Source: Nitrospirota bacterium (GTDB lineage: Bacteria; Nitrospirota; Leptospirillia; Leptospirillales; Leptospirillaceae). From it: a stretch of 45,097 nt of DNA. This document shows, one piece after another, positions 1 through 45,097 of this stretch. Under the pieces are notes generated by a model that did not search any database, was not told where the DNA came from, and saw only the letters and a list, made by a program, of their open reading frames with translations. Location of the stretch: positions 1 to 45,097 of the forward strand of contig JAKAWK010000003.1 of assembly GCA_021827365.1 (NCBI GenBank), written 5' to 3'. Position numbers and translations under genes: made by a program. Within the stretch, counting starts at the first letter, position 1. The number at the start of each line of letters is the position of its first letter.

Positions 1-1190
1 CCATGACCGAGGATGCGGCGGTCTTCGGAGGCCTGAACAACATGATCGACGGGCTGGCCAACGCCTATTCGATGTACAAGCCCAAGATGATCGCCGTCTC
101 CACCACCTGCATGGCCGAGGTGATCGGGGACGACCTGAATGCCTTCATCAAGAACGCGAAAGAGAAGGGATCGGTTCCCCAGGAGTTCGATGTTCCGTTC
201 GCCCATACCCCGGCCTTCGTGGGATCCCATATCACAGGCTTCGACAACGCCCTCAAAGGACTGATGGAGCACTTCTGGGCGGGCGAGACGCGGACGGAGA
301 ATGCTTCTCTCAACATCGTCATGGGCTTTGACGGGTACAGTGTCGGCAATATCCGGGAGGTGAAGCGGATCCTTTCCGGGATGGGAGTCGAATTTCTCAT
401 TGTCGGCGACACCAGCGATGTCTTCGATACCCCGACCGACGGGGCGTTCCGGATGTATATGGGCGGAACGCCGCTTTCGGAGATGAAAAAAGCCGTGAAC
501 GCCCGGGCGACCCTTTCCTTTCAGGAGTACAACACACCCAAGTCACTCGAATACGCGGCGTCTCTCGGGCAGAAGACCCAGGCGTTCCATTATCCGATCG
601 GCATCCGGGGAACCGACCGCTGGCTCATGGCGATCTCTGAGCTCAGCGGAAAGGCGATCCCCGAGAGCCTGAAGCTCGAGCGGGGCCGGCTGGTCGATGC
701 CGTGGCGGACTCGACCTCCCATATCCACGGAAAGAAGTTTGCCCTCTACGGGGATCCCGACCAGATGCTGGGGCTCTCCGAGTTCCTGATGGAGCTCGGG
801 GCGGAGCCGGTCCATGTCCTTGCCACAAACGGCGGCAAGGAGTGGGAAGAAAAGATGAAGACCCTGTTCGCAAGCTCCCCCTATGGAGCCGGCTGCCATG
901 CCTGGCCCGGACGCGACCTCTGGCACATGCGGAGTCTCCTCTTCACGGAACCGGTCGACTTTCTCATCGGAAACACCTACGGGAAGTATCTCGAACGGGA
1001 CACCGGGACCCCTCTGATCCGGATCGGCTTCCCGATCTTCGACCGCCATCACCACCACCGGTACCCGACGGTGGGCTATCAGGGAGCCATGAATGTCCTG
1101 GTCAAGATCCTCGACAAGATCTTCGACGAGATGGACAAGAACACCAATGTTCCGAGCAAGACCGACTACAGCTACGACATCATCCGGTAG
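1..1190 (+). CDS. nifK: Nitrogenase MoFe protein beta subunit NifK (5' end outside window)
   Basis: C-terminal 395 or so residues of the MoFe protein beta chain, which with NifD forms the alpha2beta2 protein carrying the P-cluster and FeMo-cofactor. The frame is open at base 1 and the first Met (base 3) is the internal [10 protein letters not shown] motif, so about 115 N-terminal residues, including two P-cluster cysteines, lie upstream. The third P-cluster cysteine is visible in STTCMAEV (Cys36 of the fragment). The next conserved stretch reads HTPAFVG. Its Ala (codon 213-215) sits where Azotobacter NifK has the ligand Ser188. The C-terminus ends in the usual YSYDIIR style. nifE starts 54 bases downstream. 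Identification is certain; the true start cannot be seen. Confidence 0.98.
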
Positions 1191-1244
1191 TCTCAATCCG
1201 CGGAGGGGAGGGACAACCTCTCCTCCGCTCTCCGAGGAGGAGTG

Positions 1245-2645
1245 ATGGGAACGCCCAAGGTCTCTGAGGTCTTCCAGGAGGCGGCCTGCGACCACAACCA
1301 GTCGAAATCCGAAAAAGACCGGAAAAAAGGGTGCACGAAGGTCGCCACTCCCGGGGCCGCCGCCGGAGGGTGCGCCTTCGATGGGGCCAAGATCGCCCTC
1401 CAGCCGATCGTTGACGTCGCCCATCTGGTTCATGGACCGATCGCCTGCGAGGGAAATTCCTGGGACAACCGCTCCGCTCTTTCCTCGGGATCCCGAATCT
1501 ACCGCACAGGCTTCACCACGGACATGAACGAGATGGACGTCGTCTACGGGGGGGAGAAGCATCTGTTCAAGGCCATCCGGCAGATCATCGAACGCTTCGA
1601 CCCTCCGGCGGTCTTTCTCTACCAGACCTGCGTTCCGGCAATCATCGGCGACGACATCGAGGCGGTGGCGAAGGCGGCCACCGAAAAGTTCGGCCGTCCC
1701 GTCATCCCGGTCAACGCACCGGGATTCGTGGGCGGAAAGAATCTCGGGAACAAGCTGGCCGGAGAGGCCCTTCTCGACTACGTCATCGGGACGATGGAGC
1801 CCGAGGTTAGCACCCCCACAGACCTGAACATCATCGGGGAATACAACCTCTCGGGGGAGCTCTGGCAGGTCAAGCCCCTTCTCGACCGCCTGGGCATCCG
1901 GATCTCGGCCTGCATCAGCGGAGACGCGCGGTACCGGGAGGTGGCCTCCTCCCATCGGGCAAGGGCGGCCATGCTGGTCTGCAGCAAGGCGATGATCAAT
2001 ATCGCCCGCAAGATGGAGGAGCGCTACGGAATTCCCTGGTTTGAAGGCTCCTTCTACGGGATCAGCGACATGAGCGCCTCCCTTCGGAACATTGCGGCCC
2101 TTCTTGTCTCCCGGGGGGCGCCGGAGGATCTCATTGCCCGGACCGAGGCGCTGATTGCCCAGGAAGAGCGGGACGCCTGGGCGGCCATCTCAGGCCTGAG
2201 GCCCGCCCTGGCGGGAAAACGGGCCCTCCTGATCACCGGAGGGGTCAAGAGCTGGTCGGTCGTCTCCGCGCTCATGGAGGCGGGGCTCGTGGTCGTCGGG
2301 ACCAGCGTGAAAAAGTCCACGGCCGAGGACAAGGAACGGATCACCGAGCTCATGGGAGAGGACGCCCACATGATCGACACCATGACCCCCCGGGAGATGT
2401 ACCGGATGCTGAAGGATGCCGAGGCCGACATCCTGATGGCGGGAGGACGCTCCCAGTTCGTGGCGCTCAAAGCCAAGGTGCCCTTTCTGGACGTGAACCA
2501 GGAGCGCAGGTTCGCCTTTGCCGGCTACAAGGGGATGGTGACGCTCGTCTCCGAGATTCATCGGGCCCTGACGAATCCGATTTTTCAAACCCTCCGGGAT
2601 CCGGCCCCGTGGACTCCGGGGTGCCGGATCACCCCGCTGGTCTAG
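1245..2645 (+). CDS. nifE: Nitrogenase FeMo-cofactor scaffold protein NifE
   Basis: NifE, the NifD-like half of the NifEN scaffold on which the NifB-cofactor matures to FeMo-co. It has 466 residues when started at the ATG at 1245, which follows GAGGAGG at 1234-1240; a GTG at 1242 sits too close to that site. The cysteines expected to hold the NifEN [4Fe-4S] cluster are present: Cys43 (GGCAFDG), Cys68 (GPIACEG) and Cys129 (YQTCVPAIIGDD). LVCSKAM further on is also typical. It lies between nifK and nifN in the standard nifKEN order, with 10 bases before nifN. The short N-terminal lysine-rich segment (KSEKDRKKGC) is ordinary for the family. Confidence 0.97.
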   Translation: MGTPKVSEVFQEAACDHNQSKSEKDRKKGCTKVATPGAAAGGCAFDGAKIALQPIVDVAHLVHGPIACEGNSWDNRSALSSGSRIYRTGFTTDMNEMDVVYGGEKHLFKAIRQIIERFDPPAVFLYQTCVPAIIGDDIEAVAKAATEKFGRPVIPVNAPGFVGGKNLGNKLAGEALLDYVIGTMEPEVSTPTDLNIIGEYNLSGELWQVKPLLDRLGIRISACISGDARYREVASSHRARAAMLVCSKAMINIARKMEERYGIPWFEGSFYGISDMSASLRNIAALLVSRGAPEDLIARTEALIAQEERDAWAAISGLRPALAGKRALLITGGVKSWSVVSALMEAGLVVVGTSVKKSTAEDKERITELMGEDAHMIDTMTPREMYRMLKDAEADILMAGGRSQFVALKAKVPFLDVNQERRFAFAGYKGMVTLVSEIHRALTNPIFQTLRDPAPWTPGCRITPLV

Positions 2646-2655
2646 GGAGGTGGGC

Positions 2656-4083
2656 ATGGAAAAGACAACGCGATCTTTGATGGGGGAGAAGGAGCCGGCG
2701 CAGGACTTCGTGTCGGTCAACCCCCTCAAGATGAGCGCCCCGCTGGGGGGAGCCCTCTTCTTTCTGGGAATCGAACGGGCCCTTCCGGTCTTCCATGGAT
2801 CCCAGGGATGCACCTCCTTTGCGCTGGTGCTCCTGGGGCGCCATTTCAAGGAATCGATCCCGCTCCAGACGACGGCGATGAGCGAAGTGACGACGATCCT
2901 CGGGGGCGGGGAGAACATTCAGGCCGCGATCCTTAAGATCCTGGAAAAAAGTTCCCCGGGTGTGATCGGACTCTGTTCGACGGGGCTCACCGAAACCAAG
3001 GGGGAGGATATCGCGGGGGAGGTGGTCCTCTTCCGTAAAAAACATCCCGAACATTCGGATATTCCGATTGTCGGGGTCTCGACGCCGGATTTCACGGGAT
3101 CCCACGAAGACGGCTTCCGGGCGGCCATGGTCCGGACGATCGAAGAGCTGGTTCCGGAAGGGGGAGAGCGGGTCAAGGGCCAGATCAACGTCCTGGCCGG
3201 CTCCCACCTGACGGTGGCCGATCTCGATTACCTGAAGGACCTTCTGAGGGAATTCGGGTTCGACCCGATCTTTTTGCCGGATCTTTCGCGCTCCCTTGAC
3301 GGATTCGTTCCGGACTCCTTCGAACCGGTTTCGATGGGGGGAACCACCCTGTCGGAGATTCGCCGGATGGGTCAGTCGAGCCACACCCTCGTTCTGGGAG
3401 AGTCTCTTCGGAGGGCGGGCGAGCTCCTGTTCGAGAAATGCGGAGTTCCTTATGTCGTGGTCAACCGGATGATGGGACTTTCGGCCTTCGACCGTTTTCT
3501 GGTGACCCTCCGGGACCTCTCCGGATCGGACTACCCGGAGACTTTGAAAAGGGAACGAAGCCGCCTGACGGATGCCATGCTCGATGCCCATTTCTATCTG
3601 GGAGGTCTTAGGGTGGCTGTCGGGCTTGAGCCAGACCACCTCTTCGACGTCGGGCACTGTCTTCTCGAGAACGGAATGGAGCTCGTGGCCAGAGTGACGA
3701 CGACCGTCTCCCCTCTTCTTTCGAAGATGCCGGGAGGGAAGGCTCTGGTCGGCGACCTCGGCCGCCTCGAGACCGAGGCCCGGGAGAGGGGGGCCCAATT
3801 GCTCCTCACCCATTCCCACGGACGGCAGGCGGCGGAGCGTCTGGGAATTCCGCTCTTCCGGCTGGGATTTCCCGTCTTCGATCGTCTCGGGGCGGCCCAC
3901 CGGCTCTCGATCGGCTATCGCGGAGCGATGCAGACCCTGTTTGCTCTCGCGAACATGATCTGGTCGCGGGATCCGGAAAACCGGCCGGACACATGGTATT
4001 CACAGGTTCCGGCAGAGGAGCCTCCGAAGACTAAGGAGCCTGTCCTGGAAGAAGGATTCGCCCCGGTCCGTTTCGACGGCTAA
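2656..4083 (+). CDS. nifN: Nitrogenase FeMo-cofactor scaffold protein NifN
   Basis: NifN, the NifK-like partner of NifE. The 475-residue reading starts at ATG 2656, five bases after GGAGG; an in-frame GTG at 2650 overlaps that site and is less likely. Residues 22-60 contain NPLKMSAPLG and GSQGCTSF, where Cys52 is the expected NifN ligand of the NifEN cluster. GLCSTGLTET and the C-terminal GFPVFDRLGAAHR are further NifN/NifK-type motifs. The tail (about 30 residues after YSQVP, rich in Pro, Glu and Lys) is probably disordered. It is followed after 32 bases by nifX, which has its own CCGGAGGAG ribosome binding site. Confidence 0.97.
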   Translation: MEKTTRSLMGEKEPAQDFVSVNPLKMSAPLGGALFFLGIERALPVFHGSQGCTSFALVLLGRHFKESIPLQTTAMSEVTTILGGGENIQAAILKILEKSSPGVIGLCSTGLTETKGEDIAGEVVLFRKKHPEHSDIPIVGVSTPDFTGSHEDGFRAAMVRTIEELVPEGGERVKGQINVLAGSHLTVADLDYLKDLLREFGFDPIFLPDLSRSLDGFVPDSFEPVSMGGTTLSEIRRMGQSSHTLVLGESLRRAGELLFEKCGVPYVVVNRMMGLSAFDRFLVTLRDLSGSDYPETLKRERSRLTDAMLDAHFYLGGLRVAVGLEPDHLFDVGHCLLENGMELVARVTTTVSPLLSKMPGGKALVGDLGRLETEARERGAQLLLTHSHGRQAAERLGIPLFRLGFPVFDRLGAAHRLSIGYRGAMQTLFALANMIWSRDPENRPDTWYSQVPAEEPPKTKEPVLEEGFAPVRFDG

Positions 4084-4115
4084 AACCCAACAAACTCCAG
4101 ATCCCGGAGGAGCCC

Positions 4116-4514
4116 ATGAAGATTGCCTTTGCCACTCAGGATCTCGAAACGGTCGACGCCCATTTCGGGTGGGCCAAGAACATCGTCCTTTACGATCTCG
4201 ATGCCGGAGGTTACAAGCTCGACCATGTGGTCTCCTTCGAGTCCAATCTGGCCGAGGACGGAAACGAGGACAAACTCGTTCCGAAAATCGACGCTCTGAA
4301 AGGATGTGCGATCCTCTATGTCGCCGCAATCGGAGGATCGGGGGCGGCGCGAGTGGTGGCCCAGAAGATCCATCCCGTCAAGGTGGAGAAACCGGAAAGG
4401 ATTTCGGATCTTCTGGAGAGGCTTCGGATCCTTCTCGCCGGAACGCCGCCTCCCTGGATGCGGAAGATCCTTCGGGACCAGGGAGAGAAAACGGCCGATT
4501 TCGTCGAAGAATAG
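4116..4514 (+). CDS. nifX: FeMo-cofactor carrier protein NifX
   Basis: NifX, a small soluble protein that binds NifB-co or the NifEN-bound precursor and passes it along during FeMo-co assembly. The 132 residues are one dinitrogenase-iron-molybdenum-cofactor-binding domain. It opens MKIAFATQD and has the DAHFG motif with the conserved His near residue 17, then the GGSGAARVV loop. The C-terminal helix is charged. Order nifE-nifN-nifX-DUF269 is the usual one. The domain recurs as the C-terminal part of NifB encoded at 5096-6670. Confidence 0.95.
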   Translation: MKIAFATQDLETVDAHFGWAKNIVLYDLDAGGYKLDHVVSFESNLAEDGNEDKLVPKIDALKGCAILYVAAIGGSGAARVVAQKIHPVKVEKPERISDLLERLRILLAGTPPPWMRKILRDQGEKTADFVEE

Positions 4515-4530
4515 GAACGTGCTGAGAGGA

Positions 4531-4553
4531 GCGCGGGAGCTTGGGGCCCGCGC
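4531..4553 (+). other. GC-rich hairpin between nifX and the DUF269 gene
   Basis: GCGCGGG (4531-4537) pairs perfectly with CCCGCGC (4547-4553) around a 9-base loop. No T-run follows, so it is not an intrinsic terminator. It may be an mRNA stability or processing element inside the operon. A weaker stem, GGCCT/AGGCC, lies at 5066-5082 before nifB. Function is a guess. Confidence 0.4.
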
Positions 4554-4579
4554 GGACAGACAAAAGGGGGGAGAGTGAA

Positions 4580-5041
4580 ATGACCACCGGCGACGCGACA
4601 CAGGAGAAATCCGGAGAGTTTTTCCGGGATTTGGCCCTTCAATTCCGTTCCCACGATGGATTCGGGGCGTGGGACAAGCTCTCTGACGAAGAGGTCCTGA
4701 AGCCGTTTGTCCTCGATGCCGAGGCGCGCCGGGCCATCCCGATCATCGGGGACCCCGATCCCGACGTCCTCTGGAGGCTCGAAATCTTCTACAACACGGT
4801 CGCCCTGTCGATCGAAAAACGCACGGGGGTCATGGTGACCCCCATCATGAAGATGTCTCACGAGGGCTTCGGACGCATGGTCCTGATCGGTGGGCGTCTC
4901 GTCGTCGTGAACAAGAATCTCCGGGATGTGCACCGATTCGGCTTTGCCTCCCGGGAGAAGCTCCTGGAAGAGGCCGAAAAGCTGATCTGCCAGGGGACGG
5001 AAATGATCGCAAAGTTCAGGGAAGTGGCAACATTCGGATAG
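4580..5041 (+). CDS. NifX-associated DUF269 protein
   Basis: A 153-residue member of the NifX-associated nitrogen fixation family (DUF269), found almost only beside nifX in Mo-nitrogenase clusters. No biochemical role is established. Typical features visible are [19 protein letters not shown] near the N-terminus, [21 protein letters not shown] in the middle and [15 protein letters not shown] near the end. The start at ATG 4580 follows GGGGGGAG. An upstream in-frame non-ATG start at 4541 would read through the hairpin at 4531-4553 and is rejected. It is probably cytosolic and acts with NifX in cofactor trafficking, which is inferred from conserved linkage. Confidence 0.93.
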
Positions 5042-5095
5042 AGGTCCCACCTGCACTGGACAAGAGGCCTTGTCGCGAGGCCAGGAGGAGAAACC

Positions 5096-6670
5096 ATGGA
5101 CAGGAAAGACAATGATTTTCTGAAAATCATCCAGGAACCAGAGACACAGGATTCGGGGTGCTCCGAAAAGTCGACTTGCGGAAGTTCCGCGGGGCCTTCT
5201 GACATGGATCCGGAAGTCTGGGAGAAGGTCAAGAACCATCCGTGCTATAGCGAGGAAGCCCATCATTTCTATGCCCGCATGCATGTTGCCGTGGCTCCGG
5301 CCTGCAATATCCAGTGCAACTACTGCAACCGGAAATACGACTGCTCCAACGAATCCCGTCCCGGGGTCGTCTCCGAGCGACTGACACCCGAGCTTGCCGC
5401 CAAGAAAGTCCTGGCGGTTGCCTCGGAGATCCATCAGATGACGGTCGTGGGGATAGCCGGGGCCGGAGACTCCCTGGCGAATCCTGAAAAAACTTTCAAA
5501 ACCTTCGAGCTGATCTCGAAGGCCGCCCCGGACATCAAGCTCTGCCTCTCGACCAACGGTCTGGCCCTCCCCGACATGGTGGACCGAATCGCGGACTACA
5601 ATGTCGACCACGTCACCGTGACCATCAACATGGTCGATCCGGAGGTCGGGGAAAGAATTTATCCGTGGATTTTCTTCGACAAGAAGCGGTGGAAAGGGCG
5701 GGATGCAGCCAGGATCCTCTCCGAGCGACAGCTCCTGGGACTCGAGATGCTGACGGCCAGAAAGATTCTGGTCAAGGTCAACTCGGTCATGATCCCCGGG
5801 GTCAACGACGAACACCTGAAGGCGGTCAACCGCGAGGTGAAGAAGCGAGGGGCTTTCCTTCACAACATCATGCCCCTCATCTCCGAGCCCGAACATGGAA
5901 CCTTTTACGGGCTAACGGGACAGCGGGGACCCACGGCTGAGGAGCTCAAGCATCTCCAGGACTCCTGCGAGGGAGAGATGAACATGATGCGCCATTGCCG
6001 CCAGTGCCGGGCCGACGCCGTGGGGCTCCTTGGAGAGGACCGTTCCGCCGAATTCACCAACGAAAAAATCGAGGCCATCGAGATCACCGACGTGGCCTAC
6101 GATCTGACGGCCCGGGAGGCCTATCGCGACAAGGTCGAAGAGACCCGGGAAAAGGAGCGGAAAATCAAGGAGATGCTCGCCGGACTCGGGAAGGGAAAGG
6201 GCCTTGAGGGGGAGCCGCCCATTCTCGTCGCTGTGGCGACAGCGGGGGAGGGTCTGATCAACCAGCACTTCGGCCATGCCCGGGAGTTTCAGGTCTATGA
6301 AGTGGATGCCACCGAAGCCAAATTCATCGGTCACCGCCGTGTCGACCTCTATTGCGAAGGGGGGTACGGAGAGGAAGACTCTCTTTCCCGGATTACCGCC
6401 GCCCTGTCCGACTGCGTGGGGGTGATGGTAGCCAAGGTCGGGGGATGCCCGAAAAAGACCCTGGAGGAGGCCGGGATCCTGCCGGTCGATCGCTATGCCT
6501 ATCAACCGATCAAGCCGTCCCTTCTCCAGTGGTTTTCTGAATATGTGGAGGGAGTGCGCGCCGGGAAGATCACCCCCAGGGCCGGGAGCGGACAGACGAA
6601 AATCAGGTCCGGGGCATTCACGGCTCCCTCCCCTCTTCCCGGACAGATCCCCCTTGCGGTTTTGAAATAG
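5096..6670 (+). CDS. nifB: Nitrogenase cofactor biosynthesis radical SAM protein NifB
   Basis: NifB, the radical SAM enzyme that builds the [8Fe-9S-C] NifB-cofactor and inserts the central carbide. The 524-residue protein is the two-domain form. The radical SAM domain spans about residues 45-330 and has Cys70-x3-Cys74-x2-Cys77 (CNIQCNYC), the [12 protein letters not shown] motif and the [10 protein letters not shown] cysteine pair. A NifX-like cofactor-binding domain covers about residues 370-490 ([19 protein letters not shown]). The roughly 50-residue N-terminal part contains the usual Ser/Cys-rich linker. A GGAGGAG site precedes the ATG. The ferredoxin gene downstream, 12 bases away, is the likely electron donor partner. 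Confidence 0.98.
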
Positions 6671-6682
6671 GGAGGACGTGAG

Positions 6683-6940
6683 ATGGCCTATACGATCGTT
6701 CTCGACAACTGCACCGGGTGTTCGGCCTGCGAGCCGGAGTGCCCGAATTCCGCGATCAGTTCGACCGCCGACGGTCTCTATCAGATTGATCCCGACCTGT
6801 GCACGGAATGCGTCGGATTTTTTGAGGAGGCCCAGTGCACCGCCGTCTGTCCCATCGACGAGACCTGCATCCCCGATCCGGCTCTGGTGGAGGACCGGGA
6901 GAGCTTGATGGCCAGGAAAGTGAAGCTCCACGGGAAATGA
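6683..6940 (+). CDS. fdxN: nif-linked 2[4Fe-4S] ferredoxin (FdxN type)
   Basis: An 85-residue low-potential ferredoxin with two [4Fe-4S] motifs. The first is Cys10-x2-Cys13-x2-Cys16-x3-Cys20. The second has the long loop of the Allochromatium type, Cys40-x2-Cys43-x8-Cys52-x3-Cys56. A ninth cysteine, Cys62, follows. Ferredoxins of this type directly after nifB are known to support NifB activity, so electron transfer to NifB is the likely job. The ATG at 6683 has GGAGG seven bases upstream. The symbol is by type and position. Confidence 0.92.
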   Translation: MAYTIVLDNCTGCSACEPECPNSAISSTADGLYQIDPDLCTECVGFFEEAQCTAVCPIDETCIPDPALVEDRESLMARKVKLHGK

Positions 6941-6972
6941 CTCTGGAGACGACAACACGAAGGAGGATCGAG

Positions 6973-7356
6973 ATGGGTGTGACCGTGACGGAAAAGGCCG
7001 GGGTCTTTCTTCGGCGCATGATTCGCTTCAACGGGGGAGACGAGCGCTCGGGAATCCGGCTGATCGTGAAGCCTGGAGGGTGCTCGGGTCTATCCTACGA
7101 CATGGAGCTTGCGCCAGAGGCTCTCCCGAGCGACCGGGTCTTCCCGGGGCCCGGGTTTGCCCTGCACATTCCGGAGGACTGTCTCGGATATGTGGACGGG
7201 TCGGAGATCGACTTTGAAGACAACATGATGAACACCCAGCTGGTCTTCAGAAATCCGAACGCGACGAGCTCCTGCGGGTGCGGGACCTCATTTAACGTGG
7301 AGGGGGGGCCCACCCCTGCCGAAGGGGGATGTTCGAAAAAAGGGGCCGGACACTAG
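6973..7356 (+). CDS. HesB/IscA-family iron-sulfur carrier (nif-linked)
   Basis: A 127-residue A-type Fe-S carrier. The three conserved cysteines are Cys37 (GGCSG), Cys101 and Cys103 (SSCGCG), which together bind an Fe-S cluster or iron. The start is ATG 6973, six bases after AGGAGG. An in-frame ATG exists further up but lacks a ribosome site. The C-terminus after CGCGTSF is extended by about 20 residues with one more Cys. In Azotobacter the equivalent gene, IscA-nif, is also near nifU/nifS. No canonical nifU is present in this window, so this carrier may handle a larger share of cluster delivery; that last point is inference. Confidence 0.92.
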   Translation: MGVTVTEKAGVFLRRMIRFNGGDERSGIRLIVKPGGCSGLSYDMELAPEALPSDRVFPGPGFALHIPEDCLGYVDGSEIDFEDNMMNTQLVFRNPNATSSCGCGTSFNVEGGPTPAEGGCSKKGAGH

Positions 7357-7359
7357 TCT

Positions 7360-7878
7360 ATGTCCTCCCGCGTTCTGACTGAGACGAAAAACTGGGAAGA
7401 GGATTCGGCCGGGCTTTTTCCTCCGGCGCCCCCGGAAGCCCTGGCGCTTCTCCGGGAGGTTTCCCGATCCTTTGCCGACACGGAGAGGGCGCAAAGCTTT
7501 CTTCGGGAGGCCGACCGGCTCTATGGAAATTCTCTGCCGGTGGTGGTCGGATGTTACAAGTTTTATTTTTACAAGGGCCTCCTCCGGGAGGCGATTCCCT
7601 TCGCCCTGCGGGCAGCGGAGATGATGGGACAACGTCTGGGGCTCCGCCAATCCTTCATGGAGGTTTCCGAGACCGAGGCTCCGTTTTCAGACTATGTGGC
7701 CGGTCCGAGATTTTATCTGTTTGCAATGAAGGCTGCGGGCTATCTTTATGCCCGCTTGGGTGAGACGGCAAGAGGTCTTGAAATTCTGGAGAAGATCCGG
7801 ACCCTCGACAAAAGTGACCGACTGGGTGTCTCCCCGCTGATTGCCGTGATCAGGCGGGCGGGAAAGGAGGAGGAATGA
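7360..7878 (+). CDS. nif-linked protein of unknown function, TPR-like helices
   Basis: A 172-residue soluble protein that I do not recognise as a named family. It is predominantly alpha-helical, with segments such as EALALLREVSRSFADTERAQSFL and AAGYLYARLGETARGLEILEKI that look like tetratricopeptide-type helical hairpins. A middle segment is rich in Tyr and Phe (YKFYFYKG). It starts 3 bases after the HesB-like gene and overlaps the LRV gene by 4 bases (ATGA), so it is translationally coupled to nif genes on both sides. It may be a helper or adaptor for Fe-S or NifB function. That is a guess from position only. Confidence 0.75.
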   Translation: MSSRVLTETKNWEEDSAGLFPPAPPEALALLREVSRSFADTERAQSFLREADRLYGNSLPVVVGCYKFYFYKGLLREAIPFALRAAEMMGQRLGLRQSFMEVSETEAPFSDYVAGPRFYLFAMKAAGYLYARLGETARGLEILEKIRTLDKSDRLGVSPLIAVIRRAGKEEE

Positions 7879-8657
7879 GAGTCTTCTGCGGAGTCCGCAA
7901 CATCCCGGAAAATCCCGAACTCGCCGCACCCGGCCCGGATCCCTGCGCCGGGTGCCGGGTCCATTCCCTGAAGCCGCAAACCCGGTGCGACCCGTCCTCT
8001 TCCTGCGTACGGACGACCTATGCCCGCCATATCGAGCGATTTTTCCGGAAAAATCCGGGCCTGGCCGAACGATTCTGGAAGGACGACTACTTTGAAACCC
8101 GGGCCATCGTGACGCGGTATCTTCCGCAGGACCTTCTCGAGAAGATGGTCAGGGATTCCGACGAGACGGTCCGGATGAATGTCGCCCTGTTTCTCAGTCC
8201 TCCCCGGCTTGTCCGGATGATGGAAGATCCGGACAGGGAGGTCCGGATCCGGGTGGCGGCCAGGATCCCGGTCGCATTTCTGCCGATGATGGCCTCGGAC
8301 TCGGATTATTACGTACGCCATCAGGTGGCGTTGAGGATTGCCCCCTCGGCGCTTCTTTTCATGAGGAACGATCCCGACCCCGAGGTGAGAAGGGTTGCGG
8401 CCAGGCGGATCCCTTCCCCCCATCACCGGCTTTTTCAGAAGGATCCCGACGCCCTTGTCCGGATCGAGGTCCTTGCCCGGGGAGGGTCCGATCTTTGGAT
8501 GGAGGCGCTCGAGGATTCGGATGTCAGGGTCCGCTTCTGGCTGGCCGAACACGCCTCGGGAGAGGCGCTGGTCCATGTCGCCGCGGACTCCGATCCCTTC
8601 CTCCGGCAGATTGCCCTCCGGCGCCTGGGGGAGGGGAAGGGGAGGGCGGTGTCATGA
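7875..8657 (+). CDS. LRV leucine-rich-repeat-variant protein with N-terminal Fe-S cluster domain
   Basis: A 260-residue relative of the Azotobacter nif-linked LRV protein, which has a right-handed superhelix of alternating alpha and 3-10 helices and an N-terminal [4Fe-4S] domain. The first 45 residues hold cysteines at 5, 24, 27, 38 and 44 (CAGC...CDPSSSC), fitting the LRV_FeS domain. About seven repeats follow, roughly 24 residues each, with recurring D-x-x-VRxxVA units (SDETVRMNVA, DREVRIRVA, DPEVRRVAA, DVRVRFWLA). Function is unknown in the family; linkage to nifB and nifS suggests a role in Fe-S or cofactor assembly. Both ends overlap neighbouring genes by 4 bases. Confidence 0.9.
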   Translation: MRVFCGVRNIPENPELAAPGPDPCAGCRVHSLKPQTRCDPSSSCVRTTYARHIERFFRKNPGLAERFWKDDYFETRAIVTRYLPQDLLEKMVRDSDETVRMNVALFLSPPRLVRMMEDPDREVRIRVAARIPVAFLPMMASDSDYYVRHQVALRIAPSALLFMRNDPDPEVRRVAARRIPSPHHRLFQKDPDALVRIEVLARGGSDLWMEALEDSDVRVRFWLAEHASGEALVHVAADSDPFLRQIALRRLGEGKGRAVS

Positions 8658-9814
8658 GCCCCTCGTCTTTTGTCGACCTCGACTCTTCTGCCACCACTCC
8701 CGTCTCCGATCGGGTCATGGCCGCCATGCTTCCCTGGTTTCGCGAGATCTATGCCAACCCCGGAAGTCCCAATCCGGAGGGGGAGCGGGCGAAGGCCGCG
8801 GTTATTAAGGCCAGAGAGTCTCTGGCGGAGTTCCTGGGGGCCGAAACGCGGGAGATTCTCTTTACGAGCGGCGGGACGGAGTCGAACCAGGCGGCGGTCC
8901 GTTCGGCTCTCCGGGCCCGGCCCGAACGGCGGACACTCTTGCTGAGCGCCGTCGAGCATTCCTCGATCCTCGGACTTATTCCCGACCTCGAGCGGGAAGG
9001 GTTTAAGGTTTCCGTCATCCCGGCCGGGAAGGATGGACGCATCGACCCCGGAGAGGTTTCAGCGCTTGCGGACAACAATACGGCCCTCGTGGCGGTCATG
9101 TATGTCAACAATGAAACGGGAGCGATCAATCCCGTCGAAGAAATCGGAGAGATCGCCCACAGGGCCGGGGCTTTTTTCCTCTGCGACGGAGTCGCCGCCG
9201 TCGGGAAAATTCCGGTGGACGCCAAGACAGTCCCGGCGGATTTTCTGTCGCTTTCGGGCCACAAGATCCATGGCCCCAAGGGGACGGGAGCCCTTTTTGT
9301 CCGGAAAGGGGAAGCGTTTCATCCCCTGATGCCCGGCTCCCAGGAGAGGAAACGCCGGGGAGGGACGGAAAATGTCCCCGGGATTGTCGGGCTGGGAGAG
9401 GCGGCCCGGGAGTCGCGCGAGTTTCTGCTGGAGGGACCCGGGCGACTGGAGAGGCTTCGGGACCTTCTGGAAGAAGGGGTTTTCTCTCTTTATCCGGAAG
9501 CCCGGAGGAACGGCCCGGAAAACTCCTCCCTTCGGGCTCCCCATATGGCCAACCTGTGTTTCCCGGGGATGCCGGCCGAGAAGATCCTTCTGGCTCTTGT
9601 CCGGGAAGGGATCTATGCCTCCATGGGGTCGGCCTGCTCCACCGGAGCACTGGACCCTTCCCATGTTCTCCTGTCCATGGGGCTCTCCCGGGAGGCCGCT
9701 CTCTCCTCCCTCCGATTTTCCCTCCCCCGCTGGACCAGTTCTGGCGATATCGACCGGACTCTTTCCTCGCTTGGCCGCATTCTCGGCCAGGGGGCAAGCC
9801 GGAGGGTTTCATGA
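8654..9814 (+). CDS. nifS: Cysteine desulfurase NifS
   Basis: A 386-residue PLP-dependent cysteine desulfurase that supplies sulfur for nitrogenase Fe-S clusters. Motifs seen: TSGGTESNQA (residues 71-80), His102 (AVEHSS), Lys204 forming the PLP Schiff base (SGHKIHGPKG) and the active-site Cys328 in GSACSTGALDPSHVLLSMG. The segment usually reading DAVQ-AVGK reads DGVAAVGK here, so the Gln that normally contacts the PLP ring hydroxyl is Ala181. The start overlaps the LRV stop (ATGA), and the stop overlaps the next gene in the same way. The symbol nifS rather than iscS rests on context. Confidence 0.95.
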   Translation: MSPSSFVDLDSSATTPVSDRVMAAMLPWFREIYANPGSPNPEGERAKAAVIKARESLAEFLGAETREILFTSGGTESNQAAVRSALRARPERRTLLLSAVEHSSILGLIPDLEREGFKVSVIPAGKDGRIDPGEVSALADNNTALVAVMYVNNETGAINPVEEIGEIAHRAGAFFLCDGVAAVGKIPVDAKTVPADFLSLSGHKIHGPKGTGALFVRKGEAFHPLMPGSQERKRRGGTENVPGIVGLGEAARESREFLLEGPGRLERLRDLLEEGVFSLYPEARRNGPENSSLRAPHMANLCFPGMPAEKILLALVREGIYASMGSACSTGALDPSHVLLSMGLSREAALSSLRFSLPRWTSSGDIDRTLSSLGRILGQGASRRVS

Positions 9815-10974
9815 ACAGTCGGGACGAGAGAGGGAGGGTCGAAAAACGGATCCCGTTTGACACTCCCCAATGGAGCGACGGCGAGGTGTCAGCCTTCGTG
9901 GAAAGTCTGGGACGGGAGGCTTACGAGACTCCGGTCGAAAGCCTGGAGAGCCGTCTGGCATTCGTCTTCGGGAGAGCCCGGGCCCTTGTTGTGCCGACGC
10001 CCTCTGTGGCGCTCTTTCTTGTGATGTCCGCGCTGGAAATCGGGGAGGGGGACGAGGTCATCGCTTCCCCCCTATCCTGGTTCGCAATGGCCCGGGCCGT
10101 CGCCTGGCGAAGGGCGACCCTCAAGGTTTCCGACATCGATGCCTGGTCATTCACTCTCGATCCGGAAAAGGCGGCGCGGAAGATCGGTCCCCGGACCCGG
10201 CTCCTTCTGGTCGCCAATTCCCTGGGACATCCCGCCGACTGGAAGCGTTTTGAGGCGTTGTCGCGAGAGAGATCGACCGTGCTTGTCGAGGATGCGACAG
10301 AATCCCTCTTTTCCGAGTCCGGGGGGCGCCGGACAGGGAGTTTCGGGGACATCTCCATTCTGGCTTTCGGCTCCCCCCATCCCAATCTGGGAGAGTCCTA
10401 TGCCGCGATTCTCACGGACCGGGAGGATCTGGATCTCCTGTTCCGGGCACTTCGGGGGGGGAGGTCTGAAAAGCTTCCTTCGGGAACACCGCCGCTCCTC
10501 CCGATGGATGTGCTCCTCTCCCCGGGAATGGCGCGTCTGGGGCTGATGTCTTTGAGACGGTTGCCCGCCGGACTCAAGAAAAGGGCTCTGATTCTTGAGT
10601 CCTATCAGGAAAGTATGCGCTCCTTTGAAGGGGTCAAGGACCTTTACCAGTCCCCTAGTGTCGATTTCGTGAACTGGTTTGCCTACCTGGTTCACCTGGG
10701 AACGCGCTTTTCGGTTCTCTCTAGAAACGCCATTGTCGAGGATCTTTGCGGGGCAGGGATCGAGGCGCGTCCCTTTCCGGCGCCTCTCCATCTGCATCCC
10801 TGGTTTTTGGCCCGGGGATTTCACAAAGGGATGGCCCCCATCGCCGAGAAGCTGGCTGAGAGGGCCATCGCCCTTCCCTTCCATCCCGCCATGGGAGCAG
10901 AAGAAGCGTCTCTGATTGTCGAGCGTTTCAAGGAGGCCGCCACCAATGTCGGGGCTGGATCCGCCATTTACTGA
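9811..10974 (+). CDS. DegT/DnrJ/EryC1/StrS-fold PLP protein lacking the usual lysine
   Basis: A 387-residue fold-type I protein of the sugar-aminotransferase (DegT/AHBA synthase) group. Recognisable parts are the N-terminal TPSVALFLVMSALEIGEGDEVIASPLSW (about 63-90), the VEDATESL motif with Asp161, and GSFGDISILAF before the active-site loop. Where members have Lys followed by Asn-Leu, this protein reads GSPHPNLGE, so no Lys is present; His190 or Pro191 fills the place depending on the gap. The dehydrases ColD and RfbH use His there, so a non-aminotransferase chemistry or a purely structural role is possible. It overlaps nifS by 4 bases. No sugar-biosynthesis genes are near, so the substrate is unknown. 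Confidence 0.82.
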   Translation: MNSRDERGRVEKRIPFDTPQWSDGEVSAFVESLGREAYETPVESLESRLAFVFGRARALVVPTPSVALFLVMSALEIGEGDEVIASPLSWFAMARAVAWRRATLKVSDIDAWSFTLDPEKAARKIGPRTRLLLVANSLGHPADWKRFEALSRERSTVLVEDATESLFSESGGRRTGSFGDISILAFGSPHPNLGESYAAILTDREDLDLLFRALRGGRSEKLPSGTPPLLPMDVLLSPGMARLGLMSLRRLPAGLKKRALILESYQESMRSFEGVKDLYQSPSVDFVNWFAYLVHLGTRFSVLSRNAIVEDLCGAGIEARPFPAPLHLHPWFLARGFHKGMAPIAEKLAERAIALPFHPAMGAEEASLIVERFKEAATNVGAGSAIY

Positions 10975-11023
10975 CAGAGGTCCGGGGGTGGCGGGAGATG
11001 AAAATGAAGGGAGGATTTCAGGA

Positions 11024-11236
11024 ATGGAGATGATTCATGTCGTGTTTTTCAACGACGGGAGCGTGAAAAAAATCTCCGGGTGTCCGGATGGGTTCGGGGG
11101 ACAGGACTGGTTCAATTTTTTGTCGCGGAAGACCCGCGACCGGTACGAATCCCTCTCGGGCGGGAGGGGCGTCTTTCGCCTGGAGCCGGGAGATGCCGAA
11201 TATCTCGCCAGGGAAGCCTCCGGAATCTGGAAATAG
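11024..11236 (+). CDS. Small nif-cluster protein of unknown function (70 aa)
   Basis: A 70-residue protein that I cannot assign. It starts at ATG 11024 (or 11030) after AGGGAGG at 11008-11014. The N-terminus, MEMIHVVFFNDGSVKKISG, looks like two beta strands. The rest is polar, with several aromatic residues and no Cys pair beyond Cys56's absence from the second half; the single Cys is in SGCPDGFGG. It lies between the DegT-like gene and nifZ, with 24 bases before nifZ, and is surely cotranscribed. Small beta-rich nif accessory proteins such as NifT are similar in size, but I see no real match. Confidence 0.7.
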   Translation: MEMIHVVFFNDGSVKKISGCPDGFGGQDWFNFLSRKTRDRYESLSGGRGVFRLEPGDAEYLAREASGIWK

Positions 11237-11260
11237 GAGCTTCCCGAAAGGAGCGCCGCC

Positions 11261-11578
11261 ATGGCAGACGGAGATATCGTGGAGCTGACAGGGCCCCCCT
11301 TTTTCGAATTCGGGGAGAAGGTCCGGATCAAAAAGCACATCAGAAATGATGGAACCTTTCCCAATAAGGATGTCGGGGAGATCCTTGCGAGAAAGGGGGA
11401 CGCCGGTTACATCCGGAGTATCGGAACCTTCCTCCAGCAGTTCTATATCTATGCCGTCTACATTCCGGAGACGGGGGTGACGGTCGGGTGCAAGCGCCGG
11501 GAGCTCGAGTCCCTCGACTATGACGACAGCCCGGAGGAAGGGGCGTCGACGGAGTCTGCCCGAGAGAGGGACCCATGA
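11261..11578 (+). CDS. nifZ: Nitrogenase P-cluster maturation protein NifZ
   Basis: A 105-residue NifZ, which in Azotobacter helps form the second P-cluster of the MoFe protein. The family core is clear: FFEFGEKVRIKKHIRNDGTFP, EILARKGDAGYIRSIGTFLQQFYIYAV and VGCKRRELESLDY. The last 20 residues are acidic and probably flexible. The ATG follows AAAGGAG. The stop overlaps the start of a second, related gene by 4 bases. Confidence 0.93.
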   Translation: MADGDIVELTGPPFFEFGEKVRIKKHIRNDGTFPNKDVGEILARKGDAGYIRSIGTFLQQFYIYAVYIPETGVTVGCKRRELESLDYDDSPEEGASTESARERDP

Positions 11579-11910
11579 AGAAGCGCGGCGATTTGCCGAG
11601 CCGGTACCGCCCTGGCCAGAAGGTGGCCATCCTTCGCGACATCGAGAACGATGGATCTTACAGGACAATGTCGGTTGGCGCCCTCCTGGCCGGGGAAGGG
11701 GAGCAGGGAGAAATCCTGGGAGTTGGCTATCAGGAGGAGAAGCGGGTGGTCTACTTCGTCCTCCTTGTTCCGGAAAATCGGGTGATCGGCTGTTTCGAGG
11801 AAGACCTTTTTCCGGCAAAAACGGCCGGTCGTCTTTCACCAATGCGGTCCGGCGGGCGCCCGGGCCGCAAAAAAACCGTCGGAGGTTCAGGGCATGGACG
11901 AGATCTTTGA
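11575..11910 (+). CDS. Second NifZ-domain protein
   Basis: A 111-residue divergent paralogue of the preceding NifZ. It keeps the pattern YRPGQKVAILRDIENDGSY followed by LLAGEGEQGEILGVGY and a closing strand VYFVLLVPENRVIGCFEEDL, with about 30 basic residues appended. It lacks the IGTFLQQFYIYAV signature of true NifZ. Tandem NifZ-type genes are known in some diazotrophs as single long proteins with two such domains. Here the two domains are on separate, translationally coupled genes. A P-cluster assembly role is inferred. Confidence 0.8.
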   Translation: MKKRGDLPSRYRPGQKVAILRDIENDGSYRTMSVGALLAGEGEQGEILGVGYQEEKRVVYFVLLVPENRVIGCFEEDLFPAKTAGRLSPMRSGGRPGRKKTVGGSGHGRDL

Positions 11911-12193
11911 GGGGCCGGAGGGGGACCAGGGCGATATTGTTGGAGACTTTTTCTGGTCGCTTGCGAAAGTCATGGATCCGATCCGGTTCGAACTGATCCT
12001 TTCCGGAGGGGATGTCCGGCTGGCAGGCGTCGGAACGGACGGCAGGGTGGTCGTTCGCCTCAAGGGGCCCTTTACACGCTCCTGTGCCGACAAGCGGTCG
12101 GTGGTGGCCCGCATCGAAGGCTACCTGAAGGAGAGGGATCTCCGGGTGACGGCGGTAGTTCCGGTTTGTCCGGCCCCGGAGGAGACCCTCTGA
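11894..12193 (+). CDS. NifU C-terminal-domain-like protein with degenerate cysteine motif
   Basis: A 99-residue protein. Residues 28-95 follow the pattern of the NifU/Nfu C-terminal domain: IRFELILSGGDVRLAGVGTDGRVVVRLKG, then a helix and a final strand RVTAVVPV. The Cys-x2-Cys that carries the transient [4Fe-4S] cluster in Nfu is reduced to a single Cys64 (RSCADK), so classical scaffold function is doubtful unless it dimerises around Cys64. The start overlaps the preceding gene by 17 bases, and GGAGG at 11881-11885 supports it. Assignment rests on my pattern match, not on a search. Confidence 0.7.
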   Translation: MDEIFEGPEGDQGDIVGDFFWSLAKVMDPIRFELILSGGDVRLAGVGTDGRVVVRLKGPFTRSCADKRSVVARIEGYLKERDLRVTAVVPVCPAPEETL

Positions 12194-12233
12194 GGGAGAA
12201 AACGTCAGGCGGGTCACGAAGTGGAGGAGTGCG

Positions 12234-12443
12234 ATGAAGGTCATGGTGCGAAAAAACGCCGAGGGGGTCTTTTCGGTCTATGTCCCGAAGAAGGATCTCG
12301 AGGAGCCGGTCGTCAGCTCCGAGAGGCCTTCCCTATTCGGCGGTACGGTAACGCTGGGGAACGGGATGGTGCTGGAGCTTCCCGAGATTCCGCCGGGGCA
12401 GGGTCTTCCCCTGACGGTGGAGGCCCGGAAGGTTTCCGGCTAG
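12234..12443 (+). CDS. nifT: Nitrogen fixation protein NifT/FixU
   Basis: A 69-residue NifT (FixU). The whole sequence fits the family: MKVMVRKN, FSVYVPKKDLEEPVVSSE, LFGGTVTLGNGMVLELPE and the end LTVEARKV. NifT is a small beta-barrel-like protein conserved in nif clusters, without a demonstrated essential role. The ATG is preceded by GTGGAGGAG. It sits in the nifZ-nifT neighbourhood commonly seen in proteobacterial clusters. Confidence 0.95.
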   Translation: MKVMVRKNAEGVFSVYVPKKDLEEPVVSSERPSLFGGTVTLGNGMVLELPEIPPGQGLPLTVEARKVSG

Positions 12444-12456
12444 GAGGAGGGGAGTC

Positions 12457-12717
12457 ATGGAAGAGAACGTGGTCAGGGATGTGGCCGAATTGGTCGACCT
12501 GAACTGGCAAGGGCTGGGACGGGGAACGCTCAGGCTTCTCCGGGAGCGGTTCCCCGGGATCGTCTTCATCGCCGTCCCTGCCTCCGATGTGACGGAAGAG
12601 CCCTTTCGGCAATCCGGGAGGGTGGGGTTCCATTTCATCAACACAACGGACCATTGCGTGTCGCTGGTCTCGGATCGGCGGGCGGCAGGAGGAATCCTGC
12701 TGGCCGTCAGGGAGTGA
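12457..12717 (+). CDS. Small nif-linked protein, DUF6129-like
   Basis: An 86-residue soluble protein. The pattern LRLLRERFPGIVFIAVPASDV, then VGFHFINTTDHCVSLVSDRRAAGGILLAV, resembles the small family annotated DUF6129 that occurs near nifT/nifZ in diazotrophs; this is from memory and needs a search. No catalytic motif is visible. The ATG at 12457 follows AGGAGGGGAG, 13 bases after nifT. The next gene starts 5 bases downstream, so it is well inside the operon. Confidence 0.72.
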   Translation: MEENVVRDVAELVDLNWQGLGRGTLRLLRERFPGIVFIAVPASDVTEEPFRQSGRVGFHFINTTDHCVSLVSDRRAAGGILLAVRE

Positions 12718-12722
12718 AGACG

Positions 12723-13613
12723 ATGACACCGGATTCTGTTTTTACGGGAGCCCCCTCGACCGTCCCGGAGCTTCTGGAGGAGGAAATCTCCGAAAAGATC
12801 GATGAAATCGCCGATCTCTGGAAAAGGGGAGATCTTATCGTCTACCTGGGGCCCGAACTCTATCCGGAAAGCCCGGACTTTCCGACAGACCCAAAAGGCC
12901 TCGCCGACCTCCTGAGCGGACGTGTGGCGGTCCCGGGGCGACTTGTGGGACGACTCCATGAAATCGCCCAGTATATCGAATCCCACAAGCACAGGAAAAC
13001 CCTTCTCTCCCTGATGGGGGAGATTTTCCGGAAGAAGACCGCCCCCTCTCCGGTCCACCGCCTCCTGCAGATGTTTCCGGTCGGGCTGGTTGTCGACACC
13101 TGGTATGCCCCCGGTTCTTCGGAATTTCTGGTCGGGCCGGGAGATCTCCAGATCAGCGGGGTGAGCCGGGCCGAGTACCGGGACCGATGGTTCCGGATCG
13201 ACCGCCGGACTTCCTCCGGTTGGGAGCCGGCGGCGGAGGTCCCGGCCGGGGCCCGTGTCCTCTACCGTCCCCTGGGGACCATGGATCCGGGGGTGGAGGT
13301 GCTGGTTTCCGATGCCGACTTTGTGGAGGTCCTCACAGAGATCGACATCCAGACTCCCATCCCTCCCTTTGTGCAAAAGCACCGGAGCGGACGCCATTTC
13401 CTGTTTCTTGGCTGCCGCTTCGACAGCCAGACCTCCCGCATTTTTGCCCGTCAGATCATGAAACGCTCTTCGACAAGCCATTTTGTGGTTCGTTCGGGGA
13501 CCCTCACAGGCAAGGAACAGATCTTTTACGAACGAGAGGGGGTCGCACGTCTTTCGCTCTCCCTCAACGAAGGTTTTCTTCCGGAGCTCGAAAAGAGGCT
13601 CCGGCTTGGGTGA
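12723..13613 (+). CDS. nif-linked SIR2-like domain protein
   Basis: A 296-residue protein whose first half has the layout of SIR2_2-type Rossmann domains. It has GDLIVYLGPE where the Gly-rich loop would be, then LADLLSGRV, LHEIAQYIESHKHRKTLLSLM, PSPVHRLLQMFP and LVVDTWYA where family members have a TNYD-like motif. In the second half RHFLFLGCRFDSQTSRIFARQI repeats a strand-helix unit typical of these domains. The GAG and Asn-Tyr-Asp motifs are both altered, so NAD binding is uncertain. SIR2-like genes occur in other nif clusters to my knowledge, with unknown function. The start is ATG 12723. Confidence 0.68.
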   Translation: MTPDSVFTGAPSTVPELLEEEISEKIDEIADLWKRGDLIVYLGPELYPESPDFPTDPKGLADLLSGRVAVPGRLVGRLHEIAQYIESHKHRKTLLSLMGEIFRKKTAPSPVHRLLQMFPVGLVVDTWYAPGSSEFLVGPGDLQISGVSRAEYRDRWFRIDRRTSSGWEPAAEVPAGARVLYRPLGTMDPGVEVLVSDADFVEVLTEIDIQTPIPPFVQKHRSGRHFLFLGCRFDSQTSRIFARQIMKRSSTSHFVVRSGTLTGKEQIFYEREGVARLSLSLNEGFLPELEKRLRLG

Positions 13614-13642
13614 CCCGGTTACCGGATGAGGAAGGAGGTCCC

Positions 13643-13954
13643 ATGGGAATCTCTTCGAGTGTGATTGCCCCGACCCGGGGAGGAGGAAGCTGGACCCCCC
13701 GTTTCGTCGAGACGATCGATGCCGAAAAGTGCATCGGATGTGGGCGGTGCTTCAAGGTCTGCGGCCGGGGAATTCTGGCCCTTATGGGAATGGACGATGA
13801 GGGGGTGGTCGTGCCGATCACAGCCGACAACGAAGACGAAATCGACAAGAAGGTCATGAACATCGTCCGTCCGGAGCTGTGCATCGGCTGCGAATCCTGC
13901 GCCAAGGTCTGTCCCAAGAAATGTTACACCCACGGGGAGATCGCGGCGTCCTGA
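13643..13954 (+). CDS. fdxB: Nif-specific ferredoxin III (FdxB)
   Basis: A 103-residue 2[4Fe-4S] ferredoxin. Cluster motifs are Cys30-x2-Cys33-x2-Cys36-x3-Cys40 and Cys80-x2-Cys83-x2-Cys86-x3-Cys90, separated by a roughly 40-residue insertion (GVVVPITADNEDEIDKKVMN) that is characteristic of ferredoxin III. The N-terminal 25 residues (TRGGGSWTPRFVETID) are also typical. The start is ATG 13643 after AAGGAGG. FdxB is thought to donate electrons in nitrogenase maturation or function. It is followed after 26 bases by nifW. Confidence 0.93.
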   Translation: MGISSSVIAPTRGGGSWTPRFVETIDAEKCIGCGRCFKVCGRGILALMGMDDEGVVVPITADNEDEIDKKVMNIVRPELCIGCESCAKVCPKKCYTHGEIAAS

Positions 13955-13980
13955 AACCAAGAAAAGAATGGGAGGAAGGC

Positions 13981-14313
13981 ATGGAACCCTGGGAGACGCA
14001 ATACAGGAATCTGGTGGATGCGGAGGATTATTTCCGGTTTTTCGATGTTTATTATGACCCTCATGTCGTCTCCGTGAACCGTCTCCATATCCTCCGGAAG
14101 TTCGGGCAGCTTTGCGCGGCCATCGAGGAAGAGTGGCCCGAAGGACTGGACGGAGAATTGAAAAAGGAGGCCCTCCGGACGGCCCTCGCTTCCGCTTACG
14201 AGACCTTTCTCACCCGGACGGCCCAGGAGGAGAAGTTGTTCAAGGTCTTCCGGGAAAACCCTTCGGGGATCAATGTGGCCTTTCATCCGGAAGGGCTGGA
14301 AAAGAAACCGTAA
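13981..14313 (+). CDS. nifW: Nitrogenase stabilising/protective protein NifW
   Basis: A 110-residue NifW, which associates with the MoFe protein and helps protect or mature it. The family pattern is clear: NLVDAEDYFRFFDVYYDPHVVSVNRLHILRKF in the first half, then LRTALASAYETFLTRTAQEEKLFKVF. GGAGGAAGGC stands directly before the ATG. A 65-base gap separates it from nifI1. Confidence 0.93.
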   Translation: MEPWETQYRNLVDAEDYFRFFDVYYDPHVVSVNRLHILRKFGQLCAAIEEEWPEGLDGELKKEALRTALASAYETFLTRTAQEEKLFKVFRENPSGINVAFHPEGLEKKP

Positions 14314-14378
14314 CCGGGCTTCGGGCGATTTTCCCGGCAAGGGATGCCCGCCGTTGCAAAAACAAAGAAGGAGAAGTC

Positions 14379-14693
14379 ATGAAGATGGTACGTGCCATAG
14401 TCCGGCCGGAAAAGGAAAATGATGTCGTCCTGGCGCTTGAGGCCAAGGGATTCCCCGCCATGACCAAGACCCATGTCTTCGGCCGGGGAAAGCAAAAGGG
14501 GCTGAAGGTGGGTCCGATCCATTACGACGAGCTTCCGAAGGTCATGCTCATGATCGTGGCGGAGGATCCGGAGGTCCCGGTCATCGTCGAGGTCATCAAA
14601 AATGCGGCCTATGTGGGCTACGAGGGGGACGGAAAGATCTTCGTCACGCCGGTGACGGAGAGCTATACCATACGGACCGGGGAAAAGATCTAG
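14379..14693 (+). CDS. nifI1: PII-family nitrogenase regulator NifI1
   Basis: A 104-residue PII-like protein. It opens MKMVRAIVRPEKENDVVLALEAKGFPAMTK, has the T-loop region FGRGKQKGLKVG and ends with the PII signature YEGDGKIFVTPV. The T-loop is short and lacks the uridylylated Tyr of GlnB, as in NifI1. In methanogens NifI1 and NifI2 form a complex that binds the MoFe protein and blocks activity until 2-oxoglutarate rises. Here the pair lies late in the operon, not between nifH and nifD as in archaea. The start is ATG 14379 after AAGGAG. Confidence 0.92.
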   Translation: MKMVRAIVRPEKENDVVLALEAKGFPAMTKTHVFGRGKQKGLKVGPIHYDELPKVMLMIVAEDPEVPVIVEVIKNAAYVGYEGDGKIFVTPVTESYTIRTGEKI

Positions 14694-14724
14694 AGAGTCC
14701 ACGCACAAGGAAGGAGTGACGACG

Positions 14725-15147
14725 ATGCTGGTCGAAATTACGGCGATCATTCGCCGCGACAAGGTGGCTCCCACGATGCGGGGCCTCGACGCCATGGGGC
14801 TCGGGTCGATGACGATCACGACGGTGAGCGGCCGGGGACTCCAGGGGGGAAATGTCATGACCGATCTCGACCGGGAGATCCCCGCCGAGTACGACGCGGT
14901 CTCGAAAATTACCCGGAACCTGACTCCGGCCTCCTTTGCGCTGGTGCACTCCCTGACCCGGCCAGTCTTCTGGATCCCGAAGCGCATGCTCCAGATCGTC
15001 GTCCCCTCGGGAATGAAGGACGAGGTGGTCGACATGATCATGAGCCTCAACCGGACCGGATGGATGGGAGACGGGAAAATTTTCATAAGTCCGGTCGAAG
15101 ACAGTCTCCGGATCCGGACGGGAGAACGGGGGCTGGAATCGGTGTGA
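14725..15147 (+). CDS. nifI2: PII-family nitrogenase regulator NifI2
   Basis: A 140-residue partner of NifI1. It has the longer T-loop (GRGLQGGNVMTDLDREIPAEYDAVSKITRNL) and the insertion around FWIPKRMLQIVVPSGM, then the PII signature WMGDGKIFISPVEDSL. The start is ATG 14725, eight bases after AAGGAG at 14711-14716; a GTG at 14716 overlaps the site. With NifI1 it should give post-translational switch-off of nitrogenase when nitrogen is plentiful. The 148 bases after the stop contain T6 and T5 runs (TTTTTT at about 15169) and a stretch relatively low in GC but no strong stem, so a weak terminator or new promoter there is possible and unproven. Confidence 0.92.
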   Translation: MLVEITAIIRRDKVAPTMRGLDAMGLGSMTITTVSGRGLQGGNVMTDLDREIPAEYDAVSKITRNLTPASFALVHSLTRPVFWIPKRMLQIVVPSGMKDEVVDMIMSLNRTGWMGDGKIFISPVEDSLRIRTGERGLESV

Positions 15148-15295
15148 CAGGATTGGAGGTTATGGGACTTTTTTGTATGAAGAATGACTCCGCTGTTTGG
15201 GTGAGTGCCCGGAAAGTGGGATTCAGTAAGGGTTTTTCGTAGAGGTATGGAGTTTGCATCCCCCATTACTGAATTCTTCGGGAGGAGAGACGGAA

Positions 15296-15928
15296 ATGAG
15301 AACGATCGTGCTTGTCCAGAAAGATGCAAATCGCCATGGAGAAATTATCCGTGAGCTGAATGCCATGGGCGTGGAACGGGTCTCCGTGCTCTCTCTCGAG
15401 GCCTTTCTGTCGCAATCAGGGAGCCTTGAAGTCGACGGGATCCTGCTCGACCGGGGGGAATCCCTCGGAACCTTTTTCCAGATCGTCCAGAGCGCGGGAA
15501 ACGGTCCGCCGATCCCCATCATTCTCCTGATGGAGCGGCGGGACGAACAGGGAAAGGACTGTCTCACGGGGGTCATGCTCCAGCCCTTTTGCGATCTGCG
15601 GTTTGCCTCCCTTCTCAAGGAGGCGGTCTTTCACATCCGGGACTTCTGCACGGTATGTGAAGAGAACCTGAAGCTCAAGAACGAAATATTCGAACGCAAG
15701 ATCATCGAGCGGGCCAAGTGGATCCTGGTCAGGAAGGAGGGGCTGTCGGAAGAGAGAGCCTACCGGCGGATCCGGGCCGAGAGCATGAAAAGGCGGCGTT
15801 CCATGAAGGACGTGGCCCTCGACATTCTTGCCCAGTCGGGCGGGGAGTTCGCCTCCGAAGGATGGGGGGAGGGACTGGAGCCCTCCTCCCCTCCTCCTTT
15901 GGAGGGAAAAAACGTCATCCGGAACTGA
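15296..15928 (+). CDS. ANTAR-domain response regulator (putative RNA-binding antiterminator)
   Basis: A 210-residue protein with a receiver-like domain (about 1-115) and a C-terminal ANTAR domain (about 122-180: LKLKNEIFERKIIERAKWILVRKEGLSEERAYRRIRAESM). ANTAR proteins bind paired hexaloop hairpins in leader RNAs and prevent termination. The receiver keeps Asp52 (ILLDRG), but the usual switch Lys is Gln (MLQPF) and the N-terminal acidic pair is reduced (QKDA), so phosphorylation control may be modified. Geobacter nif expression depends on an ANTAR regulator, which makes a nif role plausible here. The C-terminal 35 residues are Pro/Gly/Glu-rich. The start is ATG 15296 after GGAGGAG. Confidence 0.88.
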   Translation: MRTIVLVQKDANRHGEIIRELNAMGVERVSVLSLEAFLSQSGSLEVDGILLDRGESLGTFFQIVQSAGNGPPIPIILLMERRDEQGKDCLTGVMLQPFCDLRFASLLKEAVFHIRDFCTVCEENLKLKNEIFERKIIERAKWILVRKEGLSEERAYRRIRAESMKRRRSMKDVALDILAQSGGEFASEGWGEGLEPSSPPPLEGKNVIRN

Positions 15929-15938
15929 AGGAGGAAGG

Positions 15939-16136
15939 ATGGATCAAAAGGAGCTGGAGGCAAGGTTCAGAAAGCTTGCGAGGCAGGCGGCCGAGACCGC
16001 AATGGAGCTTCATGACCTGACGGAGGAGCTCCCGGGAGCGTACCTTCGAATCGAGGAAGTGGCCCGGAAGGCCTTCCTCAAGCACAAAGAATGGGCCGAG
16101 GCCAGGGAGGCCTTCGAGAAGGCCTCCGGCTCCTGA
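15939..16136 (+). CDS. CCE_0567-type small metalloprotein (DUF683)
   Basis: A 65-residue helical hairpin protein of the DUF683/CCE_0567 family found in nif clusters, often beside DUF269. The family pattern is ELEARFRKLARQAAETAMELHDLTEELP, then AYLRIEEVARKAFLKHKEWAEARE. The cyanobacterial member is described as metal binding; ligand residues are not obvious here apart from His22 and His45. It starts 10 bases after the ANTAR gene with GAAGGAGGAAGG in front. Confidence 0.85.
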   Translation: MDQKELEARFRKLARQAAETAMELHDLTEELPGAYLRIEEVARKAFLKHKEWAEAREAFEKASGS

Positions 16137-16165
16137 CTCAATCGGCCAAGGGAAGGGGGTGCAAG

Positions 16166-17344
16166 ATGGAGGAGCGGAAGGAGGCACCGGCCGGAGCGCC
16201 GGTCTTTGTCGACACGACTCTCCGGGACGGAGGCCAGTCCCCGGGGGTTTTCTTCGACCGCCCCACCAAGATGGCCGTGGTGACGACGTTGTCGAGGATC
16301 GGGGTCAGAGAGATCGAGGTGGGGTCCCCCTGTCTGGGCGATCGGGAGATCGAGGATCTGAAGGTCCTTTTGTCTCTTCCGGTCCCCGCCGAGCTTTTTC
16401 CGTGGCTCAGGCCCGTCGAGGAGGATTTCGAGGCCGCCCTGAGGCTGGGTTTCCGGCGGGTCCACCTCTCCTTTCCGACCTCCGATCTCCACATGGCCGT
16501 TGTCCGGGGGATGGGCCGGGAGGAAACCCTTGAGCGGGTCCGGGGGGCGGTCCGGAGAATGGTTGGGGAGGGATGCCGTGTCTCGGTCGGTCTCGAGGAT
16601 GCCTCCCGGGCGGAGATGGAATTTCTCAAGGAGATTGTCATGGCCGTCAAGGAGGCCGGAGGGATCCGGGTCCGGTATTGCGACACCGTCGGCCGTCACC
16701 ATCCCCTGGAGATTTTTGAGCGGATATCCGTGTTGTCCTCCCTGGGGCTTCCGGTCGAGATCCACTGCCACAACGACCTGGGCCTGGCAACGGCCAACAC
16801 TGTCTCGGCCGTTCACGCCGGGGCGAACTTTCTCTCGACGACGGTCACCGGGGTGGGGGAACGGGCCGGAAATGCGGTCATGGAGGAGGTGGCCTTTGCC
16901 CTGGCATTTTCGGGAAAGGGGTTGGAGACCGGGATCGACTTTCCTGGACTGGCCCATATCTCGAGGTGGCTTTATGCGGAGATCGGCCGCACTCTCTCCC
17001 CCTACCGTCCTGTCGTGGGGTCCCGCATCTTCCACCACTCTTCGGGGATCCATGTGGACGGCGTCATCAAGGAGCCGGCCAACTATGAACTCTTCCCGCC
17101 GGAGCTCGTGGGGCTCAAGAGAAAGATCGTGGTGACCCACCAGACGGGGCGGTCCGGCATCCGCAATGTCCTCGAGCGGATGGGCTACCGGCCCCCTCCC
17201 GAGATCCTGGACAGGCTTGTCCCCATCATCCGGGCGGAGGGATGGAAGCTGAAGGGAATCGTTCCGGCCCAGACAATACTCAACCACTTCATGGCGATCG
17301 TCGAGTCAGGTCAGGGAATCTCTCCCGCGAGGCAGGGGTCATGA
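16166..17344 (+). CDS. nifV: Homocitrate synthase NifV
   Basis: A 392-residue member of the alpha-isopropylmalate/homocitrate synthase family, making the homocitrate ligand of FeMo-co from acetyl-CoA and 2-oxoglutarate. Motifs are VDTTLRDGGQSPGVFF near the N-terminus (residues about 14-29; Arg, Asp and Gly of the metal/substrate site), VGLEDASRAE, YCDTVGRHHP, the metal-binding HCHNDLGLATAN and GVGERAGNA. The C-terminal lid includes GSRIFHHSSGIHVDG. The regulatory leucine-binding domain of LeuA is absent, as expected for NifV. ATG 16166 is preceded by AAGGGGG. The stop overlaps the next start (ATGA). Confidence 0.95.
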   Translation: MEERKEAPAGAPVFVDTTLRDGGQSPGVFFDRPTKMAVVTTLSRIGVREIEVGSPCLGDREIEDLKVLLSLPVPAELFPWLRPVEEDFEAALRLGFRRVHLSFPTSDLHMAVVRGMGREETLERVRGAVRRMVGEGCRVSVGLEDASRAEMEFLKEIVMAVKEAGGIRVRYCDTVGRHHPLEIFERISVLSSLGLPVEIHCHNDLGLATANTVSAVHAGANFLSTTVTGVGERAGNAVMEEVAFALAFSGKGLETGIDFPGLAHISRWLYAEIGRTLSPYRPVVGSRIFHHSSGIHVDGVIKEPANYELFPPELVGLKRKIVVTHQTGRSGIRNVLERMGYRPPPEILDRLVPIIRAEGWKLKGIVPAQTILNHFMAIVESGQGISPARQGS

Positions 17345-18114
17345 GCCCGGCGGAAACCATGGCCGCCCGCCAGATGACTCTTCCCGGCTGGACTCCGGAA
17401 AATCAGGAGCGGCTCGGGAAGAGCCGCGTCTTTCTGGCCGGGATCGGGGGTGTGGGGGGGATCGTGGCCCAGTATCTCGCGATGGCCGGAGTGGGAGAAC
17501 TGACCCTGGTCCACGAGGGGGTGCTCGAGATGCCCGACCTGAACCGGCAGACCCTCATGGAGCTTTCGGGACTTGGAAAAAGCCGCGTGGGCCAGGCCTC
17601 CGAACGCCTCGCACGGCAAGCCCCCGCTTGCCGGATCACGGCCATCGACGCCCGTGTTTCGGGCTGGATGGAACCCCTTGTGGCCTCCGCCGACCTTCTT
17701 GTCGATGCCCGGACGAACTTCGAGGAGCGTTTCCTCCTGGGCCGGCTGGCGCGCAGGGCCGGAAAGCCTCTGGTCTTTGCCGCGATGAACGGGATGGAGG
17801 GTATGGTGGTGCCCCTCGGGCCCGGGAGTGGGCCCTGTCTTGAATGCCTGTTCCCCGAAGGGGATCCGTCCTGGGATCCCCTGGGTTTTCCGGTTCTGGG
17901 AGCCGTGTCGGGGGCGGTCGGGGCCATGGCATCCGTCCTGGCCATACGGATCCTTTCCGGATACGGGGGAGTTCCCCTGTCCCGGATGACCGTTTTCGAG
18001 GGAATGGACCTGTCGACCCGATCTTTCCGTATCCGGAAAAACGGTCGGTGTGCGGCTTGCCGGGAGGGGGCGGTGCCAGAGGCGGCCGATCACGAAAAAC
18101 CATGGAGGCGATGA
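17341..18114 (+). CDS. HesA/MoeB/ThiF-family E1-like adenylating protein
   Basis: A 257-residue E1-like protein of the HesA type, a family found in cyanobacterial and other nif clusters and linked to Mo or sulfur metabolism. GIGGVGGIVAQYLAMAGVGEL at about 36-56 is the nucleotide-binding loop and LNRQ (residues near 69-73) holds the catalytic Asn-Arg of the family. Two Cys pairs, CLEC and CAAC, would bind structural zinc. The modified partner protein is not evident, since no MoaD/ThiS-like gene is in the window. It is coupled by overlap to nifV and modA, suggesting work on molybdenum or sulfur supply. Confidence 0.88.
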   Translation: MSPAETMAARQMTLPGWTPENQERLGKSRVFLAGIGGVGGIVAQYLAMAGVGELTLVHEGVLEMPDLNRQTLMELSGLGKSRVGQASERLARQAPACRITAIDARVSGWMEPLVASADLLVDARTNFEERFLLGRLARRAGKPLVFAAMNGMEGMVVPLGPGSGPCLECLFPEGDPSWDPLGFPVLGAVSGAVGAMASVLAIRILSGYGGVPLSRMTVFEGMDLSTRSFRIRKNGRCAACREGAVPEAADHEKPWRR

Positions 18115-18914
18115 TGAAAGGACGATCCGTTTCATTCACTCTGGGAACCGCAATCCTGTGCGCCGGCCTGGGGGCGGGGGCGCTCCTGATGTCGCCCGCA
18201 GGGGCGCAGGCCGAAAAGGCCCCCCTTCATGTGGCCGCCGCCGCGGACCTGATGCCGGTCCTTCCGACCCTGGTCCGGAACTTCACGAAGAAGACGGGCA
18301 TTCCCGTCCGGATCTCCTGGGGGGCCTCCGGGGAGGAGGCCCAGGCCATCCGCCACCGGGCCCCCTACGACCTCTTCTTGTCCGCCGACCGCTCCTTTCC
18401 GGAGAGGCTGGCCGCCGGCGGGTATCTCCGGAAGGAGAGCCTCCGGACCTATGCGAAGGGAATCCTGGTCCTCTGGATTTCGAAGGCGACTCTGGACCGG
18501 GCGCATGAACAACCGGGAGTCGGGCTTCTGTCCCGGGGATTCATCCGCAGGATTGCCCTGGCCAATCCCAGGCTGGCTCCCTACGGATTGGCGGCGGTCG
18601 CCTGTCTCCGTTCGAAAAAGCTCTGGCCCGCTCTTCGAAGAAAGGCCGTCTACGGAAACTCCCTGGCCCAGGTCGCTCAGTACCTCCGGACCGGAGCCGC
18701 CCAGGCGGGATTCCTCTCGGAGTCGCAGTCGAGGGTTCTCGAACGGAGTGTCAAAGGACATTCTGTCTCCCTGTCGCCCTCCTGCGCCCCCTATCTCTCC
18801 CAGGAGATGGGGATCGTCACGCGGTCAGGAAACCAACGGGAGGCCAGGGCGTTCGAGGACTATCTCCTGGGGGCCTCCGCCCAGCGATACCTGATGAAGC
18901 ACGGGTACCACTGA
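18114..18914 (+). CDS. modA: Molybdate ABC transporter substrate-binding protein ModA
   Basis: A 266-residue periplasmic molybdate-binding protein. An N-terminal signal peptide (MKGRSVSFTLGTAILCAGLG...AGAQA) is followed by LHVAAAADLMPVLPTLVRNF, SWGASGEEAQAI and DLFLSADRSFPERLAAGG, all in ModA positions. Of three close ATGs (18102, 18111, 18114) the last is best spaced from GGAGG at 18104-18108. Its first base is the last base of the HesA stop codon. Together with ModB and ModC it would feed FeMo-co synthesis. Confidence 0.93.
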   Translation: MKGRSVSFTLGTAILCAGLGAGALLMSPAGAQAEKAPLHVAAAADLMPVLPTLVRNFTKKTGIPVRISWGASGEEAQAIRHRAPYDLFLSADRSFPERLAAGGYLRKESLRTYAKGILVLWISKATLDRAHEQPGVGLLSRGFIRRIALANPRLAPYGLAAVACLRSKKLWPALRRKAVYGNSLAQVAQYLRTGAAQAGFLSESQSRVLERSVKGHSVSLSPSCAPYLSQEMGIVTRSGNQREARAFEDYLLGASAQRYLMKHGYH

Positions 18915-18932
18915 CCGGGAGGAGGCGGGACA

Positions 18933-19613
18933 ATGATCCATTCGGCCCTGTCCGTCACGGTGGCCCTCTCCTTCCTGACGGCCACGATCCTCTCCGTCCT
19001 GAGCCTGCCCCTGGCCGGATGGATCGTCTTCTCAAGAAGTTCCTGGACGACGCTCGGAGAGTCGATCCTGACGCTCACCCTCGTGCTTCCCCCCGCCGTC
19101 CTGGGCTATCTTCTTCTGGTGGCCTTCAGTCCGGACAGCCTTCCGGGATCCCTCATGGCCCGTCTGCTGGGTCATCCTCTTCCCTTTTCCTTCGCCGGTC
19201 TCCTCCTGGCCTCCCTGATCTACAGCCTCCCCTTTGCGGTCCAGCCGGTCGCCCAGTCCTTCCGGCAGATTCCTCTCCGGACCCTCGAAATGGCCCGGAT
19301 CCTGGGAGCGCCTCCATTCACGGTCTTCCGGAAGATCGTGGTCCCGATGTCGCTTCCCGGCCTGGCGACGGGATGGGTTCTGGGATTTGCCCATACGGTG
19401 GGGGAATTCGGAGTGGTCATGATGGTGGGAGGAAACATTCCCGGCGAGACCCGGACCCTTTCCCTCAAGGCCTATGACGATCTTCTGTCGATGAAGGCCC
19501 ACGGGGCCCGGGATTCGGTTCTTCTCCTCCTCCTGTTTTCCTCCGTCTCCCTTGTCGCCCTCAATCTCCTCCGACGGAAAGGGGTGGACTCCCATGCGTC
19601 CGATGCCCCTTGA
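18933..19613 (+). CDS. modB: Molybdate ABC transporter permease ModB
   Basis: A 226-residue inner-membrane permease with about five hydrophobic spans. The ABC-permease EAA loop reads EMARILGAPPFTVFRKIVVPMSLPG (about residues 118-142), the docking site for ModC. GFAHTVGEFGVVMMVGGN is the usual ModB pore-region segment. GGAGG precedes the ATG by about seven bases. Its 3' end overlaps modC by 20 bases. Confidence 0.93.
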   Translation: MIHSALSVTVALSFLTATILSVLSLPLAGWIVFSRSSWTTLGESILTLTLVLPPAVLGYLLLVAFSPDSLPGSLMARLLGHPLPFSFAGLLLASLIYSLPFAVQPVAQSFRQIPLRTLEMARILGAPPFTVFRKIVVPMSLPGLATGWVLGFAHTVGEFGVVMMVGGNIPGETRTLSLKAYDDLLSMKAHGARDSVLLLLLFSSVSLVALNLLRRKGVDSHASDAP

Positions 19614-20409
19614 GGTCGATCTCGTCCTGCCAGGGCGGGGAGCGGCTCTTTCCGGGAGGCGGGTCGTCTTCACCCTCTCCCGGGACTCGGGAATCCTGGG
19701 ACTTTGCGGACCCTCGGGATCGGGGAAGACGACTCTTTTGCGGGTGATGGCCGGCCTTTGTCCCAAAGCCTCGGGGGTCGTCCGGGTGGACGGGGTGTCC
19801 TGGCTTGACAGCAACCTCGGAACGGACCTCCCTCTGGAAAGGCGGCCCGTCGCCTATCTCCCCCAGGGAGTCTCACTCTTTCCCCACATGAATGTCCGGG
19901 AGAATCTTGTCTTTGCCTCCCGGCTGGCGGAGTCCGCAGGCTTTGGGAAAAGGCCGCCTTCGGCAGGAAGGCTTTCCGGCTTCAGGTCGATCTTGAGGGG
20001 CGGGAGTCTTCCCGGGTGGGCGCAGGAGGTCGTTGAGCTTTTCGGGGTCTCCCGCCTCCTTGATAAAAGGAGCGGTGAGCTCTCCGGAGGACAGGCCGCA
20101 CGGATCGCCCTGGCCCGGTGCTTTCTCAGGTCTGCCCGGCTTTACCTTCTCGACGAGCCCTTTGCGGGTGTCGATCCGGAGGGGCGGGCCGGTCTGGGCC
20201 GAATATTGGCCGGACTCCTGGCAAGACGGAAGGCGATGGCCCTTCTGGTTACGCATACGCCGGACGAGCTTTGTCCCCTGGCCTTTGGAATGGTCCGTCT
20301 TCTTCCGGAAGAGGACGGGGACGAAAGTCCTGGCCTTCCGGTCCAGCAGGGACAAATGTCTGGGACAGGGGCAAAGGGCCTTCTCGAAAGGAGCGGAAGA
20401 TGGGAATGA
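19594..20409 (+). CDS. modC: Molybdate ABC transporter ATP-binding protein ModC (short form)
   Basis: A 271-residue ABC ATPase: Walker A GPSGSGKTT (residues 39-47), Q-loop in AYLPQGVSLFPH, signature LSGGQ and Walker B LYLLDEP followed by the D-loop and VTHTPDE. ModC proteins are commonly about 350 residues with a C-terminal TOBE (molybdate-sensing) domain. Here the protein ends some 60 residues after the H-loop, so TOBE is missing. Chosen start is ATG 19594 within the modB end. The assignment as ModC relies on modA and modB next door. Confidence 0.9.
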   Translation: MRPMPLEVDLVLPGRGAALSGRRVVFTLSRDSGILGLCGPSGSGKTTLLRVMAGLCPKASGVVRVDGVSWLDSNLGTDLPLERRPVAYLPQGVSLFPHMNVRENLVFASRLAESAGFGKRPPSAGRLSGFRSILRGGSLPGWAQEVVELFGVSRLLDKRSGELSGGQAARIALARCFLRSARLYLLDEPFAGVDPEGRAGLGRILAGLLARRKAMALLVTHTPDELCPLAFGMVRLLPEEDGDESPGLPVQQGQMSGTGAKGLLERSGRWE

Positions 20410-20903
20410 ATGCGGGCATCAGGAGAGGACTCCTGGTGGCGGGGGCTCTTCTCCTCACCAATCCTGGAGGGGTCCTGGCCCACGGGATGATACCGGCCGA
20501 CATGGCGCCTCTTTCTCCGGGACGGGTCATCGCCGTCATGGAGTCCGACTTTCTGGTCCCGGACGGGTTCGGGCGCCTTCCCGGACCCTTGTTTTACCTG
20601 GGCCACAAAAAGGCCCTCGGCCTGTCCCGGGACCAGATCGGGAAGATCCGGAAGATCGCCCGGACCATCATGCCGGCGACCGTCCGGCAGGGGAAGGCGA
20701 TCGAGGCCCTCAAGAGAAGGGTCGTCCGGCTCTCCGATGGCCGCAAGCCCCTGAGGGAGGAAGAACTCCGGAGACTTCTCGACCGGATCGGAAGGATGGA
20801 ATCCCGGGCAGACCTCGACCACATCCTGGCCCATCGGGCCTGTCTGGCTCTTCTCACCCCCGTGCAGCGGAAAAGGCTGTTTTCACTCCTCCCCTCCCGC
20901 TAG
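20400..20903 (+). CDS. Spy/CpxP-like periplasmic protein
   Basis: A 167-residue exported protein. Residues 1-28 form a signal peptide ending near VLAHG. The mature part is helical and fits the Spy/CpxP layout: LGLSRDQIGKIRKIARTI, a central basic helix and ALLTPVQRKRLFSLL, the LTxxQ-type motif. Such proteins act as periplasmic chaperones or metal-stress sensors. ATG 20400 follows AAAGGAG by six bases and overlaps the modC end. It is the last gene of the nif/mod block; why it travels with molybdate uptake is not clear. Confidence 0.8.
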   Translation: MGMNAGIRRGLLVAGALLLTNPGGVLAHGMIPADMAPLSPGRVIAVMESDFLVPDGFGRLPGPLFYLGHKKALGLSRDQIGKIRKIARTIMPATVRQGKAIEALKRRVVRLSDGRKPLREEELRRLLDRIGRMESRADLDHILAHRACLALLTPVQRKRLFSLLPSR

Positions 20904-21102
20904 ACGACTCCCGATGAGACTTCCGCCTTGCGCTGGTTCCTCCCTGGTGACAAGGTGGCCCGGATCCTCCCCTGTTTCCTTCATCCGCCGGAAACCTCCG
21001 AAAGCGACAAGAGTGGAAGGTTTTAAAGATCCTTCCGTTCCCCTCCCCAACCGTCAGGACCGCCCCCGGGGAATTGGGGGAGAAGCCAGCGCTGCATTCG
21101 CC
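20904..21102. other. Gap after the nif/mod block, no gene seen
   Basis: No plausible gene on either strand. A weak stem GGAAGG/CCTTCC (21015-21020 with 21031-21036, loop TTTTAAAGAT) could belong to an operon end, but no T-run follows it. I see no convincing intrinsic terminator for the nif transcript. Confidence 0.5.
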
Positions 21103-21130
21103 TTGACAAACCATGACTTCAGAATAATAT
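21103..21130 (+). promoter_or_regulatory. Sigma70-type promoter of the DsrE-like gene
   Basis: TTGACA (21103-21108, perfect -35) and TAATAT (21125-21130) are separated by 16 bases in a locally AT-rich stretch. The DsrE-like start codon is 60 bases downstream of the -10. Strong match by eye. Confidence 0.8.
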
Positions 21131-21189
21131 TTCAAACAGGATTTAAAAAACCTCAGGACAACGATCCTGACCCACAAAAGGAGGAAATA

Positions 21190-21609
21190 ATGAAGTTTCT
21201 TTCCGCTCTGGTTTTGAGTCTCACCCTGTCCGTAATGGTTCTCTCGACCAATGCCTTTGCAGGAAACACCGATCCTCTTTTTGTGAACCTCACGACCAAC
21301 GATACCTGGCGCTCTTACATGGCTCTGACCTTTAGCCGGCACCAACTGGACAAGGGCCACCCCGTCACGATCTTCCTGAACGATCATGGAGTCTTCCTCG
21401 CCTCCAAAAAGGATTCCAGACGATATTTCCGGGAACAAAAATTGATCCACGATATTGTAGCCAAAGGGGGAGTGGTCCTGTCCTGCGGCATGTGCATGCA
21501 CAAATTCGTGATCAAGGATTCCCAGATTATTCCGGACGTCAAGGTCAGCCGCCACGGCGAGGCCGGTAAAGCCCTCTTTGCCGATCACACGAAGACCCTG
21601 ACCTGGTAG
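21190..21609 (+). CDS. Exported DsrE-family protein
   Basis: A 139-residue protein with a signal peptide (MKFLSALVLSLTLSVMVLSTNAFA, cleavage likely before Gly-Asn). The mature part has the DsrE/DsrF-like fold pattern: LFVNLTTNDTWRSYMALTFSRHQLDKGHPVTIFLNDHGVFLA, later VVLSCGMCMHKF, where the cysteine pair Cys-Gly-Met-Cys falls at the position of the active cysteine in DsrE-type sulfur carriers. A role in periplasmic sulfur or redox chemistry is inferred. AAAGGAGG precedes the ATG, and the gene has its own promoter, so it is a single-gene unit. Confidence 0.85.
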   Translation: MKFLSALVLSLTLSVMVLSTNAFAGNTDPLFVNLTTNDTWRSYMALTFSRHQLDKGHPVTIFLNDHGVFLASKKDSRRYFREQKLIHDIVAKGGVVLSCGMCMHKFVIKDSQIIPDVKVSRHGEAGKALFADHTKTLTW

Positions 21610-21637
21610 GCCTCCGCCCAGGAATTCCCGAAAAACG

Positions 21638-21664
21638 TCTCCGGAGGGGGTCCCCCTCCGGAGA
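21638..21664. terminator. Strong hairpin, probably bidirectional terminator
   Basis: A 13-base arm beginning TCTCCGGAGG (21638-21650) is a perfect inverted repeat of 21652-21664. Read on the minus strand the stem is followed after two bases by five T (CGTTTTTC), giving an intrinsic terminator for the polX-end operon. On the plus strand it lies 28 bases after the DsrE-like stop but lacks a T-run. Confidence 0.7.
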
Positions 21665-21909
21665 ATCGGTGTGACAGCCCCGCCCTTTCTCTTATCTCTG
21701 AGTCCCGACACACGAGGTTTCAAGCCCCATCTTTCCTCTTTGGGTTTTGACTGCAACCCTTTCCTCGGGCCCTGGGGGGGAACCTTTGTCTCCCTCCGGT
21801 CCTGAGACCCTTAAGCTTAAGAACACCCTTCTCTCAGAGGCCCCCATTCCTGACCGGGTCCTCTCCCCCGCCCGGGTCCAGGCCAAGGGGATTTCTCGCC
21901 CGCCACCCG
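21665..21909. other. Intergenic stretch with a 12-base palindrome
   Basis: Between the two convergent transcription units no gene is seen. CTTAAGCTTAAG at 21810-21821 is a perfect palindrome of unknown meaning. The rest is GC-rich without clear signals. Confidence 0.4.
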
Positions 21910-23670
21910 CTAGCCGCTTCCCGCGGGCCCCTCCGGCCGGGTTTTGGAGGGCTTCTTCCGGAGAAAGTCCAGAAGCTCTCCCAAAGGGCGGGCATTGAGG
22001 AGATCCGACGCCTCGATCCATCCCCTCCGGGCCTGGCCCACCCCCCATTCGAGATTGTCGAACTCCCCCGGGGCATGGGCATCGGAATTGATGGCCAGAA
22101 GCACCCCCTCGTCTTTGGCCATGCGGCAGTAAACGTCGGTCAGGTCGAGCCGCTCCGGATGGGCGTTGACCTCAAGCGCCACCTGGCGCTCCCGGGCCTT
22201 TCTGAGGACCCTGAGCATGTCGAGGTCGTAGGGTTCCCGTTCCCCGATCAGCCGACCGGTGGGATGCGCCAGGATGTTGAACCGGGGATGGTCCATGGCC
22301 CGGAGGATGCGGGTCGTCTGGTCGGCCCGGGAGAGGGAGAATTTGCTGTGCACCGCCCCCACCACCAGGTCGAGAGACAAAAGGGATTGGTCGGGCAGGT
22401 CGAGCTGGCCGTCTTCGAGGATATCCACCTCGATCCCTTTGAGAAGGGAGAGACCGGGAAAGAGGGGGCGGAGACGGTCGATTTCTTCTCCCTGCTCCCG
22501 GAGCTCGGCAGGACCGAGGCCATGGACCATCGTGAGGCGCCGGGAGTGGTCGGTGATGGCCAGATAGGACCACCCCCGGTCGCGGGCGGCCTCGGCCATC
22601 TCCCGGACACTGTTGTGGCCGTCGGTCCATCGGGTATGGGCGTGCAGGTCGCCCTTGAGGTCGGGAAGGGTCACAAGGGCGGGGAGGGGACCCCGGGCGG
22701 CCCTCTGGATCTCCCCCCGGTCCTCCCGGAGCTCGGGAGGAATCATCGAAAGTCCCAGGATCCGGTAGACCGACTCCTCGGTCTCTCCGGCGACCCGGTT
22801 CTTCCCCCGGAAGACTCCGTATTCGTTGATCTTGAGTCCCCGGTCCTGGGCGAGCCTTCTAAGGGCGATATTGTGGGCCCGGGATCCGGTGAAGTAGACG
22901 AGGGCCGCCCCGAAGGAGGCCGGGGGCATGACCCGGAGGTCGACCTGGATCCCGGAGGAGAGGACGACACTGGCTTTGGTGGAGCCGCTGGCAAGAACGC
23001 GCTCCACCCCCTCCCAGGAGACGAAGCGCCCGACGACGGGCTCCGGATCCTCCGTGGTGACAAGAAGGTCGAGATCCCCGACCGTCTCCTTCCTCCGCCG
23101 GAAGCTTCCGGCCACGACCACCTCCCGGACCCCCCGGACTCCCGTTAGGAGCGTGACCAGGGGCCTGGCATACTGGGCGGCGGTGGCCAGCTTGTAGCGG
23201 CGAACCTTGGCCAGACGGGCCTCGACCGACTTGATCAGGCGCTCTTCGGACCGGGGGCCGAATCCCCGGAGGCCGGCGATCCGATGGTCCAGAAGGGCCC
23301 GGTGGAGTCCGCTGATGTCCTGGATCCCAAGCTCCTCGTAGAAGGCCCGGACCTTTTTGGGACCGAGGCCGGGAATGGAGAGAAGCTCGGTCAGGTGGGG
23401 CGGAAACTCCTCCCGAAGCTTCTCCAAAGTCGACAGGCGTCCGGTTGACAGGATCTCCCGGATCTTTCCGTCGAGGTCCGTGCCCACCCCCGGGATCCGG
23501 GGCAGATGGCCGGTTTTGGAAAGGACTTCGGAGAGGTTCTCCCCCCATTCCCCCACGGTCCGGGCGGCATTTCTATAGGCCCGGGCCCGGAAGGGGTTGT
23601 CCCCCCGGACCTCCAAAAGATCGGCCACCTGGTCGAAGATTCTTGCGATATCGGCATTCTGGACGGCCAT
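21910..23670 (-). CDS. polX: DNA polymerase X with PHP domain (PolX)
   Basis: A 586-residue bacterial PolX, a gap-filling repair polymerase fused to a PHP exonuclease. The N-terminal 8-kDa/helix-hairpin-helix part covers about 1-130 (LPRIPGVGTDLDGKI; LLSIPGLGPKKVRAFY). The nucleotidyltransferase core has GSFRRRKETVGDLDLLV with two catalytic Asp, and QVDLRVMP with the third. The PHP domain from about residue 345 shows DLHAHTRWTDG, AITDHS, GIEVDIL, LAHPTGR and NSDAHAP metal-binding motifs. Length is normal for the family. It is 41 bases downstream of tolC and probably shares its transcript; GGGGGAGG precedes the ATG closely. Confidence 0.95.
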   Translation of the reverse strand: MAVQNADIARIFDQVADLLEVRGDNPFRARAYRNAARTVGEWGENLSEVLSKTGHLPRIPGVGTDLDGKIREILSTGRLSTLEKLREEFPPHLTELLSIPGLGPKKVRAFYEELGIQDISGLHRALLDHRIAGLRGFGPRSEERLIKSVEARLAKVRRYKLATAAQYARPLVTLLTGVRGVREVVVAGSFRRRKETVGDLDLLVTTEDPEPVVGRFVSWEGVERVLASGSTKASVVLSSGIQVDLRVMPPASFGAALVYFTGSRAHNIALRRLAQDRGLKINEYGVFRGKNRVAGETEESVYRILGLSMIPPELREDRGEIQRAARGPLPALVTLPDLKGDLHAHTRWTDGHNSVREMAEAARDRGWSYLAITDHSRRLTMVHGLGPAELREQGEEIDRLRPLFPGLSLLKGIEVDILEDGQLDLPDQSLLSLDLVVGAVHSKFSLSRADQTTRILRAMDHPRFNILAHPTGRLIGEREPYDLDMLRVLRKARERQVALEVNAHPERLDLTDVYCRMAKDEGVLLAINSDAHAPGEFDNLEWGVGQARRGWIEASDLLNARPLGELLDFLRKKPSKTRPEGPAGSG

Positions 23671-23711
23671 CGCCTCCCCCTTTCTCTTTGTAATCCGCTC
23701 CTTCCCCCTTG

Positions 23712-25127
23712 TCAGGGAGGGGAGAGGTCCCCCACGGCGTAATGGTATAGAACGACCTTCTGTGCCAGGGAATACTTGGCCGTGACCAGATCGGCCCGGG
23801 CCTTCCTGAGCGCGGTCTGGGCGTCGATCACATCGAGGGCCGTGGCCATCCCCGCGCTGTAGGAGCCCTCTTCGAGACGGTCGTATTCGAGGGCGTTTTG
23901 GAGTTCGGTCCGGCTTTCGGCCAGCTCCTGCCGGGCCTCTGCGATGTCGAGGTAGGCCTGGCGGACCTGCGAGGAGACCGAAAGCTCCGCCTCCTCCTTC
24001 TGGTGGATCGACTCGTTTAAAAAGGCCCGGGCCTGATGGATCTGGGCCAGGTTCCCGCCGCCCTCGAAGATGGGAATGTTCAGGACCCCTCCAAAGGCGA
24101 AGGAGGAATAGGGTCCGCTGGGAAGAGAGGGAAATCCCAGGGCCGAGGGAGGAATCTGGGCCAGGAAGTACTGGGCCTGCCCGGTCAGGGAGGGATAGTT
24201 CTGGCGCCAGGCCACCTTGAGGTTCTCCTGGGCCGCATTGACCGAGTGACGTGCCGCCAGAAGGGAGGGATTGGATTCGGAGGCCTTCCTGAGATCCGGA
24301 AGAAGACGGGCCCGTAGTCCCTCGGGAATCGGAAGATCGGTGACGGGAACATAGTGTTTCTCCGTCATGTCCCCGATGGTGGTGGCCAGGACGATCTGGG
24401 CCTTCTTCCGGGCGTTCACCGCCTGGATCCTCCCCAGGATGGCGTTGGCCAGGTTGACCCTGGCCTGGGTCACGTCGGCCTTTAAGCCCATGCCGGCCTT
24501 GAGCCGCATGAGGGAGGCGTCGAGGTGGTTTCGGGCGTCAATTACATTGAGCCGGCTCACCCCTTCCTGCTCGATCGCCGCGATCAGGCCATAGTAGGCC
24601 GTTTCCACATCCCGGATGATCGACTGGGAGGTTGCGAGATAGGTATCCTTCTGGGCTCTTAAGGACCATTTTCTCTGGGAGATCTGGGAGGTGGTCCGGC
24701 CGAAGTCGAAGATCAGCTGGGTGAGGGTCACGGTGGTGAGCTGGGCATCGACAAACTGGTAGTTCGGAAAGAGGAAAAAGCCGAGAAAGCTGTTCGCATA
24801 GGTATTCTGGTAGGAGGCCTGGAGCTGGGGAAGGTAGGTGGAACGGGCCTGGGTCTCCGTGGCCCGGAGATTCCGGATCCGGTCCTGGTCGATCTTCCGG
24901 AGCGGACGAAGGTGGAGGGCCCGGCGAACGGCCTCCTTCATCGTGATCGGAACCCCCGAGATAATCGGGGAGGTCAGGGTGTCCTCTGTGGTCGTCAGGG
25001 TCTCGGCCCAAGTCAAAGGGACCAGGCTCCCGACAAGAAGAAGGGCTAGAAAAAGGGCCGGAAGTCCCCTTCGGAGCGGGGCTTTCCCGTCTGTTCCGGG
25101 CCGGATTGGTTCACACCATGTCATCAT
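23712..25127 (-). CDS. TolC-family outer membrane efflux protein
   Basis: A 471-residue outer-membrane channel of the type I/tripartite exporter class. An N-terminal signal segment (ALFLALLLVGSLVPLTWA) is preceded by about 25 polar residues. Two TolC repeats follow, with helical stretches such as AYYGLIAAIEQEGVSRLNVIDARNHLDAS and QEELAESRTELQNALEYDRLEEGSYSAG, ending with ALDVIDAQTALRKARADLVTAKYSLAQ, the usual family motif. It starts 28 bases after the second permease gene. It should complete an envelope-spanning exporter with the HlyD-like protein and the ABC transporter. Confidence 0.93.
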   Translation of the reverse strand: MMTWCEPIRPGTDGKAPLRRGLPALFLALLLVGSLVPLTWAETLTTTEDTLTSPIISGVPITMKEAVRRALHLRPLRKIDQDRIRNLRATETQARSTYLPQLQASYQNTYANSFLGFFLFPNYQFVDAQLTTVTLTQLIFDFGRTTSQISQRKWSLRAQKDTYLATSQSIIRDVETAYYGLIAAIEQEGVSRLNVIDARNHLDASLMRLKAGMGLKADVTQARVNLANAILGRIQAVNARKKAQIVLATTIGDMTEKHYVPVTDLPIPEGLRARLLPDLRKASESNPSLLAARHSVNAAQENLKVAWRQNYPSLTGQAQYFLAQIPPSALGFPSLPSGPYSSFAFGGVLNIPIFEGGGNLAQIHQARAFLNESIHQKEEAELSVSSQVRQAYLDIAEARQELAESRTELQNALEYDRLEEGSYSAGMATALDVIDAQTALRKARADLVTAKYSLAQKVVLYHYAVGDLSPP

Positions 25128-25155
25128 GCGTCTCCCGCCGTTTGGGTGTTTCCGA

Positions 25156-26289
25156 TCAGTCGAGCGCTTTTCTGAAGCGCAGGGTGGAGAGGGTCAGAAG
25201 GCCGATCCCGATTACCGCCATGGCCAGAAGGTCGGGCCAGAGGACCGCGATCCCGACCCCCTTCAAAAAAGTGGCCCGGATCACGACCAGATAGTAGCGG
25301 AGCGGGTCCAGGTAGGTCACCCACTGCATGGGCCGGGGCATGCTGGCGATCGGGAAGCTGAACCCCGACAGGGTAAACATGGGATTCGAGACGAAGAAGT
25401 TCGCCCCGAAGGCCTGCTGCTGGGTCCGGACCAGGGTGGAGATCAGGAGTCCCAGACCCAGGGTGCTCAGGAGGAAGAGGGCGGTTCCCAGCATCAGGAT
25501 GAAGGGATTGCCCACGAAGGGCACCTGGAACCAGAGGACTCCGAAGACGGCCACGAGAGCGGTTTCGGCAAATCCGATCAGAAAGAAGGGGATCGTTTTT
25601 CCCAGAATGAATTCGTAGGGGCGGATCGGGGAGACCATGATCTGCTCGAGGGTCCCGATCTCCCGCTCCCGGACGACGGCGGAGGCGGTCAGGGAGACGG
25701 TGAGGATCAGGGAAAGCGTTCCCACCACCCCCGGGACGAAAAACCATCGTCCGTCCAGATTGGGGTTGAACCAGGGACGCTGGGCCACATCGAGCTCCTC
25801 CACCCGGGCCGTGATTCCGCCCGGGATCCGTGTGGCATAGGTATTTCCCTGACTGGCCGAATAGGTCGCCGCGATCTGTTCGACATAACCCAGGGCAATC
25901 AGAGCGGTGTTGGAATTCGTTCCATCGACCACGACCTGGAGGGGGGCCTTCTGTCCCTTCAGGAGAAAGGCCGCAAATCGCGGCTGAATGGTGATCCCCA
26001 CCGTGGCCGTTCCGTCGTCGATCGCCTGGCCGACATCCCGTTCCGTTCCGGCGATTTTCACGACATCGAAGCGGGTGCTGGCGACGAAGTGGGAGATGAG
26101 GTCCCGGCTTTCCTGGGAGTGGTCCCGGTCGAGGATGACGGTGTTGACGTGATAGACCTCGAATGTGGCCGCATAGCCGAAGATCAGCATCTGGATAAGG
26201 GGCGGCACGATCAGGCGGAACATGGCCCACCGGTCTCGCCTGATCTCGAGGAGTTCCTTGACAAGGATGCGGATGATCCGTTCGAACAT
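25156..26289 (-). CDS. ABC-2 type transporter permease (second of pair)
   Basis: A 377-residue permease of the YbhR/YhhJ type. One N-terminal membrane span (MFRLIVPPLIQMLIFGYAATFEVYHV) is followed by a large periplasmic domain (about 50-175) and five C-terminal spans. VREREIGTLEQIMVSPIRPYEFILGKTIPFF is the conserved ABC-2 cytoplasmic motif. It follows the first permease by 9 bases. The two permeases are alike in layout and probably form a heterodimer. The substrate cannot be read from sequence; organic toxins or metal-stressed lipids are possible. Confidence 0.92.
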   Translation of the reverse strand: MFERIIRILVKELLEIRRDRWAMFRLIVPPLIQMLIFGYAATFEVYHVNTVILDRDHSQESRDLISHFVASTRFDVVKIAGTERDVGQAIDDGTATVGITIQPRFAAFLLKGQKAPLQVVVDGTNSNTALIALGYVEQIAATYSASQGNTYATRIPGGITARVEELDVAQRPWFNPNLDGRWFFVPGVVGTLSLILTVSLTASAVVREREIGTLEQIMVSPIRPYEFILGKTIPFFLIGFAETALVAVFGVLWFQVPFVGNPFILMLGTALFLLSTLGLGLLISTLVRTQQQAFGANFFVSNPMFTLSGFSFPIASMPRPMQWVTYLDPLRYYLVVIRATFLKGVGIAVLWPDLLAMAVIGIGLLTLSTLRFRKALD

Positions 26290-26298
26290 GGCGCCGTC

Positions 26299-27435
26299 TC
26301 AGTCCAGTCTTTTCTTGAAGGCCCGTCCGGCCAGGAAGGCTACGACCAGAGCATAGATCCCCATGGCCAACACAGGCCGTGCGAGATCTTCGAGTCCGGA
26401 GCCTTTCAGGAAGAGGGACTTCAGGATGGTGACGTAATATCGTGCGAAGACCACGTAGGTCACTCCCTGCACGAGAGTGGGCATCTGGTCGATGGGAAAG
26501 GCGTAGCCGGAAAGGAGCGAGGTCGGGAGAAGAGTCACGAGGACGGCGATCTGGGAGGCTCCGACCTGGCTTTTGATGGCGGCCGATATGAGAAACCCCA
26601 CTCCGAGCACGACCACAAGAAAGAGGGAGGTCGTCAAAAAAAGGGCGAAGAGGCTTCCCCGGAAGGGGACATGGAACCAGAAGACGGAGAAGACGAGACA
26701 GAAGACGGCATCCAGCATTCCGATGGCAAAATAGGGCAGGAGCTTGCCCAGCATGACTTCGGAAGGCTGAACGGGGGTCGAGATCAGAAGCTCCATCGTG
26801 CCCCGCTCCCATTCCCGGGAAATGGTGAGTGAGGTCAGGAGGGCCCCCACCAGGGCCATGATGAGGGCCACGACCCCGGGTATGATGTAATTTCGGCTGT
26901 CGAGATCCTCGTTGTACCAGACCCTCTCCTCGAGATCCACTCCCTGGTTTTGCATGGCGGGAGATCCCCCGAATCCCTGGGCCGCTACGGCAAGATTTCC
27001 GGCAAATCCGTTGACGACCGACTGGGCATAGCCGATGGCGATGTTGGCGGTGTTGTCGTCGCTTGCGTCGGCCAGAACCTGGACGGTGCTGCCGCCCGAG
27101 TCGGAGAGTTTCTGGGAGAAGTCGTGAGGGATGGTGATCACGATCCGGCAGCGGTCGCTGTCAAGCGCGGCCTTCGCCTCTCGGTAGTTTTTGAGGACCG
27201 CGACGATCGAGAAATATTCCGAGGCCTGGAAATGCTTGAGAAGGGCCTGGCTGTTCTGGCTCCCTTCCCGGTCATAGACGCAGACGGGCAGGTGTTTGAT
27301 GTCCAGGCTCACGCCGTAACCCAGAAGGATCATCTGCATGAAGGGCATGAAGAGGGCGATGATCAGGCTCCGGGTGTCCCGCCGGATCTGGATGGTCTCC
27401 TTGACCGCAATCGCCCGGATCCGTCCCCACCTCAT
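26299..27435 (-). CDS. ABC-2 type transporter permease (first of pair)
   Basis: A 378-residue permease with the same plan: N-terminal span (SLIIALFMPFMQMILLGYGVSL), periplasmic domain and five spans at the C-terminus. The ABC-2 motif is ISREWERGTMELLISTPVQPSEVMLGKLLPYF. The ATG overlaps the stop of the upstream ATPase gene (ATGA), giving tight coupling. YhhJ/YbhS-like proteins of E. coli are the nearest named relatives I can suggest. Confidence 0.92.
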   Translation of the reverse strand: MRWGRIRAIAVKETIQIRRDTRSLIIALFMPFMQMILLGYGVSLDIKHLPVCVYDREGSQNSQALLKHFQASEYFSIVAVLKNYREAKAALDSDRCRIVITIPHDFSQKLSDSGGSTVQVLADASDDNTANIAIGYAQSVVNGFAGNLAVAAQGFGGSPAMQNQGVDLEERVWYNEDLDSRNYIIPGVVALIMALVGALLTSLTISREWERGTMELLISTPVQPSEVMLGKLLPYFAIGMLDAVFCLVFSVFWFHVPFRGSLFALFLTTSLFLVVVLGVGFLISAAIKSQVGASQIAVLVTLLPTSLLSGYAFPIDQMPTLVQGVTYVVFARYYVTILKSLFLKGSGLEDLARPVLAMGIYALVVAFLAGRAFKKRLD

Positions 27436-28394
27436 CCGGCGCCTCCCTGGGGGCTGTTCTCCCCCACCATCCGTACAAAGATGTCGTCGATGGAGGGTTC
27501 AATTGAGCCGATCCGGGCCACCGGGATCCCTGCGGTGGTGAGACGGCCCTCAAGGTCGCGGCAGGAGATCTTTGCCGGGTCGACAAGGAGATGGACCGCG
27601 TTTCCGAAGGCCGCGGCGTCGAGAATCCCGGGTTGACCCTCAAGGAGACTGATCGCCTTCCCGATGTCTGGGCATTCGACCGACAGGAGGTGGCCCCCCA
27701 GGTCCCGTTTTTTCAGGGTGGTGGGACTTTCCAGAGCCAAGAGCCTCCCCCGGTTGATCAGGGCGATGGTATTGCAATATTCCGCCTCATCCATGTAGTG
27801 GGTGGAGACGACGATCGTGACCCCGTCTTCGGAAAGGGAATGGATCAGGTCCCAGAATCGCCGCCGCGACTCGGGGTCGACGCCGGAGGTCGGCTCGTCG
27901 AGAAAAAGGATGGGAGGGCGGTGAAGGATCGCGCATCCCAGGGCCAGCCGCTGTTTCCATCCCCCCGCCAGGGTCGAGACCAGGAAGTCCTCCCGGCCTT
28001 CGAGGCCCGCCATCGTGACGGCAAAACGGATGCGTTCGGGGAGGATCGTCTTGGGGACCCGGTAGATCCCTCCGAAGAATCTCAGGTTCTCCATAACCGT
28101 CAGGTCCCCGTAGAGGGAGAACTTCTGGGACATGTAGCCGATATGCTCCCGGACCGTCTCCGGATCCTTCGCGACATCGATTCCGGAGACTATGGCGTGT
28201 CCTTCGGAGGGCGAAAGGAGGCCGCACAGCATCCGGATGATGGTCGACTTTCCGGCGCCGTTCGGGCCGAGAAATCCGATGATGGTGCCCCGCTCCACCT
28301 GAAAGCTGACATGGTCGACGGCGGTGAAGTCTCCGAAGCGCTTGACCAGGTTTTCGACTTCGATGGCCGGCTCCTTCGGGGCAGTTTCCGTCAC
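27432..28394 (-). CDS. ABC transporter ATP-binding protein (second of pair)
   Basis: A 320-residue ATPase read from GTG at 28394, which overlaps the stop of the preceding ATPase (GTGA). Walker A is GPNGAGKST, and Walker B is ILFLDEPTSGVDP. The signature reads LAGGWKQRL rather than the LSGGMKQKL of its neighbour. That lets the two ATPases be told apart and suggests an asymmetric heterodimer. The C-terminal 90 residues form the extra domain common in ABC-2 ATPases. A longer reading frame upstream exists but overlaps the first ATPase heavily. Confidence 0.92.
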   Translation of the reverse strand: MTETAPKEPAIEVENLVKRFGDFTAVDHVSFQVERGTIIGFLGPNGAGKSTIIRMLCGLLSPSEGHAIVSGIDVAKDPETVREHIGYMSQKFSLYGDLTVMENLRFFGGIYRVPKTILPERIRFAVTMAGLEGREDFLVSTLAGGWKQRLALGCAILHRPPILFLDEPTSGVDPESRRRFWDLIHSLSEDGVTIVVSTHYMDEAEYCNTIALINRGRLLALESPTTLKKRDLGGHLLSVECPDIGKAISLLEGQPGILDAAAFGNAVHLLVDPAKISCRDLEGRLTTAGIPVARIGSIEPSIDDIFVRMVGENSPQGGAG

Positions 28395-29335
28395 GGAGAG
28401 GTCCTTTTTGTCTTGAGCAGAGCCAGAAAGAGATCCTCCATGGTCGGCTCCGTGACCGTCACCGGGTCGAAGGGCAGTCCCGCCTCCGAAAGAGCCCGGG
28501 TGATTTCGGGGATGCGCTTTTGATCGTCGTCCACGGCGACATGGACGTGGTCCCCCATCAGGAGGGCTCCCGAGATGCCCTCCAGGGACTGGATCCTCTT
28601 CTGAATCTCCCGAGACTCGGTCGAGGCGATATTGAGAAGCTTTCCCGGCATCTTGGCCTTGAGATTGGCGGGGGTGTCGCAATAGGCCATCGTTCCCTGG
28701 TGGAAGAGGGCGAGCCGCGTGCAGCGCTCCGCCTCCTCGAGGTAGGCCGTCGAGATGAGGATCGTGACCCCCTCCTCCCTGAGGCCATAGAGAATCTTCC
28801 AGAAATCCCGGCGGGAAACAGGGTCCACCCCCGTGGTCGGCTCGTCCAAGAGAAGGATCTTGGGCGTGTGGATCAGGGCACAGACCAGGCCGAGTTTCTG
28901 TTTCATTCCTCCCGAGAGCTGGCCGGCCAGGCGTTTGCGGAAGGGCTCCATCCCGAAGGAGGTCAGAAGGGGGCCGATCCTCTGGTCCCGCAGGGCCACG
29001 GGGACCTCGAAGATATCGGCGTAGAAGCGCACGTTTTCATCGACGGTCAGATCCTCGTAGAGTCCGAACCTCTGGGGCATGTAGCTCAGGTGCTGCCGGG
29101 CCATTTCCGGATCCCGGACCACGTCGATGCCGTCGATCGTCGCGGTCCCGCTGTCGGGCGGCATCACACCTGCGAGCAGCCGGATGACCGTGGTCTTTCC
29201 GGCCCCGTCGGGACCTGCGAGTCCGAAAATTTCCCCCTTTCCGACTGAGAAGGAGAGCTCCTTCACGGCGAAGACCCCCGGGAAATGCTTGACGAGATTC
29301 TTGGCTTCGACCATGGGGCCGGGTTCCGGTGTCAT
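28391..29335 (-). CDS. ABC transporter ATP-binding protein (first of pair)
   Basis: A 314-residue ATPase: Walker A GPDGAGKTT, Q-loop YMPQRFGLYEDLTV, signature LSGGMKQKL, Walker B ILLLDEPTTGVDP and a switch region where the usual His is replaced (ISTAYLEEAERC). In that place family members often have STHYMDEAE, as the second ATPase does, so the H-loop His is missing here. It overlaps the HlyD-like stop by 4 bases. Together the two ATPases and the permeases correspond to a split version of E. coli RbbA (YhiH) plus YhhJ. Confidence 0.92.
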   Translation of the reverse strand: MTPEPGPMVEAKNLVKHFPGVFAVKELSFSVGKGEIFGLAGPDGAGKTTVIRLLAGVMPPDSGTATIDGIDVVRDPEMARQHLSYMPQRFGLYEDLTVDENVRFYADIFEVPVALRDQRIGPLLTSFGMEPFRKRLAGQLSGGMKQKLGLVCALIHTPKILLLDEPTTGVDPVSRRDFWKILYGLREEGVTILISTAYLEEAERCTRLALFHQGTMAYCDTPANLKAKMPGKLLNIASTESREIQKRIQSLEGISGALLMGDHVHVAVDDDQKRIPEITRALSEAGLPFDPVTVTEPTMEDLFLALLKTKRTSP

Positions 29336-30366
29336 GGGGGGGCCACCTTGATGGCGGCATCGGCCGGAAGCCCCGGAACCAGTTCGTGGGTGGGGTTGTA
29401 GATGTCGATCTTGATCCGATAGACCAGGGTGACCCGTTCGGCATGCGTCTCGACCGTTTTCGGGGTGAACTCGGCGCTCGAGGCGATGGAGGAGACATGG
29501 CCTGTGTATTTTTTGCCGGGATAGGTGTCGGTGGTGATGGTGGCCCTGGCCCCCAGACGGACCCGGGCGATATCCGTTTCGTTGATGTAGGCCCGGAGCC
29601 AGATATGGTCGAGGTCGGCCAGGGTCACGACGGGGGTTCCCGGCTGGGCGATCTCTCCGATCTCCGCCTGGCGGACCAGAATGACCCCGTCGTAGGGAGC
29701 GACCAGGGTCGTGTATCCGAGAATGATGCGGGACATGCGAAGCTGGGCCCGGGCCGCCTTCACGGAGGCTTCGGCCAGCCGGACATTGCGCTCGGCTGTC
29801 CGTTCGAGGGCCTGGTCCCGCTCGAGATTGGCCCGGGACTGCTTGAGGGCCGTCAGGGCCAGATCCCGGTCATTGGTGGTGACATAGTCGTGGCTCAAAA
29901 GAAACTGGTTTCGCCCATAAGCAAGCTTCTTCATTTCAAGGTCCGCAAGATCGCTGACCAGGGTCTTCTGGGCCGCGACAAGATTTTGCCGGGTGGAGGA
30001 GAGCTGTCGCTTCTGGACGGCTAAATTGGTTTCTGCGATCGTCACCTGCTGGCGGTAGTCGGAGTCCTCGACCCGGGCGAGCAGGGTCCCGGCCTTGACC
30101 GATTGCCCTTCGTCGAAGGGGAGCACGATGATGCGCGACTGGATCGTCTTGAACCCCAGAACGCTTTCGTGGGCTTCGATGTTTCCCGAGACGACAAGGA
30201 CCTTCTCGGGCCGGATGAGGCCCAGGCGTTCTAAAAGAGGAATCCGAAAGTAATAGAAGGTCAGGGCGGCCAGGGAGAGAAGAGCTGCCAGGAGAAGTGT
30301 CCGTTTCGGGGAGGAGAGAAGAAAGGTTTTCAGACGTCCAAGAGGAGTAGGAGGAGGTTGTTCCAT
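29332..30366 (-). CDS. HlyD/YhiI-family periplasmic adaptor
   Basis: A 344-residue membrane fusion protein, first gene of the exporter operon. One N-terminal membrane anchor (TLLLAALLSLAALTFYYF) is followed by a biotinyl-lipoyl half-motif (VSGNIEAHESVLGFKTIQSRI), a long coiled-coil hairpin (about residues 95-215, TNLAVQKRQLSSTRQNLVAAQ) and the second lipoyl half with YTTLVAPYDGVILVRQAEIGEIAQPGTPVVTLADL. Start ATG 30366 has AGGAG six bases upstream; an upstream in-frame start at 30408 lacks one. The 286 bases between it and the tRNA hold no gene, and I found no convincing promoter there. Confidence 0.93.
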   Translation of the reverse strand: MEQPPPTPLGRLKTFLLSSPKRTLLLAALLSLAALTFYYFRIPLLERLGLIRPEKVLVVSGNIEAHESVLGFKTIQSRIIVLPFDEGQSVKAGTLLARVEDSDYRQQVTIAETNLAVQKRQLSSTRQNLVAAQKTLVSDLADLEMKKLAYGRNQFLLSHDYVTTNDRDLALTALKQSRANLERDQALERTAERNVRLAEASVKAARAQLRMSRIILGYTTLVAPYDGVILVRQAEIGEIAQPGTPVVTLADLDHIWLRAYINETDIARVRLGARATITTDTYPGKKYTGHVSSIASSAEFTPKTVETHAERVTLVYRIKIDIYNPTHELVPGLPADAAIKVAPP

Positions 30367-30652
30367 CGATTCTCCTGGTGAAAAGGATCTTATTCGTCCG
30401 GCGCCCAAAGATCGTATGAAAGGCTCTGCCCCAATGATACACCACGGGAGCAGGGGAGCCTACCAAGCCGGGGGTGGAGAAGAAATAGGGGAGGGTCCCG
30501 GGAATTCAGGGATTTCTGAGGGGCCGGGGAAGACAATCAGGAAGGAGGGTTTTCTCCGGGACCGGCAGAGGGCTTGGCAAAAACGGGACGGGTCAAAGCC
30601 GGACAGGCCCGTCTCATCGGGGGGTTCGGAAAATTGTGGGGAGGCTTGATCT

Positions 30653-30727
30653 TGGAGGCGGCGGCCAGATTCGAACTGGCGCATAAAGGTTTTGCAGACC
30701 TCTGCCTTACCGCTTGGCTACGCCGCC
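30653..30727 (-). tRNA. tRNA-Cys (GCA)
   Basis: The minus strand folds as a full cloverleaf. The 7-base acceptor GGCGGCG pairs with CGCCGCC. The anticodon loop CTGCAAA carries GCA, and the T-arm is GCCAG-TTCGAAT-CTGGC. The discriminator is U, as expected for tRNA-Cys, and CCA is encoded (3' end at 30653). Length is 75 bases including CCA. Confidence 0.97.
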
Positions 30728-30751
30728 GGTGGGGAATGGTTGGACCGTGAG

Positions 30752-30780
30752 ATTCTACCAGAGGAGGGAGCCTTGGGCAA
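30752..30780 (-). promoter_or_regulatory. Promoter of tRNA-Cys
   Basis: On the minus strand TTGCCC (30775-30780) and TAGAAT (30752-30757) are 17 bases apart. The predicted transcript start falls about 15-20 bases before the tRNA 5' end. Good sigma70 match by eye. Confidence 0.75.
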
Positions 30781-30817
30781 GCAATCCGGAAGGCCCGGAC
30801 CGCGGGGCTTGAGAAGG

Positions 30818-33757
30818 TCAGGCCTTCGGGTGGATGGATCCCTCCAGGCCGGAGGGGGCCTCATGAAGGGTGAACCGGTTGCGTCCCGAGTGTTTGGACT
30901 GGTACATGGCCGAATCGGCCTTTTTGATCAGCTCTTCCGGGTTTGTGGCGTGGTCGGGAAAGAAGCTGATTCCCACACTCGCGTGGATGGTGAAGGTGTG
31001 GCCCTGGATGTGGAAGGGGGCCTCGAGAGCGGCCAGGATCCGCCGGGCGATCCCCCGGACCCGGCGGGTCGAGACCGGTTCCGAGGCAAGAACCAGAAAC
31101 TCGTCGCCTCCGATCCGGGCCACGAGGTCACTCTCCCGAACCGAGTCCCGGATTCGCCGTCCCGCATTTTTGAGGAGAAGATCGCCCGTTTCATGGCCGT
31201 AGGAGTCGTTGATGGTCTTGAAGTGGTCGAGGTCGATATAGAAAAGGGCAAAACGCCTCCGGGCGGAGGGGTTGGAAAGCCTGTGTTCCAGCTCAGACCA
31301 GAGGGCGTGACGGTTCAAAAGACCGGTCAGGGAGTCCTGGCGAGCGAGCCTTTTGAGTTCGCTTTCGTAAAAATGAAGCTCTGTCACGTCCCGGAGCCGG
31401 ACCTGAAGAAGGGGCCGGGAGCGCCAGTCGATCCGGGATTCGACCACCTCCACCTCCCGGTAGGACTCCCGGGAATCCTGGAGATGGTAGCGTACCGGGG
31501 GATTGTGCCCATCCCGATCCGGGAAGGGGGGGCTCAGGTCGCCCAGGAGGTGTGTGCGCGCCGATTCAGGAAGAAGGGCATTCTTTTTCAGGCCGAGAAG
31601 GTCCTGTTTCCTCTGGCCGAAGATGAGACAGGCCTGCCGGTTGGCATCGACCACGGTCTGGGTCTGAAGGTCGACAATGACAATTCCGTCCCCGGCCTCT
31701 TCCATCAGGAGGCGGTATTTTTCCTCCGATTCCCGGAGGGTCTCCTCCGCCCGCTGTTTTTCCCGGTCCCGGTCGATATTGTCAAGCGCGAAAGAGACCG
31801 TCCGGGAAATCTCTTCGAGGAGCGAAACGAGCGCTCCGTCGAAAAAGCCGACCCGTTCGGCAAAGCCCGAAAGAATGTAGGAGGCCTGGCCTTTCCGGGT
31901 GACCGGAAAGGAGCCCTGGGACCAGAGGCCGAACTCCATCGCCTTGGCCGAGAGGGCCCCCTGCCCCATGGTTTCGAGCTCCTTGACCAGATTGTGATGG
32001 ATGACCGGACGATTTTTGGAAAGGCAGGCCTGGGGGCTAAGATGCCGGAGCTTTTCCTGGGTTTCGGGATCGGTCCGGTAGGAGAGGGCCCGGAAAAAGG
32101 AGACCATGGTCTCGTTTCGCGCATGGACCGCGACCGGCTTGAGGAGGCCGTTTTCCCTGTCGACAGCCAGGATCCGCACGAGGTAGAGCATTCCGATTTC
32201 ATTGATGATCCGGCAGGTTTCCTCAAAAAGGGTCTTTTCGTCAGGCCGCTGGTTGACGAGACGGTTGATGCCGTTCAAGGCGGCGTAAAGTTCCGTCATC
32301 TGGGAGAGCTTTTCGCGCGATCTGCCGTGGGAGAGGTCTTCCCGGTGCATGTCGAGGGCCAGGGCCACACCGTTTGCGGCTTCCTCGAGAAGTCCGACGA
32401 GACGGTCGTGAAAGAAGCCGGTTTCCCCGGAGGTGACGGTCAAAAGGCCGATCACCCGCCCCTTTGGGAGCACCAAAGAGTCCGTAGAGTCGGTCATCCG
32501 TGACACCAGGGGGAAGCTCGCCCCCGAACGCCAGGAAAAGCGTCTGGCCCATCTTGCAATACGTTCGAAGCCGGGTCTTTGGAATCTTTTAGAAAAATCC
32601 TGGGTGATCACGGGCTCCCCCGAGATGAAGGCCCTCGCCATCCCGGTCTGGCTGTCGGAGTGTCCGGGAGAGAGAGAAAATTGCATCCGGGGGATCCGGC
32701 CGATGGTTTCCATGTGGCCCCGGATGACCTCGGGAACGAGGGTGTTCGACTCCGGATCGTGAAGAACGATGGATGCGTCCTGAAGCCCCCCGCAATCGAC
32801 CAGGATCCGGCAGGTTTCGTCGAACAGGATCCGGGGGATCGGGCGGCTTCCGATCAGCCGGCTGATCCGGTGAAGGGCCGTGTTGATGCCGGAGAGGCTC
32901 TCCGATTCAAGGGCCATGGAGAGGGTTCTGGAGATGACTTCGAGGCGGGGGAGCCTGTCATCGGCAAAGAGGGCCGGGTCCCGGGAGAAAAGAAGGAGAA
33001 CCCCCCAGAGATGTCCTGAGCGGATGACGGGCAGGCCCGCTCCCGCAAGAGAGGCCGGGAGCCCTCCCGGATCGGGTTCCTGGGCGACCGGGCGCCCCTC
33101 CCGGAGGGTTGCCTCGACAAGACTCTCGGCCATCCCCGGGGCGGGACTTGGATCTTCGGCCGTCCCGGATGTAAAAATGACGGGATGGGCGGGATCCTTG
33201 TAGAGGGCACAGCAAAGGAAGGGGGAGTCGGCCACCAGGAGCTCCGAAAACGATTTCAGAAGGGACGGAGAGGATTCCTGGGACAGGGGAAGGGCTGTGA
33301 GCCGGGCGACGAGCTTTTGCAGGGCCGCGTCGAGCCTTATCCGCTCCAGGGCATCGCGAAGGGTGGTGATGTCGGCAATGAGACCGTTGATGGCCCGGAC
33401 CTCTCCGCCCTCTCCCCGGATCGGGGTGGCGACGATCCGTCCCCAGAACCAGGATCCATTCTTTCGGCGGATTCTTTTTTCCAGGATGTAGGCGGGAATG
33501 GTTCCGGCGAAAAGGGCATGGGCCTTTTCACGGCTTTCGGAGAGGTCCTCGGGGAAGGTGATTTCGGCAACAGAGCGGCGCTGGATTTCCTCGAGGGAAT
33601 ACCCGGTCATCTCCGCCCATTTCCTGTTGGCGAAGATGTAGGTTCCCTCCCGGTCGATGACCCCCACCCCGAAATCGGCCGTCTCGACGATTTCCCGAAA
33701 GGGGGGATCCACCCGGAAAGAATCCATCCTGTTGTTTTCCGTTGACGCCTGATCCAT
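30818..33757 (-). CDS. PAS/GAF-containing diguanylate cyclase (GGDEF)
   Basis: A 979-residue signalling protein expected to make cyclic di-GMP. The layout is N-terminal PAS (about 15-135, GVIDREGTYIFANRKWAEMTGYSLEEI, with a PAC segment), three GAF-like domains (about 150-290, 305-490, 505-670), a second PAS (about 690-800, EEAGDGIVIVDLQTQTVVDANRQA) and a GGDEF domain. The active motif GGDEF is at 883-887, with an intact product-inhibition RxxD (RESD) five residues before it. No membrane span is seen, so sensing is cytosolic. Start ATG 33757 follows GGAGAAGGG; an upstream frame to 33853 lacks a ribosome site and would overlap the operator. Confidence 0.94.
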   Translation of the reverse strand: MDQASTENNRMDSFRVDPPFREIVETADFGVGVIDREGTYIFANRKWAEMTGYSLEEIQRRSVAEITFPEDLSESREKAHALFAGTIPAYILEKRIRRKNGSWFWGRIVATPIRGEGGEVRAINGLIADITTLRDALERIRLDAALQKLVARLTALPLSQESSPSLLKSFSELLVADSPFLCCALYKDPAHPVIFTSGTAEDPSPAPGMAESLVEATLREGRPVAQEPDPGGLPASLAGAGLPVIRSGHLWGVLLLFSRDPALFADDRLPRLEVISRTLSMALESESLSGINTALHRISRLIGSRPIPRILFDETCRILVDCGGLQDASIVLHDPESNTLVPEVIRGHMETIGRIPRMQFSLSPGHSDSQTGMARAFISGEPVITQDFSKRFQRPGFERIARWARRFSWRSGASFPLVSRMTDSTDSLVLPKGRVIGLLTVTSGETGFFHDRLVGLLEEAANGVALALDMHREDLSHGRSREKLSQMTELYAALNGINRLVNQRPDEKTLFEETCRIINEIGMLYLVRILAVDRENGLLKPVAVHARNETMVSFFRALSYRTDPETQEKLRHLSPQACLSKNRPVIHHNLVKELETMGQGALSAKAMEFGLWSQGSFPVTRKGQASYILSGFAERVGFFDGALVSLLEEISRTVSFALDNIDRDREKQRAEETLRESEEKYRLLMEEAGDGIVIVDLQTQTVVDANRQACLIFGQRKQDLLGLKKNALLPESARTHLLGDLSPPFPDRDGHNPPVRYHLQDSRESYREVEVVESRIDWRSRPLLQVRLRDVTELHFYESELKRLARQDSLTGLLNRHALWSELEHRLSNPSARRRFALFYIDLDHFKTINDSYGHETGDLLLKNAGRRIRDSVRESDLVARIGGDEFLVLASEPVSTRRVRGIARRILAALEAPFHIQGHTFTIHASVGISFFPDHATNPEELIKKADSAMYQSKHSGRNRFTLHEAPSGLEGSIHPKA

Positions 33758-33833
33758 CCCTTCTCCGGTCCAAGCCTTCGTATGGCGGATGCATCGTTTA
33801 CAGGGAAGCCTGAAAATCCCAATCCAGTCAGGT

Positions 33834-33854
33834 TTTGGCCATGTTAAGGCCAAA
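33834..33854 (-). promoter_or_regulatory. Palindromic operator at the GGDEF gene start site
   Basis: TTTGGCC (33834-33840) and GGCCAAA (33848-33854) form a perfect 7-base inverted repeat around ATGTTAA. It lies just downstream of the -10 at 33860-33865 and covers the expected transcript start, a typical repressor position. The regulator is unknown. Confidence 0.6.
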
Positions 33855-33859
33855 TCTTA

Positions 33860-33888
33860 TTGATACAATTTTTTCTATTTCATATCAA
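33860..33888 (-). promoter_or_regulatory. Promoter of the diguanylate cyclase gene
   Basis: On the minus strand TTGATA (33883-33888) and TATCAA (33860-33865) are 17 bases apart in an AT-rich stretch unlike its surroundings. The -35 lies inside the last codons of mtnB. Confidence 0.65.
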
Positions 33889-34489
33889 GGGATTTTTTCA
33901 TGACCAGGACACGGAAGCAGAATTCCGCAAGCTCCAGATGCCGGAGGGCATCGTCCAGGGTCCTTCCCCAGACAGTGGTCCCGTGGTGACGGATGAGAAG
34001 GGCCGGGAGCGGATATCGGGGGTCGGGAAGACGGGTGCCGATTTTCTCGGCGATATCGGTCACGAGAAGGTCGTTCTCGAAGACCGGGAGCACAGGCCGG
34101 GTGGAAGGGTCGGCAATTCCCAGTCCCTTAAGGACTTCGAGGGGCGGAAGTTCGAGCTCCGGGCCAGAAAGGTCCGAGACCAGCGCCGCCTCGACGGTAT
34201 GGACATGGAGAACTGCCCCGGTCTCCGGAAAAAGTCTGTAGAGGATCCGGTGGATCGAGGTTTCTGCCGACGGGCGCCGGTCCCCCGCCAAAAAGGATCC
34301 CGACTCCGAAAGGGGAATGCAAAGGATGTCCAGGTCGGAGAGGGATCCCTTGGGACAGCCGCTGGCGGTGATGTAAAGCCCCTCCTCGGTCATTAGGGAG
34401 AGATTTCCGGCCGTGCCTTCCATCCATCCCTTCCGGTAGAGAGTTCGCGCAAGGGATCGGAGCCGCAGGCAGGGGGAGGGATCATTCAC
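33875..34489 (-). CDS. mtnB: Methylthioribulose-1-phosphate dehydratase MtnB
   Basis: A 204-residue class II aldolase-fold enzyme converting methylthioribulose-1-phosphate to the diketone in methionine salvage. Visible motifs are GWMEGTAGNLSL (21-32), ITASGCPKGSL, AETSIHRILYRLFPETGAVLHVHTVEA with zinc ligands His95 and His97, and RHHGTTVWG with the third His. The start is GTG 34489, seven bases after AAGGAG and overlapping the mtnX stop. An ATG at 34537 would overlap mtnX by 56 bases. It is the last gene of the mtn operon. Confidence 0.92.
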   Translation of the reverse strand: MNDPSPCLRLRSLARTLYRKGWMEGTAGNLSLMTEEGLYITASGCPKGSLSDLDILCIPLSESGSFLAGDRRPSAETSIHRILYRLFPETGAVLHVHTVEAALVSDLSGPELELPPLEVLKGLGIADPSTRPVLPVFENDLLVTDIAEKIGTRLPDPRYPLPALLIRHHGTTVWGRTLDDALRHLELAEFCFRVLVMKKSLDMK

Positions 34490-35129
34490 CGGAGGGCTCC
34501 TTTTTCCATTTAGACTCGAGATAGTTCGATATTTCAAAGAAGGATTCGAAGGGGATGAAGGATCGGTCTTCCTCCTTCATCCTCCTTGCCAGGAGGCTTC
34601 TCGCAAAGACCAGGTCGGCTTCCCGGGCCATCGTGAGGTCGGTCACCGAATCACCGACGGCAATCTTTCTCGCCTCCCCGTATTCCTTCATGACCCCCGC
34701 CTTGTACACCAGCTCGTCGCCCCCGGCCGAATCGGAGACGATCCTTAAAAAGGGGCCGGAAAGATCGGCCCGGGCTGCAACCATCCGGGATATCTTTGCC
34801 CTGTAGGGGGAGAGCCGCGCCATGACCAGCTCTTCGAGGCTTCCCGAGAGGACCACGAGCGGAACGGAAAACCGCTGCAGGAAGTCCAGAAACTCGGGAA
34901 ATCCCGGCCTCAAGGCCATGGTCCGCATCCGCTCGACCATTTCGGAAAACCGGCCGGAGGGAATCGTTTCCAGAATTGCAGGAACCCCCGCCTTAAGCGT
35001 CATCTCCCCCGAGAGGAGAAGGGGGACGATTTTTCGGGAGGCCTCCGGGGCAAACTCCTTCATGAGAAGGGAAAAGGTCTCCTGTTCGGTGATGGTTCCG
35101 TCGAAGTCGGAGAAAAGGATCGTCTTCAT
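34482..35129 (-). CDS. mtnX: 2-hydroxy-3-keto-5-methylthiopentenyl-1-phosphate phosphatase MtnX
   Basis: A 215-residue HAD phosphatase acting after the RuBisCO-like enolase. The catalytic FSDFDGTIT motif has Asp8 and Asp10. VVLSGSLEEL is motif II and AVGDSVTDLTMARE is motif IV with the magnesium-binding Asp residues. The start overlaps the stop of the enolase gene (ATGA). HAD proteins such as SerB are similar, but the length and neighbours favour MtnX. Confidence 0.9.
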   Translation of the reverse strand: MKTILFSDFDGTITEQETFSLLMKEFAPEASRKIVPLLLSGEMTLKAGVPAILETIPSGRFSEMVERMRTMALRPGFPEFLDFLQRFSVPLVVLSGSLEELVMARLSPYRAKISRMVAARADLSGPFLRIVSDSAGGDELVYKAGVMKEYGEARKIAVGDSVTDLTMAREADLVFARSLLARRMKEEDRSFIPFESFFEISNYLESKWKKEPSGE

Positions 35130-36289
35130 GCGCCCCATTTCTCCAGGGCCTGCCTGAGGGGGCCTTCGGGAACACTGTCAAGGGTGATGGTGGCCCCGGA
35201 CCTGAGACGCTCCAGGGCTTCATGAAAGGCTCTGACACCTTCGGCCGGGCCCTTCGGATGGTCCATGATCCCTGTCCCGGCATTTAGGATCACCCGGTTG
35301 TCTTGCGGCCCGAGAAATTTGGGAAGGGCTCCGGGGTGGACCCCGGCCGAAGGCACCGGGGCGAGTCCTGAAGCTTGGAGAATCTCCCGGAGGCCCCGCT
35401 CAACGTCTGGTGCGATGGGAAGACTTCCGGCGGCCGTGGGATAGAGAACGGCGTCGGCGCCCCCGTGGACCATCAGCGTTCCCAGGAGGACCCGGTAATC
35501 GAAGCCGTAGTCTGGAGATCCCCCCAGGGCCCCGGCCATGGCAGGGTGGGCAAAGACGGGGAGACGGGTGTCGGGATGGGAGGACAGGGTCTCCATGACG
35601 GAGAAGCCGCAGGCGATCGGAGAGACGAGATAGGCGTTGGCCCCGGCCTCCCTGAGACGCAAGGCCTGGTCGATCATCCGGTCGGCCCGCCCGGAGAGAG
35701 TCACGGCATAGAGCATCTCCCGACCGGTGGTCCGCCGGATCTCATCGAGAACGGGACGGCACGCCCGGACACGGGAGAGGGCGGTGGAGGAGGGGGTGTC
35801 AGGGAGGATCTCGTCGTCCTTGATCAGGTCGAGACCAGCCATCCCCACCTCCCGGAGAAGGGAGGCGAAGTTCTCCGGGGCCATCCCCAGGGCGGGCTTG
35901 AAGATGGCCATGAACAGGGGGCGGTCCCGGACCCCCGTCAGTCGCCGGATTCCCTCCATCCCGAAGCGGCCCCGGGTTCCGTAATCTTCCGGAAGATCAA
36001 GGGAGATGACCTTGACCGGCCCCGCCAGGGAATATTTCCCCAATATCATGACCAAAAGGGAGCCGATATCTCCGGAGACATTGGAGGAAGGATAGGAGAC
36101 ACGGGCCCGGCCCCGGCCTTCGGGAGTCCGGGAGGTCTCTTCGAGGACGCCGGTCCAGGGCTCGAAACGGGGGGCCTGGTGGGGGCTAAAGGAGCCGACC
36201 GTCTGTCCGATGGCCAGCATCCGCCCCTGTTTTTCGGGATCAACACCGGCAGGAAACTCGTAGAGGACCCGGATGACCTCCCGTCTCAT
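35126..36289 (-). CDS. mtnW: RuBisCO-like protein (2,3-diketo-5-methylthiopentyl-1-phosphate enolase)
   Basis: A 387-residue form IV RuBisCO-like protein. Key residues are Lys131 in FKPALGM, the carbamylatable Lys157 with Asp159 and Glu160 in IKDDE, and the C-terminal barrel GVHPGALPKFLG and ILNAGTGIM. Many RuBisCO substrate residues differ (for example the loop 6 Lys region), fitting an enolase rather than a carboxylase. Start ATG 36289 overlaps the MtnD stop. Leptospirillum RuBisCO-like proteins have been grouped as a separate form IV clade (IV-AMC); membership here is likely but not checked. mtnX, mtnB and mtnD beside it support the methionine-salvage role. Confidence 0.9.
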   Translation of the reverse strand: MRREVIRVLYEFPAGVDPEKQGRMLAIGQTVGSFSPHQAPRFEPWTGVLEETSRTPEGRGRARVSYPSSNVSGDIGSLLVMILGKYSLAGPVKVISLDLPEDYGTRGRFGMEGIRRLTGVRDRPLFMAIFKPALGMAPENFASLLREVGMAGLDLIKDDEILPDTPSSTALSRVRACRPVLDEIRRTTGREMLYAVTLSGRADRMIDQALRLREAGANAYLVSPIACGFSVMETLSSHPDTRLPVFAHPAMAGALGGSPDYGFDYRVLLGTLMVHGGADAVLYPTAAGSLPIAPDVERGLREILQASGLAPVPSAGVHPGALPKFLGPQDNRVILNAGTGIMDHPKGPAEGVRAFHEALERLRSGATITLDSVPEGPLRQALEKWGA

Positions 36290-36843
36290 GCCCGGGAGAT
36301 CTCGCCAAAAGGATGGACGGGAGTTCCCGTATAGACCGGAACCCATCCCTCCCGGGAGGTGAAATAGCGGATCGCCTTGATATGCCGGTCCGTGGTCAGT
36401 CGGAACCAGTGCTCGGCCCCGCGGGGAACATTGATGTAGTCTCCGGGAAGGACCAGAAGTTCAACCTGGTCTTTGTCCGGAAGGACGAAGCCGAAGATGC
36501 CGGCCCCCTCCACCACGTACCGGATCTCATCATCGTCATGGGTGTGGCAGTCTTTGAACCGCCCAAGAAGCCCGTCGAGACCCGGAAGGCCGGGAGAGAG
36601 ACTGATCAGGTCCCGTGACTGGTATCCCAGGGTCGCCTTCAGGGTCTCGAACCGGGACTCGAAAAAGCCCAGAAGGCGCTCAGATTCCTCCGGAACGGGA
36701 CGGTCCAGCGCGAGAAGAGCCTTCAGGTCGGGGTTGTCGGGGATGGGCCAGCGTTCAAGACAGACGCCGATCCCGGAGAGGGTTTTCCGGATTTCCTGAG
36801 GGTCATCGACCCGTGTTCCGTCAGTAAACGAAAGAAGTGCCAT
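36286..36843 (-). CDS. mtnD: Acireductone dioxygenase MtnD
   Basis: A 185-residue cupin enzyme that splits the acireductone to the methionine precursor keto acid and formate (Fe form). The metal ligands are His100, His102 and Glu106 in HTHDDDEIRY plus His145 in VPRGAEHWF. The rest follows the ARD family. It is the first of the four mtn genes. The upstream membrane-protein gene ends 18 bases before and may be cotranscribed. Confidence 0.95.
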   Translation of the reverse strand: MALLSFTDGTRVDDPQEIRKTLSGIGVCLERWPIPDNPDLKALLALDRPVPEESERLLGFFESRFETLKATLGYQSRDLISLSPGLPGLDGLLGRFKDCHTHDDDEIRYVVEGAGIFGFVLPDKDQVELLVLPGDYINVPRGAEHWFRLTTDRHIKAIRYFTSREGWVPVYTGTPVHPFGEISRA

Positions 36844-36861
36844 ATGTCTCCCGTTTTGGGG

Positions 36862-37317
36862 TCAGAAGACCCGGTAGAACCATCCTGAGATGGAACTCGA
36901 CAGCCAGACCACCAGAAAAAAGGGGACAAGCCTTGCATGGAATCGTCCCAGGGAATGGCCCTTTTTGCGGAGAAATCCCAAGACCATGAGAAGGACGAAG
37001 AGCCAGAGGGCCCCCTGGGCGGTGATCAGGTGGAACCAGTCGAGGGCCGGAGGAACCGGATGAAAGCGGATCCGTCCCTGGATCCGCTCGTATTCCATGA
37101 TGGCCGTTCCGGTGATGTCGCAGGTGAATCCGAATAGGGCTGCAAAGATGTGACCTCGTCGGATCCGGATGAAATCCGATGTTTGGGGGCCCGAGAAGAA
37201 GCCTCCCAGGAATCGGCCAGTGGGTGCCCCGTAGCGGCTCCGGATGAAAAGGGCGGTCAGGTAGCCAGTCAGGGCGAGATAGATCAGGACTGACATGGAG
37301 ATGACATAGGGGTTCAC
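36862..37317 (-). CDS. Small membrane protein of unknown function
   Basis: A 151-residue protein with about four membrane spans (VISMSVLIYLALTGYLTALFI; GHIFAALFGFTCDITGTAIM; FHLITAQGALWLFVLLMVLGFL; LVPFFLVVWLSSSISGWFY). Several His residues lie near span edges (RRGHIF, FHPVPP, WFHLI, FHARLV), a pattern met in quinone- or heme-linked membrane proteins, but no defined motif is seen. I read a GTG start at 37317 after AGGA. It may be related to DUF420-type proteins, which I cannot confirm. Confidence 0.7.
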   Translation of the reverse strand: MNPYVISMSVLIYLALTGYLTALFIRSRYGAPTGRFLGGFFSGPQTSDFIRIRRGHIFAALFGFTCDITGTAIMEYERIQGRIRFHPVPPALDWFHLITAQGALWLFVLLMVLGFLRKKGHSLGRFHARLVPFFLVVWLSSSISGWFYRVF

Positions 37318-37423
37318 GAAGGATCCTCGCTTTTCTCGGGGTGAGGGTTTCTCACTGGAGAGTTTAGCAGGGGAGGGAGGTCCTCGTCATCCTGGAGACC
37401 GCTTTGGATCTGGGAGACGAAGC

Positions 37424-38992
37424 TCAGGAAGATTCCGGGCTTTTCCCCCGTTCAAAGAGCGCAATCGGGATGAGAAGAATCAGGGCGACGACACCTACGA
37501 CCGCATAGACATCCTCGAAGCTCAGGAAGAGCGCCTGTTTGGCGATCTGGTTTTCGATCAGGGCGGCGGAGAGCCTGTCGGCTGCAGAAGGCGAGAGGCC
37601 TAGCCCCGCAAGGTGGGAGAGGATCGCTCCCTGGGCGGCCACCGTCTGGATCCGGTTTCCGGTGAGATTGGCCGTGGTGAGGTAGGCTTGGTGGAGCTGC
37701 TGGGAACGCTGGAGCAGGGTCGCAAGAAGGGCGATTCCGATCGAACCCCCGAGCTGGCCGATCATGCTCGAGACGGCCGCCCCCGTTGACAGCATGCGGC
37801 GGGGCAGGGTGGAGAGGGCCATGGTCATGAGGGGGGGGAAGAGAAAGGCGAGTCCAACCCCCCGGAATATGTTTGGCCAGAGAAAGGAGGCAGGGCTCGA
37901 CTGGGGGCCCAGGTGGCCATATCCCCAGAGGGCCACTTCGATGATGGCGACTCCCGGAACCATGATGGCCCAGATGGGGACGCGACCCATGATGGCGCCT
38001 GCCACCATGGAGGCGATGGAGAAGGAGACGATGCTCTGGAGAAGGACATATCCCGTTTCCAGGGGGTTCCAGGAAAAGAGGTTCTCCCCCATCAGGGGAA
38101 TGGTGAAAAGGGTCCCGAAGTAGACCGATCCCAAAAGGGCGTATCCCAGCGAGCCAGCCCAGAGAGACCGGTTTTTAAGCACGCGGAGGTCGAGCATGGG
38201 CTTGGCCGCCGTGAGTTCCCGGAGCACGAAGAGGAAGAGAAACAGGGCTCCGGCGATGGCCGAGAAGCGGATGGAGGGCGAAGAAAACCAGTCGTAGCGC
38301 TGGCCGTTTTCCAGGGCGAACTGGATCGCGGGAATGGAGAGGAGGAGAAGGACGATTCCCGGAATGTCCAGCCTGTCGTTCTCGATCGTATGGCGGGAAT
38401 CGGGAACATAGCGGAAGGCCAGATAGGTCAGGAGAAGGCCGATCGGGAGGTTGATGAAGAAGATCCAGGGCCAGGACTCGTGGTAGACGAGGTAGCCTCC
38501 CACCACCGGACCCAGGGCGGGTCCCATGCTGATTCCGACCCCGAAGATGGCATTGGCGATGGCAATCCTTTCCGGAGGAAAGGCGTCGATGATGAGGGTC
38601 TGGCTTGTGGCGAAAAAGGCGGCCCCCGCCATTCCCTGGAGGAGACGGAAGAAGACCAGGGGGAGAAGGTCCCTCGAAAGGCCGCACAGAACGGAGAACA
38701 GGGTAAAAAGAATAATGGAGATCGTGAAGTAGCGGCGGCGTCCGATCCAGTCCGAAACGAACCGGGTCATGGGGATCATGAGGACATTCCCGACCGTATA
38801 GGCGGTAATGACCCAGGCAATCCCGTCTAGGGTGGTGTCGAGCCCTCCCATCATGTTGGGAAGGCCCACATTGACGACTGTCGAGTCCAGGGTTTCAAGG
38901 ACAGTCGCCCCGACCGCCGCGGCAACAACCATGCCGGGATGGGCAACGGGAATATGCCCTTCTGCCCTCTCGCCCTGGACCGGCGGCTCCAT
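37424..38992 (-). CDS. emrB: EmrB/QacA-type multidrug efflux MFS transporter
   Basis: A 522-residue DHA2-family drug:H+ antiporter with 14 predicted spans. Typical motifs are LDSTVVNVGLPNM (motif D1) in span 1, SDWIGRRRYF (motif A) after span 2, and GISMGPALGPVVGGYL (motif C) in span 5. It starts 5 bases after the EmrA-like gene, forming the usual EmrAB pair. Its outer-membrane partner could be the TolC-like protein at 23712-25127 or another. Confidence 0.93.
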   Translation of the reverse strand: MEPPVQGERAEGHIPVAHPGMVVAAAVGATVLETLDSTVVNVGLPNMMGGLDTTLDGIAWVITAYTVGNVLMIPMTRFVSDWIGRRRYFTISIILFTLFSVLCGLSRDLLPLVFFRLLQGMAGAAFFATSQTLIIDAFPPERIAIANAIFGVGISMGPALGPVVGGYLVYHESWPWIFFINLPIGLLLTYLAFRYVPDSRHTIENDRLDIPGIVLLLLSIPAIQFALENGQRYDWFSSPSIRFSAIAGALFLFLFVLRELTAAKPMLDLRVLKNRSLWAGSLGYALLGSVYFGTLFTIPLMGENLFSWNPLETGYVLLQSIVSFSIASMVAGAIMGRVPIWAIMVPGVAIIEVALWGYGHLGPQSSPASFLWPNIFRGVGLAFLFPPLMTMALSTLPRRMLSTGAAVSSMIGQLGGSIGIALLATLLQRSQQLHQAYLTTANLTGNRIQTVAAQGAILSHLAGLGLSPSAADRLSAALIENQIAKQALFLSFEDVYAVVGVVALILLIPIALFERGKSPESS

Positions 38993-38997
38993 GACCG

Positions 38998-39936
38998 CTA
39001 ACCTGGCCGTTTGGGAAGAATGACCGGAATCACGGACATGCCGAGCCGCAGCCGGTGATCGGGGTCACTGCCAGGGTTAAGAAGGATTTTGACCGGGACA
39101 CGCTGGACGACCTTGGTGTAGTTGCCGGTCGCGTTTTCCGGAGGAAGAAGAGAGAGGACGGCCCCGGTCGACTGCTGGATGCTGTCCACATGTCCCCAGA
39201 AGGTTTTTCCAGGGATCGCGTCCACCGTTAACCGGACGGGATCTCCCGGATGAATTCCGTGGAGGTCGGTCTCCTTGTAGTTGGCCACCACCCACATCCG
39301 AAAGGGGACCACATACCCTACGACCTGTCCGGGGGAGAGATACTCTCCCCTTTCCACGCTCTTGCCGGTGACAAGTCCATCCACGGGAGCACGAATCTTG
39401 GAAAAGCGCAGATTCAGGAGGTCGATGGCAATTTTGGCCTTGTCCTTCCGGACCGTCGCCTTTAAGACCTGGCTTTGGGAGGTGTCGGCCTTCAGGCTGG
39501 CCTGGGCCACCCGATAGGCGGCCTGGTCGCGGTCGAGGCGGGAGGCGGTCGCGAAGGCCTTTTTCGAGAGCCGGGCGGTCCGGTCACTTTCCCGTTTCGT
39601 GAGCCGGATCGTGGTCTGGTCTTTTTCAATATTGGCCCGGTTGACATCGAGCTGGGCTTCGTCCCGGGCGAGAGCGGCCTCGTTCTGGGCAAGGGTCCTT
39701 TGGAGAACCCTGTCGTCGAGTTCGAAGAGAAGGTCGCCGGCATGGACGACCTGATTGTCGTGGACGAAGACCTGCATGACCGAACCGGGAATGCGGGTGG
39801 TGACGGGATGAAGATGACCGGAGATCTGGGCATCATCCGTGCTGATATGGGTTTCCGAATACCGGTAGAAGGCAAGGGAGGCGGCCACAAGGACAATGAC
39901 AACGGCCGCCGTCCCCCCGATGACCCTTACGTTCAT
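38998..39936 (-). CDS. emrA: EmrA/HlyD-family membrane fusion protein
   Basis: A 312-residue periplasmic adaptor. One span (VIVLVAASLAFYRYS) leads into THISTDDAQISGHLHPVTTRIPG, the typical EmrA beginning, then a coiled-coil hairpin (about 80-190), LRFSKIRAPVDGLVTGKSVERGEYLSPGQ and a beta-barrel ending GMSVIPVIL. Start ATG 39936 has AAGGA eight bases upstream. A TTG at 40005 in the same frame lies inside the operator and is rejected. Confidence 0.92.
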   Translation of the reverse strand: MNVRVIGGTAAVVIVLVAASLAFYRYSETHISTDDAQISGHLHPVTTRIPGSVMQVFVHDNQVVHAGDLLFELDDRVLQRTLAQNEAALARDEAQLDVNRANIEKDQTTIRLTKRESDRTARLSKKAFATASRLDRDQAAYRVAQASLKADTSQSQVLKATVRKDKAKIAIDLLNLRFSKIRAPVDGLVTGKSVERGEYLSPGQVVGYVVPFRMWVVANYKETDLHGIHPGDPVRLTVDAIPGKTFWGHVDSIQQSTGAVLSLLPPENATGNYTKVVQRVPVKILLNPGSDPDHRLRLGMSVIPVILPKRPG

Positions 39937-39993
39937 GCGCTGATCCTTTATGAGAGCCTTTGTCCTGTGAGATCGATCACGAAATCGACGAAA

Positions 39994-40035
39994 TTGATTA
40001 ATCAATAAATTAATCTATCAGGGGGTTGAGGTCAA
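39994..40035 (-). promoter_or_regulatory. emrA promoter with overlapping palindromic operator
   Basis: On the minus strand TTGACC (40030-40035) and TAATTT (40007-40012) are 17 bases apart. TTGATTAATCAA at 39994-40005 is a perfect 12-base palindrome right after the -10, and its GATTAAT recurs inverted as ATTAATC at 40009-40015. The site resembles MarR/TetR-type operators that govern emr genes. No such regulator gene is adjacent. Confidence 0.6.
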
Positions 40036-40068
40036 ATATTCCCCGTGTCCAGGAAGGGATTTCAGGGT

Positions 40069-40124
40069 CGATTGGCCAATCGCAAAGGATTTGCTGTAGT
40101 CTGGGGACAATTTGCCCTTTGTCC
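40069..40124. promoter_or_regulatory. Two further inverted repeats before the GGDEF-like gene
   Basis: CGATTGGCCAATCG at 40069-40082 is a perfect 14-base palindrome. GGACAA (40105-40110) and TTGTCC (40119-40124) form a stem with an 8-base loop just ahead of the coding frame. They may be operators or a leader hairpin for the plus-strand gene. Confidence 0.45.
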
Positions 40125-40165
40125 AATCACGAGGGGGGGAGACCCCCGAGGAAGGATGCCTGAAG

Positions 40166-41440
40166 ATGCAGAAGCCGCTCATCCCCCTGGAGGTTCCCTT
40201 CCGGGTCTTTGTCGCCCTCACCTTTGCCGGAACCATCACCTTCCATATTCTTGGGCTGGGCATCCATACCGCTATCGGTCATCAGAAAAACGCCCTCGTC
40301 ACGAAGATCGAAACTTTGGCGGAAGTCAAAAGCCAGCTTCTGGGAGTCGAGGCTGGACTGTCGGTCCTGGAGGACCGCCTCCGTGTCTCGGAGGAGAAGG
40401 CGAAAGAACCCGGTGGGAGGGAAGGCCCCGTTCCTCCTCTTCCCCAGGTCCGGGTCATGACACTTCTCCTTCAGAATCTCCCGGAGGCCGGAGCCCGGGA
40501 GGGAATCCATCTTGCTTCACAATGGCAGGGTATCGCCGAAGGCTTCAATCGCTGTCTTAGGGGAGGAGTGGGGCGGGTAGAAGGCTGCCTCCGAAAGGTT
40601 TCCGGGCTCCTTCCGGATTTCGGGCGAGCTCTGGCCCGAACCCGCGAGGAGGTCATCCGGCACCTCTCCCATGTCGAAAAATGGCAGTCCAGGCTTGAGC
40701 GGTGGGATACCATTCTCTACTGGCTGACAACCGTTCTGGGACTTTTGTTCATGGCCCTGGGGTGGAGAAATGTCGTTCTCCAGGTCGGGAATCCCATCAA
40801 GGATGTGGCGCAATATCTTGAGGGTGTTCAAGAAAAAGAATTTTCCGGAGGATCGAGGCTTCCCGCTCTCTTTTCGATCCGGGAGCTCAGGATCCTGAAA
40901 GAAAACATGAGGAACGTCCATCATGATTCCCTCACCGGCCTTCTGACCCGCCAGGCCCTCGCCCTGGTCCTCCGACAGGAAATGACATTGGCCGCCGGGC
41001 GGGGGACTCCTCTGGCCGTCATTTGTCTCGATATGGATCACCTGTCCCGGGTCAATGATCGATTCGGGGAGGAAACCGGGGACAGGCTTCTCCGCCAGGC
41101 CGGAAAGACCCTGGCCGCCAATCTTCGATCCGGAGAATCGTGCGGGCGCTGGAATGGGGACCGCTTTCTTCTGGTTTCCCCTTCCCTGTCCGGGGAAATG
41201 GCCCGGGCCCGCCTTGGGGAAATCCGGGAGATCCTGGCTTTTCCTCTTCCTCCGGACTCCGAAGGGGAAAGGCGTATGTCGGTCAGCGGGGGAGTGGCGC
41301 TCTTCAGGGAGGGTCTGAGCCTCGAATCTCTGGTCCGGGAGGCGAAAGAGTCACTTAGCCGGGGGATGAAGGAGAAGGAAAGAAGCGTTGATCCGGCCGA
41401 CGAGGCTCCCGGGACCGGGGAAGCCGTCTCCCGTGGATGA
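40166..41440 (+). CDS. Membrane protein with degenerate GGDEF domain
   Basis: A 424-residue protein with two membrane spans (VFVALTFAGTITFHILGLGI and WDTILYWLTTVLGLLFMALGW) bracketing a roughly 170-residue periplasmic helical sensor. The cytoplasmic GGDEF-like domain (about 255-400) starts with DSLTGLLTRQAL and has LAVICLDMDHLSRVNDRFGEETGDRLL, but the active motif reads NGDRF in place of GGDEF and the RxxD site is RxxE. It probably lacks cyclase activity and may act as a c-di-GMP or GTP sensor. Start ATG 40166 follows GGAAGG by 10 bases; a TTG at 40112 in frame is a less likely alternative. Confidence 0.85.
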   Translation: MQKPLIPLEVPFRVFVALTFAGTITFHILGLGIHTAIGHQKNALVTKIETLAEVKSQLLGVEAGLSVLEDRLRVSEEKAKEPGGREGPVPPLPQVRVMTLLLQNLPEAGAREGIHLASQWQGIAEGFNRCLRGGVGRVEGCLRKVSGLLPDFGRALARTREEVIRHLSHVEKWQSRLERWDTILYWLTTVLGLLFMALGWRNVVLQVGNPIKDVAQYLEGVQEKEFSGGSRLPALFSIRELRILKENMRNVHHDSLTGLLTRQALALVLRQEMTLAAGRGTPLAVICLDMDHLSRVNDRFGEETGDRLLRQAGKTLAANLRSGESCGRWNGDRFLLVSPSLSGEMARARLGEIREILAFPLPPDSEGERRMSVSGGVALFREGLSLESLVREAKESLSRGMKEKERSVDPADEAPGTGEAVSRG

Positions 41441-41462
41441 CTGGATAATGAACCCCGAGTGA

Positions 41463-41491
41463 TTGACACTATATAATATTTTTTGTAATAT
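41463..41491 (+). promoter_or_regulatory. Near-consensus promoter of arsM
   Basis: TTGACA (41463-41468) and TAATAT (41486-41491) are 17 bases apart in a markedly AT-rich stretch. A second possible -10, TATAAT, lies at 41472-41477. The arsM start is 68 bases downstream of the main -10. Confidence 0.8.
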
Positions 41492-41559
41492 TGAATTGTT
41501 TTCAGGGTGAAAAGTGAAAAGCCTAAAGAAAAAAAGGTCAGGTTTTTTCGGAGGTAAGC

Positions 41560-42345
41560 ATGGAAGAGACGACGAACAGGATTCATGACCTCGTCCGGGA
41601 AAGGTACGGGACCATTGCCAAGAAAGGAACGGGATGCTGTTCCGGGGACTCCTGCGGAGAGGCTCCCGAGTCCCTTTCTCTATTGATGGGATATACAAGT
41701 CAGGAGATCGACGCCGTCCCCGAGGGGGCGGATCTGGGCCTGGGATGCGGGGCGCCGCTTGGCCGGGCGGCTCTTGAAAGCGGGATGACCGTCCTTGATC
41801 TGGGATCGGGCGCCGGCTTCGATGTCTTTCTGGCCGCCAGGGAGGTGGGGACATCCGGACGTGCCATCGGTGTGGACATGACTCCGGAGATGATTTCGAA
41901 GGCCAGGAACAATGCCCTCAAAGGAGATTTCAAAAATGTCGAGTTCCGGTTGGGGGAGATCGAGCATCTCCCGGTCGCCGATGGATCGGTCGATGTCGTC
42001 ATATCAAATTGTGTGCTGAACCTCTCGCCCGACAAAAGACAGGTTCTCTCCGAGGTCTTTCGGGTGCTGAAACCTGGGGGACGGATCGTCATATCCGATG
42101 TTGTCCGGCGGGGGAGGCTTCCTGAGGAGCTTCGGGAGAACCCGGATCTCCTGAGCGGCTGCGTCGCAGGAGCCGAATCGGTCGAATATCTGGAGGAGAC
42201 CCTCAGGGGAGAGGGATTTGTGGGGGTCCGGATTACTCCGAAAGAGGAGAGCCGGCGTCTGATCACGTCCTGGGCCCCGGAAAACAATGTCGAGGACTGG
42301 ATCGTCTCGGCCATCATCGAGGGGAAAAAGCCTGAGAAAGACTGA
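41560..42345 (+). CDS. arsM: Arsenite S-adenosylmethionine methyltransferase ArsM
   Basis: A 261-residue ArsM that methylates As(III) to less toxic or volatile forms. The SAM-binding motif is VLDLGSGAGFDVF (78-90). The three conserved arsenic-binding cysteines are Cys63 (GLGCGAPL), Cys151 (SNCVLNL) and Cys201 (SGCVAGA). An N-terminal CCSGDSC cluster (Cys26, 27, 32) is also common in bacterial ArsM. GGAGG precedes the ATG by five bases. Its own promoter and lack of adjacent ars genes mark it as a stand-alone unit. Arsenic methylation suits an acid metal-rich habitat. Confidence 0.95.
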   Translation: MEETTNRIHDLVRERYGTIAKKGTGCCSGDSCGEAPESLSLLMGYTSQEIDAVPEGADLGLGCGAPLGRAALESGMTVLDLGSGAGFDVFLAAREVGTSGRAIGVDMTPEMISKARNNALKGDFKNVEFRLGEIEHLPVADGSVDVVISNCVLNLSPDKRQVLSEVFRVLKPGGRIVISDVVRRGRLPEELRENPDLLSGCVAGAESVEYLEETLRGEGFVGVRITPKEESRRLITSWAPENNVEDWIVSAIIEGKKPEKD

Positions 42346-42350
42346 TTCGG

Positions 42351-42827
42351 TCAGGAGGACTTTCCCTGGATTCCATGAATATGCCGGCAGGCTGTCCGGG
42401 CAAGCTCAAGCATGTAGCGGGCATCGGACAGCGCCGACTGCGCGGTTTCGATGGAGGGGCCTTCCGGTTGGGGGGCGGAAAAGGACTCCTCTCCGAAGGT
42501 CATGAAGTCGCTTCCCCCAAAGGATGCGGAGAGATCGGCTCCGGAAGCTCCGGAAGGGCCGACGATCCTTTCGACCCTGACCCAGTCTGCCGTCAGGACG
42601 GAGGGGAGCCGGTGGCGTTCCTTTAGAAAAACCTCTCCGGGGTTCTGGAAGCGGGTGATCTCGAGACCAAGGCCATGAAGGAGGGACTTGAAGGTGAAGT
42701 CCAACGCCTCCTGACATTCCCGGATCACGGAAGCCCACTCTCCCCGGAAATAAAAGAGTTCTGCCGATTTGACCCGCGTTCCGGCATTCCAAAGATTTCT
42801 TCTCGCAAGGTTTTCCGGACTTTTCAC
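42351..42827 (-). CDS. HEPN-like helical protein
   Basis: A 158-residue helical protein. The segment VKSAELFYFRGEWASVIRECQEALDFTFKSLLHGLGLEI resembles the first helices of HEPN domains. The C-terminal helix holds Arg-x4-His (RTACRH), the form of the HEPN RNase motif. Between them is a roughly 60-residue linker. No MNT nucleotidyltransferase partner is seen; the upstream neighbour is a methyltransferase 9 bases away. It is read from GTG 42827 after GGGAG. HEPN assignment is by pattern and moderate; toxin, RNase or a metabolic accessory role are all possible. It converges with arsM, with only 5 bases between the stops. Confidence 0.62.
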   Translation of the reverse strand: MKSPENLARRNLWNAGTRVKSAELFYFRGEWASVIRECQEALDFTFKSLLHGLGLEITRFQNPGEVFLKERHRLPSVLTADWVRVERIVGPSGASGADLSASFGGSDFMTFGEESFSAPQPEGPSIETAQSALSDARYMLELARTACRHIHGIQGKSS

Positions 42828-42836
42828 GACAACTCC

Positions 42837-43862
42837 CTAGACCTTCCGTCCGACGATGACGGCTTCCGCTCCTTCGGAAAAGAGAGAAATTTCCGCAACC
42901 ATTCCCACCGCTCGGAAGGCCTCGACGATTTCCTCGGGCCGGAGCAGGTGGTTTCCCTGGACATGCTCCCCCAGGTTCTGGACAGCCAGCGGGCGTTTCC
43001 GGGGGGACCGGAGTGATTCCGGGGTGTCTGGCCAGGCCGGCTCCCAGATCACCGCCGCTCCTCCGGGGGCCAGATGGCTCTCGAGAATCCGAAAAACCGT
43101 CTCCTTTTCGTCCCAGACATGGTGAAGGGCCCGGTTCATGGCGATCAGGTCGACGGGACCTTCGTGGGCAAAGGTCTTGATGTCGCCTGTCCGGAAGCTC
43201 AGACGGTCCGAAAGGCCCTGATGGTCGGCCAGGCGTCGCGCTCTTTGGATGTTTTCCTCGAATCCGTCAAGGCCTGTTCCGCGGAGGCCGGGACATCTCT
43301 TGGCCAGGGCTCTCAGGTACCAGCCATTGCCGCATCCGAGGTCGACAACATTCCCGCCTTTTTTGTCGAATTCCCTGTATATCTCAAGGCCTGGACAGAT
43401 CTCCCTTTCGAAAAGTCCCGAAAAATTCGCCTCGAGCATGGCTCCGAACCAGGGCAGGATGTTCTTCCGTTCCCCCAAGACCCTTTCGCCGGGCCGCTCA
43501 CCTGTCGGCATGAGTTCGGCGGCCCTGTCGGCCATGTGGGTCGAAAGGACCGACCCGATGGCGACCGGCATCAGGGTTTCGGGATGGGAAGGCCGCATCA
43601 GGTCGCCCTTTGGGGTGAGGAGGTAGTGATCCCCTTCGAGATCAAGGTAGCCAAAGGCAAAGGCTGCCTCGCTCCAGCGCCTGACATAGGCCGGATCCAT
43701 GCCGGTTTCCTTCGCAATCTCGTCTGCACTGGGGGTCCCCAGATGACGGATGGCCTCGAAGAGGCCGTTGATGATGCCGATATAGGCGACATTGAGGCTC
43801 ATGGCCCCCTGAGCCTCTGCCCGGGTCTGTTTCTTCGTTTCTTCGATGAGGGATTCTTTCAC
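42837..43862 (-). CDS. SAM-dependent methyltransferase with N-terminal winged-helix domain
   Basis: A 341-residue class I methyltransferase of the O-methyltransferase-like group. Residues 1-110 form the dimerisation/winged-helix part (GLFEAIRHLGTPSADEIAKETGMDPAYVRRWSEAAFAFGYL). The SAM site is VVDLGCGNGWYLRAL (about 172-186), followed by GLDGF and IAMNRALHHVWD. The C-terminus has the HLLRPEEIVEAFRAVGM helix. The substrate is unknown. Start is GTG 43862 with GGAG eight bases upstream. It precedes the HEPN-like gene in a two-gene unit. Confidence 0.85.
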   Translation of the reverse strand: MKESLIEETKKQTRAEAQGAMSLNVAYIGIINGLFEAIRHLGTPSADEIAKETGMDPAYVRRWSEAAFAFGYLDLEGDHYLLTPKGDLMRPSHPETLMPVAIGSVLSTHMADRAAELMPTGERPGERVLGERKNILPWFGAMLEANFSGLFEREICPGLEIYREFDKKGGNVVDLGCGNGWYLRALAKRCPGLRGTGLDGFEENIQRARRLADHQGLSDRLSFRTGDIKTFAHEGPVDLIAMNRALHHVWDEKETVFRILESHLAPGGAAVIWEPAWPDTPESLRSPRKRPLAVQNLGEHVQGNHLLRPEEIVEAFRAVGMVAEISLFSEGAEAVIVGRKV

Positions 43863-43901
43863 TGGCGGTTCTCCATTGGTTTTCGGGCAAGAACGCCTTT
43901 T

Positions 43902-43907
43902 ATTATA
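43902..43907 (-). promoter_or_regulatory. Possible -10 of the methyltransferase gene
   Basis: TATAAT on the minus strand, about 40 bases before the GTG start and overlapping the polymerase stop region. No good -35 is found 16-18 bases upstream, so this is weak. Confidence 0.35.
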
Positions 43908-45097
43908 CTAGCATTCTTTCGACTCCGCAGGGTTCGGCGGCTTCTGATGTTTCCGGAGAAGAAGATCGAGAGGTTTCCCTGACACCGGCTTTTTCTCGGG
44001 AAGGGAGCCTCCGGGAAGGTCGATCAAGGGTTCACAGGCCTGTAGAAGCAAGTGTGCGTAGGCCTCCCGGTCGTAGCTGTAATCAGGCGAGAAGGTCTCG
44101 TAGGCCCGTGCGCGGGAGGCGGGGTCGGGATCGCGGGCTCCTGTGATGACAAGGGAGACTCGCTCCCCCGGATGGGGAGCCCGGCCACGGGCTGCCAGCT
44201 CCTGGGCCACGATCGCCTGGAGGGAGGCCTTGCGGTAGTCTCCCGGCTCCTTTGAAATCCTTTTTCTGATCACGAGCTCCGAAATTGGAATGCGGCCGTC
44301 CCCGAGCTCCTTCAATCCTTCGTCGAGCAACTGTCTGGCTCCGGGGAGAAGGGCCCGGTATTCGCGAAGATTTTTGGCCTGTGCAAGATGGTCGACCATT
44401 TTTTTCTGCACCTTGGCAATGAAGGGAGGGGTGTCGCTCCGGCGAAGCGCAATCCCGCGGATCTTGGTTTCGCCGGAACGGAAGACGCCCAGATAGCGAT
44501 TGGGAACTGCCAGGCCGGGCCGCCCCTTTGAAGGGAAAAAGAGGATCCAGTGGTAGAGACCCTCGATCCCGATCGAAAGGCCCGTCGTCCGGGAGATTTC
44601 GTCGGCGAGGAGGCGGCATCCGGCCTCCTCAAGGTCAGGTCGAGACAGCCAGAGGGAATCCACGATCCCGTGCAGGAAACGATATCCGTGGCTTTCCGCC
44701 ACCTCTTTCGCCTGAAGAAGTTTTTCCCGGCTCAGGGCAGTGACGCATTCATGGGCCTCCACTTTCCCGAATCGCGCATTCTTGTAGCCCAGATAGCCGA
44801 AGGAGACGACGAGGAGCCACTTGAGGGCCCCCTGGCGTCCTTCGTATTCCTGCCTGAGGTGCGGGTCCCCGGTCGATCTTTTGAGTTCCTTGTAACGACG
44901 TCTCTTCGCGAGCAGGGGTTCGAGGACTGCGGGGACCAGACCCTGTCTCCGTGTACAGAGGTGGTGACCGCTGTCCGGGATCCGGTTTCCCGGACAGCAG
45001 CGACAGTCGACCGTTTCCGGGGAGATGTTGTGCGTTGTCATGAGGGACGGATACATCGAGGCAAAGTCGAGCTCCACGACCGATTCGTGGAACCCGG
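43908..45097 (-). CDS. Family B DNA polymerase (5' end outside window)
   Basis: C-terminal roughly 395 residues of a family B polymerase, open at the window end. Motif A is DFASMYPSLMTTHNISPET with its catalytic Asp. Motif B is ALKWLLVVSFGYLGYKNARFG, and motif C reads HGIVDSLWL, keeping the second Asp of the usual DTDS but not the first. After motif A comes a Cys/His group (DCRCCPG ... HHLC), then GLVPAVLEPLLAKRRRYK, as in archaeal-type bacterial PolB proteins. The exonuclease domain, if any, lies beyond base 45097. The thumb region continues to a Lys/Pro-rich tail. The function, repair or element-borne, cannot be told from this part. Confidence 0.9.
   Translation of the reverse strand, partial: GFHESVVELDFASMYPSLMTTHNISPETVDCRCCPGNRIPDSGHHLCTRRQGLVPAVLEPLLAKRRRYKELKRSTGDPHLRQEYEGRQGALKWLLVVSFGYLGYKNARFGKVEAHECVTALSREKLLQAKEVAESHGYRFLHGIVDSLWLSRPDLEEAGCRLLADEISRTTGLSIGIEGLYHWILFFPSKGRPGLAVPNRYLGVFRSGETKIRGIALRRSDTPPFIAKVQKKMVDHLAQAKNLREYRALLPGARQLLDEGLKELGDGRIPISELVIRKRISKEPGDYRKASLQAIVAQELAARGRAPHPGERVSLVITGARDPDPASRARAYETFSPDYSYDREAYAHLLLQACEPLIDLPGGSLPEKKPVSGKPLDLLLRKHQKPPNPAESKEC

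Follow-up and report, generated by a model that had tools for sequence, protein, structure and literature searches.

The window considered here, that is, the whole stretch of DNA analysed (45,097 nucleotides), carries within a nif gene cluster a gene for a DegT-like protein that has no lysine at the position where enzymes of this family form a Schiff base with PLP. The locus raises the question of what such a protein does next to genes for nitrogenase assembly. The list of proteins needed for an active nitrogenase is still open, and it bears on the transfer of nitrogen fixation to other hosts. In this respect, a nif-linked pseudo-aminotransferase, publicly annotated as an ordinary 'DegT aminotransferase', is a concrete candidate factor for nitrogenase building.

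The gene is located at positions 9811-10974 on the plus strand, like the other window features given below between 5096 and 13613, and encodes 387 amino acids. Its start codon overlaps the stop codon of nifS in the sequence ATGA (9811-9814). The protein is homologous to the DegT family over its full length (Pfam PF01041, E=3.4e-47, 161.9 bits for a cut-off of 19.8). Its AlphaFold2 model has a pLDDT of 90.7, and the nearest PDB fold is that of GDP-perosamine synthase (TM 0.84/0.89, Foldseek, E ~1e-30). When the protein was compared with sugar aminotransferases, the fold and the pyridine-binding Asp were found; the Lys, the phosphate-binding Ser and the N-Y-R motif were not. A pseudogene or a sequencing error is ruled out by open reading frames that are unbroken in relatives from many genomes and by a dN/dS of about 0.12-0.14 against congeners (NG86). 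The family is under purifying selection and its fold is kept.

Where the lysine should stand was examined by several routes. The former Lys loop is ISILAFGSPHPNLGE (residues 181-195, 10351-10395, from sequence and alignment). Counting forward from the conserved Gly-Asp (D180), the canonical place of the Lys, D+10, is occupied by His190 (codon CAT, 10378-10380), while counting backward from NLGE leads to Pro189, because the window's lineage lacks one residue downstream of the site. By either count, there is no Lys. When the protein is aligned together with ArnB (Lys188), GDP-perosamine synthase (Lys186) and 18 further ordinary DegT proteins, His190 stands in their Lys column, as the initial annotation had proposed, and comparison of the family profile with PDB sequences makes the Ser of relatives fall in the same column. 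The same annotation gave Lys-Asn-Leu as the ordinary DegT motif; this holds for some DegT proteins, whereas perosamine synthase has Lys-Ile-Ile.

The family was assembled by scanning species genomes with the family alignment, from which 467 relatives were obtained and the best 80 retained. Together with plasmid and class-sample members, these make 90 aligned rows, and at least one of the genomes, that of L105, is included twice. Lys is present at the site in 20/20 ordinary DegT proteins and in 0/90 rows of the nif-cluster family, a count that refers to the 80 most similar of the 467 relatives, so that rare Lys-bearing members are possible. The residues found instead are Ser (40), Gly (31), His (10), Ala (4), Phe (4) and Gln (1). 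Judged from these alignments, the absence of Lys is far beyond chance. It is not a selection effect either, since the search seeds, SFEGxK and VHLGxRF, do not include the Lys loop. For the two seed motifs, conservation is in part a circular finding, though members of the class sample, which were detected by profile, also carry them. No homologue with a Lys was found among the 90 rows, nor was a lower-scoring DegT protein found near nifD in the 35 nifD-positive genomes. The view that the protein lacks the PLP lysine is thus upheld, and the loss is common to the nif homologues. A shift of the Lys to a nearby position was also considered and rejected: the loop has no conserved Lys at all, and the fully invariant ones are K276 and K374. 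The His, in contrast, is seen in the window's lineage only.

Other parts of the PLP site are lost too. Five residues before the Lys position, ordinary enzymes have the phosphate-binding Ser (role from PMC5936713). In the 90 rows, this position is Asp in 78, Ala in 10, including the window (Ala185, 10363-10365), Ser in one and Gln in one. In Spr1654, a sugar aminotransferase, the cofactor phosphate is held by that Ser and a Thr, and for PMP that is not covalently bound, the phosphate is the main anchor (PMC5936713). With the Ser lost, ordinary non-covalent binding of PMP would therefore be unlikely as well. The N-Y-R / K-Y-N motif of ordinary DegT proteins is also missing. According to the alignments, the family has thus lost the Schiff-base Lys, the phosphate Ser and the N-Y-R motif. 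The pocket is nevertheless not fully erased: the pyridine-N1 Asp161 (10291-10293) and Glu164 are kept in 90/90 rows, and residue 90 is aromatic in all rows, as in PLP enzymes. With these residues retained, the pocket may still bind a ligand.

The distribution of the family links it to nitrogen fixation. Two genome samples were used, one of 274 genomes from the class of L105 (Methylococcus) and one of 289 from that of L104 (Bradyrhizobium). Family members are present in 8/274 and 3/289, and all 11 carriers are nifD-positive. As nifD is present in 35/563 genomes and the family in 0/528 nifD-negative ones, the association is strong (Fisher p=1e-14, two of the 11 carriers being the chosen sample centres). 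Profile scores split cleanly, with family members at 479 bits or more and all others at 330 bits or less. The family is nif-specific. Its carriers include Leptospirillum relatives, methanotrophs, Azospirillum, Bradyrhizobium, Paraburkholderia and Verrucomicrobia; tractable diazotrophs such as Azospirillum lipoferum, Methylococcus capsulatus and Xanthobacter autotrophicus are among them. The gene is absent from 24/35 of the sampled nif genomes and is therefore not essential to all nitrogenases. A strongly scoring gene for a nif SIR2-like protein is found in 11/11 DegT carriers versus 4/24 other nif genomes (p=3e-6), and the gene for a DUF6129-like protein is more widespread (25/35 nif genomes). 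Literature searches with DegT and nif terms and with DUF6129, covering sources outside subscription, returned no description of the family, and a prior mention is possible. The same literature yielded neither a genetic nor a biochemical test of the gene, and the nif-cluster papers covered do not name it.

The genes around it point in the same direction. In nearly all of 80 loci, the context is that of a nifB operon, with the typical order nifA, nifB, ferredoxin, IscA/HesB, TPR protein, LRV_FeS, two NifZ, DUF3024, NifS, NifT, DUF6129-like, DegT, 2Fe-2S ferredoxin, small protein and SIR2-like. Among 58 loci with ample flanks, the SIR2-like protein is present in 57, NifB in 55, NifS in 53 and the DUF6129-like protein in 50. 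The window contains NifB (radical SAM and NifX-like domain, 5096-6670), a conserved cluster protein homologous to the TPR protein of other nifB operons (7360-7878), the 4Fe4S leucine-rich-repeat-variant protein LRV_FeS (7875-8657), NifS (8654-9814), the DegT protein, a small conserved cluster protein (hyp3, 11024-11236) and two NifZ-domain proteins (11261-11910). The DUF6129-like protein (hyp2, 12457-12717), which in other lineages is the usual direct upstream neighbour of DegT, and the SIR2-like protein (12714-13613), which occurs with the DegT gene in almost every cluster, are found further downstream. With this context, a role in Fe-S or cofactor assembly, as raised initially, remains the best guess.

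Several neighbours deserve attention in their own right. The DUF6129-like protein has 86 residues and is common in nif clusters; its confident model (pLDDT 94.6) matches no PDB entry at E<0.001 and so gives no hint of function, and it is possibly an unseen fold. The SIR2-like protein, found in essentially all these nif operons, matches no PADLOC or NCBIfam model. In a nifA double mutant of Rhodobacter capsulatus, one SIR2 family protein from nif cluster A went undetected (PMC6925177). Downstream of nifW, the window also encodes an adjacent pair of divergent P-II-like proteins (14379-14690 and 14716-15147), far under the P-II equivalog cut-offs, which are possibly regulators of the NifI1/NifI2 type. 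Between nifV and modA, a ThiF/MoeB-like adenylyltransferase (17329-18114) scores well under all equivalog cut-offs.

Apart from what it has lost, the family has features of its own. Asn136, Trp144, SFE-x-x-K (271-276), His295, Gly297, Arg299-Phe300 and a C-terminal tail NxGAGxxIY are among those that almost all nif rows have and that are rare in ordinary DegT proteins. Asn136 is present in at least 95% of the rows, and His140 is invariant in a 55-row alignment. Lys276 (10636-10638), in SFEGxK after the inter-domain helix, is invariant (90/90) and does not belong to the ordinary DegT consensus. The tail, NVGAGSAIY in the window (10945-10971), is absent from ordinary DegT proteins; its GAG is conserved in 90/90 rows and was not among the search seeds. 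The last block of the model has a mean confidence of 62, and the tail is its least confident part apart from the N-terminus. Conservation combined with low model confidence suggests a docking peptide. In the tree, a branch with an SH-aLRT of 100 separates the 39 nif rows from the others, and they make up a single clade. We infer that the PLP site was lost once, in a DegT aminotransferase ancestral to the family, and that selection then kept the protein within maturation operons of the nifB type.

Considering these data, the family has probably become a non-PLP helper for building nitrogenase. The proposal that it is a repurposed, PLP-free DegT accessory in the maturation of nitrogenase Fe-S clusters or FeMo-cofactor appears to us reasonably probable. 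The ancestor would have been a PLP-dependent DegT sugar aminotransferase, its nearest solved relative being GDP-perosamine synthase, and PLP chemistry would then have been lost. The protein would keep the DegT homodimer, and the dimer would serve as a scaffold or chaperone for maturation of an Fe-S cluster or of NifB-co/FeMo-co. It would dock on a Nif partner through the flexible C-terminal tail and a family-specific small-domain surface (SFEGxK, VHLGxRF). Any residual ligand of the pocket, held by Asp161, Glu164 and often Asp185, would not be PLP bound in the usual way. The fuller version of this proposal, a widespread nitrogenase maturation factor used in several phyla, whose PLP-emptied fold would provide a scaffold or bind another ligand in Fe-S/NifB-co assembly and would work by way of the C-terminal peptide, is put forward more tentatively.

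A first alternative is that the protein serves NifS specifically, as a structural or regulatory partner such as an accessory of the desulfurase. NifS belongs to PLP fold-type I, as does the DegT fold. The idea came from the ATGA coupling, which is real in the window, and it agrees with the state of NifS in these clusters, where the catalytic His, Lys and Cys are kept in 68/68 cases and 43/58 full loci have nifS no more than 3.5 kb away from the DegT gene. The window NifS also has intact catalytic residues; with 412 bits, under the NifS equivalog cut-off of 530.75, it represents a divergent NifS type. However, direct coupling is limited to the window's lineage: the gene directly upstream of DegT is that of the DUF6129-like protein in 63/79 loci, nifS in only 9/79 and nifT in 7/79, and nifS is farther than 3.5 kb or undetected in 15/58 full loci. 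The locus survey thus contradicts NifS as a constant neighbour. Moreover, the DegT protein is not related to NifS in sequence, with no Aminotran_5 match to class V desulfurases and no significant BLASTP similarity to the window NifS. Since the coupling that suggested it is lineage-specific, the partnership is weakened as an explanation, and we consider it unlikely, if still conceivable.

In a second alternative, new chemistry would have arisen. The emptied pocket (Asp161, Glu164, Asn136, His140 and often Asp185) would bind another small ligand or a metal, or the invariant Lys276 could in principle, from its conservation, act as a new nucleophile. The conservation of these residues described above is in favour of such an activity, as is the new acid Asp185 in place of the phosphate ligand in 78/90 rows. 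Nevertheless, the window's lineage and L096/L103 have Ala instead of Asp185, the residue in place of the Lys varies freely, as a catalytic one would not, and Lys276 is in the small domain by sequence. New chemistry is accordingly judged quite improbable.

Finally, a His-type PMP-dependent dehydratase of the ColD/RfbH/E1 kind, with His190 as catalytic acid/base, is scarcely credible, even though ColD/E1 3-dehydratases carry His in place of Lys (PMC8987622) and His190 shares its alignment column exactly with the His that the RfbH of the same genome has there. Most family members have Ser or Gly where this model calls for His, and where RfbH retains the phosphate Ser, the window has Ala and most relatives have Asp. 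The RfbH model gives 68.6 bits on the window protein for a cut-off of 423, as against 739.9 bits on a true RfbH encoded on another contig of the genome, with the site FYPAHH and the phosphate Ser intact. The family alignment and this separate RfbH rule out His190 as a catalyst of that type, and the analogy drawn initially has to be abandoned. RfbH is placed on the Lys side of the tree, and the two His states therefore arose separately, although the RfbH branch is long.

Comparison with known systems helps to place the family. By profile score, its nearest non-members in the class sample are the Lys-bearing DegT proteins L123/L124 (about 330 bits). They have the same loop length (FYPNKQxTTGEGG) but differ in having the Lys and N-Y-R and in lacking the GAGxxIY tail. 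GDP-perosamine synthase (3bn1/3dr7) and the PF01041 sugar aminotransferases share with the family the fold (TM 0.84-0.89, about 24% identity), a full-length profile match and the Asp, Glu and aromatic residue of the PLP pocket; the nif proteins differ from them by the absence of the Schiff-base Lys, the phosphate Ser and the N-Y-R motif and by the additional conserved C-terminal tail and the location in nif clusters. NifS is encoded in the same operon without detectable sequence similarity, and retains its Lys and Cys. ColD and E1 (RfbH) resemble the family in the DegT fold, in the replacement of the Lys and, for the window's lineage, in the His at the site. In the nif family, however, this His is not conserved (10/90 rows), the phosphate Ser is lost, and the four conserved Cys that would carry a 2Fe-2S cluster of the E1/SpnQ type (PMC8987622) are missing, as only one Cys column reaches 70% (66/90) and the window has Gly there. 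The nif family also forms a separate branch of the tree.
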